DNA from: an uncultured Pseudomonadota bacterium
GTDB taxonomy: Bacteria > Pseudomonadota > Gammaproteobacteria > Competibacterales > Competibacteraceae
Reading direction: 5' to 3'
Length of the DNA stretch: 39,303 nucleotides
Assembly (NCBI GenBank): GCA_903844665.1
Contig: CAIMUS010000130.1
Span: 1 to 39,303 of the forward strand
Position numbers and translations under genes: made by a program. Under the pieces are notes generated by a model. The model did no database searches. It was not told the DNA's origin and saw only the letters and a program-made list of their open reading frames with translations. This document shows positions 1-39,303 of the stretch, piece by piece. Positions within the stretch are counted from its first letter, which is position 1, and each line of letters starts with the position of its first letter.

Positions 1-9
1 AGTTGGTAG

Positions 10-93
10 GGCGCAATAGCGTAGCGTATTGCGCCGTTATGCTGCTGCCCCTCATACGGCGCATTACGCTCCGCTCCGCTCCGCTAATGCGCC
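10..93. repeat. REP-like palindromes
   Basis: Two adjacent inverted repeats. The first (10-35) begins GGCGCAATAGCG and ends with its near complement CGTATTGCGCC. The second (59-93) begins GGCGCATTACGC and ends GCTAATGCGCC around a short CTCCG tandem repeat. Both could fold into hairpins. They resemble the REP-like intergenic palindromes common in gammaproteobacteria. There is no coding signal here. Confidence 0.7.
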
Positions 94-195
94 CTACGGT
101 CTGTGATCCCAGGGTTGGAAGCAAACTGATAGGTGGTAAGGGCTAAACGGTTACAATCCAGGCTATCGCTCCTGAAGTACCATGATAATAAAAAG

Positions 196-322
196 GTAAG
201 CGTTCACCCCCCTCCCCCTAACCCCTCCCACAAGGGGAGGGGGAATACGCTAAGTAGCTGTTTTGCAATAACTCCCTCCCCCCTTGTGGGGGAGGGTTGG
301 GGAGAGGGGTCTGAACGGTTAC
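196..322 (+). mobile_element. 127-bp IS66-like MITE, copy 1
   Basis: A non-coding 127-bp element with terminal inverted repeats GTAAGCGTTCA (left) and, read inward from the right end, GTAACCGTTCA. It is flanked by a perfect 8-bp direct repeat, ATAAAAAG, at 188-195 and 323-330. The interior holds two G/C-rich palindromes around a short AT-richer centre. An almost identical copy lies inverted at 14550-14677, differing by about two substitutions and one single-base indel. GTAA ends and 8-bp target duplications are typical of the IS66 family, so this is probably a non-autonomous derivative moved by an IS66 transposase encoded elsewhere. The open frame crossing it is a by-product of the repeat. 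Confidence 0.88.
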
Positions 323-330
323 ATAAAAAG

Positions 331-526
331 ATTGTTTTTTGCCAGTTCTGTCGAAGTACTGAATCTTATCATCCCAAAAATTCCGGGTATATGGGGGTAA
401 TTGCTTTCTCAGTGAAAAGTAGATTTCCCTGAATTGCTCATGTGAACCACCGACAGTGTCTCATGGATAATTCCAGGCGATTCATTCATCCCTCATGGGT
501 TCCACCAGCCGACGCCGGCACGGCGG
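331..526. other. Intergenic, no feature seen
   Basis: About 200 bases between the MITE and the end of the DUF1345 gene. No convincing gene, terminator or RNA was found. With the palindromes and MITE to the left, the whole first 526 bases hold no supportable protein gene. Confidence 0.5.
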
Positions 527-1204
527 CTAGATCAGCCCGGCCACAATGTTGATCGCCAACGCGAGGATGACCGTATAAAAAGCAAAAGAGAGCAGGCTAT
601 GAATCCACACCAACCGGCGCATCCGCCGCGAGGTAATTTGGACATCGGAAACCTGCGAAGTCATGGCGATCACAAAGGCAAAATACACGAAATCCATATA
701 ATCCGGCTGTTCCCCACCCGGGAAGCTCAGACCTTCATCCGCTTCTCCCCAGGGCGCCTCGATGTCGCCGTAGTAGCGATGGGCATAATGGAAGGTAAAC
801 ATGGTATGGGTCAGCAACCAGGAGGATACCACGGCGATGCCGGATAACAGGATCAGCCAGGCACGGAGTTCGGCAGGCAGCCCCTTCGCATGGCTGAGCA
901 GAAACCCGATGGCGAACAGACTGGCGCTGGCGGCCAGCACGACCAGGACCAGAATGGTGACCCCGCTTTGGTCCTGGCGCATGGCGCTATGGCTGGTTTC
1001 CTCAGGCGTCGCCATGGCGATCATCGTGTATGCCAACACCAGAAAGCAGATAACACCTGAGTTCCAACCGAGCAGCAGTCGCGTGCCGATGAAGAGACCG
1101 GTTGGCAGCAGCAGGAAAACGGCGGTACCGGTCAGCAGAGCGACCAACAGCCGAGAACGGGCACGCCCGTTGAGGAGTTGGTTGAAAGCACTATGATTCA
1201 GCAT
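527..1204 (-). CDS. DUF1345 family inner-membrane protein
   Basis: A 225-residue polytopic membrane protein. Hydrophobic helices lie at about 18-38, 46-64, 82-104, 114-135 and 204-224. The loop after helix 4 contains FHYAHRYYG, followed by an acidic stretch and the segment PDYMDFVYFAFVIAMTSQVS, the hallmark of the DUF1345 family. Length and motif order fit the family, whose function is unknown. The gene stands alone: a palindrome-bearing gap separates it from the CBS-domain gene upstream on the same strand, and the MITE region lies downstream. The start is the first ATG of the frame, preceded by an AT-rich stretch that could hold the promoter. Confidence 0.88.
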   Translation of the reverse strand: MLNHSAFNQLLNGRARSRLLVALLTGTAVFLLLPTGLFIGTRLLLGWNSGVICFLVLAYTMIAMATPEETSHSAMRQDQSGVTILVLVVLAASASLFAIGFLLSHAKGLPAELRAWLILLSGIAVVSSWLLTHTMFTFHYAHRYYGDIEAPWGEADEGLSFPGGEQPDYMDFVYFAFVIAMTSQVSDVQITSRRMRRLVWIHSLLSFAFYTVILALAINIVAGLI

Positions 1205-1532
1205 TATGAACTGGAGCTATTACGAGTAGCCAGAGATCCCGCTTGGCTTTATACGGTCCTGCCGGAGGGTATTTTGGCCTCAACCGAGCTACGGCGCCAG
1301 TCATAGGGTTGAGAATTAATATTTCCGTAACATTTTAATTATAAAACTATTTTATATGGGTGTAGCCGGCCGGGCGCTATGCATGGATCATCATTAGCTT
1401 ACACCAGCCTCTTCATGGCGCCTGTAGGAGCGGGCCGGCTCGCGAACAGCGCCGGTTCGCCGGCGACCCCTCCCTTCGCGAGCCAGCTCGCTCCTGCGCG
1501 AGAGCGGACGACTGGTTACGCCCGTTCCGCAC
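1205..1532. repeat. Intergenic gap with REP-like inverted repeat
   Basis: A gap of about 330 bases. Its main feature is an imperfect inverted repeat, with GTAGGAGCGGGCCGGCTCGC starting at 1424 and its near complement ending around 1496 as GAGCCAGCTCGCTCCTGC. A smaller GCCGG/CCGGC palindrome lies between the arms. This matches the widely distributed GTAGGAGCG-type REP sequences. The AT-rich segment around 1310-1365 is a plausible promoter for the DUF1345 gene. No gene was found. Confidence 0.65.
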
Positions 1533-1967
1533 TCAGGCAGGAGCTGTCTCCAGGGGCTGGTGCGCCTCGATCCATTTCTCTCGCATTAACCGGTACTCCG
1601 TAGGGATGTCGCGTACAGAGAGCATGGCGATCAGTCGCTCTCCATCCACCACCGGCAGATGGCGAAAACCATGGGCGTGCATAAAATTCAAGGCATCGCA
1701 TAGGGTCTTGTCGGCCACAATTGTTTTGGGTCCCACCGTCATCACCTGCGCCACCGGGGTATGATCGGGATCGAGCCCGGGCGCCACCACGCGGCTGACC
1801 AGATCGCGTTCGGTAAAAATACCGATCAATTCGGTTCCCCGTATCACCGGTAAAGCCCCGATGCGATGTTCCGCCATCAGGACGGTCGCCTGATGAACGC
1901 TGGCCTCTGGGGTGATGCTGAGGACAGTTCGGCCTTCGACCATCTCGCGGATCGAGCGATAAATCAT
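1533..1967 (-). CDS. CBS-pair domain protein
   Basis: A 144-residue protein made of two CBS domains, about residues 8-63 and 74-130, with little else. The repeats show the usual pattern: HRIGALPVIRGTELIGIFTERDL in outline for the first and HGFRHLPVVDGERLIAMLSVRDI for the second, shortened here to key positions. CBS pairs bind adenosine nucleotides and regulate partner proteins. Stand-alone small CBS proteins are usually sensors of energy status, but no partner gene lies next to it. The ATG at 1967 is preceded by a good Shine-Dalgarno sequence (AAGGAGGAAAT on the minus strand). It is divergent from the brnT/brnA genes. Confidence 0.9.
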   Translation of the reverse strand: MIYRSIREMVEGRTVLSITPEASVHQATVLMAEHRIGALPVIRGTELIGIFTERDLVSRVVAPGLDPDHTPVAQVMTVGPKTIVADKTLCDALNFMHAHGFRHLPVVDGERLIAMLSVRDIPTEYRLMREKWIEAHQPLETAPA

Positions 1968-2093
1968 GGTATTTCCTCCTTATGGATGATAGGTAAAGAG
2001 AACAAGGGATGGTCATCTATTTGTAATAATAACCTATGGGAGCAACCAGACGCGACGCCATAGCGGATACAAACCACCCTCAAGAGACGCGGC

Positions 2094-2309
2094 TTGGATT
2101 TTGCCGACGCTGAACGGGTCTTCGCCGGTCCCACCTTCACCTTTGAGGACGACCGTGAGGACTACGGCGAACAGCGCTGGGTGACCCTGGGTTTGCTGCG
2201 AGGCAAAGTGGTGGTGATCGCGCACACCGAAACCGAAGACGAGATTCATGTCATATCCATCCGTGAGGCGGACAAAGATGAGCAACTCCTATTCTTCTCC
2301 AACCTCTGA
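2094..2309 (+). CDS. brnT: BrnT-family toxin, N-terminus damaged
   Basis: The readable frame gives 71 residues starting at a TTG, with family core GLDFADAERVF, GPTFTFEDDREDYGEQRW and IHVISIREADKDEQ. BrnT is a ribonuclease toxin with a compact RelE-like fold, normally about 90 residues. The first 15-20 residues are missing: extending upstream in frame continues family-like sequence (TTLKRRG) but reaches a TAG at 2061-2063. The gene is therefore either nonsense-mutated or started from TTG as a shortened protein. It overlaps brnA by about 32 bases, the usual brnT-brnA arrangement. Family identity is clear, activity is doubtful. Confidence 0.75.
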   Translation: MDFADAERVFAGPTFTFEDDREDYGEQRWVTLGLLRGKVVVIAHTETEDEIHVISIREADKDEQLLFFSNL

Positions 2310-2583
2310 TGAACGCGACGAATACCCCAAGGTTACCCAGGCAGACCTGGATCGCGCGACGTTCCGCGTCGGTCTGAAGCCTGCGCCGCGCAAACGACGC
2401 GTGACAATCCTGCTGGATACCGGCCTCGTTGAATACTTCAAGGCGCAAGCGGGCGAGCGAGGCTATCAGACGTTGATCAACGAGACCCTGCGGCAAGCCA
2501 TGCAACATGAGGATCTGGAACAAAGGCTGCGACGCATCATTCGCGAGGAACTGCATCGCGCGGCGATCCCGTCAGCCGTGTAG
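2278..2583 (+). CDS. brnA: BrnA-family antitoxin
   Basis: A 101-residue antitoxin-type DNA-binding protein. Starting at the ATG at 2278, the N-terminal half carries PKVTQADLDRATFRVGLKP and the C-terminal half the ribbon-helix-helix-like segment ending GYQTLINETLRQAM, both typical of BrnA. It would neutralise BrnT and repress the operon by binding its promoter. A GAGG sequence about ten bases upstream supports this start rather than an earlier one at 2248. It overlaps the end of brnT. The antitoxin is intact although the toxin reading frame looks shortened. Confidence 0.88.
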   Translation: MSNSYSSPTSDERDEYPKVTQADLDRATFRVGLKPAPRKRRVTILLDTGLVEYFKAQAGERGYQTLINETLRQAMQHEDLEQRLRRIIREELHRAAIPSAV

Positions 2584-2599
2584 CCGTGTAGCCCGTAGA

Positions 2600-2667
2600 T
2601 TGGGGTGAGGAAGGAACCCCAACGTCACCCCTGATCAGGAAATGTTGGGGTTCGTTCCTCACCCCAA
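2600..2667. repeat. REP-like hairpin
   Basis: A 24-base inverted repeat with one mismatch, arms 2600-2623 and 2644-2667. The left arm starts TTGGGGTGAGGAA and the right arm ends TTCCTCACCCCAA, separated by a 20-base loop. It follows the brnA stop directly and begins with the GTAGCCCGTAG lead-in seen in dispersed REP repeats. It may also end transcription, but no T-run follows. The rest of the gap to 2944 holds no recognisable gene. Confidence 0.75.
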
Positions 2668-2953
2668 CGAGCTTCAACCCCATTTCGATCGCCGCCAGTA
2701 ATACCGGCGTTTTGTTATCATGGCCTTGCAGCATCTTGGTCGTCGTCATCATCGTCTTCTCCGTTAAGCTTCGGTTGTTTCAAAAACTTTGTTTTAACCC
2801 GAAGGGGTGGTGAGTCGTCAAGATGCTGCATAGTATCTACGCGGGCTGTTGGGTCTGTCTCGACAATAGCATCTTAGGGTATGCTGAGAGCATGACTCAA
2901 CCAGACTCAGCCATCACGAGTCATCGTGATGGGGCTAGCTCACGGTGCAAATT

Positions 2954-3292
2954 ATGTTGGCTATCAAGACTGAACCCACTCCTTTGGCAATTCATCCTGA
3001 CGGCGTGATAAGAGTCGGTAACACACGGGTTACGCTGGATACCATCATCTCGGCTTTTGCGGACGGTTTGTCGGCCGAAGAAATCGTTTACGCCTATCCG
3101 TCGCTACAGTTGGCCGATGTGTACGCCGTACTTGGCTATTATCTGCGGAACCGCGCCGAGGTGGAAACCTATCTGCAGGAACGTCGCAGCCAGGTTGAGG
3201 CGGTTCGCCGGCAGAACGAGGCGCGTTTCGATCCACACGGCATCCGGGTGCGCTTGCTGGCTCGGAAAACCTCTCCATCGGATGGCAAATGA
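2954..3292 (+). CDS. DUF433 family antitoxin-like protein
   Basis: A DUF433 protein of about 112 residues. Family features are IRVGNTRVTLDTIISAF, then GLSAEEIVYAYPSLQLADVY and the following helix GYYLRNRAEVETYL. DUF433 is a winged-helix/HTH-like domain thought to act as the antitoxin or regulator of DUF5615 PIN-like proteins. Here the gene overlaps the start of such a partner by four bases (ATGA at 3289-3292). I chose the ATG at 2954; a GTG nine bases upstream is also possible. No strong Shine-Dalgarno sequence is visible. The partner is truncated, so this may be an orphan antitoxin. Confidence 0.85.
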   Translation: MLAIKTEPTPLAIHPDGVIRVGNTRVTLDTIISAFADGLSAEEIVYAYPSLQLADVYAVLGYYLRNRAEVETYLQERRSQVEAVRRQNEARFDPHGIRVRLLARKTSPSDGK

Positions 3293-3414
3293 TGCTTCGT
3301 TTCGTAGCCGACGAGAATCTCAATAACCACATTGTGCGCGGCTTGTTGCACCGCAACTCGGATTTGGATATCGTCCGGGTTCAGGACGTCAACGGTCTGG
3401 GGATGGCGTGCTGA
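3289..3414 (+). pseudogene. Truncated DUF5615 PIN-like toxin fragment
   Basis: The frame begins in the ATGA overlap with the DUF433 gene and reads 41 residues containing FVADENLNNHIVRGLL and LDIVRVQDV, the start of the DUF5615 PIN-like family (usually about 110-120 residues). It then reaches TGA. The expected continuation ADDPA is visible in another frame just downstream (around 3405-3420), so a small frameshift killed the gene. A few codons later homology ends at a REP-type hairpin and a MITE copy. The catalytic C-terminal part is gone. Confidence 0.75.
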
Positions 3415-3457
3415 CGACCCTGCAACTCAGACTTCCGGCTGGGATGCCAGCCGGCGT

Positions 3458-3495
3458 AGCCTGGATGGAGCGGAGCTGGCGAAGCGCAATCCAGG
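3458..3495. repeat. REP-type hairpin
   Basis: The segment starts TAGCCTGGATGGAGCGGAGC and ends AAGCGCAATCCAGG, giving complementary ends CCTGGAT/ATCCAGG. It matches the widespread GTAGCCTGGATGGAGCG class of intergenic repeats. It lies where homology to the DUF5615 gene stops. Confidence 0.6.
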
Positions 3496-3502
3496 TTCCT
3501 CT

Positions 3503-3605
3503 GGCCATGATCATCGGTTGGGCCATAGCAATCGACAGGAGAGCCAGCTTGCCAAGGTTGATAGCGATGCAAAGGAGTGTGCTGGCCGAAACGATGGTCA
3601 TGGCC
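3503..3605 (+). mobile_element. 103-bp MITE of second family, copy 1
   Basis: A 103-bp repeat with inverted ends GGCCATGATCATCG and CGATGGTCATGGCC. The same 103-bp sequence, about 90% identical by eye, is at 34693-34795, where it has a perfect 8-bp target duplication. This copy has no matching 8-bp flanks, so its ends were probably altered after insertion. It sits next to a REP hairpin in the ruins of a DUF5615 gene. No transposase is encoded. Confidence 0.72.
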
Positions 3606-3655
3606 GCATATAGTCTCGCTAATCGTTATCCAGACATTCGTTGCCACTGGCGCCT

Positions 3656-3718
3656 TGGGAGCGTCGCACCCCAGTGCGGCATTTGTAGTGAGGGCCGCAC
3701 TGGGGTGCGGCGCTCCCA
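3656..3718. repeat. Long REP-like hairpin
   Basis: Arms 3656-3680 and 3694-3718 are complementary over 25 bases with one mismatch (left arm begins TGGGAGCGTCGCACCCC, right arm ends GGGGTGCGGCGCTCCCA) around a 13-base loop. It is a typical intergenic palindrome. Nothing else was recognised in the gap 3606-3832. Confidence 0.75.
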
Positions 3719-3832
3719 GGGATATCACTGCGTAGGTCCGGTTCTCAATTAGCTGAACTATAACGTCATCTTCTGCAAAATCGGGGCGCGTCACTTGATT
3801 GCAGGCGCAACCGGGCAGGAAACCCTCGTTCC

Positions 3833-4396
3833 TTAAACCGGAGTTATCGGGAGAAGGCTGGGTTGGTCATGGTGGTAGGCGCGATCTTCAAGCGCGGCCT
3901 TCTGTTCGGTTTCGCTGCGAAGTCCCGCGCTATAGGCCGCAATAAAACTGTGCCACTGCTCATAGGATTTAAGCTCTGAGAACCGACGTTCCGGCACGTT
4001 GTACACGACGACCTTCTTATCCTGCCACAGTAGTCGCAACACATTGAGAAGCGTGCCCGTGCTTTTGCCGTCCCATACCATAAGGCCATAGGTCGCCTCA
4101 CGCGCCATCGCACGATCCTTCGCGGCGTAGAACTGGCGGCCCCTGTCGTGCATGTCAGTGTCGATCAGCTGTGTATGCCAATGGCCGACATTGTTCCGGC
4201 AAGCCGAACCCGAGCAAAAGACTTCCACGTTTTCGTAGTGCTTGCTGAACAAATATTGCTGAACAGCTTTATCCACCCCGTTGGCGTCACCCACGATAAC
4301 GGGTAAGCCTTTCTCTATGATCTTGTCGAGCCGTGCGCGGATTGCAGCGCCAAGGCGTGAAACCCGCCGCGAGCCGCCTATGAAGACCTTCGTCAT
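3833..4396 (-). CDS. SLOG-fold (LOG/DprA-like) nucleotide-binding protein
   Basis: A 187-residue soluble protein. The N-terminus FIGGSRRVSRLG and the later VIVGDANGVDKAVQ give the GGS and GDANGVD signatures of the SLOG superfamily (LOG, DprA, YspA/DUF2493-like), a Rossmann-like fold that binds or cleaves nucleotides. The middle has a hydrophobic strand YGLMVWDGKSTGTLLNVL, in outline the strand-turn that closes the nucleotide pocket. The start codon overlaps the stop of the upstream phosphoribosyltransferase gene by four bases (ATGA), so the two are translationally coupled. I do not recognise a specific named family. SLOG proteins occur in nucleotide-signalling and conflict systems, but no effector domain is visible here. 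Confidence 0.75.
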   Translation of the reverse strand: MTKVFIGGSRRVSRLGAAIRARLDKIIEKGLPVIVGDANGVDKAVQQYLFSKHYENVEVFCSGSACRNNVGHWHTQLIDTDMHDRGRQFYAAKDRAMAREATYGLMVWDGKSTGTLLNVLRLLWQDKKVVVYNVPERRFSELKSYEQWHSFIAAYSAGLRSETEQKAALEDRAYHHDQPSLLPITPV

Positions 4397-4980
4397 CGGT
4401 AGCTCCGGGTTCTGGTTATCGTCAGCGCGAAAACCTCCGCTGCCTTGCCTTGGTCATAAAGCGCGGTCGTGATCACGTTCATTGTGGCTCCTGAACGGTA
4501 GAGGTCGTCGAACAAAAGAACCCTTCGGCCCTGCGTCGCAGCCGTATCGACGGCATGAACGCCGTCTAACGCTTTTAGACGTTCATCAAGGTCGAAAATG
4601 TTCTTCAACTGCGGCGTCTCGCGGATTTTGATAACACACTCGACCAGTGGGATGTGCAACTGGTCGCTTATCCCCTTGGCGAGAAGGATGACCGGCTGGA
4701 CGGTGCGCGCGCTCGACGGCGGAACGGGAACGATCATGTCAATCGGCGGATGCCATGTGTTTAAGAATCTCACCGCCGAGGCAACGATCTCGCTAACCGT
4801 GGTTGTATCAGACCTGTTTTTGAGTCTAAAGAGAAGTTCCCCAACTTCAGACCTTGTTGTTTCAAATTGCATGTGGCCAAATTCATTGTAACCAATCGGA
4901 ATGCTGCTAAGCGTGTGCAAATCAAGGGCAAATCCTTGCTGCCACTTTCCTAGGATTTGTCTCGGCTGAAACTGGGCCAC
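4393..4980 (-). CDS. ComF-like phosphoribosyltransferase
   Basis: A type I phosphoribosyltransferase. The PRPP-binding signature is RVLLFDDLYRSGATMN near the C-terminus, and an upstream strand MIVPVPPSS is the usual second loop of ComF-type proteins. I prefer the GTG at 4980, giving 195 residues and a G-rich stretch upstream; another possible start at 5037 adds 19 residues of doubtful character. PRTases transfer a ribose-5-phosphate group between PRPP and a base. The ComF subset has largely unknown substrates. The gene overlaps the SLOG gene by four bases, an arrangement that suggests a shared nucleotide substrate. No zinc-finger N-terminus of classical ComF is present. Confidence 0.8.
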   Translation of the reverse strand: MAQFQPRQILGKWQQGFALDLHTLSSIPIGYNEFGHMQFETTRSEVGELLFRLKNRSDTTTVSEIVASAVRFLNTWHPPIDMIVPVPPSSARTVQPVILLAKGISDQLHIPLVECVIKIRETPQLKNIFDLDERLKALDGVHAVDTAATQGRRVLLFDDLYRSGATMNVITTALYDQGKAAEVFALTITRTRSYR

Positions 4981-5037
4981 GGTACCCCCCACCTGTGTTT
5001 TGGGAAGTTTAGCACACAAATCGACCGCTGCGCTCAC

Positions 5038-5307
5038 GTCACGGCGGCGGCACGGTTAACGGGGCAATTGCTGCACAGGCGCTAGCCATCAACATCTTGT
5101 GTATTGCGGTTCGATCCGAAATCGGAGTCAAGCCGCATAAGCCGCATAAGCCCCATTATGTCTTGCTCCTTGACGCAACGGCTGGCATCGGTGACGGGGA
5201 AACGCGGGGTTCTGGTGCAAAGGGTAAAAGCCCAAGACTGAGTACTCACTAGCCACGAGGAAAGGAGCAGGCAAGGGAAAGAACTACCGAGCCAGACATT
5301 CATATAG
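5038..5307. other. Intergenic spacer with short tandem repeat
   Basis: This is the gap between the PRTase gene and the pst promoter region. It contains a short direct repeat, GCCGCATAA twice in succession near 5140. No protein gene, terminator or RNA was recognised. It should contain the promoter of the PRTase/SLOG pair on the minus strand. Confidence 0.4.
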
Positions 5308-5325
5308 CTGTCACAATGCTGTTCT
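5308..5325 (+). promoter_or_regulatory. Pho-box-like site upstream of pstS1
   Basis: CTGTCAC-AATG-CTGTTCT, two PhoB half-sites in the 7-4-7 spacing expected of a Pho box (consensus half-site CTGTCAT). The first half-site is near perfect, the second weaker. It lies about 205 bases before the pstS1 ATG. PhoB control of pst operons is well established; its use here is inferred from position and sequence. Confidence 0.6.
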
Positions 5326-5530
5326 ACTATGAACCGTCCTTAAACTTTCAGGCGCTACGGTCTGCATCCAGCATCGATCCACCCCTTCTTCACTTACTAC
5401 CGCCACCCTGCATTTTTTACATCATGGCAAGAACTCGACATTCATGCCGGTCAGTTGCAAGTCGCAGGCGCAATCGTCGTGCTCCGATCGCGGCTATCCG
5501 CTGAAAAGCACTCCTACGAAGGATATCACC

Positions 5531-6559
5531 ATGAAGCGTAAATCTGTCGGTACCGCTGTCGTTACCGTTCTTATGACCCTGCTGCTGATAACGCCCGGCC
5601 TGGCGCAAGAGAAAATTCGCCTGATCGGTTCCGGCGCCAGTTTTCCCTTCCCTCTGTATTCGGTCTGGTTCAAGGATTTCAGCCGGGCTACCAAGAATGT
5701 CACCGTCGACTATCAGGCCAAGGGCAGCGGCGCGGGCGTTCAGGACTTTATCAATCACACCGTCGATTTCGCGGCCAGCGACGCGGCCATGACCGCCGAG
5801 GAGATCGCCAAGGTCGAGGGCGGGGTCGTGCTGCTGCCGATGACCGCGGGAGTAATCGTCCTCACCTATAACCTGCCCGGCATAAAGGGTCTGAAACTGT
5901 CACGGGACGTCTATCCGGATATCTTTCTGGGCAAGATCACCAAATGGAGCGATCCGCGCCTTACCAAGGCCAACCCGGATCTCAAACTGCCGGACCTGCC
6001 GATCACCGTCGTGCGTCGCTCCGACAGCAGCGGCACCACTTTCGTTTTCACCAAACACCTGAGCGCCATCAGCGAGGCCTGGAGAAACGGTCCCGACGCC
6101 GGCACCACCGTGCAATGGCCCCAGAGCGATAAGATCGTCGCCGCGCCCAAGAACGATGGCGTGACCGCCACCGTAAAGCAGACGCCGGGAGCGATCGGCT
6201 ATATCGAATACAGCTATGCCTTGCTGACCAAGGCCGATACGGCCTTGCTGCAAAACAAGACCGGTAACTACATCGCCGCCGGCGCCGAGTCGGGTAAGGT
6301 GGCTCTGGCCAGCGTCACCCTGCCGGCCAACCTGATAGTCTGGCTGGAAGACCCGGCCGGCGCCGAGGCCTACCCGATCACCACCTTTACCTGGATGCTG
6401 TTCTATAAAAAGCAGGATCCCAACAAGGCGGAGGTGTTGCGTAATCTGGTGGAATACTGCCTGACCGAGGGTCAGAAACTGTCCGAGAGGATGGGCTACA
6501 TTCCGCTGCCGGATAACGTGATCGAGCGCATTCGGGCGGTTTCCAAGGACATTCAGTAG
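5531..6559 (+). CDS. pstS: Phosphate-binding protein PstS, first copy
   Basis: The periplasmic phosphate-binding protein of the Pst ABC importer, 342 residues. A signal peptide of about 25 residues ends with PGLAQ. Ligand-binding motifs are GSGASFPFPLY, KGSGAGVQDF, AASDAAM and RSDSSGTTFVFTKHLS. The C-terminal LSERMGYIPLP is typical of the family. I chose the ATG at 5531 because it opens directly on the signal peptide and has an AAGGA upstream; an open frame extends further 5' but has no signal-like start. It is the first gene of the pst operon, 120 bases before pstC, behind a Pho-box-like site. Confidence 0.95.
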   Translation: MKRKSVGTAVVTVLMTLLLITPGLAQEKIRLIGSGASFPFPLYSVWFKDFSRATKNVTVDYQAKGSGAGVQDFINHTVDFAASDAAMTAEEIAKVEGGVVLLPMTAGVIVLTYNLPGIKGLKLSRDVYPDIFLGKITKWSDPRLTKANPDLKLPDLPITVVRRSDSSGTTFVFTKHLSAISEAWRNGPDAGTTVQWPQSDKIVAAPKNDGVTATVKQTPGAIGYIEYSYALLTKADTALLQNKTGNYIAAGAESGKVALASVTLPANLIVWLEDPAGAEAYPITTFTWMLFYKKQDPNKAEVLRNLVEYCLTEGQKLSERMGYIPLPDNVIERIRAVSKDIQ

Positions 6560-6575
6560 ATGGCTGGGAACCTTT

Positions 6576-6622
6576 CACGCCCCTCGCCTACTTGCGGGAG
6601 AGGGGTTGGGGGCGAGGGCTTT
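6576..6622. repeat. Stem-loop in the pstS-pstC gap
   Basis: CCCTCGCC and GGCGAGGG form an 8-bp stem with a loop of about 20 bases between pstS1 and pstC. Such intercistronic hairpins often stabilise the upstream pstS transcript so that the binding protein is made in excess, but this role is inferred. No T-run follows, so full termination is unlikely. Confidence 0.5.
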
Positions 6623-6679
6623 TCCTGTCATCACCCCTTCCGGTCTCTACTCGAAACTCGCACTGTTTAAAGAGCCACT

Positions 6680-7654
6680 ATGCTGAATCCCTTCGCCAAA
6701 GCCGATACCGTCGATTCCATTTCGGGACCACCGTCTCAATTCGATTATGGCTGGGACCGGACGTTCCAGTTCCTGGCGCTCGCTGGCGCCTGGATGATCC
6801 TGATTTTGGTGGTGTTTATTCTGTGGGAGATCGGGGGGCAGGCGCTGCCGGCCATGCGTGACTATGGCCTGAGCTTTATCACCTCGACCACCTGGGACGC
6901 CAACAAGAGTCAGTTCGGCATCCTGCCGCAAATCTGGGGCACGCTGTACAGTTCCATCCTGGCGCTGCTTATCGGCGGTTTTTTCGGGATTGCGGTCGCG
7001 ATCTTCCTCACCCAGGATTTCCTGCAGCCGTCGCTTGCGGCGGTGTTCCGCACCATCGTGGAACTGCTCGCCGCCATCCCCAGCGTGGTGTATGGCTTAT
7101 GGGGCATTTATGTGGTGATTCCCGCCTTGCGCCCGCTGGCCAACTGGCTGCATGAAACTTTAGGGTGGATTCCCTTGTTCGGCACCTCCCTCAGCGGACC
7201 GGGAATGATGCCCGCCGCGATCGTGCTGGCGATCATGATCCTGCCTACCATCACCGCCATCTCCCAGGACGCCCTGCGCCTGGTCCCGTACAAGATCAAG
7301 GAAGCCGCCTATGGCATGGGAACGACCCATTGGGAGGCCATCCTGAAAGTCATCGTGCCGACGGCCTCGGCGGGTATCTTCGGCGCCCTGGTGCTCGGTT
7401 TCGGGCGCGCCCTCGGGGAGACCATGGCCCTGGCCATGTTGATCGGCAATTCCAATCAGATCAGCCTGTCGCTGTTCTCGCCGGCCAACACGCTGGCGTC
7501 CCTGCTGGCCTCCAGCTTCCCGGAAGCCGGACAGACGGAAATCAAGGCGCTGATGTACGCCGCCATGGTGCTGCTGGCGATCACCCTGCTGGTCAACCTC
7601 ATGGGCACCGCCATCATGACGTACACCTCCAAGAAGTTCGAGGGTAAAAAATGA
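6680..7654 (+). CDS. pstC: Phosphate ABC transporter permease PstC
   Basis: One of the two membrane subunits of the Pst importer, 324 residues with six or more hydrophobic helices, the first at about 35-57. The ABC-coupling EAA loop is EAAYGMGTTHWEAILKVIVP, and RALGETMALAMLIG follows as in PstC. It forms the channel with PstA and receives phosphate from PstS. The ATG at 6680 gives the usual cytoplasmic N-terminal tail. The stop overlaps the pstA start by four bases (7651-7654). Confidence 0.95.
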   Translation: MLNPFAKADTVDSISGPPSQFDYGWDRTFQFLALAGAWMILILVVFILWEIGGQALPAMRDYGLSFITSTTWDANKSQFGILPQIWGTLYSSILALLIGGFFGIAVAIFLTQDFLQPSLAAVFRTIVELLAAIPSVVYGLWGIYVVIPALRPLANWLHETLGWIPLFGTSLSGPGMMPAAIVLAIMILPTITAISQDALRLVPYKIKEAAYGMGTTHWEAILKVIVPTASAGIFGALVLGFGRALGETMALAMLIGNSNQISLSLFSPANTLASLLASSFPEAGQTEIKALMYAAMVLLAITLLVNLMGTAIMTYTSKKFEGKK

Positions 7655-8547
7655 ACGAGCCCAGCACGGCGGTTGACTTCGCCACCAGAATCGAATTGCC
7701 GAAACTCGAAAAGTCGTTTTTCGTAGGTCGCGCCTTGAGCAGCAGTCTGCTCACCATCGGCGTCTGGGTGGCCGCCATTCTCGCCAGCGTACCGTTGTTC
7801 TCGGTACTGTACATGTTGATCGTACGCGGCGGCGCCCGACTGAATCTGGAGCTCTTCACCGAGCTGCCGCCCGCCGGTTTCGAACTGGGCGGTGGTATCG
7901 GTAACGCCATCGTCGGCACCCTGGTGATGGTGGGTATCGCGACCCTGATCAGCGTGCCTGTCGGCATCCTGGCGGGGGTGTATCTGGCCGATTTGGGGCC
8001 GGACACTAAAGTGGCCAGCGCCGCCCGGTTCCTGGCCAAGACTCTCACCGGCCTGCCCTCCATCCTGGCCGGGGTGTTCATCTATGCGGCGGTGGTGCTG
8101 GCGATGGGCGGCTACTCGGCCATTGCCGGCGGTATCGCCCTGGCGGTCACGATGCTGCCGACCGTGGTCCTCACCGCCGAAGAAGCGATGAAGATGGTGC
8201 CGCAGAAGATGAAGGACGCCGCTTACGGCATGGGCTGCACCCGCACCCAGGTAATCTGGAAAATCGTGCTGCCCACCGGCCTTCCCGGCATCCTCACCGG
8301 CGTCATGCTGGCGGTGGCCGGCGCCGCCGGCAATTCGGCGCCCCTGTTGTTCACCGCGCTGTTCAGTAACTACTGGCTGCACAGTCTGCGGGAGCCCACG
8401 GCCTCGCTGTCGATCCTGATTTACAACTTTTCCGGCATGCCGTTCGACAACCAGATCGAGTTGGCCTGGGCCGCCTCCCTGGTGCTGGTGCTGATCGTAC
8501 TGGTGTTCAGTATCCTCAGCCGAATCATCGGACGTCCCAAGGTTTGA
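7651..8547 (+). CDS. pstA: Phosphate ABC transporter permease PstA
   Basis: The second membrane subunit, 298 residues. The EAA loop is DAAYGMGCTRTQVIWKIVLP, and the segment GAAGNSAPLLFTALFSNYW is typical of PstA. Five to six hydrophobic helices are visible. The start overlaps the pstC stop, indicating translational coupling, and pstB follows after 32 bases. The long minus-strand frame crossing this gene is a shadow. Confidence 0.95.
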   Translation: MNEPSTAVDFATRIELPKLEKSFFVGRALSSSLLTIGVWVAAILASVPLFSVLYMLIVRGGARLNLELFTELPPAGFELGGGIGNAIVGTLVMVGIATLISVPVGILAGVYLADLGPDTKVASAARFLAKTLTGLPSILAGVFIYAAVVLAMGGYSAIAGGIALAVTMLPTVVLTAEEAMKMVPQKMKDAAYGMGCTRTQVIWKIVLPTGLPGILTGVMLAVAGAAGNSAPLLFTALFSNYWLHSLREPTASLSILIYNFSGMPFDNQIELAWAASLVLVLIVLVFSILSRIIGRPKV

Positions 8548-8579
8548 CACCGTTCTGAGAAAATTCGAGAGGTCCAGCC

Positions 8580-9425
8580 ATGAATGCAACTGCTGAAGCG
8601 ATGGCAATCCCCACCGCCGTCAACGCCGTCCCCACCACGGCCGCCATGCCCGCCAGCATAGCGATCGATTGTAAATTGGATAAAGTCTTCTACGGTGATT
8701 TCCTGGCCGTGCGGGACAGCCATGTTCCCATCGAGAAGGGGAAAATCACCGGCTTTATCGGCCCCTCCGGCTGTGGCAAGAGCACCGTCCTGCGCTGCCT
8801 GAACCGGATGAATGACCTGATCAAAATCTTCCGGTTCCAAGGCCATGTGCACTTCCATGGCCAGGATGTGTACGCCCGGAACGTGGACCCGGTCATCTTA
8901 CGGCGCTATATCGGGATGGTGTTCCAGCAACCCAATCCCTTCACCATGAGCATTTTCGACAATGTCGCCTTCGGCTTGCGGTTGAATCGCTTCAAGGGCA
9001 ATCTGCAGGAGCAGGTGGAAAAGTCCCTGCGCCGCGCCGCGCTCTGGGATGAGGTCAAGGACAAGCTTAACAACAGTGGACTGTCGCTCTCGGGCGGGCA
9101 GCAACAGCGGTTGTGCATCGCCCGGGCCATCGCCACTGAGCCCAGCATACTGCTGATGGATGAACCCTGTTCCGCGCTGGACCCGGTCGCCACCCGCCGG
9201 ATCGAGGAACTGATGATCGAATTGAAGGCGAAGTACACCATTGCCCTGGTGACCCACAACATGCAGCAGGCCATGCGCGTCGCCGATAAGACCGCCTTCT
9301 TCGGAGTGGACATCTCCAAGGGTGGTCGCACCGGCTACCTGGTCGAAATGGGAGATACCCAACAGATCTTCGAAAATCCCAAAGAAGATTTGACCAAGAA
9401 ATATATTCGCGGTGAGTTCAGCTAA
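8580..9425 (+). CDS. pstB: Phosphate ABC transporter ATPase PstB
   Basis: The ATP-hydrolysing subunit, 281 residues. Walker A is GPSGCGKST (about residue 61), the Q-loop is in [19 protein letters not shown], the ABC signature is LSGGQQQRL, and Walker B is [13 protein letters not shown], followed by the H-loop VTHNM. The N-terminal 30 residues form an Ala/Thr-rich extension beyond the usual start. Nineteen bases separate it from pstS2. A phoU gene, often next in pst operons, is not present. Confidence 0.96.
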
Positions 9426-9444
9426 CGCGCACCAGGGAGTCGCC

Positions 9445-10509
9445 ATGAAACTCACTCATATCATCGGGATCATCGCCGCGACCGTGGTGTTGGCGGCAGC
9501 GCCGGCTTCGGCGCAGGAACCGCCATTACCTGCCAAGACCACTGCCAATGTCGTGCGCCTGCAAGGCGCCGGCGCTACCCTACCCGCGCCTCTGTACGAC
9601 AAATGGATCGCGGTCTACCAGCACGACCACCCGACGGTCAGCATCAGCTATGACGCCGTCGGCAGCGGCGAAGGCATCAAGCGCTTCATTGCCGGTTCAG
9701 TGGATTTCGGCGCCAGCGATTCGGCCATGCAGGACAGTGAGATCGCCCAGGTACAGCGTGGCGTGCGGCTGGCGCCTGTCACCGCCGGCATGGTAGTGCT
9801 CGCCTACAACCTGCCGGAACTGAAAGGCGAGTTGAAGCTGAAGCGGGAGGTCTATCTGGCTATTTTTGCCGGCAGGATTCGCGACTGGGACGATCCCCGG
9901 ATCAAAGCTTCCAACCCGAATCTGGCCCTGCCCCACAAAACCATTGCGGTGGTGGTGCGCCTGGACAGCAGCGGCACCACCTATGCCTTCACCAATCACC
10001 TGAGCGCCATCAGCGCCGAGTGGCGGGATCGCGGACCGGGGGTCGGCAAGGTCATCGGCTGGCCCGGCGGCGCCATGATCGCCCGTGGCAACGAAGGGGT
10101 AGCAACCCGGATCAAGATCAGCGACGGCGCAATTGGTTATCTGGAATACGGTTTTGCCAGGCGCCTGAATCTGCCGATGGCCTGGTTGGAGAACAAGGCA
10201 GGTCACTTCATCCAACCGGACGCCCAGAGTGGACAGCAGGCGCTCCTGAACGGTTCGGCGGCGGCGCCCGATAATTTACGGCTGTTCATGCCCGATCCCG
10301 AGGGCGAAACGGCCTACCCGATCGTGACCTACAGTTGGCTGCTGCTGTATGACCAATACCCCGACGCCGCCAAGCTGGCGGCGCTCAAGGACTTCGTTTC
10401 CTGGGCGCTGGGCGAAGGCCAGCGCTATAGTGCGGAATTAGGTTATATCCCGCTGCCCCAGCCCGTGGCCACCCAGGCGCTGAAGCGGGTGGACGGCATT
10501 CACCCTTGA
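9445..10509 (+). CDS. pstS: Phosphate-binding protein PstS, second copy
   Basis: A second PstS, 354 residues, closing the same operon. A signal peptide of about 23 residues ends PASAQ. Ligand motifs parallel the first copy: GAGATLPAPLY, VGSGEGIKRF, GASDSAM and RLDSSGTTYAFTNHLS. The two proteins are related along their length but clearly diverged, so the duplication is not recent. Two binding proteins on one permease may differ in affinity or in preference for phosphate against similar oxyanions; this is inference. A good start is the ATG at 9445 with GGGAG upstream. Confidence 0.93.
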   Translation: MKLTHIIGIIAATVVLAAAPASAQEPPLPAKTTANVVRLQGAGATLPAPLYDKWIAVYQHDHPTVSISYDAVGSGEGIKRFIAGSVDFGASDSAMQDSEIAQVQRGVRLAPVTAGMVVLAYNLPELKGELKLKREVYLAIFAGRIRDWDDPRIKASNPNLALPHKTIAVVVRLDSSGTTYAFTNHLSAISAEWRDRGPGVGKVIGWPGGAMIARGNEGVATRIKISDGAIGYLEYGFARRLNLPMAWLENKAGHFIQPDAQSGQQALLNGSAAAPDNLRLFMPDPEGETAYPIVTYSWLLLYDQYPDAAKLAALKDFVSWALGEGQRYSAELGYIPLPQPVATQALKRVDGIHP

Positions 10510-10562
10510 CTGCCGCGATCGATGGAGCCTCCCCCCTCTTGCTTCGACACGCATCGCCTCCG

Positions 10563-10601
10563 CTCCCGCCAGCGGGCGCGCTGTCCGTACACTGGCGGGA
10601 G
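10563..10601. terminator. Stem-loop after the pst operon
   Basis: CTCCCGCCAG and CTGGCGGGAG form a perfect 10-bp stem with a 19-base loop, 54 bases after the pstS2 stop. There is no following T-run, so it is either a weak or Rho-assisted terminator or a transcript-stabilising hairpin. Confidence 0.45.
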
Positions 10602-10686
10602 GTGACGGCGCCATCTCCCCTCCGGTAGTGCACGACACCCGCCGTGCGGTCCCATGGCTGCATTCAGCCCCGCTGTGGACGATCCT

Positions 10687-11370
10687 ATGAACCACGTTTG
10701 TGCTCCCACGACCACGCGGGCCAGGGACCGCTTGAATCTGGAGGCGATCGAGTCATCGCTGCGGGCCGTGCAGCGGGCGTTCCCGGAGATCAACGCGCGC
10801 TTGCAAACTGCCCGGGATCCCCTGAGCGATGAAGTGATCGCCAACCTGATGGCCGGTTATGCGTTTATCGATGCGGCCATCGCCGATGGCCTGAATTTGT
10901 TTGCTCTAGGCAATTTAAAATATCTGCTCGAACTGAACCGGCTGGTTCTCTGTGGAACGGACCCAAGGAAGCTGAAGGACTACGCCGACCATATCGACGC
11001 CACCGAGGCGCATTTCTACGGGCATACCGAAGGCAGCATCGGGAGCATTATCGAATGGCACGCCAGCCATCGACATCGTTCCCCCTGGCGACGGGCGGCG
11101 GGCGTCTATGTCCGTATTCTCAGCGAGCCACAGCTCTATATCGAGGGCAACCATCGCTGCGGCGCCCTGATCATGAGTTACCTGCTGGCGCGGGAGGGCA
11201 AACCGCCTTTCGTGCTGACGGTGGACAACGCCAAGGCTTACTTCGATCCCTCGACGCTCATCACAGCCACCAGAAAAACCTCCTTCGCACTGCTGTTCAA
11301 GCTGCCGCATCTTGTGCGGGATTTTGCCCAGTTTCTGAAGGAGCAGGCGAATGATCAATATCTGCTATAG
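10687..11370 (+). CDS. Degenerate Fic-like protein
   Basis: A 227-residue protein with a Fic-like central segment. QLYIEGNHRCGALIMSYLL resembles the Fic motif HxFx(D/E)GNGRxxR, but the catalytic His position is not histidine and the second glycine of GNGR is replaced by His. The N-terminal part is helical (RLNLEAIESSLRAVQRAFPE). The preceding EWHASHRHRSPWRRAAG places the motif where Fic proteins carry it. If it has the fold, classical AMP transfer is unlikely. The C-terminal 30 residues are repeated downstream of the next gene (12859-12954). I prefer the ATG at 10687; one at 10654 would add 11 residues. Confidence 0.6.
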   Translation: MNHVCAPTTTRARDRLNLEAIESSLRAVQRAFPEINARLQTARDPLSDEVIANLMAGYAFIDAAIADGLNLFALGNLKYLLELNRLVLCGTDPRKLKDYADHIDATEAHFYGHTEGSIGSIIEWHASHRHRSPWRRAAGVYVRILSEPQLYIEGNHRCGALIMSYLLAREGKPPFVLTVDNAKAYFDPSTLITATRKTSFALLFKLPHLVRDFAQFLKEQANDQYLL

Positions 11371-11454
11371 AGTAAATTCATCGGCTCGAACTCCTCATGC
11401 CGCTATGAGGCCTGCTGAACGCCCCTCCGGACAAGTTGACAATACCTCGCTAAC

Positions 11455-11610
11455 TTAAACAAGCTCCGCCCTGACTTTTTTAATATGTCGTTTTGTGGCT
11501 TCATCTTTAAATGCTATTTCTATGTCAGGAACTACCGTAGGATTAGGCTTACCGGTGTAAGTATGGAGTTTCCCTTTGACGGTGATCGTTTCACCATTAA
11601 GATGCATCAT
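11455..11610 (-). CDS. Possible small hypothetical protein
   Basis: A 51-residue frame on the minus strand in an otherwise empty gap, starting MMHLNGETITVKGK and ending KKVRAELV. Composition is protein-like (Lys-rich and mixed rather than repeat-like), and an in-frame TAG just upstream fixes the start near 11610. No good Shine-Dalgarno sequence is visible and the family is not recognised. It would be transcribed against its two plus-strand neighbours. Confidence 0.3.
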   Translation of the reverse strand: MMHLNGETITVKGKLHTYTGKPNPTVVPDIEIAFKDEATKRHIKKVRAELV

Positions 11611-11648
11611 GGAGCAATGACTTTTCTAAAGATGAGATCGACGACTCT

Positions 11649-12791
11649 ATGATTAAGCCAGATTCCCGATGGCTCGAATTCTTCTATTTCGAGGCCGGCG
11701 GCGGTCACCGCAGCGCCGCTATGGCATTGAGAGATGTTATTACCGAGCGCTATCCCCATTGGTATGTCGATCTCGTCAATCTGCAAGAGCTCCTAAAGCC
11801 GGTAGACCCGGTTTCCCGCCTGACCAAAAGAAGGGTTTTGTCTCAGAATGTCTATAACGGCTATCTAAAAACAGGGTTGACGTATGGATCGGGTATCTTC
11901 TTACGTGCTTTACAAAAGGGCATTCAATCCCACGCGGTACCCATTCAAAACCAACTAGAACAGCATTGGCGACGTTCCTGCCCTGATCTGGTAGTCTCCC
12001 TAATCCCTAATTTTAACGGCCTTATGTTCCGCGCGCTCAGGCGCGTTTACCCAGAAACGCCTTATGTCACAGTGATGACCGACTTGGCCGATTGTCCACC
12101 GCATTTTTGGCATGAAAAGCAGGATCAATACATGATCTGCGGTGACGAAGAGGCTGTTCGTCAGGCACAGGCGGCAGGATATAGGCCTGAGCGGATTTTG
12201 AGAACCTCTGGCATGATCCTGCGGCCGTGTTTCTACCGCGAGGACGAAAGGGACCGTGAGGTCGAGCGTAAGAAACACGGCCTTGATCCCAAGAAGGTGA
12301 CGGCCCTTGTTATGTTTGGTGGTTATGGCTCAAAGGTCTCCGTTACCATCGTTGACCGGCTAAATGACTCCGGCTTGGCAATACAAAGTATTGTTCTGTG
12401 TGGCCATAATGAACGTCTTCGCCGACAGCTGCAGGACAAAAAATCATGCGTTGCCGTCGGCTTTACCGAAGATATCCCCTATTACATGCGTCTGGCTGAC
12501 TTTTTTATCGGCAAGCCCGGACCGGGCTGTCTCAGCGAAGCAGTGCATATGGGCCTGCCCGTCATCATCGAGCGCAACCGTCGCACCTTGTTACAGGAAC
12601 GCTTTAACGCCACCTGGGTGAAGAAGCGAGAAGTCGGCATCGTTGTCAGGAATTTTAGCCAAATTGGCGAGGCTGTCCGGTCTTTGCTTCATGATCAGCG
12701 ACTGGAAGAATTTCGCTACAACGTGCGGCGTCTTAACAATCGAGCGGTGTATGAAATCCCAAACATGTTTGAGCAAATTATGGCTGGGTAA
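11649..12791 (+). CDS. MGDG-synthase-type glycosyltransferase (GT28)
   Basis: A 380-residue cytoplasmic glycosyltransferase of the monogalactosyl/diglucosyl-diacylglycerol synthase type. The N-terminal acceptor domain has FEAGGGHRSAA, where family members carry GGGH-xx-A near residue 15. The C-terminal nucleotide-sugar domain has MFGGYGSK and GKPGPGCLSEAVHMGLPVI. Such enzymes add a hexose from a UDP-sugar to diacylglycerol at the membrane face; in several proteobacteria homologues replace phospholipids by glycolipids under phosphate limitation. The gene follows the pst region, but no Pho box was found directly upstream. It is flanked by two copies of the tail of the Fic-like gene. GC content is lower than its neighbours, which suggests transfer. 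ATG at 11649, weak ribosome-binding site. Confidence 0.85.
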   Translation: MIKPDSRWLEFFYFEAGGGHRSAAMALRDVITERYPHWYVDLVNLQELLKPVDPVSRLTKRRVLSQNVYNGYLKTGLTYGSGIFLRALQKGIQSHAVPIQNQLEQHWRRSCPDLVVSLIPNFNGLMFRALRRVYPETPYVTVMTDLADCPPHFWHEKQDQYMICGDEEAVRQAQAAGYRPERILRTSGMILRPCFYREDERDREVERKKHGLDPKKVTALVMFGGYGSKVSVTIVDRLNDSGLAIQSIVLCGHNERLRRQLQDKKSCVAVGFTEDIPYYMRLADFFIGKPGPGCLSEAVHMGLPVIIERNRRTLLQERFNATWVKKREVGIVVRNFSQIGEAVRSLLHDQRLEEFRYNVRRLNNRAVYEIPNMFEQIMAG

Positions 12792-12858
12792 CGAAGGCCA
12801 GCGCACGGACGGTCCTGGCATCGGTGGCGGTCAATCGCTCGGTTCATGCCGCGATGAG

Positions 12859-12954
12859 GCCACCTCTTTCGCGCTGCTGTTCAAGCTGCCGCATCTCGTC
12901 CGGGACTTTGCTCAGTTTCTGAAGGTGCGGGCGGATTATCGGTATTTGCTATAA
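12859..12954 (+). pseudogene. Duplicated tail of the Fic-like gene
   Basis: In frame this reads SFALLFKLPHLVRDFAQFL and ends with YLL and a stop, matching the last 30 residues of the protein encoded at 10687-11370 (identical over the 19 residues shown). The DNA copies have diverged at many third positions, so the duplication is old. No start or upstream part remains. This is a remnant of a second copy, mostly replaced by the glycosyltransferase gene. Confidence 0.8.
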
Positions 12955-12969
12955 GGTGGATTCGGTTGG

Positions 12970-13038
12970 GTATAGTGCGCACCGCGTACCATACCCATAT
13001 AGAGAGAGAGAGAGATTCGCAATGCGCACTCCCTACAA
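12970..13038. repeat. Palindromic repeat with AG microsatellite
   Basis: TAGTGCGCA and TGCGCACT form the arms of an interrupted palindrome with an (AG)n run at about 13002-13013 between them. It lies in the space between the Fic-like remnant and the end of vapC and resembles the GTGCGCACC-type repeats at 14836-14980. Confidence 0.45.
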
Positions 13039-13452
13039 GTCGCAAACTATGCACGGAATGTCGGTGCGCGAAAAGTCATTACCTTTGAACAAGAGGGGAG
13101 CGTCCAGTTTTTTTGCCAGCGCGTAGGCGAAGCAGTCGCCGAAATTGAGCCCGGCGGGGTGGCGACCCTTGCCGAAACGGAGAAACGCCTCAATCGCCAA
13201 ATCGGCAAGGCCATCATCAATGGGCGCAATGCACACCGACAGCATGTCGCAAAATCCTGCGAACTTGGGGGCGGCCAAGGCATTGAATCGCGCCGTCAAC
13301 ACCATCATGGTCTCGACTTTCGAAACACTGGAAAGCCAGATGGCATCCGCTTTCCTTATTCGTTCAAAGAAAGCTCTCGCCTCCGGTTCGTTGAACAGGA
13401 TAGCTGCTACCGCGCTGGTATCAAGAACCAGTTGGTCAGTCAAACAGGCCAT
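13033..13452 (-). CDS. vapC: PIN-domain toxin VapC
   Basis: A 139-residue PIN-domain ribonuclease toxin. It begins MACLTDQLVLDTSAVAAILF, with the first catalytic Asp in LDTSA; the conserved Glu is in SKVETM and a later Asp in NFGDCFAYALAK. VapC proteins cut RNA with these acidic residues and Mg2+. I start it at the ATG at 13452, because the longer frame overlaps most of the antitoxin gene. The overlap with vapB is 17 bases, the usual vapB-vapC coupling. Confidence 0.9.
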   Translation of the reverse strand: MACLTDQLVLDTSAVAAILFNEPEARAFFERIRKADAIWLSSVSKVETMMVLTARFNALAAPKFAGFCDMLSVCIAPIDDGLADLAIEAFLRFGKGRHPAGLNFGDCFAYALAKKLDAPLLFKGNDFSRTDIPCIVCDL

Positions 13453-13702
13453 TAGACTTGTAGCCGATGATCTCGTCCGGGGTGCGAGTATCCACAACAG
13501 GCATGGACCAGGCATCTTGCATGAAAGCCGTGAACTCTTCCCAGTCCGGTTTTTCGCCCGGAATGGTTTCGAGCGCCACACCGGCTTTTAGACACTGAAC
13601 CGCTTCCTGATTCAGGGAGCGGCGGTAAAGTTCGGCCATTTGTTTTATTTGCGCGTATAAATCGTCAGGTACGTCCCGCACAAGGAGGGTTGCCATGTTC
13701 AT
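13436..13702 (-). CDS. vapB: VapB/FitA-type antitoxin
   Basis: An 88-residue antitoxin. MNMATLLVRDVPDDLYAQIK and the following AELYRRSLNQEAVQCL form the ribbon-helix-helix DNA-binding part typical of the FitA/VapB group; the C-terminal half (PDWEEFTAFMQDAWSMPV) would bind the toxin. It is upstream of and overlaps vapC. A Shine-Dalgarno-like GAGGAGAT lies just before the ATG. It is expected to repress its own operon. Confidence 0.9.
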   Translation of the reverse strand: MNMATLLVRDVPDDLYAQIKQMAELYRRSLNQEAVQCLKAGVALETIPGEKPDWEEFTAFMQDAWSMPVVDTRTPDEIIGYKSNGLFD

Positions 13703-14161
13703 CTCCTCAAGACTTTATAGCAAAGTGGGCAACGGTTTTATCGTTACCCGACATTCTGGTTTGCATTGGGCAGGATGAACTCCTGAAGGATAGGAAATCC
13801 AAGCCACTATGCTGAAGTATCCGGCACCCCATCGTCTTGGTCAAGCGTTCCCGTCGGGGTTTGGGGAGCCCCCGAGGGCGATCAGCAGGCGGCTCTGGCG
13901 TCCGCGCTGCGGCGCAAGGAAGGGGATCGGCGTGAGGGAGGAAACGGATTTGCGGATGCAGGACAGCAGGACCTCGGCGGACGCCTGAGCCGGGTAGAGT
14001 GGGCAAACGGTTCTATCGTTTGCTCACGCGGATCGGGCATAATCGGTGGGCAAACAAAAAGGCGTTTGCCCACCCTACCCGGCTCCACGAATACCAAGGC
14101 ATTCCCATCGTCACCGCCGCCGCGGCGCTACAGATCATCGATCAAACATGAAGGAGATACC
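13703..14161. repeat. Intergenic region with GTGGGCAAAC repeats
   Basis: Nearly 460 bases without a supportable gene. It contains an inverted-repeat family with arms GTGGGCAAAC and GTTTGCCCACCCTACC (best copy 14046-14083), repeated at 15015-15050. A more diverged form, GTGGGCAACGG, is near 13727. A short in-frame stretch ending at a TGA near 14150 reads YQGIPIVTAAAALQIID and could be the tail of a lost gene, but nothing upstream supports it. Confidence 0.55.
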
Positions 14162-14187
14162 GGGCCGGGATTTGCAATCCCGGCCCG
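14162..14187 (-). terminator. Hairpin terminator after the DUF2283 gene
   Basis: GGGCCGGGATT and AATCCCGGCCC form an 11-bp perfect stem with a 3-base loop just after the DUF2283 stop codon on the minus strand. The stem is strong. A short T-containing stretch follows on the plus side rather than a clear U-run on the minus side, so direction is uncertain. Confidence 0.55.
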
Positions 14188-14193
14188 CTTCGT

Positions 14194-14415
14194 TTAGGCC
14201 GCTTGTGCAACCTGCACATTTTCCAGGGAAATGGGAGGAATCCCCCCTTTCCCAAACACCTGTTGCGCATCGAGGATTTCGATGCCGACCAAGGTCTCAC
14301 CCGGCCCGATGTTCAAGGCCACTTCTTCGTTGAGGCGTAGCGTCCGGCATTCATGTTGTCCTTCCAATAGGCGGATATAGAGGGCATCGGTTTCAGGGTC
14401 GTAGCTGATTTTCAT
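14194..14415 (-). CDS. DUF2283 family protein
   Basis: A 73-residue protein starting MKISYDPETDALYIRLLEG, the DUF2283 signature, with the following GETLVGIEILDAQQVF. DUF2283 proteins are small and often paired with DUF4258 genes; the pair is suspected to be toxin-antitoxin-like, though function is not established. The partner lies ten bases upstream and is interrupted by a MITE. The C-terminus ends ENVQVAQAA. Confidence 0.88.
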   Translation of the reverse strand: MKISYDPETDALYIRLLEGQHECRTLRLNEEVALNIGPGETLVGIEILDAQQVFGKGGIPPISLENVQVAQAA

Positions 14416-14424
14416 GATGTGTTC

Positions 14425-14815
14425 CTAAAAGAAGAAGGTATAAACGGTGATGACCACGATTTCGTTAGCCTCTTCCTTGATGACCGGTGCAACCTGTTTA
14501 ATGGAGTAGTGTGTACCTTGCCAGTGTTGATTGAAAGGAAAGTTGTAGCGTAACCGTTCAGACCCCTCTCCCCGACCCTCCCCCACAAGGGGGGAGGGAG
14601 TTATTGCAAAACAGCTACTTAGCGTATCCCCCCTCCCCTTGTGGGAGGGGGTTAGGGGGAGGGGGGTGAACGCTTACGTTGTAGCGGCACAATTCCCGCC
14701 CTTGCTTGGCCGTCTCTTTGGTTCCATGCCTAATCGCGATGCGCACTTCCTCTTCGGCGGCTCCCCGTTCTTGGCATTGTTCCTGTGCATGGCGCGTCAG
14801 ACGAATGGGTTTCAT
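14425..14815 (-). pseudogene. DUF4258 gene split by a MITE
   Basis: The first part, from the ATG at 14815 (GAGAGG ribosome-binding site), reads MKPIRLTRHAQEQCQERG and RHGTKETAKQGRELCRYN, typical of DUF4258. The frame then enters the MITE at 14677. Removing the element and one copy of the 8-bp duplication restores an open frame that continues FPFNQHWQGTHYSIKQVAP and ends VVITVYTFFF at 14425, an 84-residue protein of normal length. The insertion adds foreign residues and a premature end. It is the putative partner of the DUF2283 gene downstream. Confidence 0.88.
14550..14677 (-). mobile_element. 127-bp IS66-like MITE, copy 2
   Basis: This is the inverted second copy of the element at 196-322, with ends GTAACCGTTCA and TGAACGCTTAC. 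It is flanked by a perfect 8-bp direct repeat GTTGTAGC at 14542-14549 and 14678-14685. The copies differ by about two substitutions and one extra C, so both insertions are probably recent. It splits a DUF4258 gene. Confidence 0.92.
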
Positions 14816-14835
14816 GCGTTTTCCTCTCAGATTGC

Positions 14836-15055
14836 AGGGTGCGCACCGCGCACCCTTTACGATGTCGGGATATTCCCATGCGTTCGCGGGGGATGCGCCA
14901 AAATCCCATGCCGACAATTGTCGAAATATCCAAGTTCATGCCCTGTCCAAGATGGGTTTAAGGTGCGCGGTGCGGCACCCTATGCGGCTTGCCCACCAAT
15001 TCTGCCGGTTCCGCGTGGGCAAACGATGAAGCCGTTTGCCCACCCTACCTGGCTA
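14836..15055. repeat. REP-like palindromes downstream of the tubulin operon
   Basis: Two repeat types. AGGGTGCGCACCGCGCACC at about 14835-14855 has a near-inverse partner at about 14960-14981. GTGGGCAAAC with GTTTGCCCACCCTACC lies at 15015-15050 and matches the copy at 14046-14083. No gene is supported in 14816-15090. Confidence 0.6.
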
Positions 15056-15058
15056 CAA

Positions 15059-15084
15059 AACTGTCCCGCCTTAAGTTGGTAGCC
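15059..15084 (-). mobile_element. Solo terminal repeat of an IS
   Basis: AACTGTCCCGCCTTAAG followed by TTGGTAGCC matches both ends of the IS remnant at 34223-34573 (AACTGTCCCGGCTTAAGTGG at its right end and the inverse at its left). No transposase sequence accompanies it, so it is a relic end of the same IS family. It abuts the stop of the PstS-OmpA gene. Confidence 0.6.
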
Positions 15085-15090
15085 CTTTTT

Positions 15091-16677
15091 TCATTTCAAC
15101 CAGACTTCGACGCGGCGGTTCTTTTCTTTGTTTTCGGGGGTGTCATTGGGAGCTACGAAGGCTTCGGCTCCCAGGCCGACTACCTGGGAAAACGCCAAGC
15201 CCTCAGGGGCAAGTTCCCTCCTGACTATTTCGGCGCGACTTCGCGACAGCGTGACGTTGGCGGACGGGGAACCTGAGGAGTCGGCAAAGCCGATGAGAAT
15301 GACTTTCTTATTTTGATACTGTGGCTGCGACAAAACGCCGACGATGCGCCCGATGTCGCGATTGGCGCGAGTATCCAAATCGTCACTGCCGGTGCGGAAA
15401 CGGAATCGAGTTGGTATCTCGATGGCGCCCCTCGTCAATTCCCGCCATCGGGCGGATTGGTTGCGAGCATCATTAGGATCGGAGGCGACGGGGGTCACAT
15501 CGAGATTGACAAGACCTGTCGAGGCAACAACTGGCTGGGCCGCAGCGCCCACGGCGAACTCGATGAATTTGAACACGTTCGGATTCGACGGCTTTTCTGC
15601 GGTATAGAGAAAAAGCCGCCGGGACAGCATGTAATCCTCGGTCTTGATGGTGAGGAGGCTCGGCTTGCGGGCCTCGACGCCGGTATCGGAGAGCGCGATC
15701 ACTTTGTTCGAGCCGATGTAGTTCAGCCCGATGAAGCCGATGCCCGCCGGGTCGCTGCTGACGGACTCGGAGAGCTTCCCGCTGTCTTCGAAACGCTGGG
15801 CGTTGGCGGCAAGGGTCTTGCCATGCGCCTTAAGGACGGCTTCTTTGAAGAAATCGTAGGTACCGGATTTGTCGTCGCGGGCATAGATAGCGATGGTTCC
15901 CGCCCGGCCACCCAGTTGCGACCAGTCGGTGAGAGTTCCACTGAAGATGTCGGCGACTTGCGTGACGGAGAGCGTCTTGATCGGGTTGGACGGATGGACG
16001 ATCAGGGCGATGCCATCCAAAGCGAGCACATGCTCGCTGGCGTTGGAGGTGAGATCGCCGAGCGTCGGCAAGAGGGCCTGCCGTTCCTCCGCCTTGATCT
16101 TGCGCGAGGACATGCCAATGTCGCAGAGGCCGTCTTTAAGGTCTTTGAAGGCGGTGCCGGAGCCGTGAGCCTGGATTTCGATCTGTTCGATCTGGCCGTT
16201 GCGCTCGCCGACGATGAAACTTTCCTCTTCTTTGGCGCCGGGCACCTTATGGATGTTGGTGTAGCCTTCCTGTTTCAGGAAGGCTTCGGCCAAGGCCGGG
16301 AGCAGCTTGCTGCCGATGGTGTTGGAACCGTGGAAGTGCAGGAGGGTCTGGGCGGTCGGCGGCGGTGGAGGAGTAGGCGGTACAGCCGGTAAAACACGAG
16401 GTGGCTCGGGAGGCATCGCGGGAAAGGGCTTAGATTGATCATGGGAGATAAACCAGTATACCCCTCCGGCGATCAGCAGGAGCAACAGCCCCCCCAGCAC
16501 GGCAAATGCCAAACCGTTTCCACCGGCCCCGCCTCCGACATTAGCGCCTTTGGCTAGAATGAGATTTGCCCCGCATTCCGGGCATTTGGCGGGCGCACCC
16601 GTGGCGATGGAGATTGTTTCGCCTCGGTCGGCCTTGTCGCAGTTGCCGATATTCGGACATTTGTACAAAGTAGCCAT
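15091..16677 (-). CDS. Zn-ribbon/TM/PstS-like/OmpA envelope protein
   Basis: A 528-residue multidomain protein. Residues 1-36 hold four cysteines (C7, C13, C32, C35) spaced as a zinc ribbon. One membrane helix lies at about 56-77, then a proline-rich linker at 83-108. Residues about 112-395 are a PstS-type binding domain, with HGSNTIGSKLLPALAEAF, QAHGSGTAF and DDKSGTYDFF. Residues about 410-528 are an OmpA C-terminal domain, with FRFRTGSDDLDTRANRDI and VTLSRSRAEIVRREL. OmpA domains bind peptidoglycan. The inferred topology is a cytoplasmic ribbon, one membrane pass, and periplasmic ligand-binding and wall-anchoring domains. It starts 22 bases after the tubulin-like gene stop, so they share an operon. 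Confidence 0.88.
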   Translation of the reverse strand: MATLYKCPNIGNCDKADRGETISIATGAPAKCPECGANLILAKGANVGGGAGGNGLAFAVLGGLLLLLIAGGVYWFISHDQSKPFPAMPPEPPRVLPAVPPTPPPPPTAQTLLHFHGSNTIGSKLLPALAEAFLKQEGYTNIHKVPGAKEEESFIVGERNGQIEQIEIQAHGSGTAFKDLKDGLCDIGMSSRKIKAEERQALLPTLGDLTSNASEHVLALDGIALIVHPSNPIKTLSVTQVADIFSGTLTDWSQLGGRAGTIAIYARDDKSGTYDFFKEAVLKAHGKTLAANAQRFEDSGKLSESVSSDPAGIGFIGLNYIGSNKVIALSDTGVEARKPSLLTIKTEDYMLSRRLFLYTAEKPSNPNVFKFIEFAVGAAAQPVVASTGLVNLDVTPVASDPNDARNQSARWRELTRGAIEIPTRFRFRTGSDDLDTRANRDIGRIVGVLSQPQYQNKKVILIGFADSSGSPSANVTLSRSRAEIVRRELAPEGLAFSQVVGLGAEAFVAPNDTPENKEKNRRVEVWLK

Positions 16678-16699
16678 GATTTTCTCCCGGAGCTATGGA

Positions 16700-19699
16700 T
16701 CAGTTGACTTTGAGGGCCTGGATGGCGGTGCGGGCGGCGGTTTCAAATCGCCGGTAGACCGGGTCTTCATAGTCGTTGCGGCGGTCGGCAAGGATTTGCT
16801 TGAGTTCGTCGCGGACTTTTTGCTGGAGTTCAGCCCGTTGGTCGATGTGTCGCCAAGCGTCCTGCTGAAGTTGCGCGGCGGAGGTTTCCTCCAGGCGTTG
16901 AGCCGCCTCAAGGTCGATGTTTTCGGAGACTTCCGGGAGAGTTTTGCCGAGCTTGGTGCGAACCGGCAGCCCGTCGGCGTCTTCGCCGATCAGATAAAGC
17001 TCGGTGATGCCGGTGGTGGGGCTGGTGACGACAGCGATGAGCCCCATTGTCTTGGCGAGGAGGAGCGCCGGCAGAGCCTTCTCGCGCTGGGCGCGTTCGT
17101 CGGCGAGGAGGAGTTCGGGGAATTGGCTGCCGTCACCTTCGCCGTGGAGTTCGAGCTTGATCCGATCCGGTTTGTCGCTACAGTTGATGCGGCGGTCATA
17201 GTTTTCCTTGAGAAATTGGGTGGCCTTGGCATAACGGAGCGGGAACAGGTTGGTGATGCCGAGCAGGGTGATTTCGTTGGGTTTGGTGTCGCTTTCGATG
17301 ATTTCGACCGGCACACCGCCGCGCAGATGCTCGCGGAACAGGGTTTTCAAATCTTCGCTGAAGCCGGAATACTCTCCCGCCTTCGGCAGGATGACGAGGA
17401 ATTGGGAAACCTTGGCTTTGCCAGCGCCGAGGATGATGGCCTGAGGGTCAAACTCCAGGTAGTTGCCGGCGTGCTCCACCAAGTCATGGATGAATTTCCG
17501 CAGATCGTCGGGTTTGCCGGAATATTCCCGTTCGAGCTGGCCGATGAGGTTGACGCCGAGCAAGGGCTGGCGGTCACGGTCGGAGGCAACCAGGGCGTCG
17601 TGCGCGGTGGTTGAACTGAGGGCGCATTTCTGTTCCAGCACATCGAAAAACCGTTGACGGCTGATGCGGTTATGGAAGGCTGAAAACGTCGGGTCGGCGG
17701 CGATCTGTTCGATGAGGGCGAGACGGACCGCCTGCGACTGGCGGGTTTGCTCGGTCTTGTCCTTTTCCAGATCGCGGGCGAAAAGACGCACGTTTTCGGC
17801 GTTGTAGAAGCGCACCAACGACTGGCGGAGATCCGGCTTGTCGGCGTCGTTGCAACGTTCGTCGATGTGCTCCTTGAATTCCTTGATGGATTCGTCCACC
17901 AATTTGGAACACAGGCCGATGTCGGTGGCGAGGCGGTTGAACTCGGTGACGGACTCCTGCAACAGCCGCTTGCCGAAGGACCAAGCTTCCGCCTGGGTAC
18001 GGGCGGTGTAGAGTTCCCGCAGGCATTCGCCCTGGGCGTCGAGAAGTTTTCGGCGTTTACCGAACACTTGCGACAGGATCCCCACCTTGGCCCACTCGGC
18101 GCGGTTGGCGGCGACTTTATGCTCGGCGTTTTCAATGTTGGACTTGGCGCGGACGACCTTGTCGTCCACGGCAAGCAACCGTTCCTCCAGCGTGGCGATA
18201 AGGGCGGTCACGCAACGGGAAAGGTCGTGCATGGATTTGACGCCGTTTTTCCAATCGTCGAAAAGTTCGGCCTCGACCCGGCGGCGCAATTCGCGGACAT
18301 GATCCTTGCGGGCTTCGAGCTTGGTTTCGTAAAACTTACGGACGCCAAGGGTGCGATAGTTTTCCTCAAACCGTTGGGCCATCAACTTTTCGAGTTCGTT
18401 GAGCCAAACCTTGTCGTCCTGCGCTTGCACCAGTCCCATGAATTGCGGGAGGATGTCCAGCCATTCGTTGATGATGGGTTTCCATTTTTTATTGTTGATT
18501 TCCTCGGGGAGAATGCCCCGGGACAGGGTGAAATGCTCGTCGGTGAGGAACCAGCGTTCCAGTGTCTGCTTGTCCCTGACGAATTCGCCGAAATCCTGGT
18601 TGCGCGCTTCGTCGCGGAAGCCGAAGGTGTCGTCCCAATTGTTGAAGCGCAATTGCAGCGCGGCCTGGCGGGCAAATTTGTAGGTGAGGAATTCGCGAAT
18701 CTCGATCTCGGGGACAGCCAGCCGTTTGATGCCGAAGGTCAGGAAACGCTTGCTGCGCAAAGGCGCATTGGAAGCGGGACGGGTTTCCGGCGTGCCGTCG
18801 CCGTTTTCGGCGTTCTCCATTTTTTCCAGTAGCTTGAGGGCTTCGGCGTTGCGCACGGCGACGAGTTTTTGGAACAAAAAATCGGCGACGATGCCGGGCA
18901 AAGTCTTGTCCACGTCCACTTGCAGGCCGTTTTCGTTGCGGTTGCAGAAGACATAACAGCCGTTGAATGGGTCGCCAAGTTGCAACCGTTCGCCGCGCTC
19001 GGCGATGTCGTGGGGTTGGTAGGCGCCGACGCTGAGAGCATTCAGTTCGGCGAGGGCGGCGTAGCCGTTGGCGTGGTAGTTGCCGGTATCCCAGTTTGGA
19101 TTGGGGATTTCCTCGGGCAACAGCGCGTAGACCACGATGCGATACATCTTGGAATCGCGGTAAAGGGCGCGAATCTGCGCCAAGACATCCATGAGGCTGC
19201 CGCTGCCGGTGCCGCCGGCCAGTCCGCAGCAGACATGGAAGGTGACACTGGCGTCGCCGCCAGTGGCGAGTTCCCCGGCCAGTTGTTTGAGCTGATCCTT
19301 GAACTGACGGGATTTGCAGGCGAACAGAAAACGGCCGAGCCGGCGTTTTTGTCCACCCAGGGTCTCGCCCACGATGCTGTTGAGAATATCCTTCCATTGT
19401 TCGCGGCTGCCGATCCAGGGTTGGATATTGGGATGGCCGCCGAGGTTGTCGAGAATCTGGTTCAGGTTGCCGCCGGTGATGAGGAGTTGGCTGCGCGGGG
19501 CCAGTTGGACGCTATCTCCCAAAATGCGCCAACTGGCGTCATCGATGGCCATCATTTCTTTGCTGGAATCAACGTAGAGATAGCGGAGCTTGACGAGATC
19601 GGGATCGTTGCTGCGAAATTCCTGGAATACGTTCTTGCGCAGGGCGCGCAAAATTTTTCCGCCGGTGCCGCCCAAGCCGATAAGTAAATGATTCTTCAT
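16700..19699 (-). CDS. Tubulin/FtsZ-superfamily protein
   Basis: A cytoplasmic protein of 999 residues. It opens with MKNHLLIGLGGTGGKILRAL, the first glycine-rich nucleotide loop of the superfamily, and carries CGLAGGTGSGSLMD at about residues 158-171, the tubulin/FtsZ G-box. The N-terminal third fits the tubulin-like domain family of uncharacterised bacterial proteins; the rest is long, charged and helical (about 480-720 looks coiled-coil) with no recognised domain. FtsZ itself is about 400 residues, so this is not the division protein. Related large FtsZ-like proteins are proposed to remodel membranes. The ATG at 19699 is chosen because it starts directly on the nucleotide loop; an open frame extends to a GTG at 19801 (34 more residues). 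It is cotranscribed with the PstS-OmpA gene. Confidence 0.85.
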   Translation of the reverse strand: MKNHLLIGLGGTGGKILRALRKNVFQEFRSNDPDLVKLRYLYVDSSKEMMAIDDASWRILGDSVQLAPRSQLLITGGNLNQILDNLGGHPNIQPWIGSREQWKDILNSIVGETLGGQKRRLGRFLFACKSRQFKDQLKQLAGELATGGDASVTFHVCCGLAGGTGSGSLMDVLAQIRALYRDSKMYRIVVYALLPEEIPNPNWDTGNYHANGYAALAELNALSVGAYQPHDIAERGERLQLGDPFNGCYVFCNRNENGLQVDVDKTLPGIVADFLFQKLVAVRNAEALKLLEKMENAENGDGTPETRPASNAPLRSKRFLTFGIKRLAVPEIEIREFLTYKFARQAALQLRFNNWDDTFGFRDEARNQDFGEFVRDKQTLERWFLTDEHFTLSRGILPEEINNKKWKPIINEWLDILPQFMGLVQAQDDKVWLNELEKLMAQRFEENYRTLGVRKFYETKLEARKDHVRELRRRVEAELFDDWKNGVKSMHDLSRCVTALIATLEERLLAVDDKVVRAKSNIENAEHKVAANRAEWAKVGILSQVFGKRRKLLDAQGECLRELYTARTQAEAWSFGKRLLQESVTEFNRLATDIGLCSKLVDESIKEFKEHIDERCNDADKPDLRQSLVRFYNAENVRLFARDLEKDKTEQTRQSQAVRLALIEQIAADPTFSAFHNRISRQRFFDVLEQKCALSSTTAHDALVASDRDRQPLLGVNLIGQLEREYSGKPDDLRKFIHDLVEHAGNYLEFDPQAIILGAGKAKVSQFLVILPKAGEYSGFSEDLKTLFREHLRGGVPVEIIESDTKPNEITLLGITNLFPLRYAKATQFLKENYDRRINCSDKPDRIKLELHGEGDGSQFPELLLADERAQREKALPALLLAKTMGLIAVVTSPTTGITELYLIGEDADGLPVRTKLGKTLPEVSENIDLEAAQRLEETSAAQLQQDAWRHIDQRAELQQKVRDELKQILADRRNDYEDPVYRRFETAARTAIQALKVN

Positions 19700-20135
19700 G
19701 ATGGGATACTCAAAGGTGAGTGCTTCGAACAGTGACTTGACGATCTTGCTGAGAAAAGGGCGTTTCGACTGGAAATCTTCGATGGCCGCCGCGGCATACA
19801 CTTCGGCAAGTTTGTTCCTGGAAGCCGTTTGGGTACGTTGGAATGCTGCCGGAAGCCGCCGCCGTTGTTGAAAAATCCTCGATGCCAGGTTTCTGCATTT
19901 CGCCGTAGGCCTTTCGGTGTGCGGATTCTTCCCATGTCATAAATAATATTTTATCTGATAGCTGATAGTCAGCCCAGGTAGAGGATACTGCCGCACCAAA
20001 ATTTAGGTGGTGTCCCTCAGTTTACGTGATGGGTATCATCAAGCGCAGGAAACAAGTGTTTGATTGCATCCAGGGTCTTCAGAAACGGTGCCGGTACCCG
20101 ATAGCCCAGCAACTCCGCCGTGGTCCCGGACGTGT
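19700..20135. other. Upstream region of the tubulin-like gene
   Basis: The first 240 bases keep an open frame into the tubulin-like gene and also a second frame (19710-19940 minus) that overlaps it. Neither has a recognisable family, and a frameshifted upstream gene tail is possible. An AT-rich stretch at 19938-19960 (TAAAATATTATTTATG on the minus strand) is the likeliest promoter area. Nothing was recognised in 19961-20135. Confidence 0.35.
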
Positions 20136-22760
20136 TCATGGCGATGCGCCGGGAAAATCGCGCAAAGCCTGCGCTGCTTCCGGCCGCGAAGGCTGCGTTT
20201 GCTGGAGTTCGGTCAGCAGCGCGCGGGCTGCCGCGACATCGATGCGACCCAAGGCGGTCGCCATCCGCAGCAGGGGGTCGTACGCGGGGCGGAAATCGGG
20301 GCTGATACGCAGCACTGACAGGAGTGGTTCGCGCACTTGTGACAACATACGCCCCACGTCGGACGTTGGCTGCACGTCGCGGCCCGCCTCGATGAAGCGA
20401 TTTCGGGCCGCCCAGTACGCTGCCAGTCGGGATGCCCAGGCGTTGTCGCGGGGCGCCGCGACCAGTTCATCAGGGCTGAGCTCGACTTCGCGCAGCAAGG
20501 CAATCAGTCGATCGCGCGGTAAAGAATCGGGAACATAGGTGAGGCGCGGAGCGCGGTAGGCGACCACCGGATGGTCGTCCGTGTTCAGTGGCGCATTGCC
20601 ACCGAATCGCGCGAGGGCGCGCGGGCCGGCGATAAAGCTGCCCAGCAGCGCGAAATCATCGGCGATCCCGAACTCCGCCGGATGGTGCGGCGTTGCCACG
20701 CCGGCCAACCGCGCGCGCACCTGTCCGACATTGAAGCGGTCCCCGTTGCTGCGTGCGACGAGCCCCAGGACGGGTGTGTCAAGGCTGTTGGTGGCGAGCA
20801 TCGCCCAGCCGCGCGGATAGACGGTGATGAAGGCACGCACAATGCTGCGCAGGGTTTCGAGATCGAGCTGATGCAAAGGCAGCCATTGGCAGAAAAGGCC
20901 GCCCGCGGCGAGCCGGTCCCGCACGGCCTGGAAATGCTCCACCGTGTAGAGCGAGCCGGAACCACTGCGCGCCGGGTGAAAGTTGTCGGAGACAATAAGG
21001 TCGTAGCGCTCTCGGGTGGTACGCACGAAGCGTCTCGCGTCGGCAGTTATCAGGTGCAGGCGGGGGTTGGGCCCGTTGTCCTCGAACCGGCGCCTGAAGT
21101 AAGCCGATGCCTCGATGACTTCGGGCAACAGCTCGACCGCATCGACCTCCAGCATCGGATCTTCGGCGGCCGAAGAAGCGGTGACGCCGGTGCCCAGTCC
21201 GAGGAACAATGCACGCCGCGGTGAAGGGTGAAGCAGCAGGGGCAGCAGCGCCTGTCGGGCGTCGGCAAGCAGGGTGGCGCTGCTACCTTCCTGCTGCCGG
21301 TTGTTGATGTGCAAGCGCGTCACGCCGTCAGCGTCTTCCACGACGCTCACCGCCGCCATCGCCCCGTCCTTATAGCTGACGATGCGGCCACCTTCGGGAA
21401 CGTCGACGAACGTCAGCGAGGGTGCCCATAGGGCCAGCGCCAGGGTCGCGGCGGCCGTTGCCCAGAGGCTCGGTGCGGACCAAGCGCGCCGCACCGACAA
21501 GGCCAGATAGCCGACCGCAACGAGCAGCAGCGCGAACTTGGGCCCGAGTGCAGGTACGAGCATCACGCCGAACAGCAGGGGGGCGGTCGCGGCGCCTAGC
21601 GTGTTGACGCCGAGAGCACGCCCGAAACTGGTGCCCGCCGCGCGAGCATTCGTGCTGAGATGGCTGAAGAGTGCGCCCATCACGAGGGTGGGCAGCAGAA
21701 ATGCCGCCGTCGCGAGCGCCGCTTCTGCGGCCAGCGCCGCAGCCATGCTGGGACCAAGCATATTCAGCACCGCCGCCTTGACGGTCTCGGCGCCTCCCAA
21801 GCTCACGGTGCCGAGCAGGCAGGCGGCCGCCAGCATGCGCAGCAACCGGTCGCGCAGGCGCTCCGACTCGCTCGAGTCGGACAGCCAACGCTGGTACGCG
21901 GCGGCGCCGAGCGCTGTGCCGACAAGGTACACGGCCAGCAATATCGCGAAGGTGTAGACGGTGTTCTCGGCCACCTGGCTGAGCACCCGGACGACGAGCA
22001 CTTCATAGCCGATTCCCAGCAGGCCGGTGGCAGCCAGCAACATCAGGACGCCGGGCGCGGCCGACTTCGTCGTCGCCGGCGCGCCATCCGCCGGCTCAAC
22101 GAAGAGCCTCAGTGCCGCCACGGCGCACAGGAGGTTCAGCACCATGCACACGGCCGCGGTACGCGCCAGGCCGAATTCCGGCACCAGCCAGAACGCGGCG
22201 CCGAGCACGCCTAGAACGGCGCCGAAGGTGTTCCCCGCGTACAGCGCCGCAATGCTCGCCCCTTGACGGCGCAGCTGCGCCAGGACTCGCTCCATCGCCG
22301 GTAGCGTCGCACCCATGGCCGCTGTCGCTGGCAACAACAGGAGGAAGGTGCCGCAGAAAGCCACGGCCCATTGCCACGCCGGCGAAGGTTGCGCGCCGGT
22401 GAGATCGAGAAGCCACCCGGTGACCGGCGCCATGAGGAACGCGAGCACCAGGCTCCACACTCCGATCGCGGCTTCACAGACCGCGTACCAGCGAGCGGGC
22501 TTCGAACTGCGATCGAGGCGGGGGCCCAGCATCAAGGCACCCACAGCCAGACCGCCGAAGAAGCCGGCCACGACGGCGAGTACGGCCGCCGCTTCGTGGC
22601 CCAGCCACAGCGCGCTTTGTTGCGTCCAGACGATCTGGTAGCCCAGGGCCGCGAAGCCCGAGGCCACCATCAGGCCGAGCGCGAGGCGTCGGTGCGCCTC
22701 ATCTGGCTGCGACGCGGGCGTCAACTCGACAATGGACGTCGGCAAGGCGCCTTGTTCCAC
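20136..22760 (-). CDS. Fused MFS transporter/spermidine synthase-like protein
   Basis: A protein of about 874 residues. The N-terminal half has around twelve hydrophobic segments of the fused MFS/spermidine synthase type (from GFAALGYQIVWTQQSALWLG). The C-terminal half is a spermidine synthase-like Rossmann domain with ALFLGLGTGVTASSA (SAM/dcSAM loop), VDAVELLPEVIEAS, and DNFHPARSGSGSLYTVEHF. The last 100 residues are helical. Known members are largely uncharacterised; several are predicted to make or move polyamines. The GTG at 22760 follows the oxygenase stop almost directly; a TTG at 22778 would give 880 residues. The overlap or near contact shows coupling with the oxygenase. The region is GC-rich. 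Confidence 0.85.
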   Translation of the reverse strand: MEQGALPTSIVELTPASQPDEAHRRLALGLMVASGFAALGYQIVWTQQSALWLGHEAAAVLAVVAGFFGGLAVGALMLGPRLDRSSKPARWYAVCEAAIGVWSLVLAFLMAPVTGWLLDLTGAQPSPAWQWAVAFCGTFLLLLPATAAMGATLPAMERVLAQLRRQGASIAALYAGNTFGAVLGVLGAAFWLVPEFGLARTAAVCMVLNLLCAVAALRLFVEPADGAPATTKSAAPGVLMLLAATGLLGIGYEVLVVRVLSQVAENTVYTFAILLAVYLVGTALGAAAYQRWLSDSSESERLRDRLLRMLAAACLLGTVSLGGAETVKAAVLNMLGPSMAAALAAEAALATAAFLLPTLVMGALFSHLSTNARAAGTSFGRALGVNTLGAATAPLLFGVMLVPALGPKFALLLVAVGYLALSVRRAWSAPSLWATAAATLALALWAPSLTFVDVPEGGRIVSYKDGAMAAVSVVEDADGVTRLHINNRQQEGSSATLLADARQALLPLLLHPSPRRALFLGLGTGVTASSAAEDPMLEVDAVELLPEVIEASAYFRRRFEDNGPNPRLHLITADARRFVRTTRERYDLIVSDNFHPARSGSGSLYTVEHFQAVRDRLAAGGLFCQWLPLHQLDLETLRSIVRAFITVYPRGWAMLATNSLDTPVLGLVARSNGDRFNVGQVRARLAGVATPHHPAEFGIADDFALLGSFIAGPRALARFGGNAPLNTDDHPVVAYRAPRLTYVPDSLPRDRLIALLREVELSPDELVAAPRDNAWASRLAAYWAARNRFIEAGRDVQPTSDVGRMLSQVREPLLSVLRISPDFRPAYDPLLRMATALGRIDVAAARALLTELQQTQPSRPEAAQALRDFPGASP

Positions 22761-22761
22761 C

Positions 22762-23385
22762 TCAGCCGCTGAACGCAATGCGGTAACCCCATGAATCTAA
22801 CGCGGTCGGAATCGCGTTGAAGGCCAGGGTGATGCGGCGTTCGCCCGGGTTCGGTGGCACCGCGTGCATGAGGTAGCTCGGAAACAGCACGAGGTCACCC
22901 GGCTGGGGCAAAGGACTGATCCATTTGTCGGCGTTGTAGGGTCCGGTGATCACCCCGGCGTGATCGTTCTTGAAGGCGAAGTCGGTTCCTCCGGGCGACT
23001 TCATGAACACCGTCCGTGAGTCCGGATGGGTGGGCGTCAGGTACACGACCCCGGAGATGAAGCTGTTGGCGTGGTTGTGCATCGCTTGGCGACCACCGGT
23101 GTCCAGCACGTTCACCCACATCTCCTTTAAAGACCATCCCAGGCGCTCGCCGAACAGCAGCGCGCCAAAGTCCGCCAGCAGGGGGGTGATGAGCACCGCG
23201 GCCTCGACAAGTAGCGGGCTGTCGCTCGGGCGCAGCATCGTAGTGTGGGACAGATTGGTCGACGAGTTGTTCGCCTGATCGGCCACTGTGCTGAAGTGTT
23301 TGACCAATCCACTCACCAAGTCGCGACTCAGGGCGCCCTGCACCCGCATGAAAGGCGTGGGGAAGAGTCCGATGACTTCTGGCAT
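22762..23385 (-). CDS. 2OG-Fe(II) oxygenase family protein
   Basis: A 207-residue 2-oxoglutarate/Fe(II) oxygenase of the small double-stranded beta-helix type resembling Pfam 2OG-FeII_Oxy_5. Iron ligands are expected in MHNHANSFISGVVYL and in FPSYLMHAVPPNPGERRITL, where the Arg after the distal His would bind 2-oxoglutarate. The substrate is unknown. Its neighbour downstream is the fused MFS/spermidine synthase, coupled by overlap, so a shared substrate such as a polyamine or peptide is possible. A Pho-box-like site lies 72 bases upstream of the ATG with a plausible -10 (TAAACT). Confidence 0.82.
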   Translation of the reverse strand: MPEVIGLFPTPFMRVQGALSRDLVSGLVKHFSTVADQANNSSTNLSHTTMLRPSDSPLLVEAAVLITPLLADFGALLFGERLGWSLKEMWVNVLDTGGRQAMHNHANSFISGVVYLTPTHPDSRTVFMKSPGGTDFAFKNDHAGVITGPYNADKWISPLPQPGDLVLFPSYLMHAVPPNPGERRITLAFNAIPTALDSWGYRIAFSG

Positions 23386-23456
23386 AGAGACAATTTACTC
23401 GGGTAGACGACAGTTGGCGGCAACGCTAGACAAGAGTTCAGTTTACAAAGGCGAAT

Positions 23457-23474
23457 GTGACAGATTCGTGACCG
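23457..23474 (-). promoter_or_regulatory. Pho-box-like site before the oxygenase gene
   Basis: On the minus strand this reads CGGTCAC-GAAT-CTGTCAC, two half-sites in 7-4-7 spacing. The second is near consensus. A TAAACT hexamer begins 11 bases downstream (plus 23440-23445), the position expected for the -10 of a PhoB-dependent promoter. This supports phosphate control of the oxygenase/MFS-spermidine synthase pair, by inference. Confidence 0.55.
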
Positions 23475-23690
23475 AACCAGCCCATGCCGGCAAATTTTGC
23501 CGAGATCGATCCTGGGCTGCGATCTGTGCATCAAGGATGCAGATGGTTAGGCCCGGTGGCGTTAACGAATAAACATCCATTCTTCATTAATCTGTCAAAT
23601 ACGTCCGTTACTATGTCAGTTCTGTAAAAACCTAGTTGCGCAGTCAGACATCGACAACCGTCCATTGGTCCAGTCATTGGGAGGAATTTT
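23475..23690. other. Divergent promoter region
   Basis: This is the spacer between the divergent oxygenase and PHP-domain genes. It contains half-site-like CTGTCAA at 23592-23598 and ATGTCAG at 23613-23619, but at 21-base spacing rather than the Pho-box period, so it is not called as a site. A strong Shine-Dalgarno (GGGAGGAATTTT) precedes the PHP-domain start. Confidence 0.4.
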
Positions 23691-25979
23691 ATGAACCCCG
23701 GATTCAGCAAGAGCCAGATCGCCCTGGCCGTAGCCGCGGCGCTCAGCGCCACCACCATGAGTGCGGCGCCCGGCACCGCCAACGCTGCAAAAACCCCCGG
23801 AACCTATGTCTCGGGGGACTTCCATAACCACACCACCTGCTCCGATGGCTCGATCTCGATGCAGAAACTGGTGAAGAAGGCCACCGACAAGAACGACACG
23901 CCCTGGGGCCTGGACTGGTTCGTGCAATCCGGCCACGGCGGCAACGGCAACCGCAACTGCACGCTTGTCGAAGACACTACCCTTGCTACGCCCGCCTATC
24001 CGTTCGTGATGGGCCAGGGCCCCAACACCACGTGGGCCGACAGCATCGGCGCTGCCAACGTGAAGGGCAACCTGGGGTTGACCAGCGGGACCCCGAACAT
24101 TCCTCTGAGCAGCCAGGCAAATCCCAACATGTGGCGCTGGCAGTCTGTTCAAGAATACCAGTACCCGCTTATCGAATACCAAGCGGCGTACCTGAACAAA
24201 CCCCTGTTCATCGGCGTGGAGTCGGTCGTCGCGGGCCACGAGCACGCGTCGATGTCGGTCATCACCGGCCAGATGCCCGCGTCGCTGGATTCGGTTTCCC
24301 TGCCGAGCGCACCCCCCTACACGCCCCTGGGCAACGCCACGGCGTTGTCGCAATGGGAATACTGTTTCGACCGCGCCGACACCGACAATAGCCGCGGGGG
24401 CGGCCAGGGCTGGAATTGCTCGGTCACCGGCAGTCTGAACGCTGACGACCCTAACTGGAACTCCACGGCCGCCAAGCTGACCCATAACAACGGCAACGCC
24501 GGCCACCTGAAGACGGTGGAAGCCGTGAAGTGGATGGCCGAGAACCACCCGGACGGCAGCTATTACGTGCCCGCGCACCTGGAGCGCGCCGGCCCATTCA
24601 ACCCGGACGGCGCCAACGGCTTCAACATCGAACACTTGCGCGACTTCAACAACGCAGCCCCGAGGGTGGCCTTCGGCATGGAAACCCAGCCAGGCCACGG
24701 CGCTTCTTCCAACCGTGGTGAATACCAGATCAAGCGCAACACCATCGGCGGTGTCCCCACTGACTCGATCGGCGGCACCACGTACGGCGGCACGGGCGTG
24801 TATGGCGCGCAAGTGGGTGGCGTGTGGGATGCACTCCTGGGCGAAGGCCGCAACTGGTGGTTCTTCGCCAGTTCCGATTGGCACAACCGCGGCAGCTTTG
24901 ACCCTGACGACCGCCGCTCGACGCAGGACTTCTACCCGGGCGAGTACCAGCGCGACTACGTGATGGTGCGCAACGGCAGCGACAAACTCCGGCCCCAGTC
25001 GATCGTCAACGGCCTGCGCAGCGGCAACAGCTTCGCTGTCAGCGGCCAGTTGATTGATCGCCTGGCCTTCATTGCCTGTGCCTCTTACCCTGGCCCGGCA
25101 TTCCGCTCGAACGCTGCGGTGGAAGCCCTGGCGGTGGCCGCCGCGACGAACGACACCGATATCGACAAGTCTGGCTGCGCCACCATGGGCGAGAAACTCG
25201 TGGTGCGCTCGGGTGCCGACATCGTGGTGTCGATCGTGGCGCGCGACCCCTCGGGCACGAACTATTCGCCGTACACGTTCAACAACCCGTCCCTGGCCCA
25301 GGTGATGGCGAATCCCCCGGCGCTGAACATGCCGGAACTCGACCACATCGACGTCATTCGCGGCCTGGTCACGGGTTACAAGACGCCGGGTGCTTCCGAC
25401 TACTCGGGCCAGTGGCCGACGAACAGCGCGTGGCTGAATTCAGACAGCACGTCGCTTAACCTGGGTCAGACGGCCGGTCTGACCGCGGTGCCGACGGCGG
25501 CGAAGAATACCAGCGCAGCCGTCATCAAGACCTTCGACGCCACCCCCGGGACCGGCTGGACGAGCGCCCCTGGCGACCTCCTGAAGATGACGTTCCGCAT
25601 TCCCGCGGTGTCGGCATCGCAGTATGTTCGTCTGCGCGGCACCAACCTGCCGCCCAGCGTGCCGTTCGAGACCGACGCCGACGGCAACCCGCTGGCTGAC
25701 ATCTTCACGAATGCGAGCGTTCCGGCGAACCTGCGCATCCCTTGCACCGCCATTGGCACCCACCCGATTCCTCCCACCGGCCTGCCCACTGGTGCCACGA
25801 CCGACACCTGCCCTGCGCACCTGGCCACCGCGACCAACGCGGCATCGGGCCCTGCAAACCCGATCGCAGGCCAAAAGGCTGTCTCGTATGACGTCGCTGC
25901 CTGGGCCGATCTTTGGTTCTACAGCAACCCGATCTATATTCAGGTCACGGGCTCGACGATCGTCGCTGGCGTCAATTAA
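23691..25979 (+). CDS. Exported PHP-domain protein
   Basis: A 762-residue secreted protein with a signal peptide of about 33 residues (ALAVAAALSATTMSAAPGTA). The PHP metal-binding motif is GDFHNHTTCSDGS (H45, H47), and further ligand candidates are in FGMETQPGHG and FASSDWHNRGSF. PHP domains are phosphoesterases or related metal-dependent hydrolases; the nearest described exported families are the DUF3604-type. No PEP-CTERM tail is visible. It is followed after 45 bases by a PEP-CTERM protein gene. Strong Shine-Dalgarno at the ATG. Substrate unknown. Confidence 0.85.
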   Translation: MNPGFSKSQIALAVAAALSATTMSAAPGTANAAKTPGTYVSGDFHNHTTCSDGSISMQKLVKKATDKNDTPWGLDWFVQSGHGGNGNRNCTLVEDTTLATPAYPFVMGQGPNTTWADSIGAANVKGNLGLTSGTPNIPLSSQANPNMWRWQSVQEYQYPLIEYQAAYLNKPLFIGVESVVAGHEHASMSVITGQMPASLDSVSLPSAPPYTPLGNATALSQWEYCFDRADTDNSRGGGQGWNCSVTGSLNADDPNWNSTAAKLTHNNGNAGHLKTVEAVKWMAENHPDGSYYVPAHLERAGPFNPDGANGFNIEHLRDFNNAAPRVAFGMETQPGHGASSNRGEYQIKRNTIGGVPTDSIGGTTYGGTGVYGAQVGGVWDALLGEGRNWWFFASSDWHNRGSFDPDDRRSTQDFYPGEYQRDYVMVRNGSDKLRPQSIVNGLRSGNSFAVSGQLIDRLAFIACASYPGPAFRSNAAVEALAVAAATNDTDIDKSGCATMGEKLVVRSGADIVVSIVARDPSGTNYSPYTFNNPSLAQVMANPPALNMPELDHIDVIRGLVTGYKTPGASDYSGQWPTNSAWLNSDSTSLNLGQTAGLTAVPTAAKNTSAAVIKTFDATPGTGWTSAPGDLLKMTFRIPAVSASQYVRLRGTNLPPSVPFETDADGNPLADIFTNASVPANLRIPCTAIGTHPIPPTGLPTGATTDTCPAHLATATNAASGPANPIAGQKAVSYDVAAWADLWFYSNPIYIQVTGSTIVAGVN

Positions 25980-26024
25980 GCGCGGGCAACCCACCAACAA
26001 GCCACACATAGACAGGAGATCCAA

Positions 26025-26675
26025 ATGATACTCAAACTACTCTTCGCACTGGCCTTGTTCGCCACCACGCCCGCTTTCGCTACCCCTTTCTTGGTGGATT
26101 TCGAGAAGACCTGGGACTACGGCAACGGTGACGTGAAAGACTACTACAACGGCGGCGCCGCCGCTGACGGTACCACCGGCGCCAACCTCGGCGTGTCTTT
26201 CGTGGGCGTGTCGGGCCTGTCCAACGATGCCGACTTCACGTATTACACCGGCGCTCCTTCTATGCTGGGCATAGCTTACGCACACACGTTGAACCTCGGC
26301 GACACGGCTTTCATGAATGTGGCCGCAGGCGTAAACACCGGGCTGTCGTTCTACTACTCGAGCGCATCCGCCGTGACCGGTGCCGTGAAGGCTTGGTCCG
26401 ACCTGAACGGTACGGGAACGCTGCTAGGCACTTTCGATCTGGCCGCCAACGATCTCGGTAACTCGCCCATCACGCAGTCTGGCGCCTACACCATTTGGAC
26501 GCCGGTGACGTTATTGTTCAGCGGCACCGCCCGGTCGTTCGACTTCACCGCCAGCGCCAACGTCGTCGGCCTGGACAATATCAGCGTCGTGCCGGAGCCG
26601 GCTGTATTGTGGTTATTCGGGGCGGGGTTGGCGGTATTTGGCGCGATCAGCCGGCGCGGAAAGGCGTCGACCTGA
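26025..26675 (+). CDS. PEP-CTERM protein
   Basis: A 216-residue exported protein with an N-terminal signal peptide (LLFALALFATTPAFA) and a C-terminal sorting signal VVPEPAVLWLFGAGLAVFG followed by RRGK. The sorting signal is recognised by exosortase and usually marks surface or exopolysaccharide-associated proteins. The rest is Gly/Thr/Asn-rich beta sequence typical of PEP-CTERM proteins without known function. It is 45 bases after the PHP-domain gene, with AGGAG before the ATG, and is followed by a clear terminator. No exosortase gene is in this window. Confidence 0.88.
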   Translation: MILKLLFALALFATTPAFATPFLVDFEKTWDYGNGDVKDYYNGGAAADGTTGANLGVSFVGVSGLSNDADFTYYTGAPSMLGIAYAHTLNLGDTAFMNVAAGVNTGLSFYYSSASAVTGAVKAWSDLNGTGTLLGTFDLAANDLGNSPITQSGAYTIWTPVTLLFSGTARSFDFTASANVVGLDNISVVPEPAVLWLFGAGLAVFGAISRRGKAST

Positions 26676-26711
26676 GCGCTTCTTTGATTCGGGTCATTTG
26701 ACCCTGTAGGG

Positions 26712-26756
26712 GGAAGGAGCCGCGCGGGTGTATCGCGCGGCGCTTCCTTGTTTTTT
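26712..26756 (+). terminator. Rho-independent terminator
   Basis: GGAAGGAGCCGCGCG and CGCGCGGCGCTTCC form a strong stem with one or two mismatches and a 7-base loop, followed by TTGTTTTTT. It sits 36 bases after the PEP-CTERM gene stop and separates it from the parvulin-like gene. Confidence 0.85.
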
Positions 26757-26839
26757 ACTGTCGTTTGACGTTGAGATACACAGTGTCCGCTGTGCTCCCA
26801 ACACCCTTCCCTAGCGAAGCCAAGTCCTCCCCTCGCCCT

Positions 26840-27646
26840 ATGACATGGCCGAACTGGCTGCGCGAGCCGCTGCTGCACTTCCTTGTGCTGGGCGGTTTGC
26901 TGTTCGCCATCAACGATCTCATCGGCGGCCGGGCCGACGACCCGCGCACGATCGTCGTCGATGCCGCGGTGGACAACCAGGCCCGGCAGGTATTCAAGGC
27001 CGCGCGCGGCCGGGAGCCCAATGAAGACGAGCTCTACGCGCTGCGCCGGGTCTGGCTCGACAACGAGGTGCTCTACCGCGAAGGCCTCGCGCTCGGGGTC
27101 GACAAGGGCGACACAATGATCCGCGAACGGGTGATCTTCAAGGCGCTGAGCATTGTCAGTGCGGGCCTCAAGCTGCCGCCCTTCGACGAGCCGCTGCTGC
27201 GCGAGTGGTTCGAGAAGAACCGCGCCAGGTATGACGAGCCGGCGCGCTACGACTTCCAGGAAGCGGTGCTCTCGGGCGATAGCTCCGAAGCGGCCACGCG
27301 CGCCTTTGCGGTGGCCCTGAACGCCGGCACGCCGGGCGACGCGCAGGCGGGTTTGCGGGTCTTCAAGGGCCGGCCGTACCAGAATCTGGTGCAGAGCTAC
27401 GGCCCCGAGTTCGCCAAGGCGCTCGAAGAGTCGTCGCCGGGCGAGTGGCGCGCCCTGCCCAGCCATGACGGCTGGCGGGTGATGCGACTCGAAGCGATCA
27501 CGCCGCCCAAGCCGGCTGTGTTCGAAACGCTGCACGGCGTGGTACTGCAGGACTGGACCGACGCCACGATGGCCGAACAGCGGACCGCCGCCGTACGCGC
27601 ACTGGCCAGGAAATACACCGTGAAGGTCGATTCGGAGGCTAGATGA
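26840..27646 (+). CDS. Parvulin-like peptidyl-prolyl isomerase
   Basis: A membrane-anchored PpiC/SurA-type protein of 268 residues. The N-terminus MTWPNWLREPLLHFLVLGGL leads into one membrane helix; the middle has ARQVFKAARGREPNEDELYAL and the C-terminal part the parvulin-like segment ending MRLEAITPPKPA. Parvulins speed folding around proline. Chosen start is the ATG at 26840; an upstream TTG at 26765 would add 25 residues. It overlaps the first HupE/UreJ gene by four bases, so it probably assists folding of, or works with, these membrane proteins. The same gene order recurs in other genomes as I recall, but I could not check this. Confidence 0.8.
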   Translation: MTWPNWLREPLLHFLVLGGLLFAINDLIGGRADDPRTIVVDAAVDNQARQVFKAARGREPNEDELYALRRVWLDNEVLYREGLALGVDKGDTMIRERVIFKALSIVSAGLKLPPFDEPLLREWFEKNRARYDEPARYDFQEAVLSGDSSEAATRAFAVALNAGTPGDAQAGLRVFKGRPYQNLVQSYGPEFAKALEESSPGEWRALPSHDGWRVMRLEAITPPKPAVFETLHGVVLQDWTDATMAEQRTAAVRALARKYTVKVDSEAR

Positions 27647-28608
27647 GCGGCTGGCTGCGCATGCTGCTGCTGACCGCCCTGGCGCTGCTGGCCAGCGCCG
27701 CGACAGCGCACGAGATGAGCATGGCCGAGATGGAGCTACGCCAGATCTCGCCCAGGGAGTTCCTGTGGCAATGGACGGCGAGCGGTAACCGCCCGGCGAG
27801 CGAGGTACTGAAGCCGGTCTGGCCCGAAGGCTGCCGCGTCGAGGAGAATGTAGTGCGCTGCGGCGACGCCGGCCTTCGGGGCACGCTGGCGATCGAAGGG
27901 ATCGGCAAGGGCTACTCGGCGGCCATGGTGAAGGTCTACTGGCTCGACGGGCAGATGCAGGTCTACACGATAGCCGCGGGCCAGCCGAGGGTGCGCCTGT
28001 CCGGGCCGGCCAACGACACCCGCCCCGGCGCCTGGGCTTATCTTTACCTCGGTATCGAGCACATCCTGCTGGGCGTCGATCACCTACTGTTCGTCCTCGG
28101 TCTGCTGCTGATCGTCCAGAACCGATGGATGCTGCTGAAGACGGTGACCGCATTCACGGTGGCGCACAGCATCACGCTCGCCGTGGCGACGCTCGGGGTT
28201 GCGAAGGTCGCCGCGGCGCCGCTCAACGCCGCGATTGCGCTCTCGATTCTGTTCCTCGGCCCGGAGATCGTGCGGCGCTGGCGCGGCGAGACCAGCTTCA
28301 CCATCCACCACCCGTGGGTCGTCGCATTCGCGTTTGGCCTGCTACACGGCTTCGGCTTCGCGAGCGGGCTTGCCCAGCTCGGCCTGCCCAGGAATGAGAT
28401 TCCGCTCGCGCTGCTGCTGTTCAACGTCGGTGTCGAGATCGGGCAACTCGTGTTCGTGATCGGCATTCTGCTGCTCGAGCGCTCGTTCCGCCTGCTCGAA
28501 TTCCATTGGCCGAAGCTGGTCGAGCGGCTTCCGGGTTATCTGGTCGGCACGCTGGGCGCATTCTGGACGATCCAGCGGGTTGCCATTTTGTTGCGAGGTA
28601 TCAAATGA
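27643..28608 (+). CDS. HupE/UreJ-type membrane protein 1
   Basis: A 321-residue protein with a signal peptide (ALALLASAATAHE), an extracytoplasmic domain of about 110 residues, then a multi-helix C-terminus of the HupE/UreJ_2 type with YLGIEHILLGVDHLLFVLGL and AHSITLAVATLGV. The histidines in EH, DH and AH are the probable metal-binding residues. Classical HupE and UreJ are nickel permeases, but this two-domain form is uncharacterised. Overlaps its neighbours by four bases on both sides. Confidence 0.82.
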   Translation: MSGWLRMLLLTALALLASAATAHEMSMAEMELRQISPREFLWQWTASGNRPASEVLKPVWPEGCRVEENVVRCGDAGLRGTLAIEGIGKGYSAAMVKVYWLDGQMQVYTIAAGQPRVRLSGPANDTRPGAWAYLYLGIEHILLGVDHLLFVLGLLLIVQNRWMLLKTVTAFTVAHSITLAVATLGVAKVAAAPLNAAIALSILFLGPEIVRRWRGETSFTIHHPWVVAFAFGLLHGFGFASGLAQLGLPRNEIPLALLLFNVGVEIGQLVFVIGILLLERSFRLLEFHWPKLVERLPGYLVGTLGAFWTIQRVAILLRGIK

Positions 28609-29213
28609 AAACGCAGATGAAACGATGGAAGCAATACGCCGCGCTGGGCGCGGCGATGCTCGTGCTCGCGCCGGCGACTGCGCTGGCGCACCGGGAAGCG
28701 GGCCAGGCCGCCGGCTTCCTCTCCGGGCTCGCGCACCCGGTCTCGGGACTCGACCACGTAGTCGCGATGATTGCCGTGGGCCTCTGGGGCGCCGTGCTAG
28801 GACCCCCCGCGATCTGGGTGCTGCCGGTCGCGTTTCCCGTGGTGATGGCGCTCGGCGGCCTCATGGGGTTGCTCGGTTTTCCGCTCCCCGGCGTCGAGAT
28901 CGGCATCGCGGTCTCGGCTATCGTGTTGGGTGCGATGGTGCTCGCCCAGTTGCGCCCTCCGCTCTGGGTCGCGGCAGCGCTCGTCGCGTTCTTTGCGATC
29001 TTCCACGGCCACGCGCATGGTCGCGAGCTGCCCGAAGGCACGAGCGCGCTTCTCTACAGTCTTGGCTTCGTCATCGCCACGGGCCTGCTGCACTTGGTCG
29101 GCATCCTGCTCGGCGAAGCGCACCGCTGGTCCGCAGGGCGCCAGACCGTTCGCGCCGCCGGCGGCGGCGTTGCGCTCGCCGGGCTGTTCTTCCTTTGGCG
29201 GGCGGTCGCATGA
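28605..29213 (+). CDS. HupE/UreJ-type membrane protein 2
   Basis: A 202-residue classical HupE/UreJ protein. A signal peptide (APATALAHREAG) precedes GLAHPVSGLDHVVAMIAVGLW, the HupE signature, and FHGHAHGRELPEG between later helices. The His/Asp pattern HP-x-x-x-x-DH is the nickel-site motif of the family. It is the closest of the three to known nickel permeases. ATG overlaps the preceding stop. Confidence 0.88.
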   Translation: MKTQMKRWKQYAALGAAMLVLAPATALAHREAGQAAGFLSGLAHPVSGLDHVVAMIAVGLWGAVLGPPAIWVLPVAFPVVMALGGLMGLLGFPLPGVEIGIAVSAIVLGAMVLAQLRPPLWVAAALVAFFAIFHGHAHGRELPEGTSALLYSLGFVIATGLLHLVGILLGEAHRWSAGRQTVRAAGGGVALAGLFFLWRAVA

Positions 29214-29812
29214 GACCGGCGGCAGCGCCCAAGGCCATCGTCGCGCTGTCGGCGGCCGTCGCGGCCCCGGTGCACGCACACCTCGTCGAGACGGGCTTCG
29301 GCGCCTTCTATGACGGCATCGCGCACGTCGCGGTGACGCCCGCGGACCTGATCGTCGTGGTCGCGCTCGCGCTGCTCGCCGGCCAGCGGGGGACGCGGGC
29401 GGCGCGCTACGCAGTGTTCGCGCTTCCGGTTGCGTGGTTGGCCGGTGGCATGATCGGCGCGCGCTGGCCTTCCGCGGCGGCGTTGCCGCTGCTCACCACG
29501 CTGTCGTTCGCCCTCGCCGGCGCGCTAGTCGCGCTGAACGCGAAGGTGCGCGACGTCGGCGTCGCCGCGCTCGCAATTACAGCCGGCGTGCTGCACGGCC
29601 TCGTGAATGGCGCAACCATGGCCCCGGCGGGCGCCGGCGCACTGGCGCTGGGGGGCGCGGTCAGCGCGATCTTCTTCCTGACCGCCATCCTATCGGCCGA
29701 AGTCACAGCGCTGCCGGTCGGCTGGCCGCGAATCGTCGTACGCGTCGCTGGAAGCTGGATCGCCGCGACAGGTTTGCTGATGCTCGGTTGGCTAGCGCGA
29801 TCGGCGCCATGA
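29210..29812 (+). CDS. HupE/UreJ-type membrane protein 3
   Basis: A 200-residue membrane protein with a signal peptide (AAVAAPVHAHLVETGFG), then YDGIAHVAVTPADLIVVVAL, a HupE-like first helix where the DH of the usual motif is not conserved. About five more helices follow, including GVLHGLVNGATMAPAGAG. It looks like a diverged third family member, perhaps a partner subunit. It overlaps the second HupE gene by four bases and ends the operon. Confidence 0.7.
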   Translation: MRPAAAPKAIVALSAAVAAPVHAHLVETGFGAFYDGIAHVAVTPADLIVVVALALLAGQRGTRAARYAVFALPVAWLAGGMIGARWPSAAALPLLTTLSFALAGALVALNAKVRDVGVAALAITAGVLHGLVNGATMAPAGAGALALGGAVSAIFFLTAILSAEVTALPVGWPRIVVRVAGSWIAATGLLMLGWLARSAP

Positions 29813-30317
29813 AACGGCGCGAGTCGCAGTCTGGGGTCAGAGGAGCCGTTATTCTCGCAAGGCGCGCTGTTTGATTTCCGGGTAGTATTTCAAAAATGTT
29901 GGCGCAATAAATTTTAATCCTTTAGATCAATAACTTATTATAGTCAAACAACATTTTTAGGGCGCTACCCGGGCGGCATGATCTCTTCGTCAAGATTAAT
30001 GCGATGGGCCATCAGCGTCACGGCCTGACGCAAGTCACTCCCGTCCTGTCAGCTCGTACCAACTTTCCGGTGGGTTTCATCAAACCTTCATCGCAAATTC
30101 AAGGTAGCTTCACCGCCATTTCACGGCAGAAGATTAAAGTGATTATGGCCTAAGCCGCTGTTTTAGGGAACCAATACGGTGCGGTTCAAAGGCGCCAATC
30201 CGAACAACCTGGCGTTATCTCCTAATGCGGGTACTCTGTTTGTATACAACACCTTTTTCGACCCAAAAACCTAAGGCCTGATAAAAATGGCCTTAACCAA
30301 TCATGGGGAAGATGGCC
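29813..30317. other. AT-richer intergenic region with phosphoesterase remnant
   Basis: About 500 bases, AT-rich between 29880 and 29960. The only coding relic is at 30182-30274 (listed separately). Nothing else was recognised; the change from the GC-rich block to the left is abrupt, so this is a probable boundary of an acquired segment. Confidence 0.5.
30182..30274 (+). pseudogene. Fragment of a YVTN-propeller phosphoesterase
   Basis: The in-frame stretch FKGANPNNLALSPNAGTLFV ends at a TAA at 30272-30274 and matches KGANPNNVALSPDGKTLYV in the large phosphoesterase encoded downstream (about 32100-32160). It is only about 30 codons long and has no start, so it is a remnant of a second related gene. 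Confidence 0.65.
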
Positions 30318-30944
30318 ATGAAGAGACAATCTATATTTCGCAAGTTTCTGCTGGGCGCAAGCCTTGCCACCGCGGCCAATTGGACCAACGCCGCTTACAT
30401 CAACTTCGTGGAGGACCAACCTGTCGAGGAAAGCCCGTTCTCCGTGGAGACCAACTTGCTCGGCTCCAACTACACAGTCGGGAATGATGGAGTTACCTTC
30501 GATGGGTATCATACCCCGGCAATCAGTTTCGTATTCCTCCCTGATACTACCTATGTCGGCGGTTTGCTCGAGCCCGGCCTGCCCGGAATCGTCAGCGATC
30601 TGGTCGTACTGACCGCCGGAAACCCCTTTTACGATTTTGTTAATCAAACGCCGAGGCAGGATATCGGCATCAAGATCTTTTCCGATGACAGGCTCTTGAG
30701 CGACGTCATCGCGATGTACTCCTTCATCACCGCGAGCAATTTCCTCGTCGAGGACGGAACCCTGCAAGACATCTCCAGTGTGATGGGCAGTCCGTCAAAT
30801 GCCCTAGACGGAACCCTGCCCTCCGGCTACGAAGGCATCTACGTGAGCATCCAGTCCGCCATACCGGAACCGGCCAGCCTGATGCTGCTGGTCACAGGCC
30901 TGGTTGCAATGCAGGCGAGGCGCCGGCAAGCCGCTGCTGCCTGA
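30318..30944 (+). CDS. PEP-CTERM protein
   Basis: A 208-residue exported protein. A signal peptide (FRKFLLGASLATAANWTNAA) leads a beta-rich domain, and the C-terminus is IPEPASLMLLVTGLVAMQA with an RRR anchor, a PEP-CTERM sorting signal. I chose the ATG at 30318, with GGGGAAG eight bases upstream; ATGs at 30303 and 30312 would add a few residues. It precedes the phosphoesterase gene by 102 bases and may be cotranscribed with it. Function unknown. Confidence 0.82.
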   Translation: MKRQSIFRKFLLGASLATAANWTNAAYINFVEDQPVEESPFSVETNLLGSNYTVGNDGVTFDGYHTPAISFVFLPDTTYVGGLLEPGLPGIVSDLVVLTAGNPFYDFVNQTPRQDIGIKIFSDDRLLSDVIAMYSFITASNFLVEDGTLQDISSVMGSPSNALDGTLPSGYEGIYVSIQSAIPEPASLMLLVTGLVAMQARRRQAAAA

Positions 30945-31046
30945 TTTTTTTACGATACTGCCGAGTATTAAGTCCCTTCGCCATGCCAGCCCTTCAGAAG
31001 ATGAAGGTGAATTAGGCTGGTGCGCTTTCAACCGAGAGGATTTGTC

Positions 31047-33989
31047 ATGAGTAGGTTTTCAGTGAAAAAAAGCATCGCGGCTTTCTCCGCAGGTCTGATC
31101 CTGGGCGCCGCCTCTTCCGCAGTGGCGGTAGCCGCAACTTCGGCGCCATCTCCGTTTCCCATCAATGTCAATGGCCAGTTGCTGCCCACCGGCAAAAGAA
31201 TCACGCCGGAGACGTCACCGGGCTCCAATTTCCAGCTGCTCAATCCGGGTTTGCCCAACCGGCTGGGTTTCCTGGCCGACCATGCCGTCGACACGGCCCT
31301 GAGCCCGGATGGGAAGACCCTGCTGATCCTGACCAGCGGTTACAACCGGAACAATGACACAAGCGGTAACCAAGTGGCTGCGGAATCCAACGAATACGTG
31401 TTCGTGTTCGACATCAGGGGGGCGGCTCCCGTCCAGAAGCAGGCGATCCAGGTGCCCAACACTTTCAACGGCATCGCCTGGAAGCCAGACGGCTCTGAGT
31501 TCTACGTGTCCGGCGGCGTGGACGATAACGTGCATGTCTACACCTACAACGGCAGCGCCTGGGCCGAAGTTGCAACCGGCTCCCCGATAGCATTGGGGAT
31601 AGCATTGGGCCATAACAACATCGGAGTCGGCAGCGGCGTCAAACCCATGGCGGCGGGACTCTCCGTCAACACTGGCGGCACCCAATTGCTGGTGGCGAAC
31701 TATTTTAACGACTCCGTCAGCCTGATCGACTTGGCTTCCCGCACCAAGGTCGGCGAATTGGATCTCCGGCCCGGCAAAAACGGCCAGCCTGCCGGCACGC
31801 CGGGTGGCACCTATCCGATCGCCGTGGCCTTCAAGGGCAACGACAAGGCTTATGTGTCCTCGCAACGGGACCGCGAACTGGTTGTGTTGTCGGTGAGCGG
31901 GACGCAGATGTCGATCCAGACGCGCATCTCTACCCAGGGCCAGCCCAACAAGATGACCTTGAACAAAGCGCAGGACCGTCTTTACGTCGCCAGCGACAAC
32001 AGCGACACCGTGCTCATCGTCAATACTGTAAATGATATGATCGCCGAGGAAATCCTGACCACCGCGCCGAAGGGAGCATTTACCGACGCCGAGCATTACA
32101 AAGGCGCCAATCCCAACAATGTCGCCCTGTCGCCGGATGGAAAAACGCTGTACGTCACCAATGGCGGTACCAACTCGGTGGCGGTCATCCAGCTTGGCCA
32201 GAGCGGCCAGCCCAGCCAGGTGGTCGGCCTGATTCCGACCGGGTGGTACCCGAATGCGGTCAGCGTCAATCCGAACGGCAGCGTGCTGTACGTGGTCAAT
32301 GGCAAAAGCATGCCGGGAGCCGACAGAGAAGCTTGCAAAGACAGCACGGTCGACCTGCATTCGACAACTCCTTCCTCCGCGACTTGTAACGGGAAAAACC
32401 AGTATGTCTGGCAGTTGGAGAAGGCGGGATTCCTGACCCTGCCGATCCCGAGTGGGTCGGACCTGGCCCGGCTGACCTGGCAGGTGGCTTTCAACAACAG
32501 CTTTGCAGCCCCGCAGGTCCGCGCCCCGTGGAAAACCACGATGGACTTTCTGCACAACCATATCAAGCACGTGATCTATGTGGTCAAGGAGAACCGCACC
32601 TACGATCAGGTCCATGGTGCTGACTCCCAGGGCAACGGTGCCCCAGATCTGGCAATTCTTGCGCCCTATGCCCCGAACCACGGAGCGTTCGCGTCGCAGT
32701 TCGTCAGGCTGGACAACTTCTACGACAGCGGCGAGACCTCGGGGGTGGGCTGGGACTGGTCGACCGGCGCCCGCACCAACGACCACACCGAGAAGACCCA
32801 GCCGCCGAATTACGCGGGGCGCGGGCTCAGCTACGACTGGGAAGGCGATAATCGCAACGTTCCCGTTTCGTTGTCGCAGTCGGATCGGGCTGCATTTGGA
32901 TTCACCGATCCGGACGTGCTGGCGGGGCCGGCCGATGTGGCCGCGCCGGACAGCCGCGACGACGACGTGGGCGAAGGTTATCTCTGGGACGCCGCGTTGC
33001 GCGCCGGGCTGACCCTCCGGAATTATGGATTTTTCGTTAACAACCTACCCACTTCGTCGATTGTCCCGGATCCGTTCTTCCAGAATATCAAGCAGGCCCG
33101 TGCAGCCAAGCAGGCGCTTGATCCCTATACTGACCCGTATTATCGCGGTTACGACCAAAAAAACTCCGACTTCTACCTCTTCAAGGAGTGGGAGCGCGAG
33201 TTTGACGGGTACGTAAAGCAAGGCAATCTGCCCAACCTTTCCCTGGTCCGCATCTCCCACGACCACTTCGGAAGCTTCACCAGCGCCAAATTTAGCATCG
33301 ACACCATCGCCAGGCAGATGTCCGACGACGATTACGCCATTGGCCGCCTGATGGAAAAAGTCGCCAAGAGTCCTTACAAGAACGACACCCTGATCTTCGT
33401 CCTCGAGGACGACGCGCAGGATGGACCCGATCATGTCGACGCCCATCGCAGCATCGCCTATGTCGTGGGACCGTACGTAAAACGTGAGGCGGTGGTTTCG
33501 ACTCGCTATACGACGGTCAGTATGATGCGGACGATCGAGGAGGTGTTGGGCCTACCGCCCCTCGGCATCAACGATGGCTTGACCGCGCCGATGGCGGACG
33601 TGTTCGACATGAACCAGCTCGCGTGGGATTACCAAGCGGTGGTTCCCTCTGAACTGTGCAGTACCGCGCTTCAGGAAAACGGCCAGTCACTGTGTCCCCT
33701 CGGTAATTCCCGGGTCATCGCTTCGGCCGAGTCCACCCAGTGCCCGGGTGCGCCGAAGCGGGATGCCGCCTACTGGGAAGAGGCAATGGAAGGACAGGAC
33801 TTCGAAGTGGAGGACAAACTCGACACGTCTGCCTTCAATCAGGCGTTGTGGGCGGGACTGAAGGGTGAAGACGTACCCTATCCGGTCGTTCGCGATGGCC
33901 GCGATCTGCGCGCCAACCGGGAGGAACTGCTGCAACACTACCGGATTCAGCAGCAAAAGGAATGTGAAATGCGCATGTCCGCCCGCTGA
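31047..33989 (+). CDS. Exported YVTN beta-propeller/phosphoesterase
   Basis: A 980-residue secreted protein. A signal peptide (AFSAGLILGAASSAVAVAA) precedes a beta-propeller of YVTN-type repeats at about 60-480 (for example VALSPDGKTLYVTNGGTNSV). Residues about 507-830 are a phosphoesterase domain resembling PF04185, with HVIYVVKENRTYDQVHG and FVLEDDAQDGPDHVDAHRS as the metal/substrate motifs. PF04185 includes phospholipase C and acid phosphatases, so it may release phosphate from organic esters outside the cell. The propeller may bind the substrate or another protein. Start ATG with GAGAGGA upstream. A fragment of a second such gene is at 30182-30274. Confidence 0.9.
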   Translation: MSRFSVKKSIAAFSAGLILGAASSAVAVAATSAPSPFPINVNGQLLPTGKRITPETSPGSNFQLLNPGLPNRLGFLADHAVDTALSPDGKTLLILTSGYNRNNDTSGNQVAAESNEYVFVFDIRGAAPVQKQAIQVPNTFNGIAWKPDGSEFYVSGGVDDNVHVYTYNGSAWAEVATGSPIALGIALGHNNIGVGSGVKPMAAGLSVNTGGTQLLVANYFNDSVSLIDLASRTKVGELDLRPGKNGQPAGTPGGTYPIAVAFKGNDKAYVSSQRDRELVVLSVSGTQMSIQTRISTQGQPNKMTLNKAQDRLYVASDNSDTVLIVNTVNDMIAEEILTTAPKGAFTDAEHYKGANPNNVALSPDGKTLYVTNGGTNSVAVIQLGQSGQPSQVVGLIPTGWYPNAVSVNPNGSVLYVVNGKSMPGADREACKDSTVDLHSTTPSSATCNGKNQYVWQLEKAGFLTLPIPSGSDLARLTWQVAFNNSFAAPQVRAPWKTTMDFLHNHIKHVIYVVKENRTYDQVHGADSQGNGAPDLAILAPYAPNHGAFASQFVRLDNFYDSGETSGVGWDWSTGARTNDHTEKTQPPNYAGRGLSYDWEGDNRNVPVSLSQSDRAAFGFTDPDVLAGPADVAAPDSRDDDVGEGYLWDAALRAGLTLRNYGFFVNNLPTSSIVPDPFFQNIKQARAAKQALDPYTDPYYRGYDQKNSDFYLFKEWEREFDGYVKQGNLPNLSLVRISHDHFGSFTSAKFSIDTIARQMSDDDYAIGRLMEKVAKSPYKNDTLIFVLEDDAQDGPDHVDAHRSIAYVVGPYVKREAVVSTRYTTVSMMRTIEEVLGLPPLGINDGLTAPMADVFDMNQLAWDYQAVVPSELCSTALQENGQSLCPLGNSRVIASAESTQCPGAPKRDAAYWEEAMEGQDFEVEDKLDTSAFNQALWAGLKGEDVPYPVVRDGRDLRANREELLQHYRIQQQKECEMRMSAR

Positions 33990-34009
33990 GGCTTTCAACA
34001 GGAGAAACC

Positions 34010-34111
34010 ATGTGCCACGGCAAGGGATTGCCGAACATGGCGCCCTGGTCGATGATGGACCTGAACGCGACCCGTACCGACCGGATTAGTACTCACTATC
34101 GAAGCAAATAG
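34010..34111 (+). CDS. Possible 33-residue protein after the phosphoesterase
   Basis: A 33-residue frame starting MCHGKGLPNMAPWSMMDLNA, with AACAGGAGAAACC just before the ATG, one of the best Shine-Dalgarno sequences in the window. It begins 20 bases after the phosphoesterase stop, so it could be cotranscribed. No family is recognised. It may be the stub of a truncated gene. Confidence 0.35.
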   Translation: MCHGKGLPNMAPWSMMDLNATRTDRISTHYRSK

Positions 34112-34222
34112 TGTCGCTATTCAGAGCCAGCGGCGTCATTTGAGCACGACATAAGCGGCGGCGCCGACGAGGAAGATCAGTCTTGTAGAGTGGGCATGGC
34201 CCACTATTCAAATTAGGATTCA
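34112..34222. other. Intergenic, possible gene tail
   Basis: On the minus strand a stretch near 34138-34180 reads LIFLVGAAAYVVLK to a stop, like the end of a small membrane protein. The rest of that gene is missing. No other feature seen. Confidence 0.3.
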
Positions 34223-34573
34223 GGCTACCCACTTAAAGCGGGACAGTTTAAGTCTTTTACGCTGAGACTGGTAAGGTCAATCCAGCGGGCCTCCTCGGCC
34301 GTCGAGGGCCGGAATGGCTATCTGTCACAACTCAGTCATTGCGCCAGAGGGACGCCGACCCAACGCCTGAAGGTGATGACCGTGATTCATAACTTCGATC
34401 TCAAACGTGCCGATGGGACCACCGCCGCCGAACGCTTGTTTAAGACGTCGTTCCCTGACTTGTTTGACTGGATGGTGGAGCGGATGGCCCCCTTGCCCGT
34501 GCCCCGAAAGCCAAGAGCACCTGTAAAATTTAACCCATTGAAATTACTAACTGTCCCGGCTTAAGTGGATACC
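34223..34573 (+). mobile_element. Internally deleted IS with transposase tail
   Basis: Inverted ends of about 26 bases: left starts GGCTACCCACTTAAAG, right ends CTTAAGTGGATACC. Between them lies only the C-terminal part of a transposase: ASSAVEGRNGYLSQL then LKVMTVIHNFDLKRADGTTA and FDWMVERMAPLPVPRKPR, ending at the TAA at 34562-34564. The N-terminal two-thirds is gone, so it cannot be active alone. No clear target duplication was found. A lone end of the same IS is at 15059-15084. Confidence 0.75.
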
Positions 34574-34692
34574 CCACTATTATCTCCACCTCGAGAACAC
34601 TACCCTATCTCCATGCCAGTTTACCTGACGAAACCGATTCAGGATGATTGCATCACCTGTGATTAGCTATGTTGCATTCAATAAGCCTGAAT

Positions 34693-34795
34693 GGCCTTGA
34701 TCATCGTTTGGGCCATAGCAATCTACAGGAGGGCCAGCTTGCCAAGGTTGATAGCGATACAAAGGAGGGTGCTAGCCGAAACGATGATCAAGGCC
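34693..34795 (+). mobile_element. 103-bp MITE of second family, copy 2
   Basis: A 103-bp element with perfect 17-bp inverted ends starting GGCCTTGATCATCGTTT. It is flanked by a perfect 8-bp direct repeat, GCCTGAAT, at 34685-34692 and 34796-34803. It matches the copy at 3503-3605 over its whole length at about 90% identity. No open frame is shared by the two copies. It is a non-autonomous element; the parent transposase is not in the window. Confidence 0.85.
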
Positions 34796-34830
34796 GCCTG
34801 AATTAAAGTGACCGCTTGACCATCATCAGA

Positions 34831-34848
34831 TTGTCACCCCGCTGTCAC
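34831..34848 (+). promoter_or_regulatory. Pho-box-like site before the GT4 gene
   Basis: TTGTCAC-CCCG-CTGTCAC, two strong half-sites in 7-4-7 spacing, ending 34 bases before the ATG of the glycosyltransferase. It is the best Pho-box match in the window. No clear -10 is visible, which is not unusual for activator-dependent promoters. It implies induction of the glycosyltransferase by phosphate starvation. Confidence 0.65.
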
Positions 34849-34882
34849 ACCATTGTGGCCTCGCAGCTTCATAGTGGCCACT

Positions 34883-36079
34883 ATGAGTACAGCTTCTCTC
34901 AAGGTGGCGGCCGCTTCACCGCCCACCCGGCGATTACGGATTGCTCTGGTGACGGAGACCTACCCGCCGGAGGTGAACGGTGTGGCGATGACGATCGCAC
35001 GGCTGGTTAAGGGTCTGGTGGCCGGTGGCCATCAGGTCCAGTTGATTCGTCCGTGCCAGGATCGGAAAAAGGATCGGGTCCGGCAGGAAGGTCAGCTGGA
35101 AATCCGGCCACAGCCGGGCTTTAGGATTCCCTTTTATCGCGAGGTCCGTTTGGGTTTGCCGGTGGGCTGGCGACTGTATCACCTCTGGCAGCAACAGCGG
35201 CCCGATCTCGTCCATGTTGTTACCCCGGGACCCTTGGGGGCCGCAGCGCTGGGCAGTGCCCGCTGGCTGGGGATAACGGTTTCGTCCGGTTTCCATACCC
35301 ATTTCCAGACCTACAGCCAATATTATGGCCTGGGACGGCTGGCCATGCCTCTCATGGCTTACCTGCGGTGGTTTCATAACCGCACGGCCTGTACCCTGGT
35401 GCCGACACCAGAATTGGCAACCCAGTTGGGTGTGATGGGCTTTCGCCGCACCATGGTGCTGTCCAGGGGAGTGGATACCACCTTATTCACCCCGCACCGG
35501 CGCAGCCAGATACTGCGCCACGACTGGGGCGCCGCCCCAGACGACCTCGTAGCCCTGTATGTAGGCCGCCTGGCGGCCGAGAAAAATTTGGATTTGCTGC
35601 TGGCCACCTTCCAGGCCATGCGTAGGTGTTGCCCTAAAATCCGCTTGGTGGTGGTCGGGGGTGGACCTTTGGCCACTACCCTCCGTGCGCAGCATCCCGA
35701 TGTCGTCTTCTGCGGCGTCCGCCAAGGTATAGACCTCGCCGCCCATTATGCCTCGGCCGATATCTTCCTGTTTCCCAGCCTGACCGAGACCTTCGGCAAT
35801 GTCACGTTGGAAGCCATGGCCAGCGGTCTGGCGGTGGTTGCTTTCGATTATGCGGCGGCACACAGCTATATCCAGCATGAGCACAGCGGTCTGTTGGCGC
35901 CCTGCCACGAGCCGACGGCATTTATCGCTCAGGCGCAAAGATTAGCGGGCAATCCGGATCTCGTATCTACCTTGGGGGCGGAGGCCCGTAACGTGGTAAT
36001 GGCTTGTGATTGGGAGCGGGTCTATCAGGAATTGGAAACCCTCTTCCTGGAATTGTGCAGTACCCAGGGAAGTCCATGA
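34883..36079 (+). CDS. GT4-family glycosyltransferase, likely glycolipid synthesis
   Basis: A 398-residue GT4 enzyme. The N-terminal acceptor domain opens LRIALVTETYPPEVNGVAMT, then GLPVGWRLYHLWQQQRPDLV and SGFHTHFQTYSQYYG. The C-terminal donor domain has ALYVGRLAAEKNLDLLLATF and FLFPSLTETFGNVTLEAMAS, the EX7E-type nucleotide-sugar site. It resembles the SqdX/MgtA-type family that uses UDP- or GDP-sugars to glycosylate diacylglycerol or lipids. With a Pho-box-like site directly upstream, a role in replacing phospholipids when phosphate is short is plausible. ATG at 34883, poor Shine-Dalgarno; an open frame from a TTG at 34853 has no family support. Confidence 0.85.
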   Translation: MSTASLKVAAASPPTRRLRIALVTETYPPEVNGVAMTIARLVKGLVAGGHQVQLIRPCQDRKKDRVRQEGQLEIRPQPGFRIPFYREVRLGLPVGWRLYHLWQQQRPDLVHVVTPGPLGAAALGSARWLGITVSSGFHTHFQTYSQYYGLGRLAMPLMAYLRWFHNRTACTLVPTPELATQLGVMGFRRTMVLSRGVDTTLFTPHRRSQILRHDWGAAPDDLVALYVGRLAAEKNLDLLLATFQAMRRCCPKIRLVVVGGGPLATTLRAQHPDVVFCGVRQGIDLAAHYASADIFLFPSLTETFGNVTLEAMASGLAVVAFDYAAAHSYIQHEHSGLLAPCHEPTAFIAQAQRLAGNPDLVSTLGAEARNVVMACDWERVYQELETLFLELCSTQGSP

Positions 36080-36331
36080 ATCCATCTTAGATCGCCGGTC
36101 CCTGGTGACGTCTCCATCTCAGTCGCCCACGCCTCTCCAACCTTGGGCAATCTGCTTCCTGCAACCATTTGGGTGCCGTAGCGCCACAAGGCTGGCATGG
36201 ATATCGTGTCTCCACAGCCATATTTGTCGCACGAATGTCATCAGATCTTCCAACAGTCGTAGTAAATCCGACATACAGTTATCCCGTTGATTTCCCTTAC
36301 ACTACTTCATATTACTCAATAAGGAAAACCC
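36080..36331. other. Intergenic, nothing clear
   Basis: About 250 bases between the GT4 gene and the Mpo1-like gene. A single ATGTCAT half-site-like word occurs near 36236 but without a partner. Good ribosome-binding site (AAGGAAAA) just before 36332. No gene or terminator was recognised. Confidence 0.4.
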
Positions 36332-36940
36332 ATGCACCAACTGCGTCAAGCTCTTGCCGCCCAGCGGTGGGACGATCATCGCTACTATCATCACAGCCGT
36401 ATCAACCAGTCCCTGCACCTGCTGAGCGCCATCAGTTTCCTGGTCAGCTATGTGCTGCTGTTCCAGAATCCGGTGGCGGCTTCACTGATCGGCTGGCTGA
36501 TCGCCATGGTCAGCCGTCAGGTAGGACATTTCTTCTTCGAGCCCAAGGGCTATGACGAGGTGAACCAGGCAACCCACGAGTACAAGGAAACCATCAAGGT
36601 GGGTTATAACCTGCACCGCAAGGCCGTGCTGCTGGCCATCTGGGCGCTGTCACCGTTGCTGTTGGTGCTCGATCCGGATCTGATGGGATTGCTGACGCCG
36701 CATACCGATATAGAAGGCTTTGTGTACAACGTTGGGTTGCTATGGCTGTTCATCGGCATCGGCGGACTGTTGTTCCGTACCGTACACCTATTCATCCTGA
36801 AGGATGTACAGACCGGCTTGGTGTGGCTCATCAAGATCCTGACGGATCCGTTCCACGACATCAAGCTGTACCACAAGGCGCCGCTGTACCTGCTGCGCGG
36901 CGAGTTGTTCGATCCGATGTATGCCCGCCATCCGAACTGA
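36332..36940 (+). CDS. Mpo1/DUF962-like membrane protein
   Basis: A 202-residue protein with about four hydrophobic helices (first SLHLLSAISFLVSYVLLF at 31-48). His-rich sequences HHSRINQSLHLLS and GHFFFEPKGYDEVNQ, followed by GYNLHRKAV, recall the His clusters of Mpo1/DUF962 proteins, which in yeast are Fe-dependent dioxygenases acting on 2-hydroxy fatty acids. The match is from motif pattern only and the family call is tentative. It lies between the glycosyltransferase and a lipid-type aminotransferase, supporting a lipid role. Strong Shine-Dalgarno at the ATG. Confidence 0.55.
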   Translation: MHQLRQALAAQRWDDHRYYHHSRINQSLHLLSAISFLVSYVLLFQNPVAASLIGWLIAMVSRQVGHFFFEPKGYDEVNQATHEYKETIKVGYNLHRKAVLLAIWALSPLLLVLDPDLMGLLTPHTDIEGFVYNVGLLWLFIGIGGLLFRTVHLFILKDVQTGLVWLIKILTDPFHDIKLYHKAPLYLLRGELFDPMYARHPN

Positions 36941-36954
36941 GGCTATACCCGGAG

Positions 36955-36996
36955 GCCGTGTCGGCGCGACGTCCGAGTCGGCACGGCTGTTTTGGA
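36955..36996 (+). terminator. Hairpin between convergent genes
   Basis: GCCGTGTCGG and CCGAGTCGGCACGGC form an imperfect stem followed by TGTTTT. It lies between the convergent Mpo1-like and aminotransferase genes and could terminate the plus-strand transcript. Confidence 0.5.
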
Positions 36997-37001
36997 CTGA
37001 C

Positions 37002-38651
37002 TCAGAAGCGGTGAGCCATCATCTCTCGCAGCAGGCGGCGCCGGATGGCTTTGTTGGTGAGCTGGCCGTCGTGCCACCACCAGCCGTCCTGTTGCATGGC
37101 CCGTGCCGCCGCCACAAAGCGCTCGGCCACGGCCACGAAATCGGCCTCCGAATAATTCAGGCTGAAGATCAGCCGACCCGTCCCCACCCAGCTCAGTGCC
37201 AACCCATGGGCACGCAGGTAGTATTGCAGCATCCAATTGTAGCGCGACGGCTGCGTGTAGCAGACCGTCCAGATGGTCGACAGGTTGACCACCTTGACCG
37301 GGACACCGGCGTCCTGCAAACGTCGGTTGAGATCCGCCGCGCGCGCATTCCACACCATGTCCAGATCGCGATACAGCGCGTGGGTCTCCGGCACTTCCAG
37401 CGCCTGCAGGAATTCGTGCATAGCGCCCATCACCGCCGGATGCGAATTGAAGGTCCCGCGTGCAAAGCAGACGTCGACGGGTCTGTCGTCGCGGAACCGC
37501 TTCATCAGATCGCGACGACCGCAGACCACGCCCACCGGAAAACCGCCGCCCAGCGTCTTGCCATAGGTCACCATGTCCGCTTTGATGCCGAAGTAATCCT
37601 GTGCACCGCCCGGCGCCAGTCGGAAACCGACAAACACCTCGTCGAAGATCAGCACGATACCATGCGCCGAGCAGACCTCACGCAACTGTTGGAGCCACGC
37701 GGCATAGCCCTCGCGGTCGTAGTGGGCCGTTCGCGAGCTGTCCAGCAGCCCCGAATCGCCGGGCGCCGCGGTGTTGGGATGCAGGGCCTGCAAGGGATTG
37801 ATCAGCACGCAGGCAATGTCCTTGCGCGTGCGCAGTACGTGCAGGGTGGCGGCATCCATGTCTTTCAGCGTATAGGTCTCATGGGTATCGATCGGATTGC
37901 CGACACCCGGCTGCACCTCACCCCACCAGCCGTGATAGGCCCCGCAGAAGCGCACCAGGTGCGTGCGGCGTGTATGATAGCGCGCCAGGCGCACGGCCTG
38001 CATGACGGCTTCCGTGCCGGACATGTGGAACGATACTTCATCCAGGCCGGAAATGGCGCGCAGACGCTGCACGTTGTAGACCATCACCGGATGGTAAGGT
38101 CCCAGGACGACGCCCAGATCCTGCACCCGCGCGATACCGCGCGCCATGCAGCCCTTGTAGAAATCATGCCCGAAGACATTGACGCCGTAGGAGCCCGTCA
38201 AATCGTAGTAGCGATTGCCGTCCGGATCGGTCAGCATGACCCCGTCCGCCGCCTGCATAAAGGCGCCGACGCGCAGATGTGCCCGGACATAACGGCTGTA
38301 CGGGAAGGGCACGCGGTAGGCACTGATGAACTGCAAATCCGAAACGCCGTCCATTACGGCATCGGTCATCTCCAGAGTGGCCGCACTGCGTTCGCGAAAC
38401 TGTTGCGCCAGGCGCATGAAGCCCTCGCGCCGGCGCGTGGCAATGTCCGGCGGTGCGCCGTCGGAATTGAAAAAGCGCGTCTCGTCGTAGCCGAAATAGG
38501 GAATCTGCCGTGCTACACGGCGCGCCAGGCGCGCGTGGCCCGTAAGCGAGGGATGCTTGGCGCGCGACAGGTCGAGGCGTTGCTTCGCCGCCCTGAGGGA
38601 CCAGGCCAGAAATACCGCCAGACCGGCGTACAGTGCAATGGTATCGTTCAC
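37002..38651 (-). CDS. Membrane-anchored class-III aminotransferase (GSA-like)
   Basis: A 549-residue PLP enzyme. The first about 20 residues (TIALYAGLAVFLAWSLRAA) form a membrane helix not found in soluble glutamate-1-semialdehyde aminomutase. The catalytic core has FHMSGTEAVMQAVRLAR, LIFDEVFVGFR (PLP-binding Asp) and VTYGKTLGGGFPVG with the Schiff-base Lys at about 358. The N-terminal 120 residues before the fold start are an extra domain. GSA-type family members include enzymes acting on amino lipids and secondary metabolites. Neighbours (phosphatidylserine decarboxylase, divergent; Mpo1-like gene) suggest lipid headgroup or long-chain base metabolism. It is divergent from psd across a 125-base gap. 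Confidence 0.85.
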   Translation of the reverse strand: MNDTIALYAGLAVFLAWSLRAAKQRLDLSRAKHPSLTGHARLARRVARQIPYFGYDETRFFNSDGAPPDIATRRREGFMRLAQQFRERSAATLEMTDAVMDGVSDLQFISAYRVPFPYSRYVRAHLRVGAFMQAADGVMLTDPDGNRYYDLTGSYGVNVFGHDFYKGCMARGIARVQDLGVVLGPYHPVMVYNVQRLRAISGLDEVSFHMSGTEAVMQAVRLARYHTRRTHLVRFCGAYHGWWGEVQPGVGNPIDTHETYTLKDMDAATLHVLRTRKDIACVLINPLQALHPNTAAPGDSGLLDSSRTAHYDREGYAAWLQQLREVCSAHGIVLIFDEVFVGFRLAPGGAQDYFGIKADMVTYGKTLGGGFPVGVVCGRRDLMKRFRDDRPVDVCFARGTFNSHPAVMGAMHEFLQALEVPETHALYRDLDMVWNARAADLNRRLQDAGVPVKVVNLSTIWTVCYTQPSRYNWMLQYYLRAHGLALSWVGTGRLIFSLNYSEADFVAVAERFVAAARAMQQDGWWWHDGQLTNKAIRRRLLREMMAHRF

Positions 38652-38776
38652 GAACCTCTTCCGAGAGCATATCTTGCGAGAACATCATATTGTCGTCGTC
38701 TTACAATATTACCCTCGTTTTGCAAATCCATGACAAAGATGACCCTCCGAATGGCCGATGATCCGGAGTAGCCGGC

Positions 38777-39303
38777 ATGCACCGACGACGATGGCTGTCT
38801 ACTCTCATCCTGCGGGAAAACCTGAACTTCCTGCTGACCAACCGCATTCCGCGTCTGGCGCTGACGCGCTTCATGGGCTGGTTCAGCCGGATCGAGCAGC
38901 CGCTGGTCCGCGGTCTGTCCATCGGCCTCTGGAAGCGGTTTGCCGATCTGGACCTGGACGAGGCCCGCAAGACCACGTTCACCAGCCTGCATGATTGCTT
39001 TATCCGCGAACTGAAGCCCGGCGCGCGGCCCATCGCCCCGGACCCCGATACGCTCGTCAGCCCCTGCGATGCCATTGTCGGGGCCTGCGGGCAGGTCGAA
39101 GACGGGATGCTCATCCAGGCCAAGGGCTTCCCTTACACTCTGCACGATCTGCTGGCCGATCCGACGCTGGAAGCGCACTACCGCAACGGCACGTATGTGA
39201 CCCTGCGGCTCAAGGCGAGCATGTATCACCGTTTCCATGCGCCCGACGACTGCCAGGTGCAACAAGTCACCTATATTTCCGGTGATACCTGGAACGTCAA
39301 CCC
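38777..39303 (+). CDS. psd: Phosphatidylserine decarboxylase, 3' end outside the window
   Basis: 175 complete codons of an enzyme that decarboxylates phosphatidylserine to phosphatidylethanolamine in the inner membrane. Family motifs are FIRELKPGARPIA, LVSPCDAIVGACG, IQAKGFPYTLHDLL and MYHRFHAPDD. The LGST-type autocleavage site that makes the pyruvoyl group lies further 3' and is beyond the window edge. ATG at 38777, with GGAG eight bases upstream. Divergent from the aminotransferase gene; a shared promoter region lies between. Partial by truncation of the window, not a pseudogene. Confidence 0.9.
   Translation, partial: MHRRRWLSTLILRENLNFLLTNRIPRLALTRFMGWFSRIEQPLVRGLSIGLWKRFADLDLDEARKTTFTSLHDCFIRELKPGARPIAPDPDTLVSPCDAIVGACGQVEDGMLIQAKGFPYTLHDLLADPTLEAHYRNGTYVTLRLKASMYHRFHAPDDCQVQQVTYISGDTWNVN

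Follow-up and report, generated by a model that had tools for sequence, protein, structure and literature searches.

An FtsZl1-type tubulin gene and the gene for a predicted envelope-spanning adaptor with exchangeable outer domains form a conserved bacterial pair

The FtsZl1 branch of the tubulin superfamily was described in 2010, in a paper whose main text reports a tubulin-like protein with a coiled coil, encoded near OmpA-domain, vWA, kinase and GTPase proteins, and proposes a role in membrane remodelling (PMC2875224). According to that text, the family has neither a recognisable T6-H7 region nor a recognisable C-terminal domain. Reviewer comments published with the paper pointed to a periplasmic binding protein adjoining FtsZl1 in Polaromonas, which the authors set aside as present in one or a few organisms, and objected that FtsZl1, being cytoplasmic, would have no access to OmpA partners in the periplasm (PMC2875224). 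Later work on FtsZl1 with such partners was not found in the literature searched. Tubulins are also present, along with zinc ribbons, vWA, FGE and caspase domains, in some of the NTP-dependent conflict systems described elsewhere (Kaur et al. 2020; PMC7159879). Here we analyse a gene pair of the FtsZl1 type contained in a contig stretch of 39,303 nucleotides (the window) from an uncultured bacterium of the Competibacteraceae. The original prediction for this pair had held that no system of its design was described; since the association of FtsZl1 with OmpA-domain neighbours was published in 2010, that statement was too strong.

Gene B lies downstream of gene A, its ATG 22 nt beyond the stop codon of A (Table 1). 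The open reading frames, the spacing between them and the domain order of B are as originally predicted, the latter being supported by Pfam matches for the PstS-type and OmpA domains and by the structural model for the membrane helix. Comparison with the nearest relative, a Methylococcaceae metagenome-assembled genome (MAG; locus L045), gave dN/dS values of 0.10 for A and 0.14 for B, indicating that both genes are maintained. This purifying selection, and the recurrence of the pair in many bacterial phyla, argue that the arrangement is not due to chance. A pattern scan of viral contigs gave no relative and the single plasmid match was a 1.09-Mb Paraburkholderia replicon, so that a mobile or viral origin of the pair was rejected.

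Table 1. Position of the gene pair, its parts and the adjoining remnant in the window
Feature	Position	Strand	Remarks
Gene A	16700-19699	-	999 aa from ATG; Tubulin_2 (PF13809)/FtsZl1 family, tubulin superfamily
A residues 1-351, nucleotide-binding domain up to H9	18647-19699	-	T1-like GLGGTGG and T4 AGGTGSG loops
A residues 352-763, mostly helical insert with long coiled coils	17411-18646	-	between H9 and S8; model-based boundary
A residues 764-866, rest of tubulin C-terminal domain (S8, H10, S9, S10, H11)	17102-17410	-	model-based
Intergenic gap A/B	16678-16699	-	22 nt; ribosome-binding-site-like GGGAG; a terminator would not fit
Gene B	15091-16677	-	528 aa; zinc ribbon, membrane helix, Pro-rich linker, PstS-type domain, OmpA domain
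B residues 1-45, cytoplasmic putative zinc ribbon	16543-16677	-	Cys7-x5-Cys13 ... Cys32-x2-Cys35
B residues 57-78, single membrane helix, N-terminus inside	16444-16509	-	model and charge bias
B residues 79-108, Pro-rich linker	16354-16443	-	sequence and model
B residues 109-395, PstS-type periplasmic binding domain	15493-16353	-	motifs GSGTAF, SSR, ARDDKSGT
B residues 416-528, OmpA peptidoglycan-binding domain	15094-15432	-	Asp466 and Arg481 conserved
Third-gene remnant, frameshifted membrane protein	19727-20006 (about)	-	75% identity over 36 aa, E 6e-11

The assignment of A to the tubulin/FtsZ superfamily was borne out by a match to PF13809 over 354 of its 356 positions (E 1.1e-67; 229.3 bits against a cut-off of 27) and by a model (pLDDT 89.5, from 48 sequences) that contains a complete tubulin fold, the GTP-binding part included. 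The T1 and T4 residues are conserved in all 48 sequences or nearly so, and the AGGTGSG region is invariant. Single-sequence and profile searches gave no significant solved relative of A. The best structural match is CetZ (Foldseek E 1.4e-7; VIA-align with 3zid, Z 26.6 over 312 residues at 3.9 Å), followed by tubulins and BtubA (Z about 24-25, 326-362 residues aligned). All the top matches of Foldseek and VIA-align are tubulins or CetZ, with Z of 24-27 over 308-362 residues, and the alignments extend from residue 1 to about residue 866 of the model, taking in essentially the whole of tubulin. After the helix at 331-351, the model presents some 400 mostly helical residues, among them the coiled-coil helices 490-537 and 548-614 that correspond to the central coiled coil of FtsZl1/Tubulin_2, and then strand 764-772, helix 775-791, strands 798-803 and 809-819 and helix 825-839. 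The order of these elements fits S8-H10-S9-S10-H11 of tubulin, and we read the model as placing the coiled coil within the C-terminal tubulin domain, as an insert that separates H9 from S8. The model also suggests that T6-H7 and the C-terminal tubulin domain are present in A, although diverged. A candidate for T7 is the conserved acidic stretch ENAENGD (E298, N299, E305), taken from the alignment and not from a superposition.

In the model of B (pLDDT 83) the helix 57-78, a PstS fold and an OmpA domain are formed. The four cysteines of the ribbon are invariant in all 73 aligned relatives of B, hereafter adaptors, most of which keep the pattern C-x5-C ... C-x2-C. No Pfam model matches the ribbon of B convincingly or covers the adaptor ribbon, and when its sequence was compared with solved structures, nothing but generic zinc fingers matched, and these aligned with the second half of the ribbon. 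Lysines and arginines flanking the adaptor helix average 3.45 on the inner side against 1.51 on the outer one, and are more numerous on the N side in 65 of 89 adaptors, the reverse occurring in 8; this distribution places the ribbon inside the cell. The order cytoplasm, membrane, periplasm and wall that had been foreseen for B is thus supported by the modelled helix and by the charge bias. At the C-terminal end, PF00691 is matched with E 2.3e-15 (57.1 bits), and D466 and R481, which we take from what is known of OmpA domains to be the peptidoglycan-binding residues, are invariant in 15 aligned relatives. Membership of B in an anti-phage family was rejected, the similarity to ZorB seen with PADLOC being only of the OmpA/MotB type.

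The PstS-type domain matches PBP_like_2 (PF12849, E 2.2e-30) and reaches 182.9 bits with the PstS family model TIGR02136, under its cut-off of 206.6. The fold in the model is closest to solved phosphate-binding proteins, and the GSGTAF, SSR and ARDDKSGT motifs align with the same motifs in PstS of Clostridium perfringens, the structure of which (4gd5) is titled with bound phosphate. The domain of the window and most other PstS-type domains have kept these pocket motifs, which are altered in the Methylacidiphilaceae. Judging from the motifs, phosphate is likely to be the ligand in the window and its near relatives. The original suggestion of a phosphate ligand is therefore plausible for this strain but not as a general rule, given the altered motifs in the Methylacidiphilaceae and the presence of another outer domain in most loci.

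To analyse the conservation of the pair, an alignment of three tubulin sequences was used to scan a single genome for each species, which yielded 80 loci; the window, the Paraburkholderia plasmid and one further genome brought the comparison to 83. Cultured bacteria with such loci include Polaromonas glacialis and Methylovulum psychrotolerans. A zinc-ribbon/TM gene is placed directly 3′ of the tubulin gene and on the same strand in 76 of the 83 (47 of 50 clusters at 80% tubulin identity, median gap 25 nt), figures that describe this subfamily and not all FtsZl1, since every search seed already had the adaptor. The exceptions are four Lamprocystis-type loci with a divergent adaptor about 3-4 kb upstream, one locus that stops at a contig end (L097), one with a Cys-rich variant downstream (L095) and one without adaptor (L094). 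No true adaptor adjoins the tubulin in the four other FtsZl1 loci examined (L031, L033, L034 and L144). The distances between tubulins and between adaptors correlate, with a Mantel r of 0.79 for the zinc-ribbon part in 74 loci and of 0.87 for 16 PstS-OmpA proteins; none of 2000 permutations gave a value as high as that observed. Among 321 genomes of the class, strong adaptor matches were found only in the genome of the window and in G586, each with a tubulin of the subfamily directly before the adaptor. Another fifteen matches were weak (E 1e-5 to 1e-3) and were disregarded: none has the first Cys pair, and in most the alignment starts where the ribbon ends and continues into the membrane segment.

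The genome of the window also contains an orphan adaptor (L141:7888-8538, minus strand) with no tubulin beside it, whose neighbours are an nSTAND3 NTPase, an ABC/FtsX-like pair and an FGE-sulfatase protein. Its second Tubulin_2 gene (L031:1791-6290, plus strand) belongs to another subfamily, is 23% identical at the protein level, has a long operon downstream and comes directly after a gene for a TAXI-type binding protein.

The part of the adaptor outside the membrane is exchanged between loci. The PstS-OmpA form occurs in 18 of the 83, in Gamma-, Beta- and Alphaproteobacteria, Acidobacteria and Verrucomicrobia and in one MAG each labelled Chlorobiaceae and Cyanobacteria; its frame is broken in L108. 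In 12 loci a separate TAXI/NMT1_3-type binding protein is encoded by the next gene, as in G586 (contig L074), which belongs to the same family as the genome of the window. An SBP_bac_3-LysM partner is found in five; it is fused to the adaptor in L089, and the two are neighbours in Lamprocystis relatives that have tubulins 79-81% identical to that of the window. Three different binding-protein families thus recur, together in 35 of the 83 loci, and two of the three folds are paired with a peptidoglycan-binding domain of unrelated origin, OmpA or LysM. The other 48 loci have TPR, Ig-like, vWA-like, FGE or unrecognised outer parts, which indicates that ligand binding is not a core feature. On the tubulin tree, a quick tree with long branches present, at least nine changes between classes of outer part are required. 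A branch with support 94/90 separates the PstS-OmpA parts fused to the adaptor from the stand-alone, mostly secreted PstS-OmpA proteins; the tree is compatible with a single fusion to the adaptor, later replaced, and since it allows one event, the assumption of more than one was rejected. Two variants were observed: in one of the 18 PstS-OmpA loci, an adaptor of 933 aa with two PstS domains ahead of OmpA (L049:7618-10416, plus strand) and, in L061 (14819-16498, plus strand) and other Methylacidiphilaceae, a second adaptor with another outer part that directly follows the PstS-OmpA adaptor.

The surroundings of the pair differ between loci as well. A membrane protein of about 260 aa is encoded in 22 related loci, mostly upstream of the tubulin gene. 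In the window it is represented by pieces in two frames that lack both start and end, which shows that the unit was once larger and that this copy lost its third gene while A and B were kept under selection. In L045 the gene after the pair (14593-16842, plus strand) encodes an FHA - ABC ATPase - ABC2 membrane protein that is absent from the window. A small gene 3′ of gene B is interrupted at 14549-14678 by a MITE-like imperfect palindrome of about 130 bp with GTTGTAGC-like repeats at both ends, a second copy of which is located at 193-322; about 40 near-identical copies exist in the genome.

Taking into account (i) the adjacency, (ii) the co-divergence and (iii) the co-occurrence of tubulin and adaptor, we propose that B would be a single-pass inner-membrane adaptor of A. 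In the model, the cytoplasmic zinc ribbon of B would bind A, directly or via its coiled-coil insert. The helix would cross the membrane, the PstS-type domain would bind a small anion, probably phosphate in this strain, and the OmpA domain would tether the complex to peptidoglycan. Whether the tubulin assembles at the membrane, and at which place, may then depend on ligand occupancy or on attachment to the wall; assembly would presumably be GTP-dependent, with the signal passing inwards from the periplasm. That the receptor part controls the tubulin is suggested by the repeated occurrence of binding proteins from three families, of which two come together with wall-binding domains that are unrelated to each other. 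That an envelope-spanning adaptor couples the FtsZl1 tubulin to periplasm and wall, the state of receptor or wall setting tubulin assembly, has in our estimation about an even chance of being correct. The narrower proposal that a membrane-spanning receptor, anchored to the wall and binding a nutrient in the periplasm, directly gates assembly, with PstS, TAXI and SBP_bac_3 as interchangeable receptors on one conserved adaptor, is possible but somewhat doubtful. A conserved adaptor that crosses the membrane once, exposing the ribbon on the inner side and OmpA, LysM or binding domains on the outer one, would provide a definite physical connection for which tests need no more than two proteins. 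Should the tubulin indeed respond to the receptor part, a bacterial cytoskeletal element would be directly controlled by a periplasmic ligand, and we know of no example of such control.

Other roles can be considered for the pair. In a defence or conflict system, the tubulin would be an NTP-driven assembly switch and the variable outer part of the adaptor a sensor or effector, on the lines proposed for the systems of Kaur et al. 2020. Conflict systems characteristically differ a great deal even between closely related bacteria, and the outer domains and neighbours overlap with those of such systems, namely FGE-sulfatase, vWA, DUF4384, TPR and caspase C14 (16 loci); the orphan adaptor beside an nSTAND3 NTPase and an FGE protein points in the same direction. 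The locus of G461 (L143:4388-12851, plus strand) fits a defence role better than it fits the adaptor model: there, a close tubulin is fused to an nSTAND6 STAND NTPase (1381 aa), lacks an adaptor, and has on its flanks a ThsB-like AAA-TIR protein (E 1e-58) as well as a TIR/TPR-S protein. However, the window pair has no effector-like domain, its PADLOC match being the OmpA/MotB-type similarity mentioned above, and the DO-GTPase, which together with GAP1 is central to those systems of Kaur et al. 2020 that have tubulins, was not seen near it with Pfam. Moreover, an invariant adaptor combined with slow swapping of binding proteins resembles sensing rather than an arms race. We hold a defence role to be less likely than the adaptor model but the main and a serious rival to it.

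The membrane remodelling already proposed by Makarova and Koonin (PMC2875224, main text) would have FtsZl1 filaments bend or organise the inner membrane, with OmpA and similar domains as anchors and a PstS domain that has lost ligand binding. The degenerate motifs of the Methylacidiphilaceae agree with this, as they imply that a PstS-type domain can persist without a canonical pocket; yet the pocket motifs are intact in the window and most other loci, and the recurrence of three unrelated binding-protein families is hard to explain for a mere spacer, which makes this role rather improbable. It might also be thought that B concentrates phosphate for a Pst transporter, the tubulin being incidental, because the window carries a complete pst cluster (pstS, pstC, pstA, pstB and a second pstS; plus strand, 5297-11370, genes 5444-10509) 4 kb from gene B. 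We regard this as very improbable. The cluster is on the opposite strand and does not lie beside the pair in L045, an 89%-identical relative; tandem Pho-box-like repeats precede pst (5297-5325) and no such site was found before gene A; and other genomes possess a separate PstS-OmpA protein that is secreted and lacks the adaptor. On these observations, a conserved linkage of the pair to the pst operon and a regulation of the pair by phosphate were both rejected. The reading we prefer remains that of an adaptor coupling the tubulin to periplasm and wall.

Compared with CetZ and with tubulin and FtsZ proper, A has the same fold and the same T1 and T4 loops, but it is only about 14-18% identical, carries the insert of some 400 aa and has no more than a candidate T7. 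The stand-alone proteins annotated as phosphate ABC transporter substrate-binding/OmpA family protein share the PstS-OmpA architecture with B at about 40-45% identity, whereas most of them have, in place of zinc ribbon and TM, an N-terminal segment that resembles a signal peptide, and no tubulin adjoins them. The systems of Kaur et al. 2020 (PMC7159879) have tubulins, zinc ribbons, TM segments, peptidoglycan-binding domains and variable modules in common with the loci studied here; their zinc ribbons are on the GTPase, while no GTPase was seen with Pfam near the window pair. The closest described system is that of PMC2875224, with which the pair shares the tubulin family, the coiled-coil region and an OmpA-domain neighbour, here gene B, and whose Polaromonas and Methylacidiphilum members, among those it describes, belong to the subfamily studied here. 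The vWA protein, kinase and GTPase of that system were not found among the window genes scanned with Pfam. Where its main text leaves the C-terminal domain without a match, the model of A completes the tubulin fold after the insert, and where it places a binding protein in one or a few organisms, 35 of 83 loci have one. The zinc-ribbon/TM adaptor and its fusions to PstS or SBP_bac_3 are absent from that main text, and an envelope-spanning adaptor answers the reviewer's objection that FtsZl1 could not reach its periplasmic OmpA partners. What is new with respect to the main text of PMC2875224 is thus a conserved adaptor as the missing link, and binding proteins as recurrent partners of the FtsZl1 tubulin.
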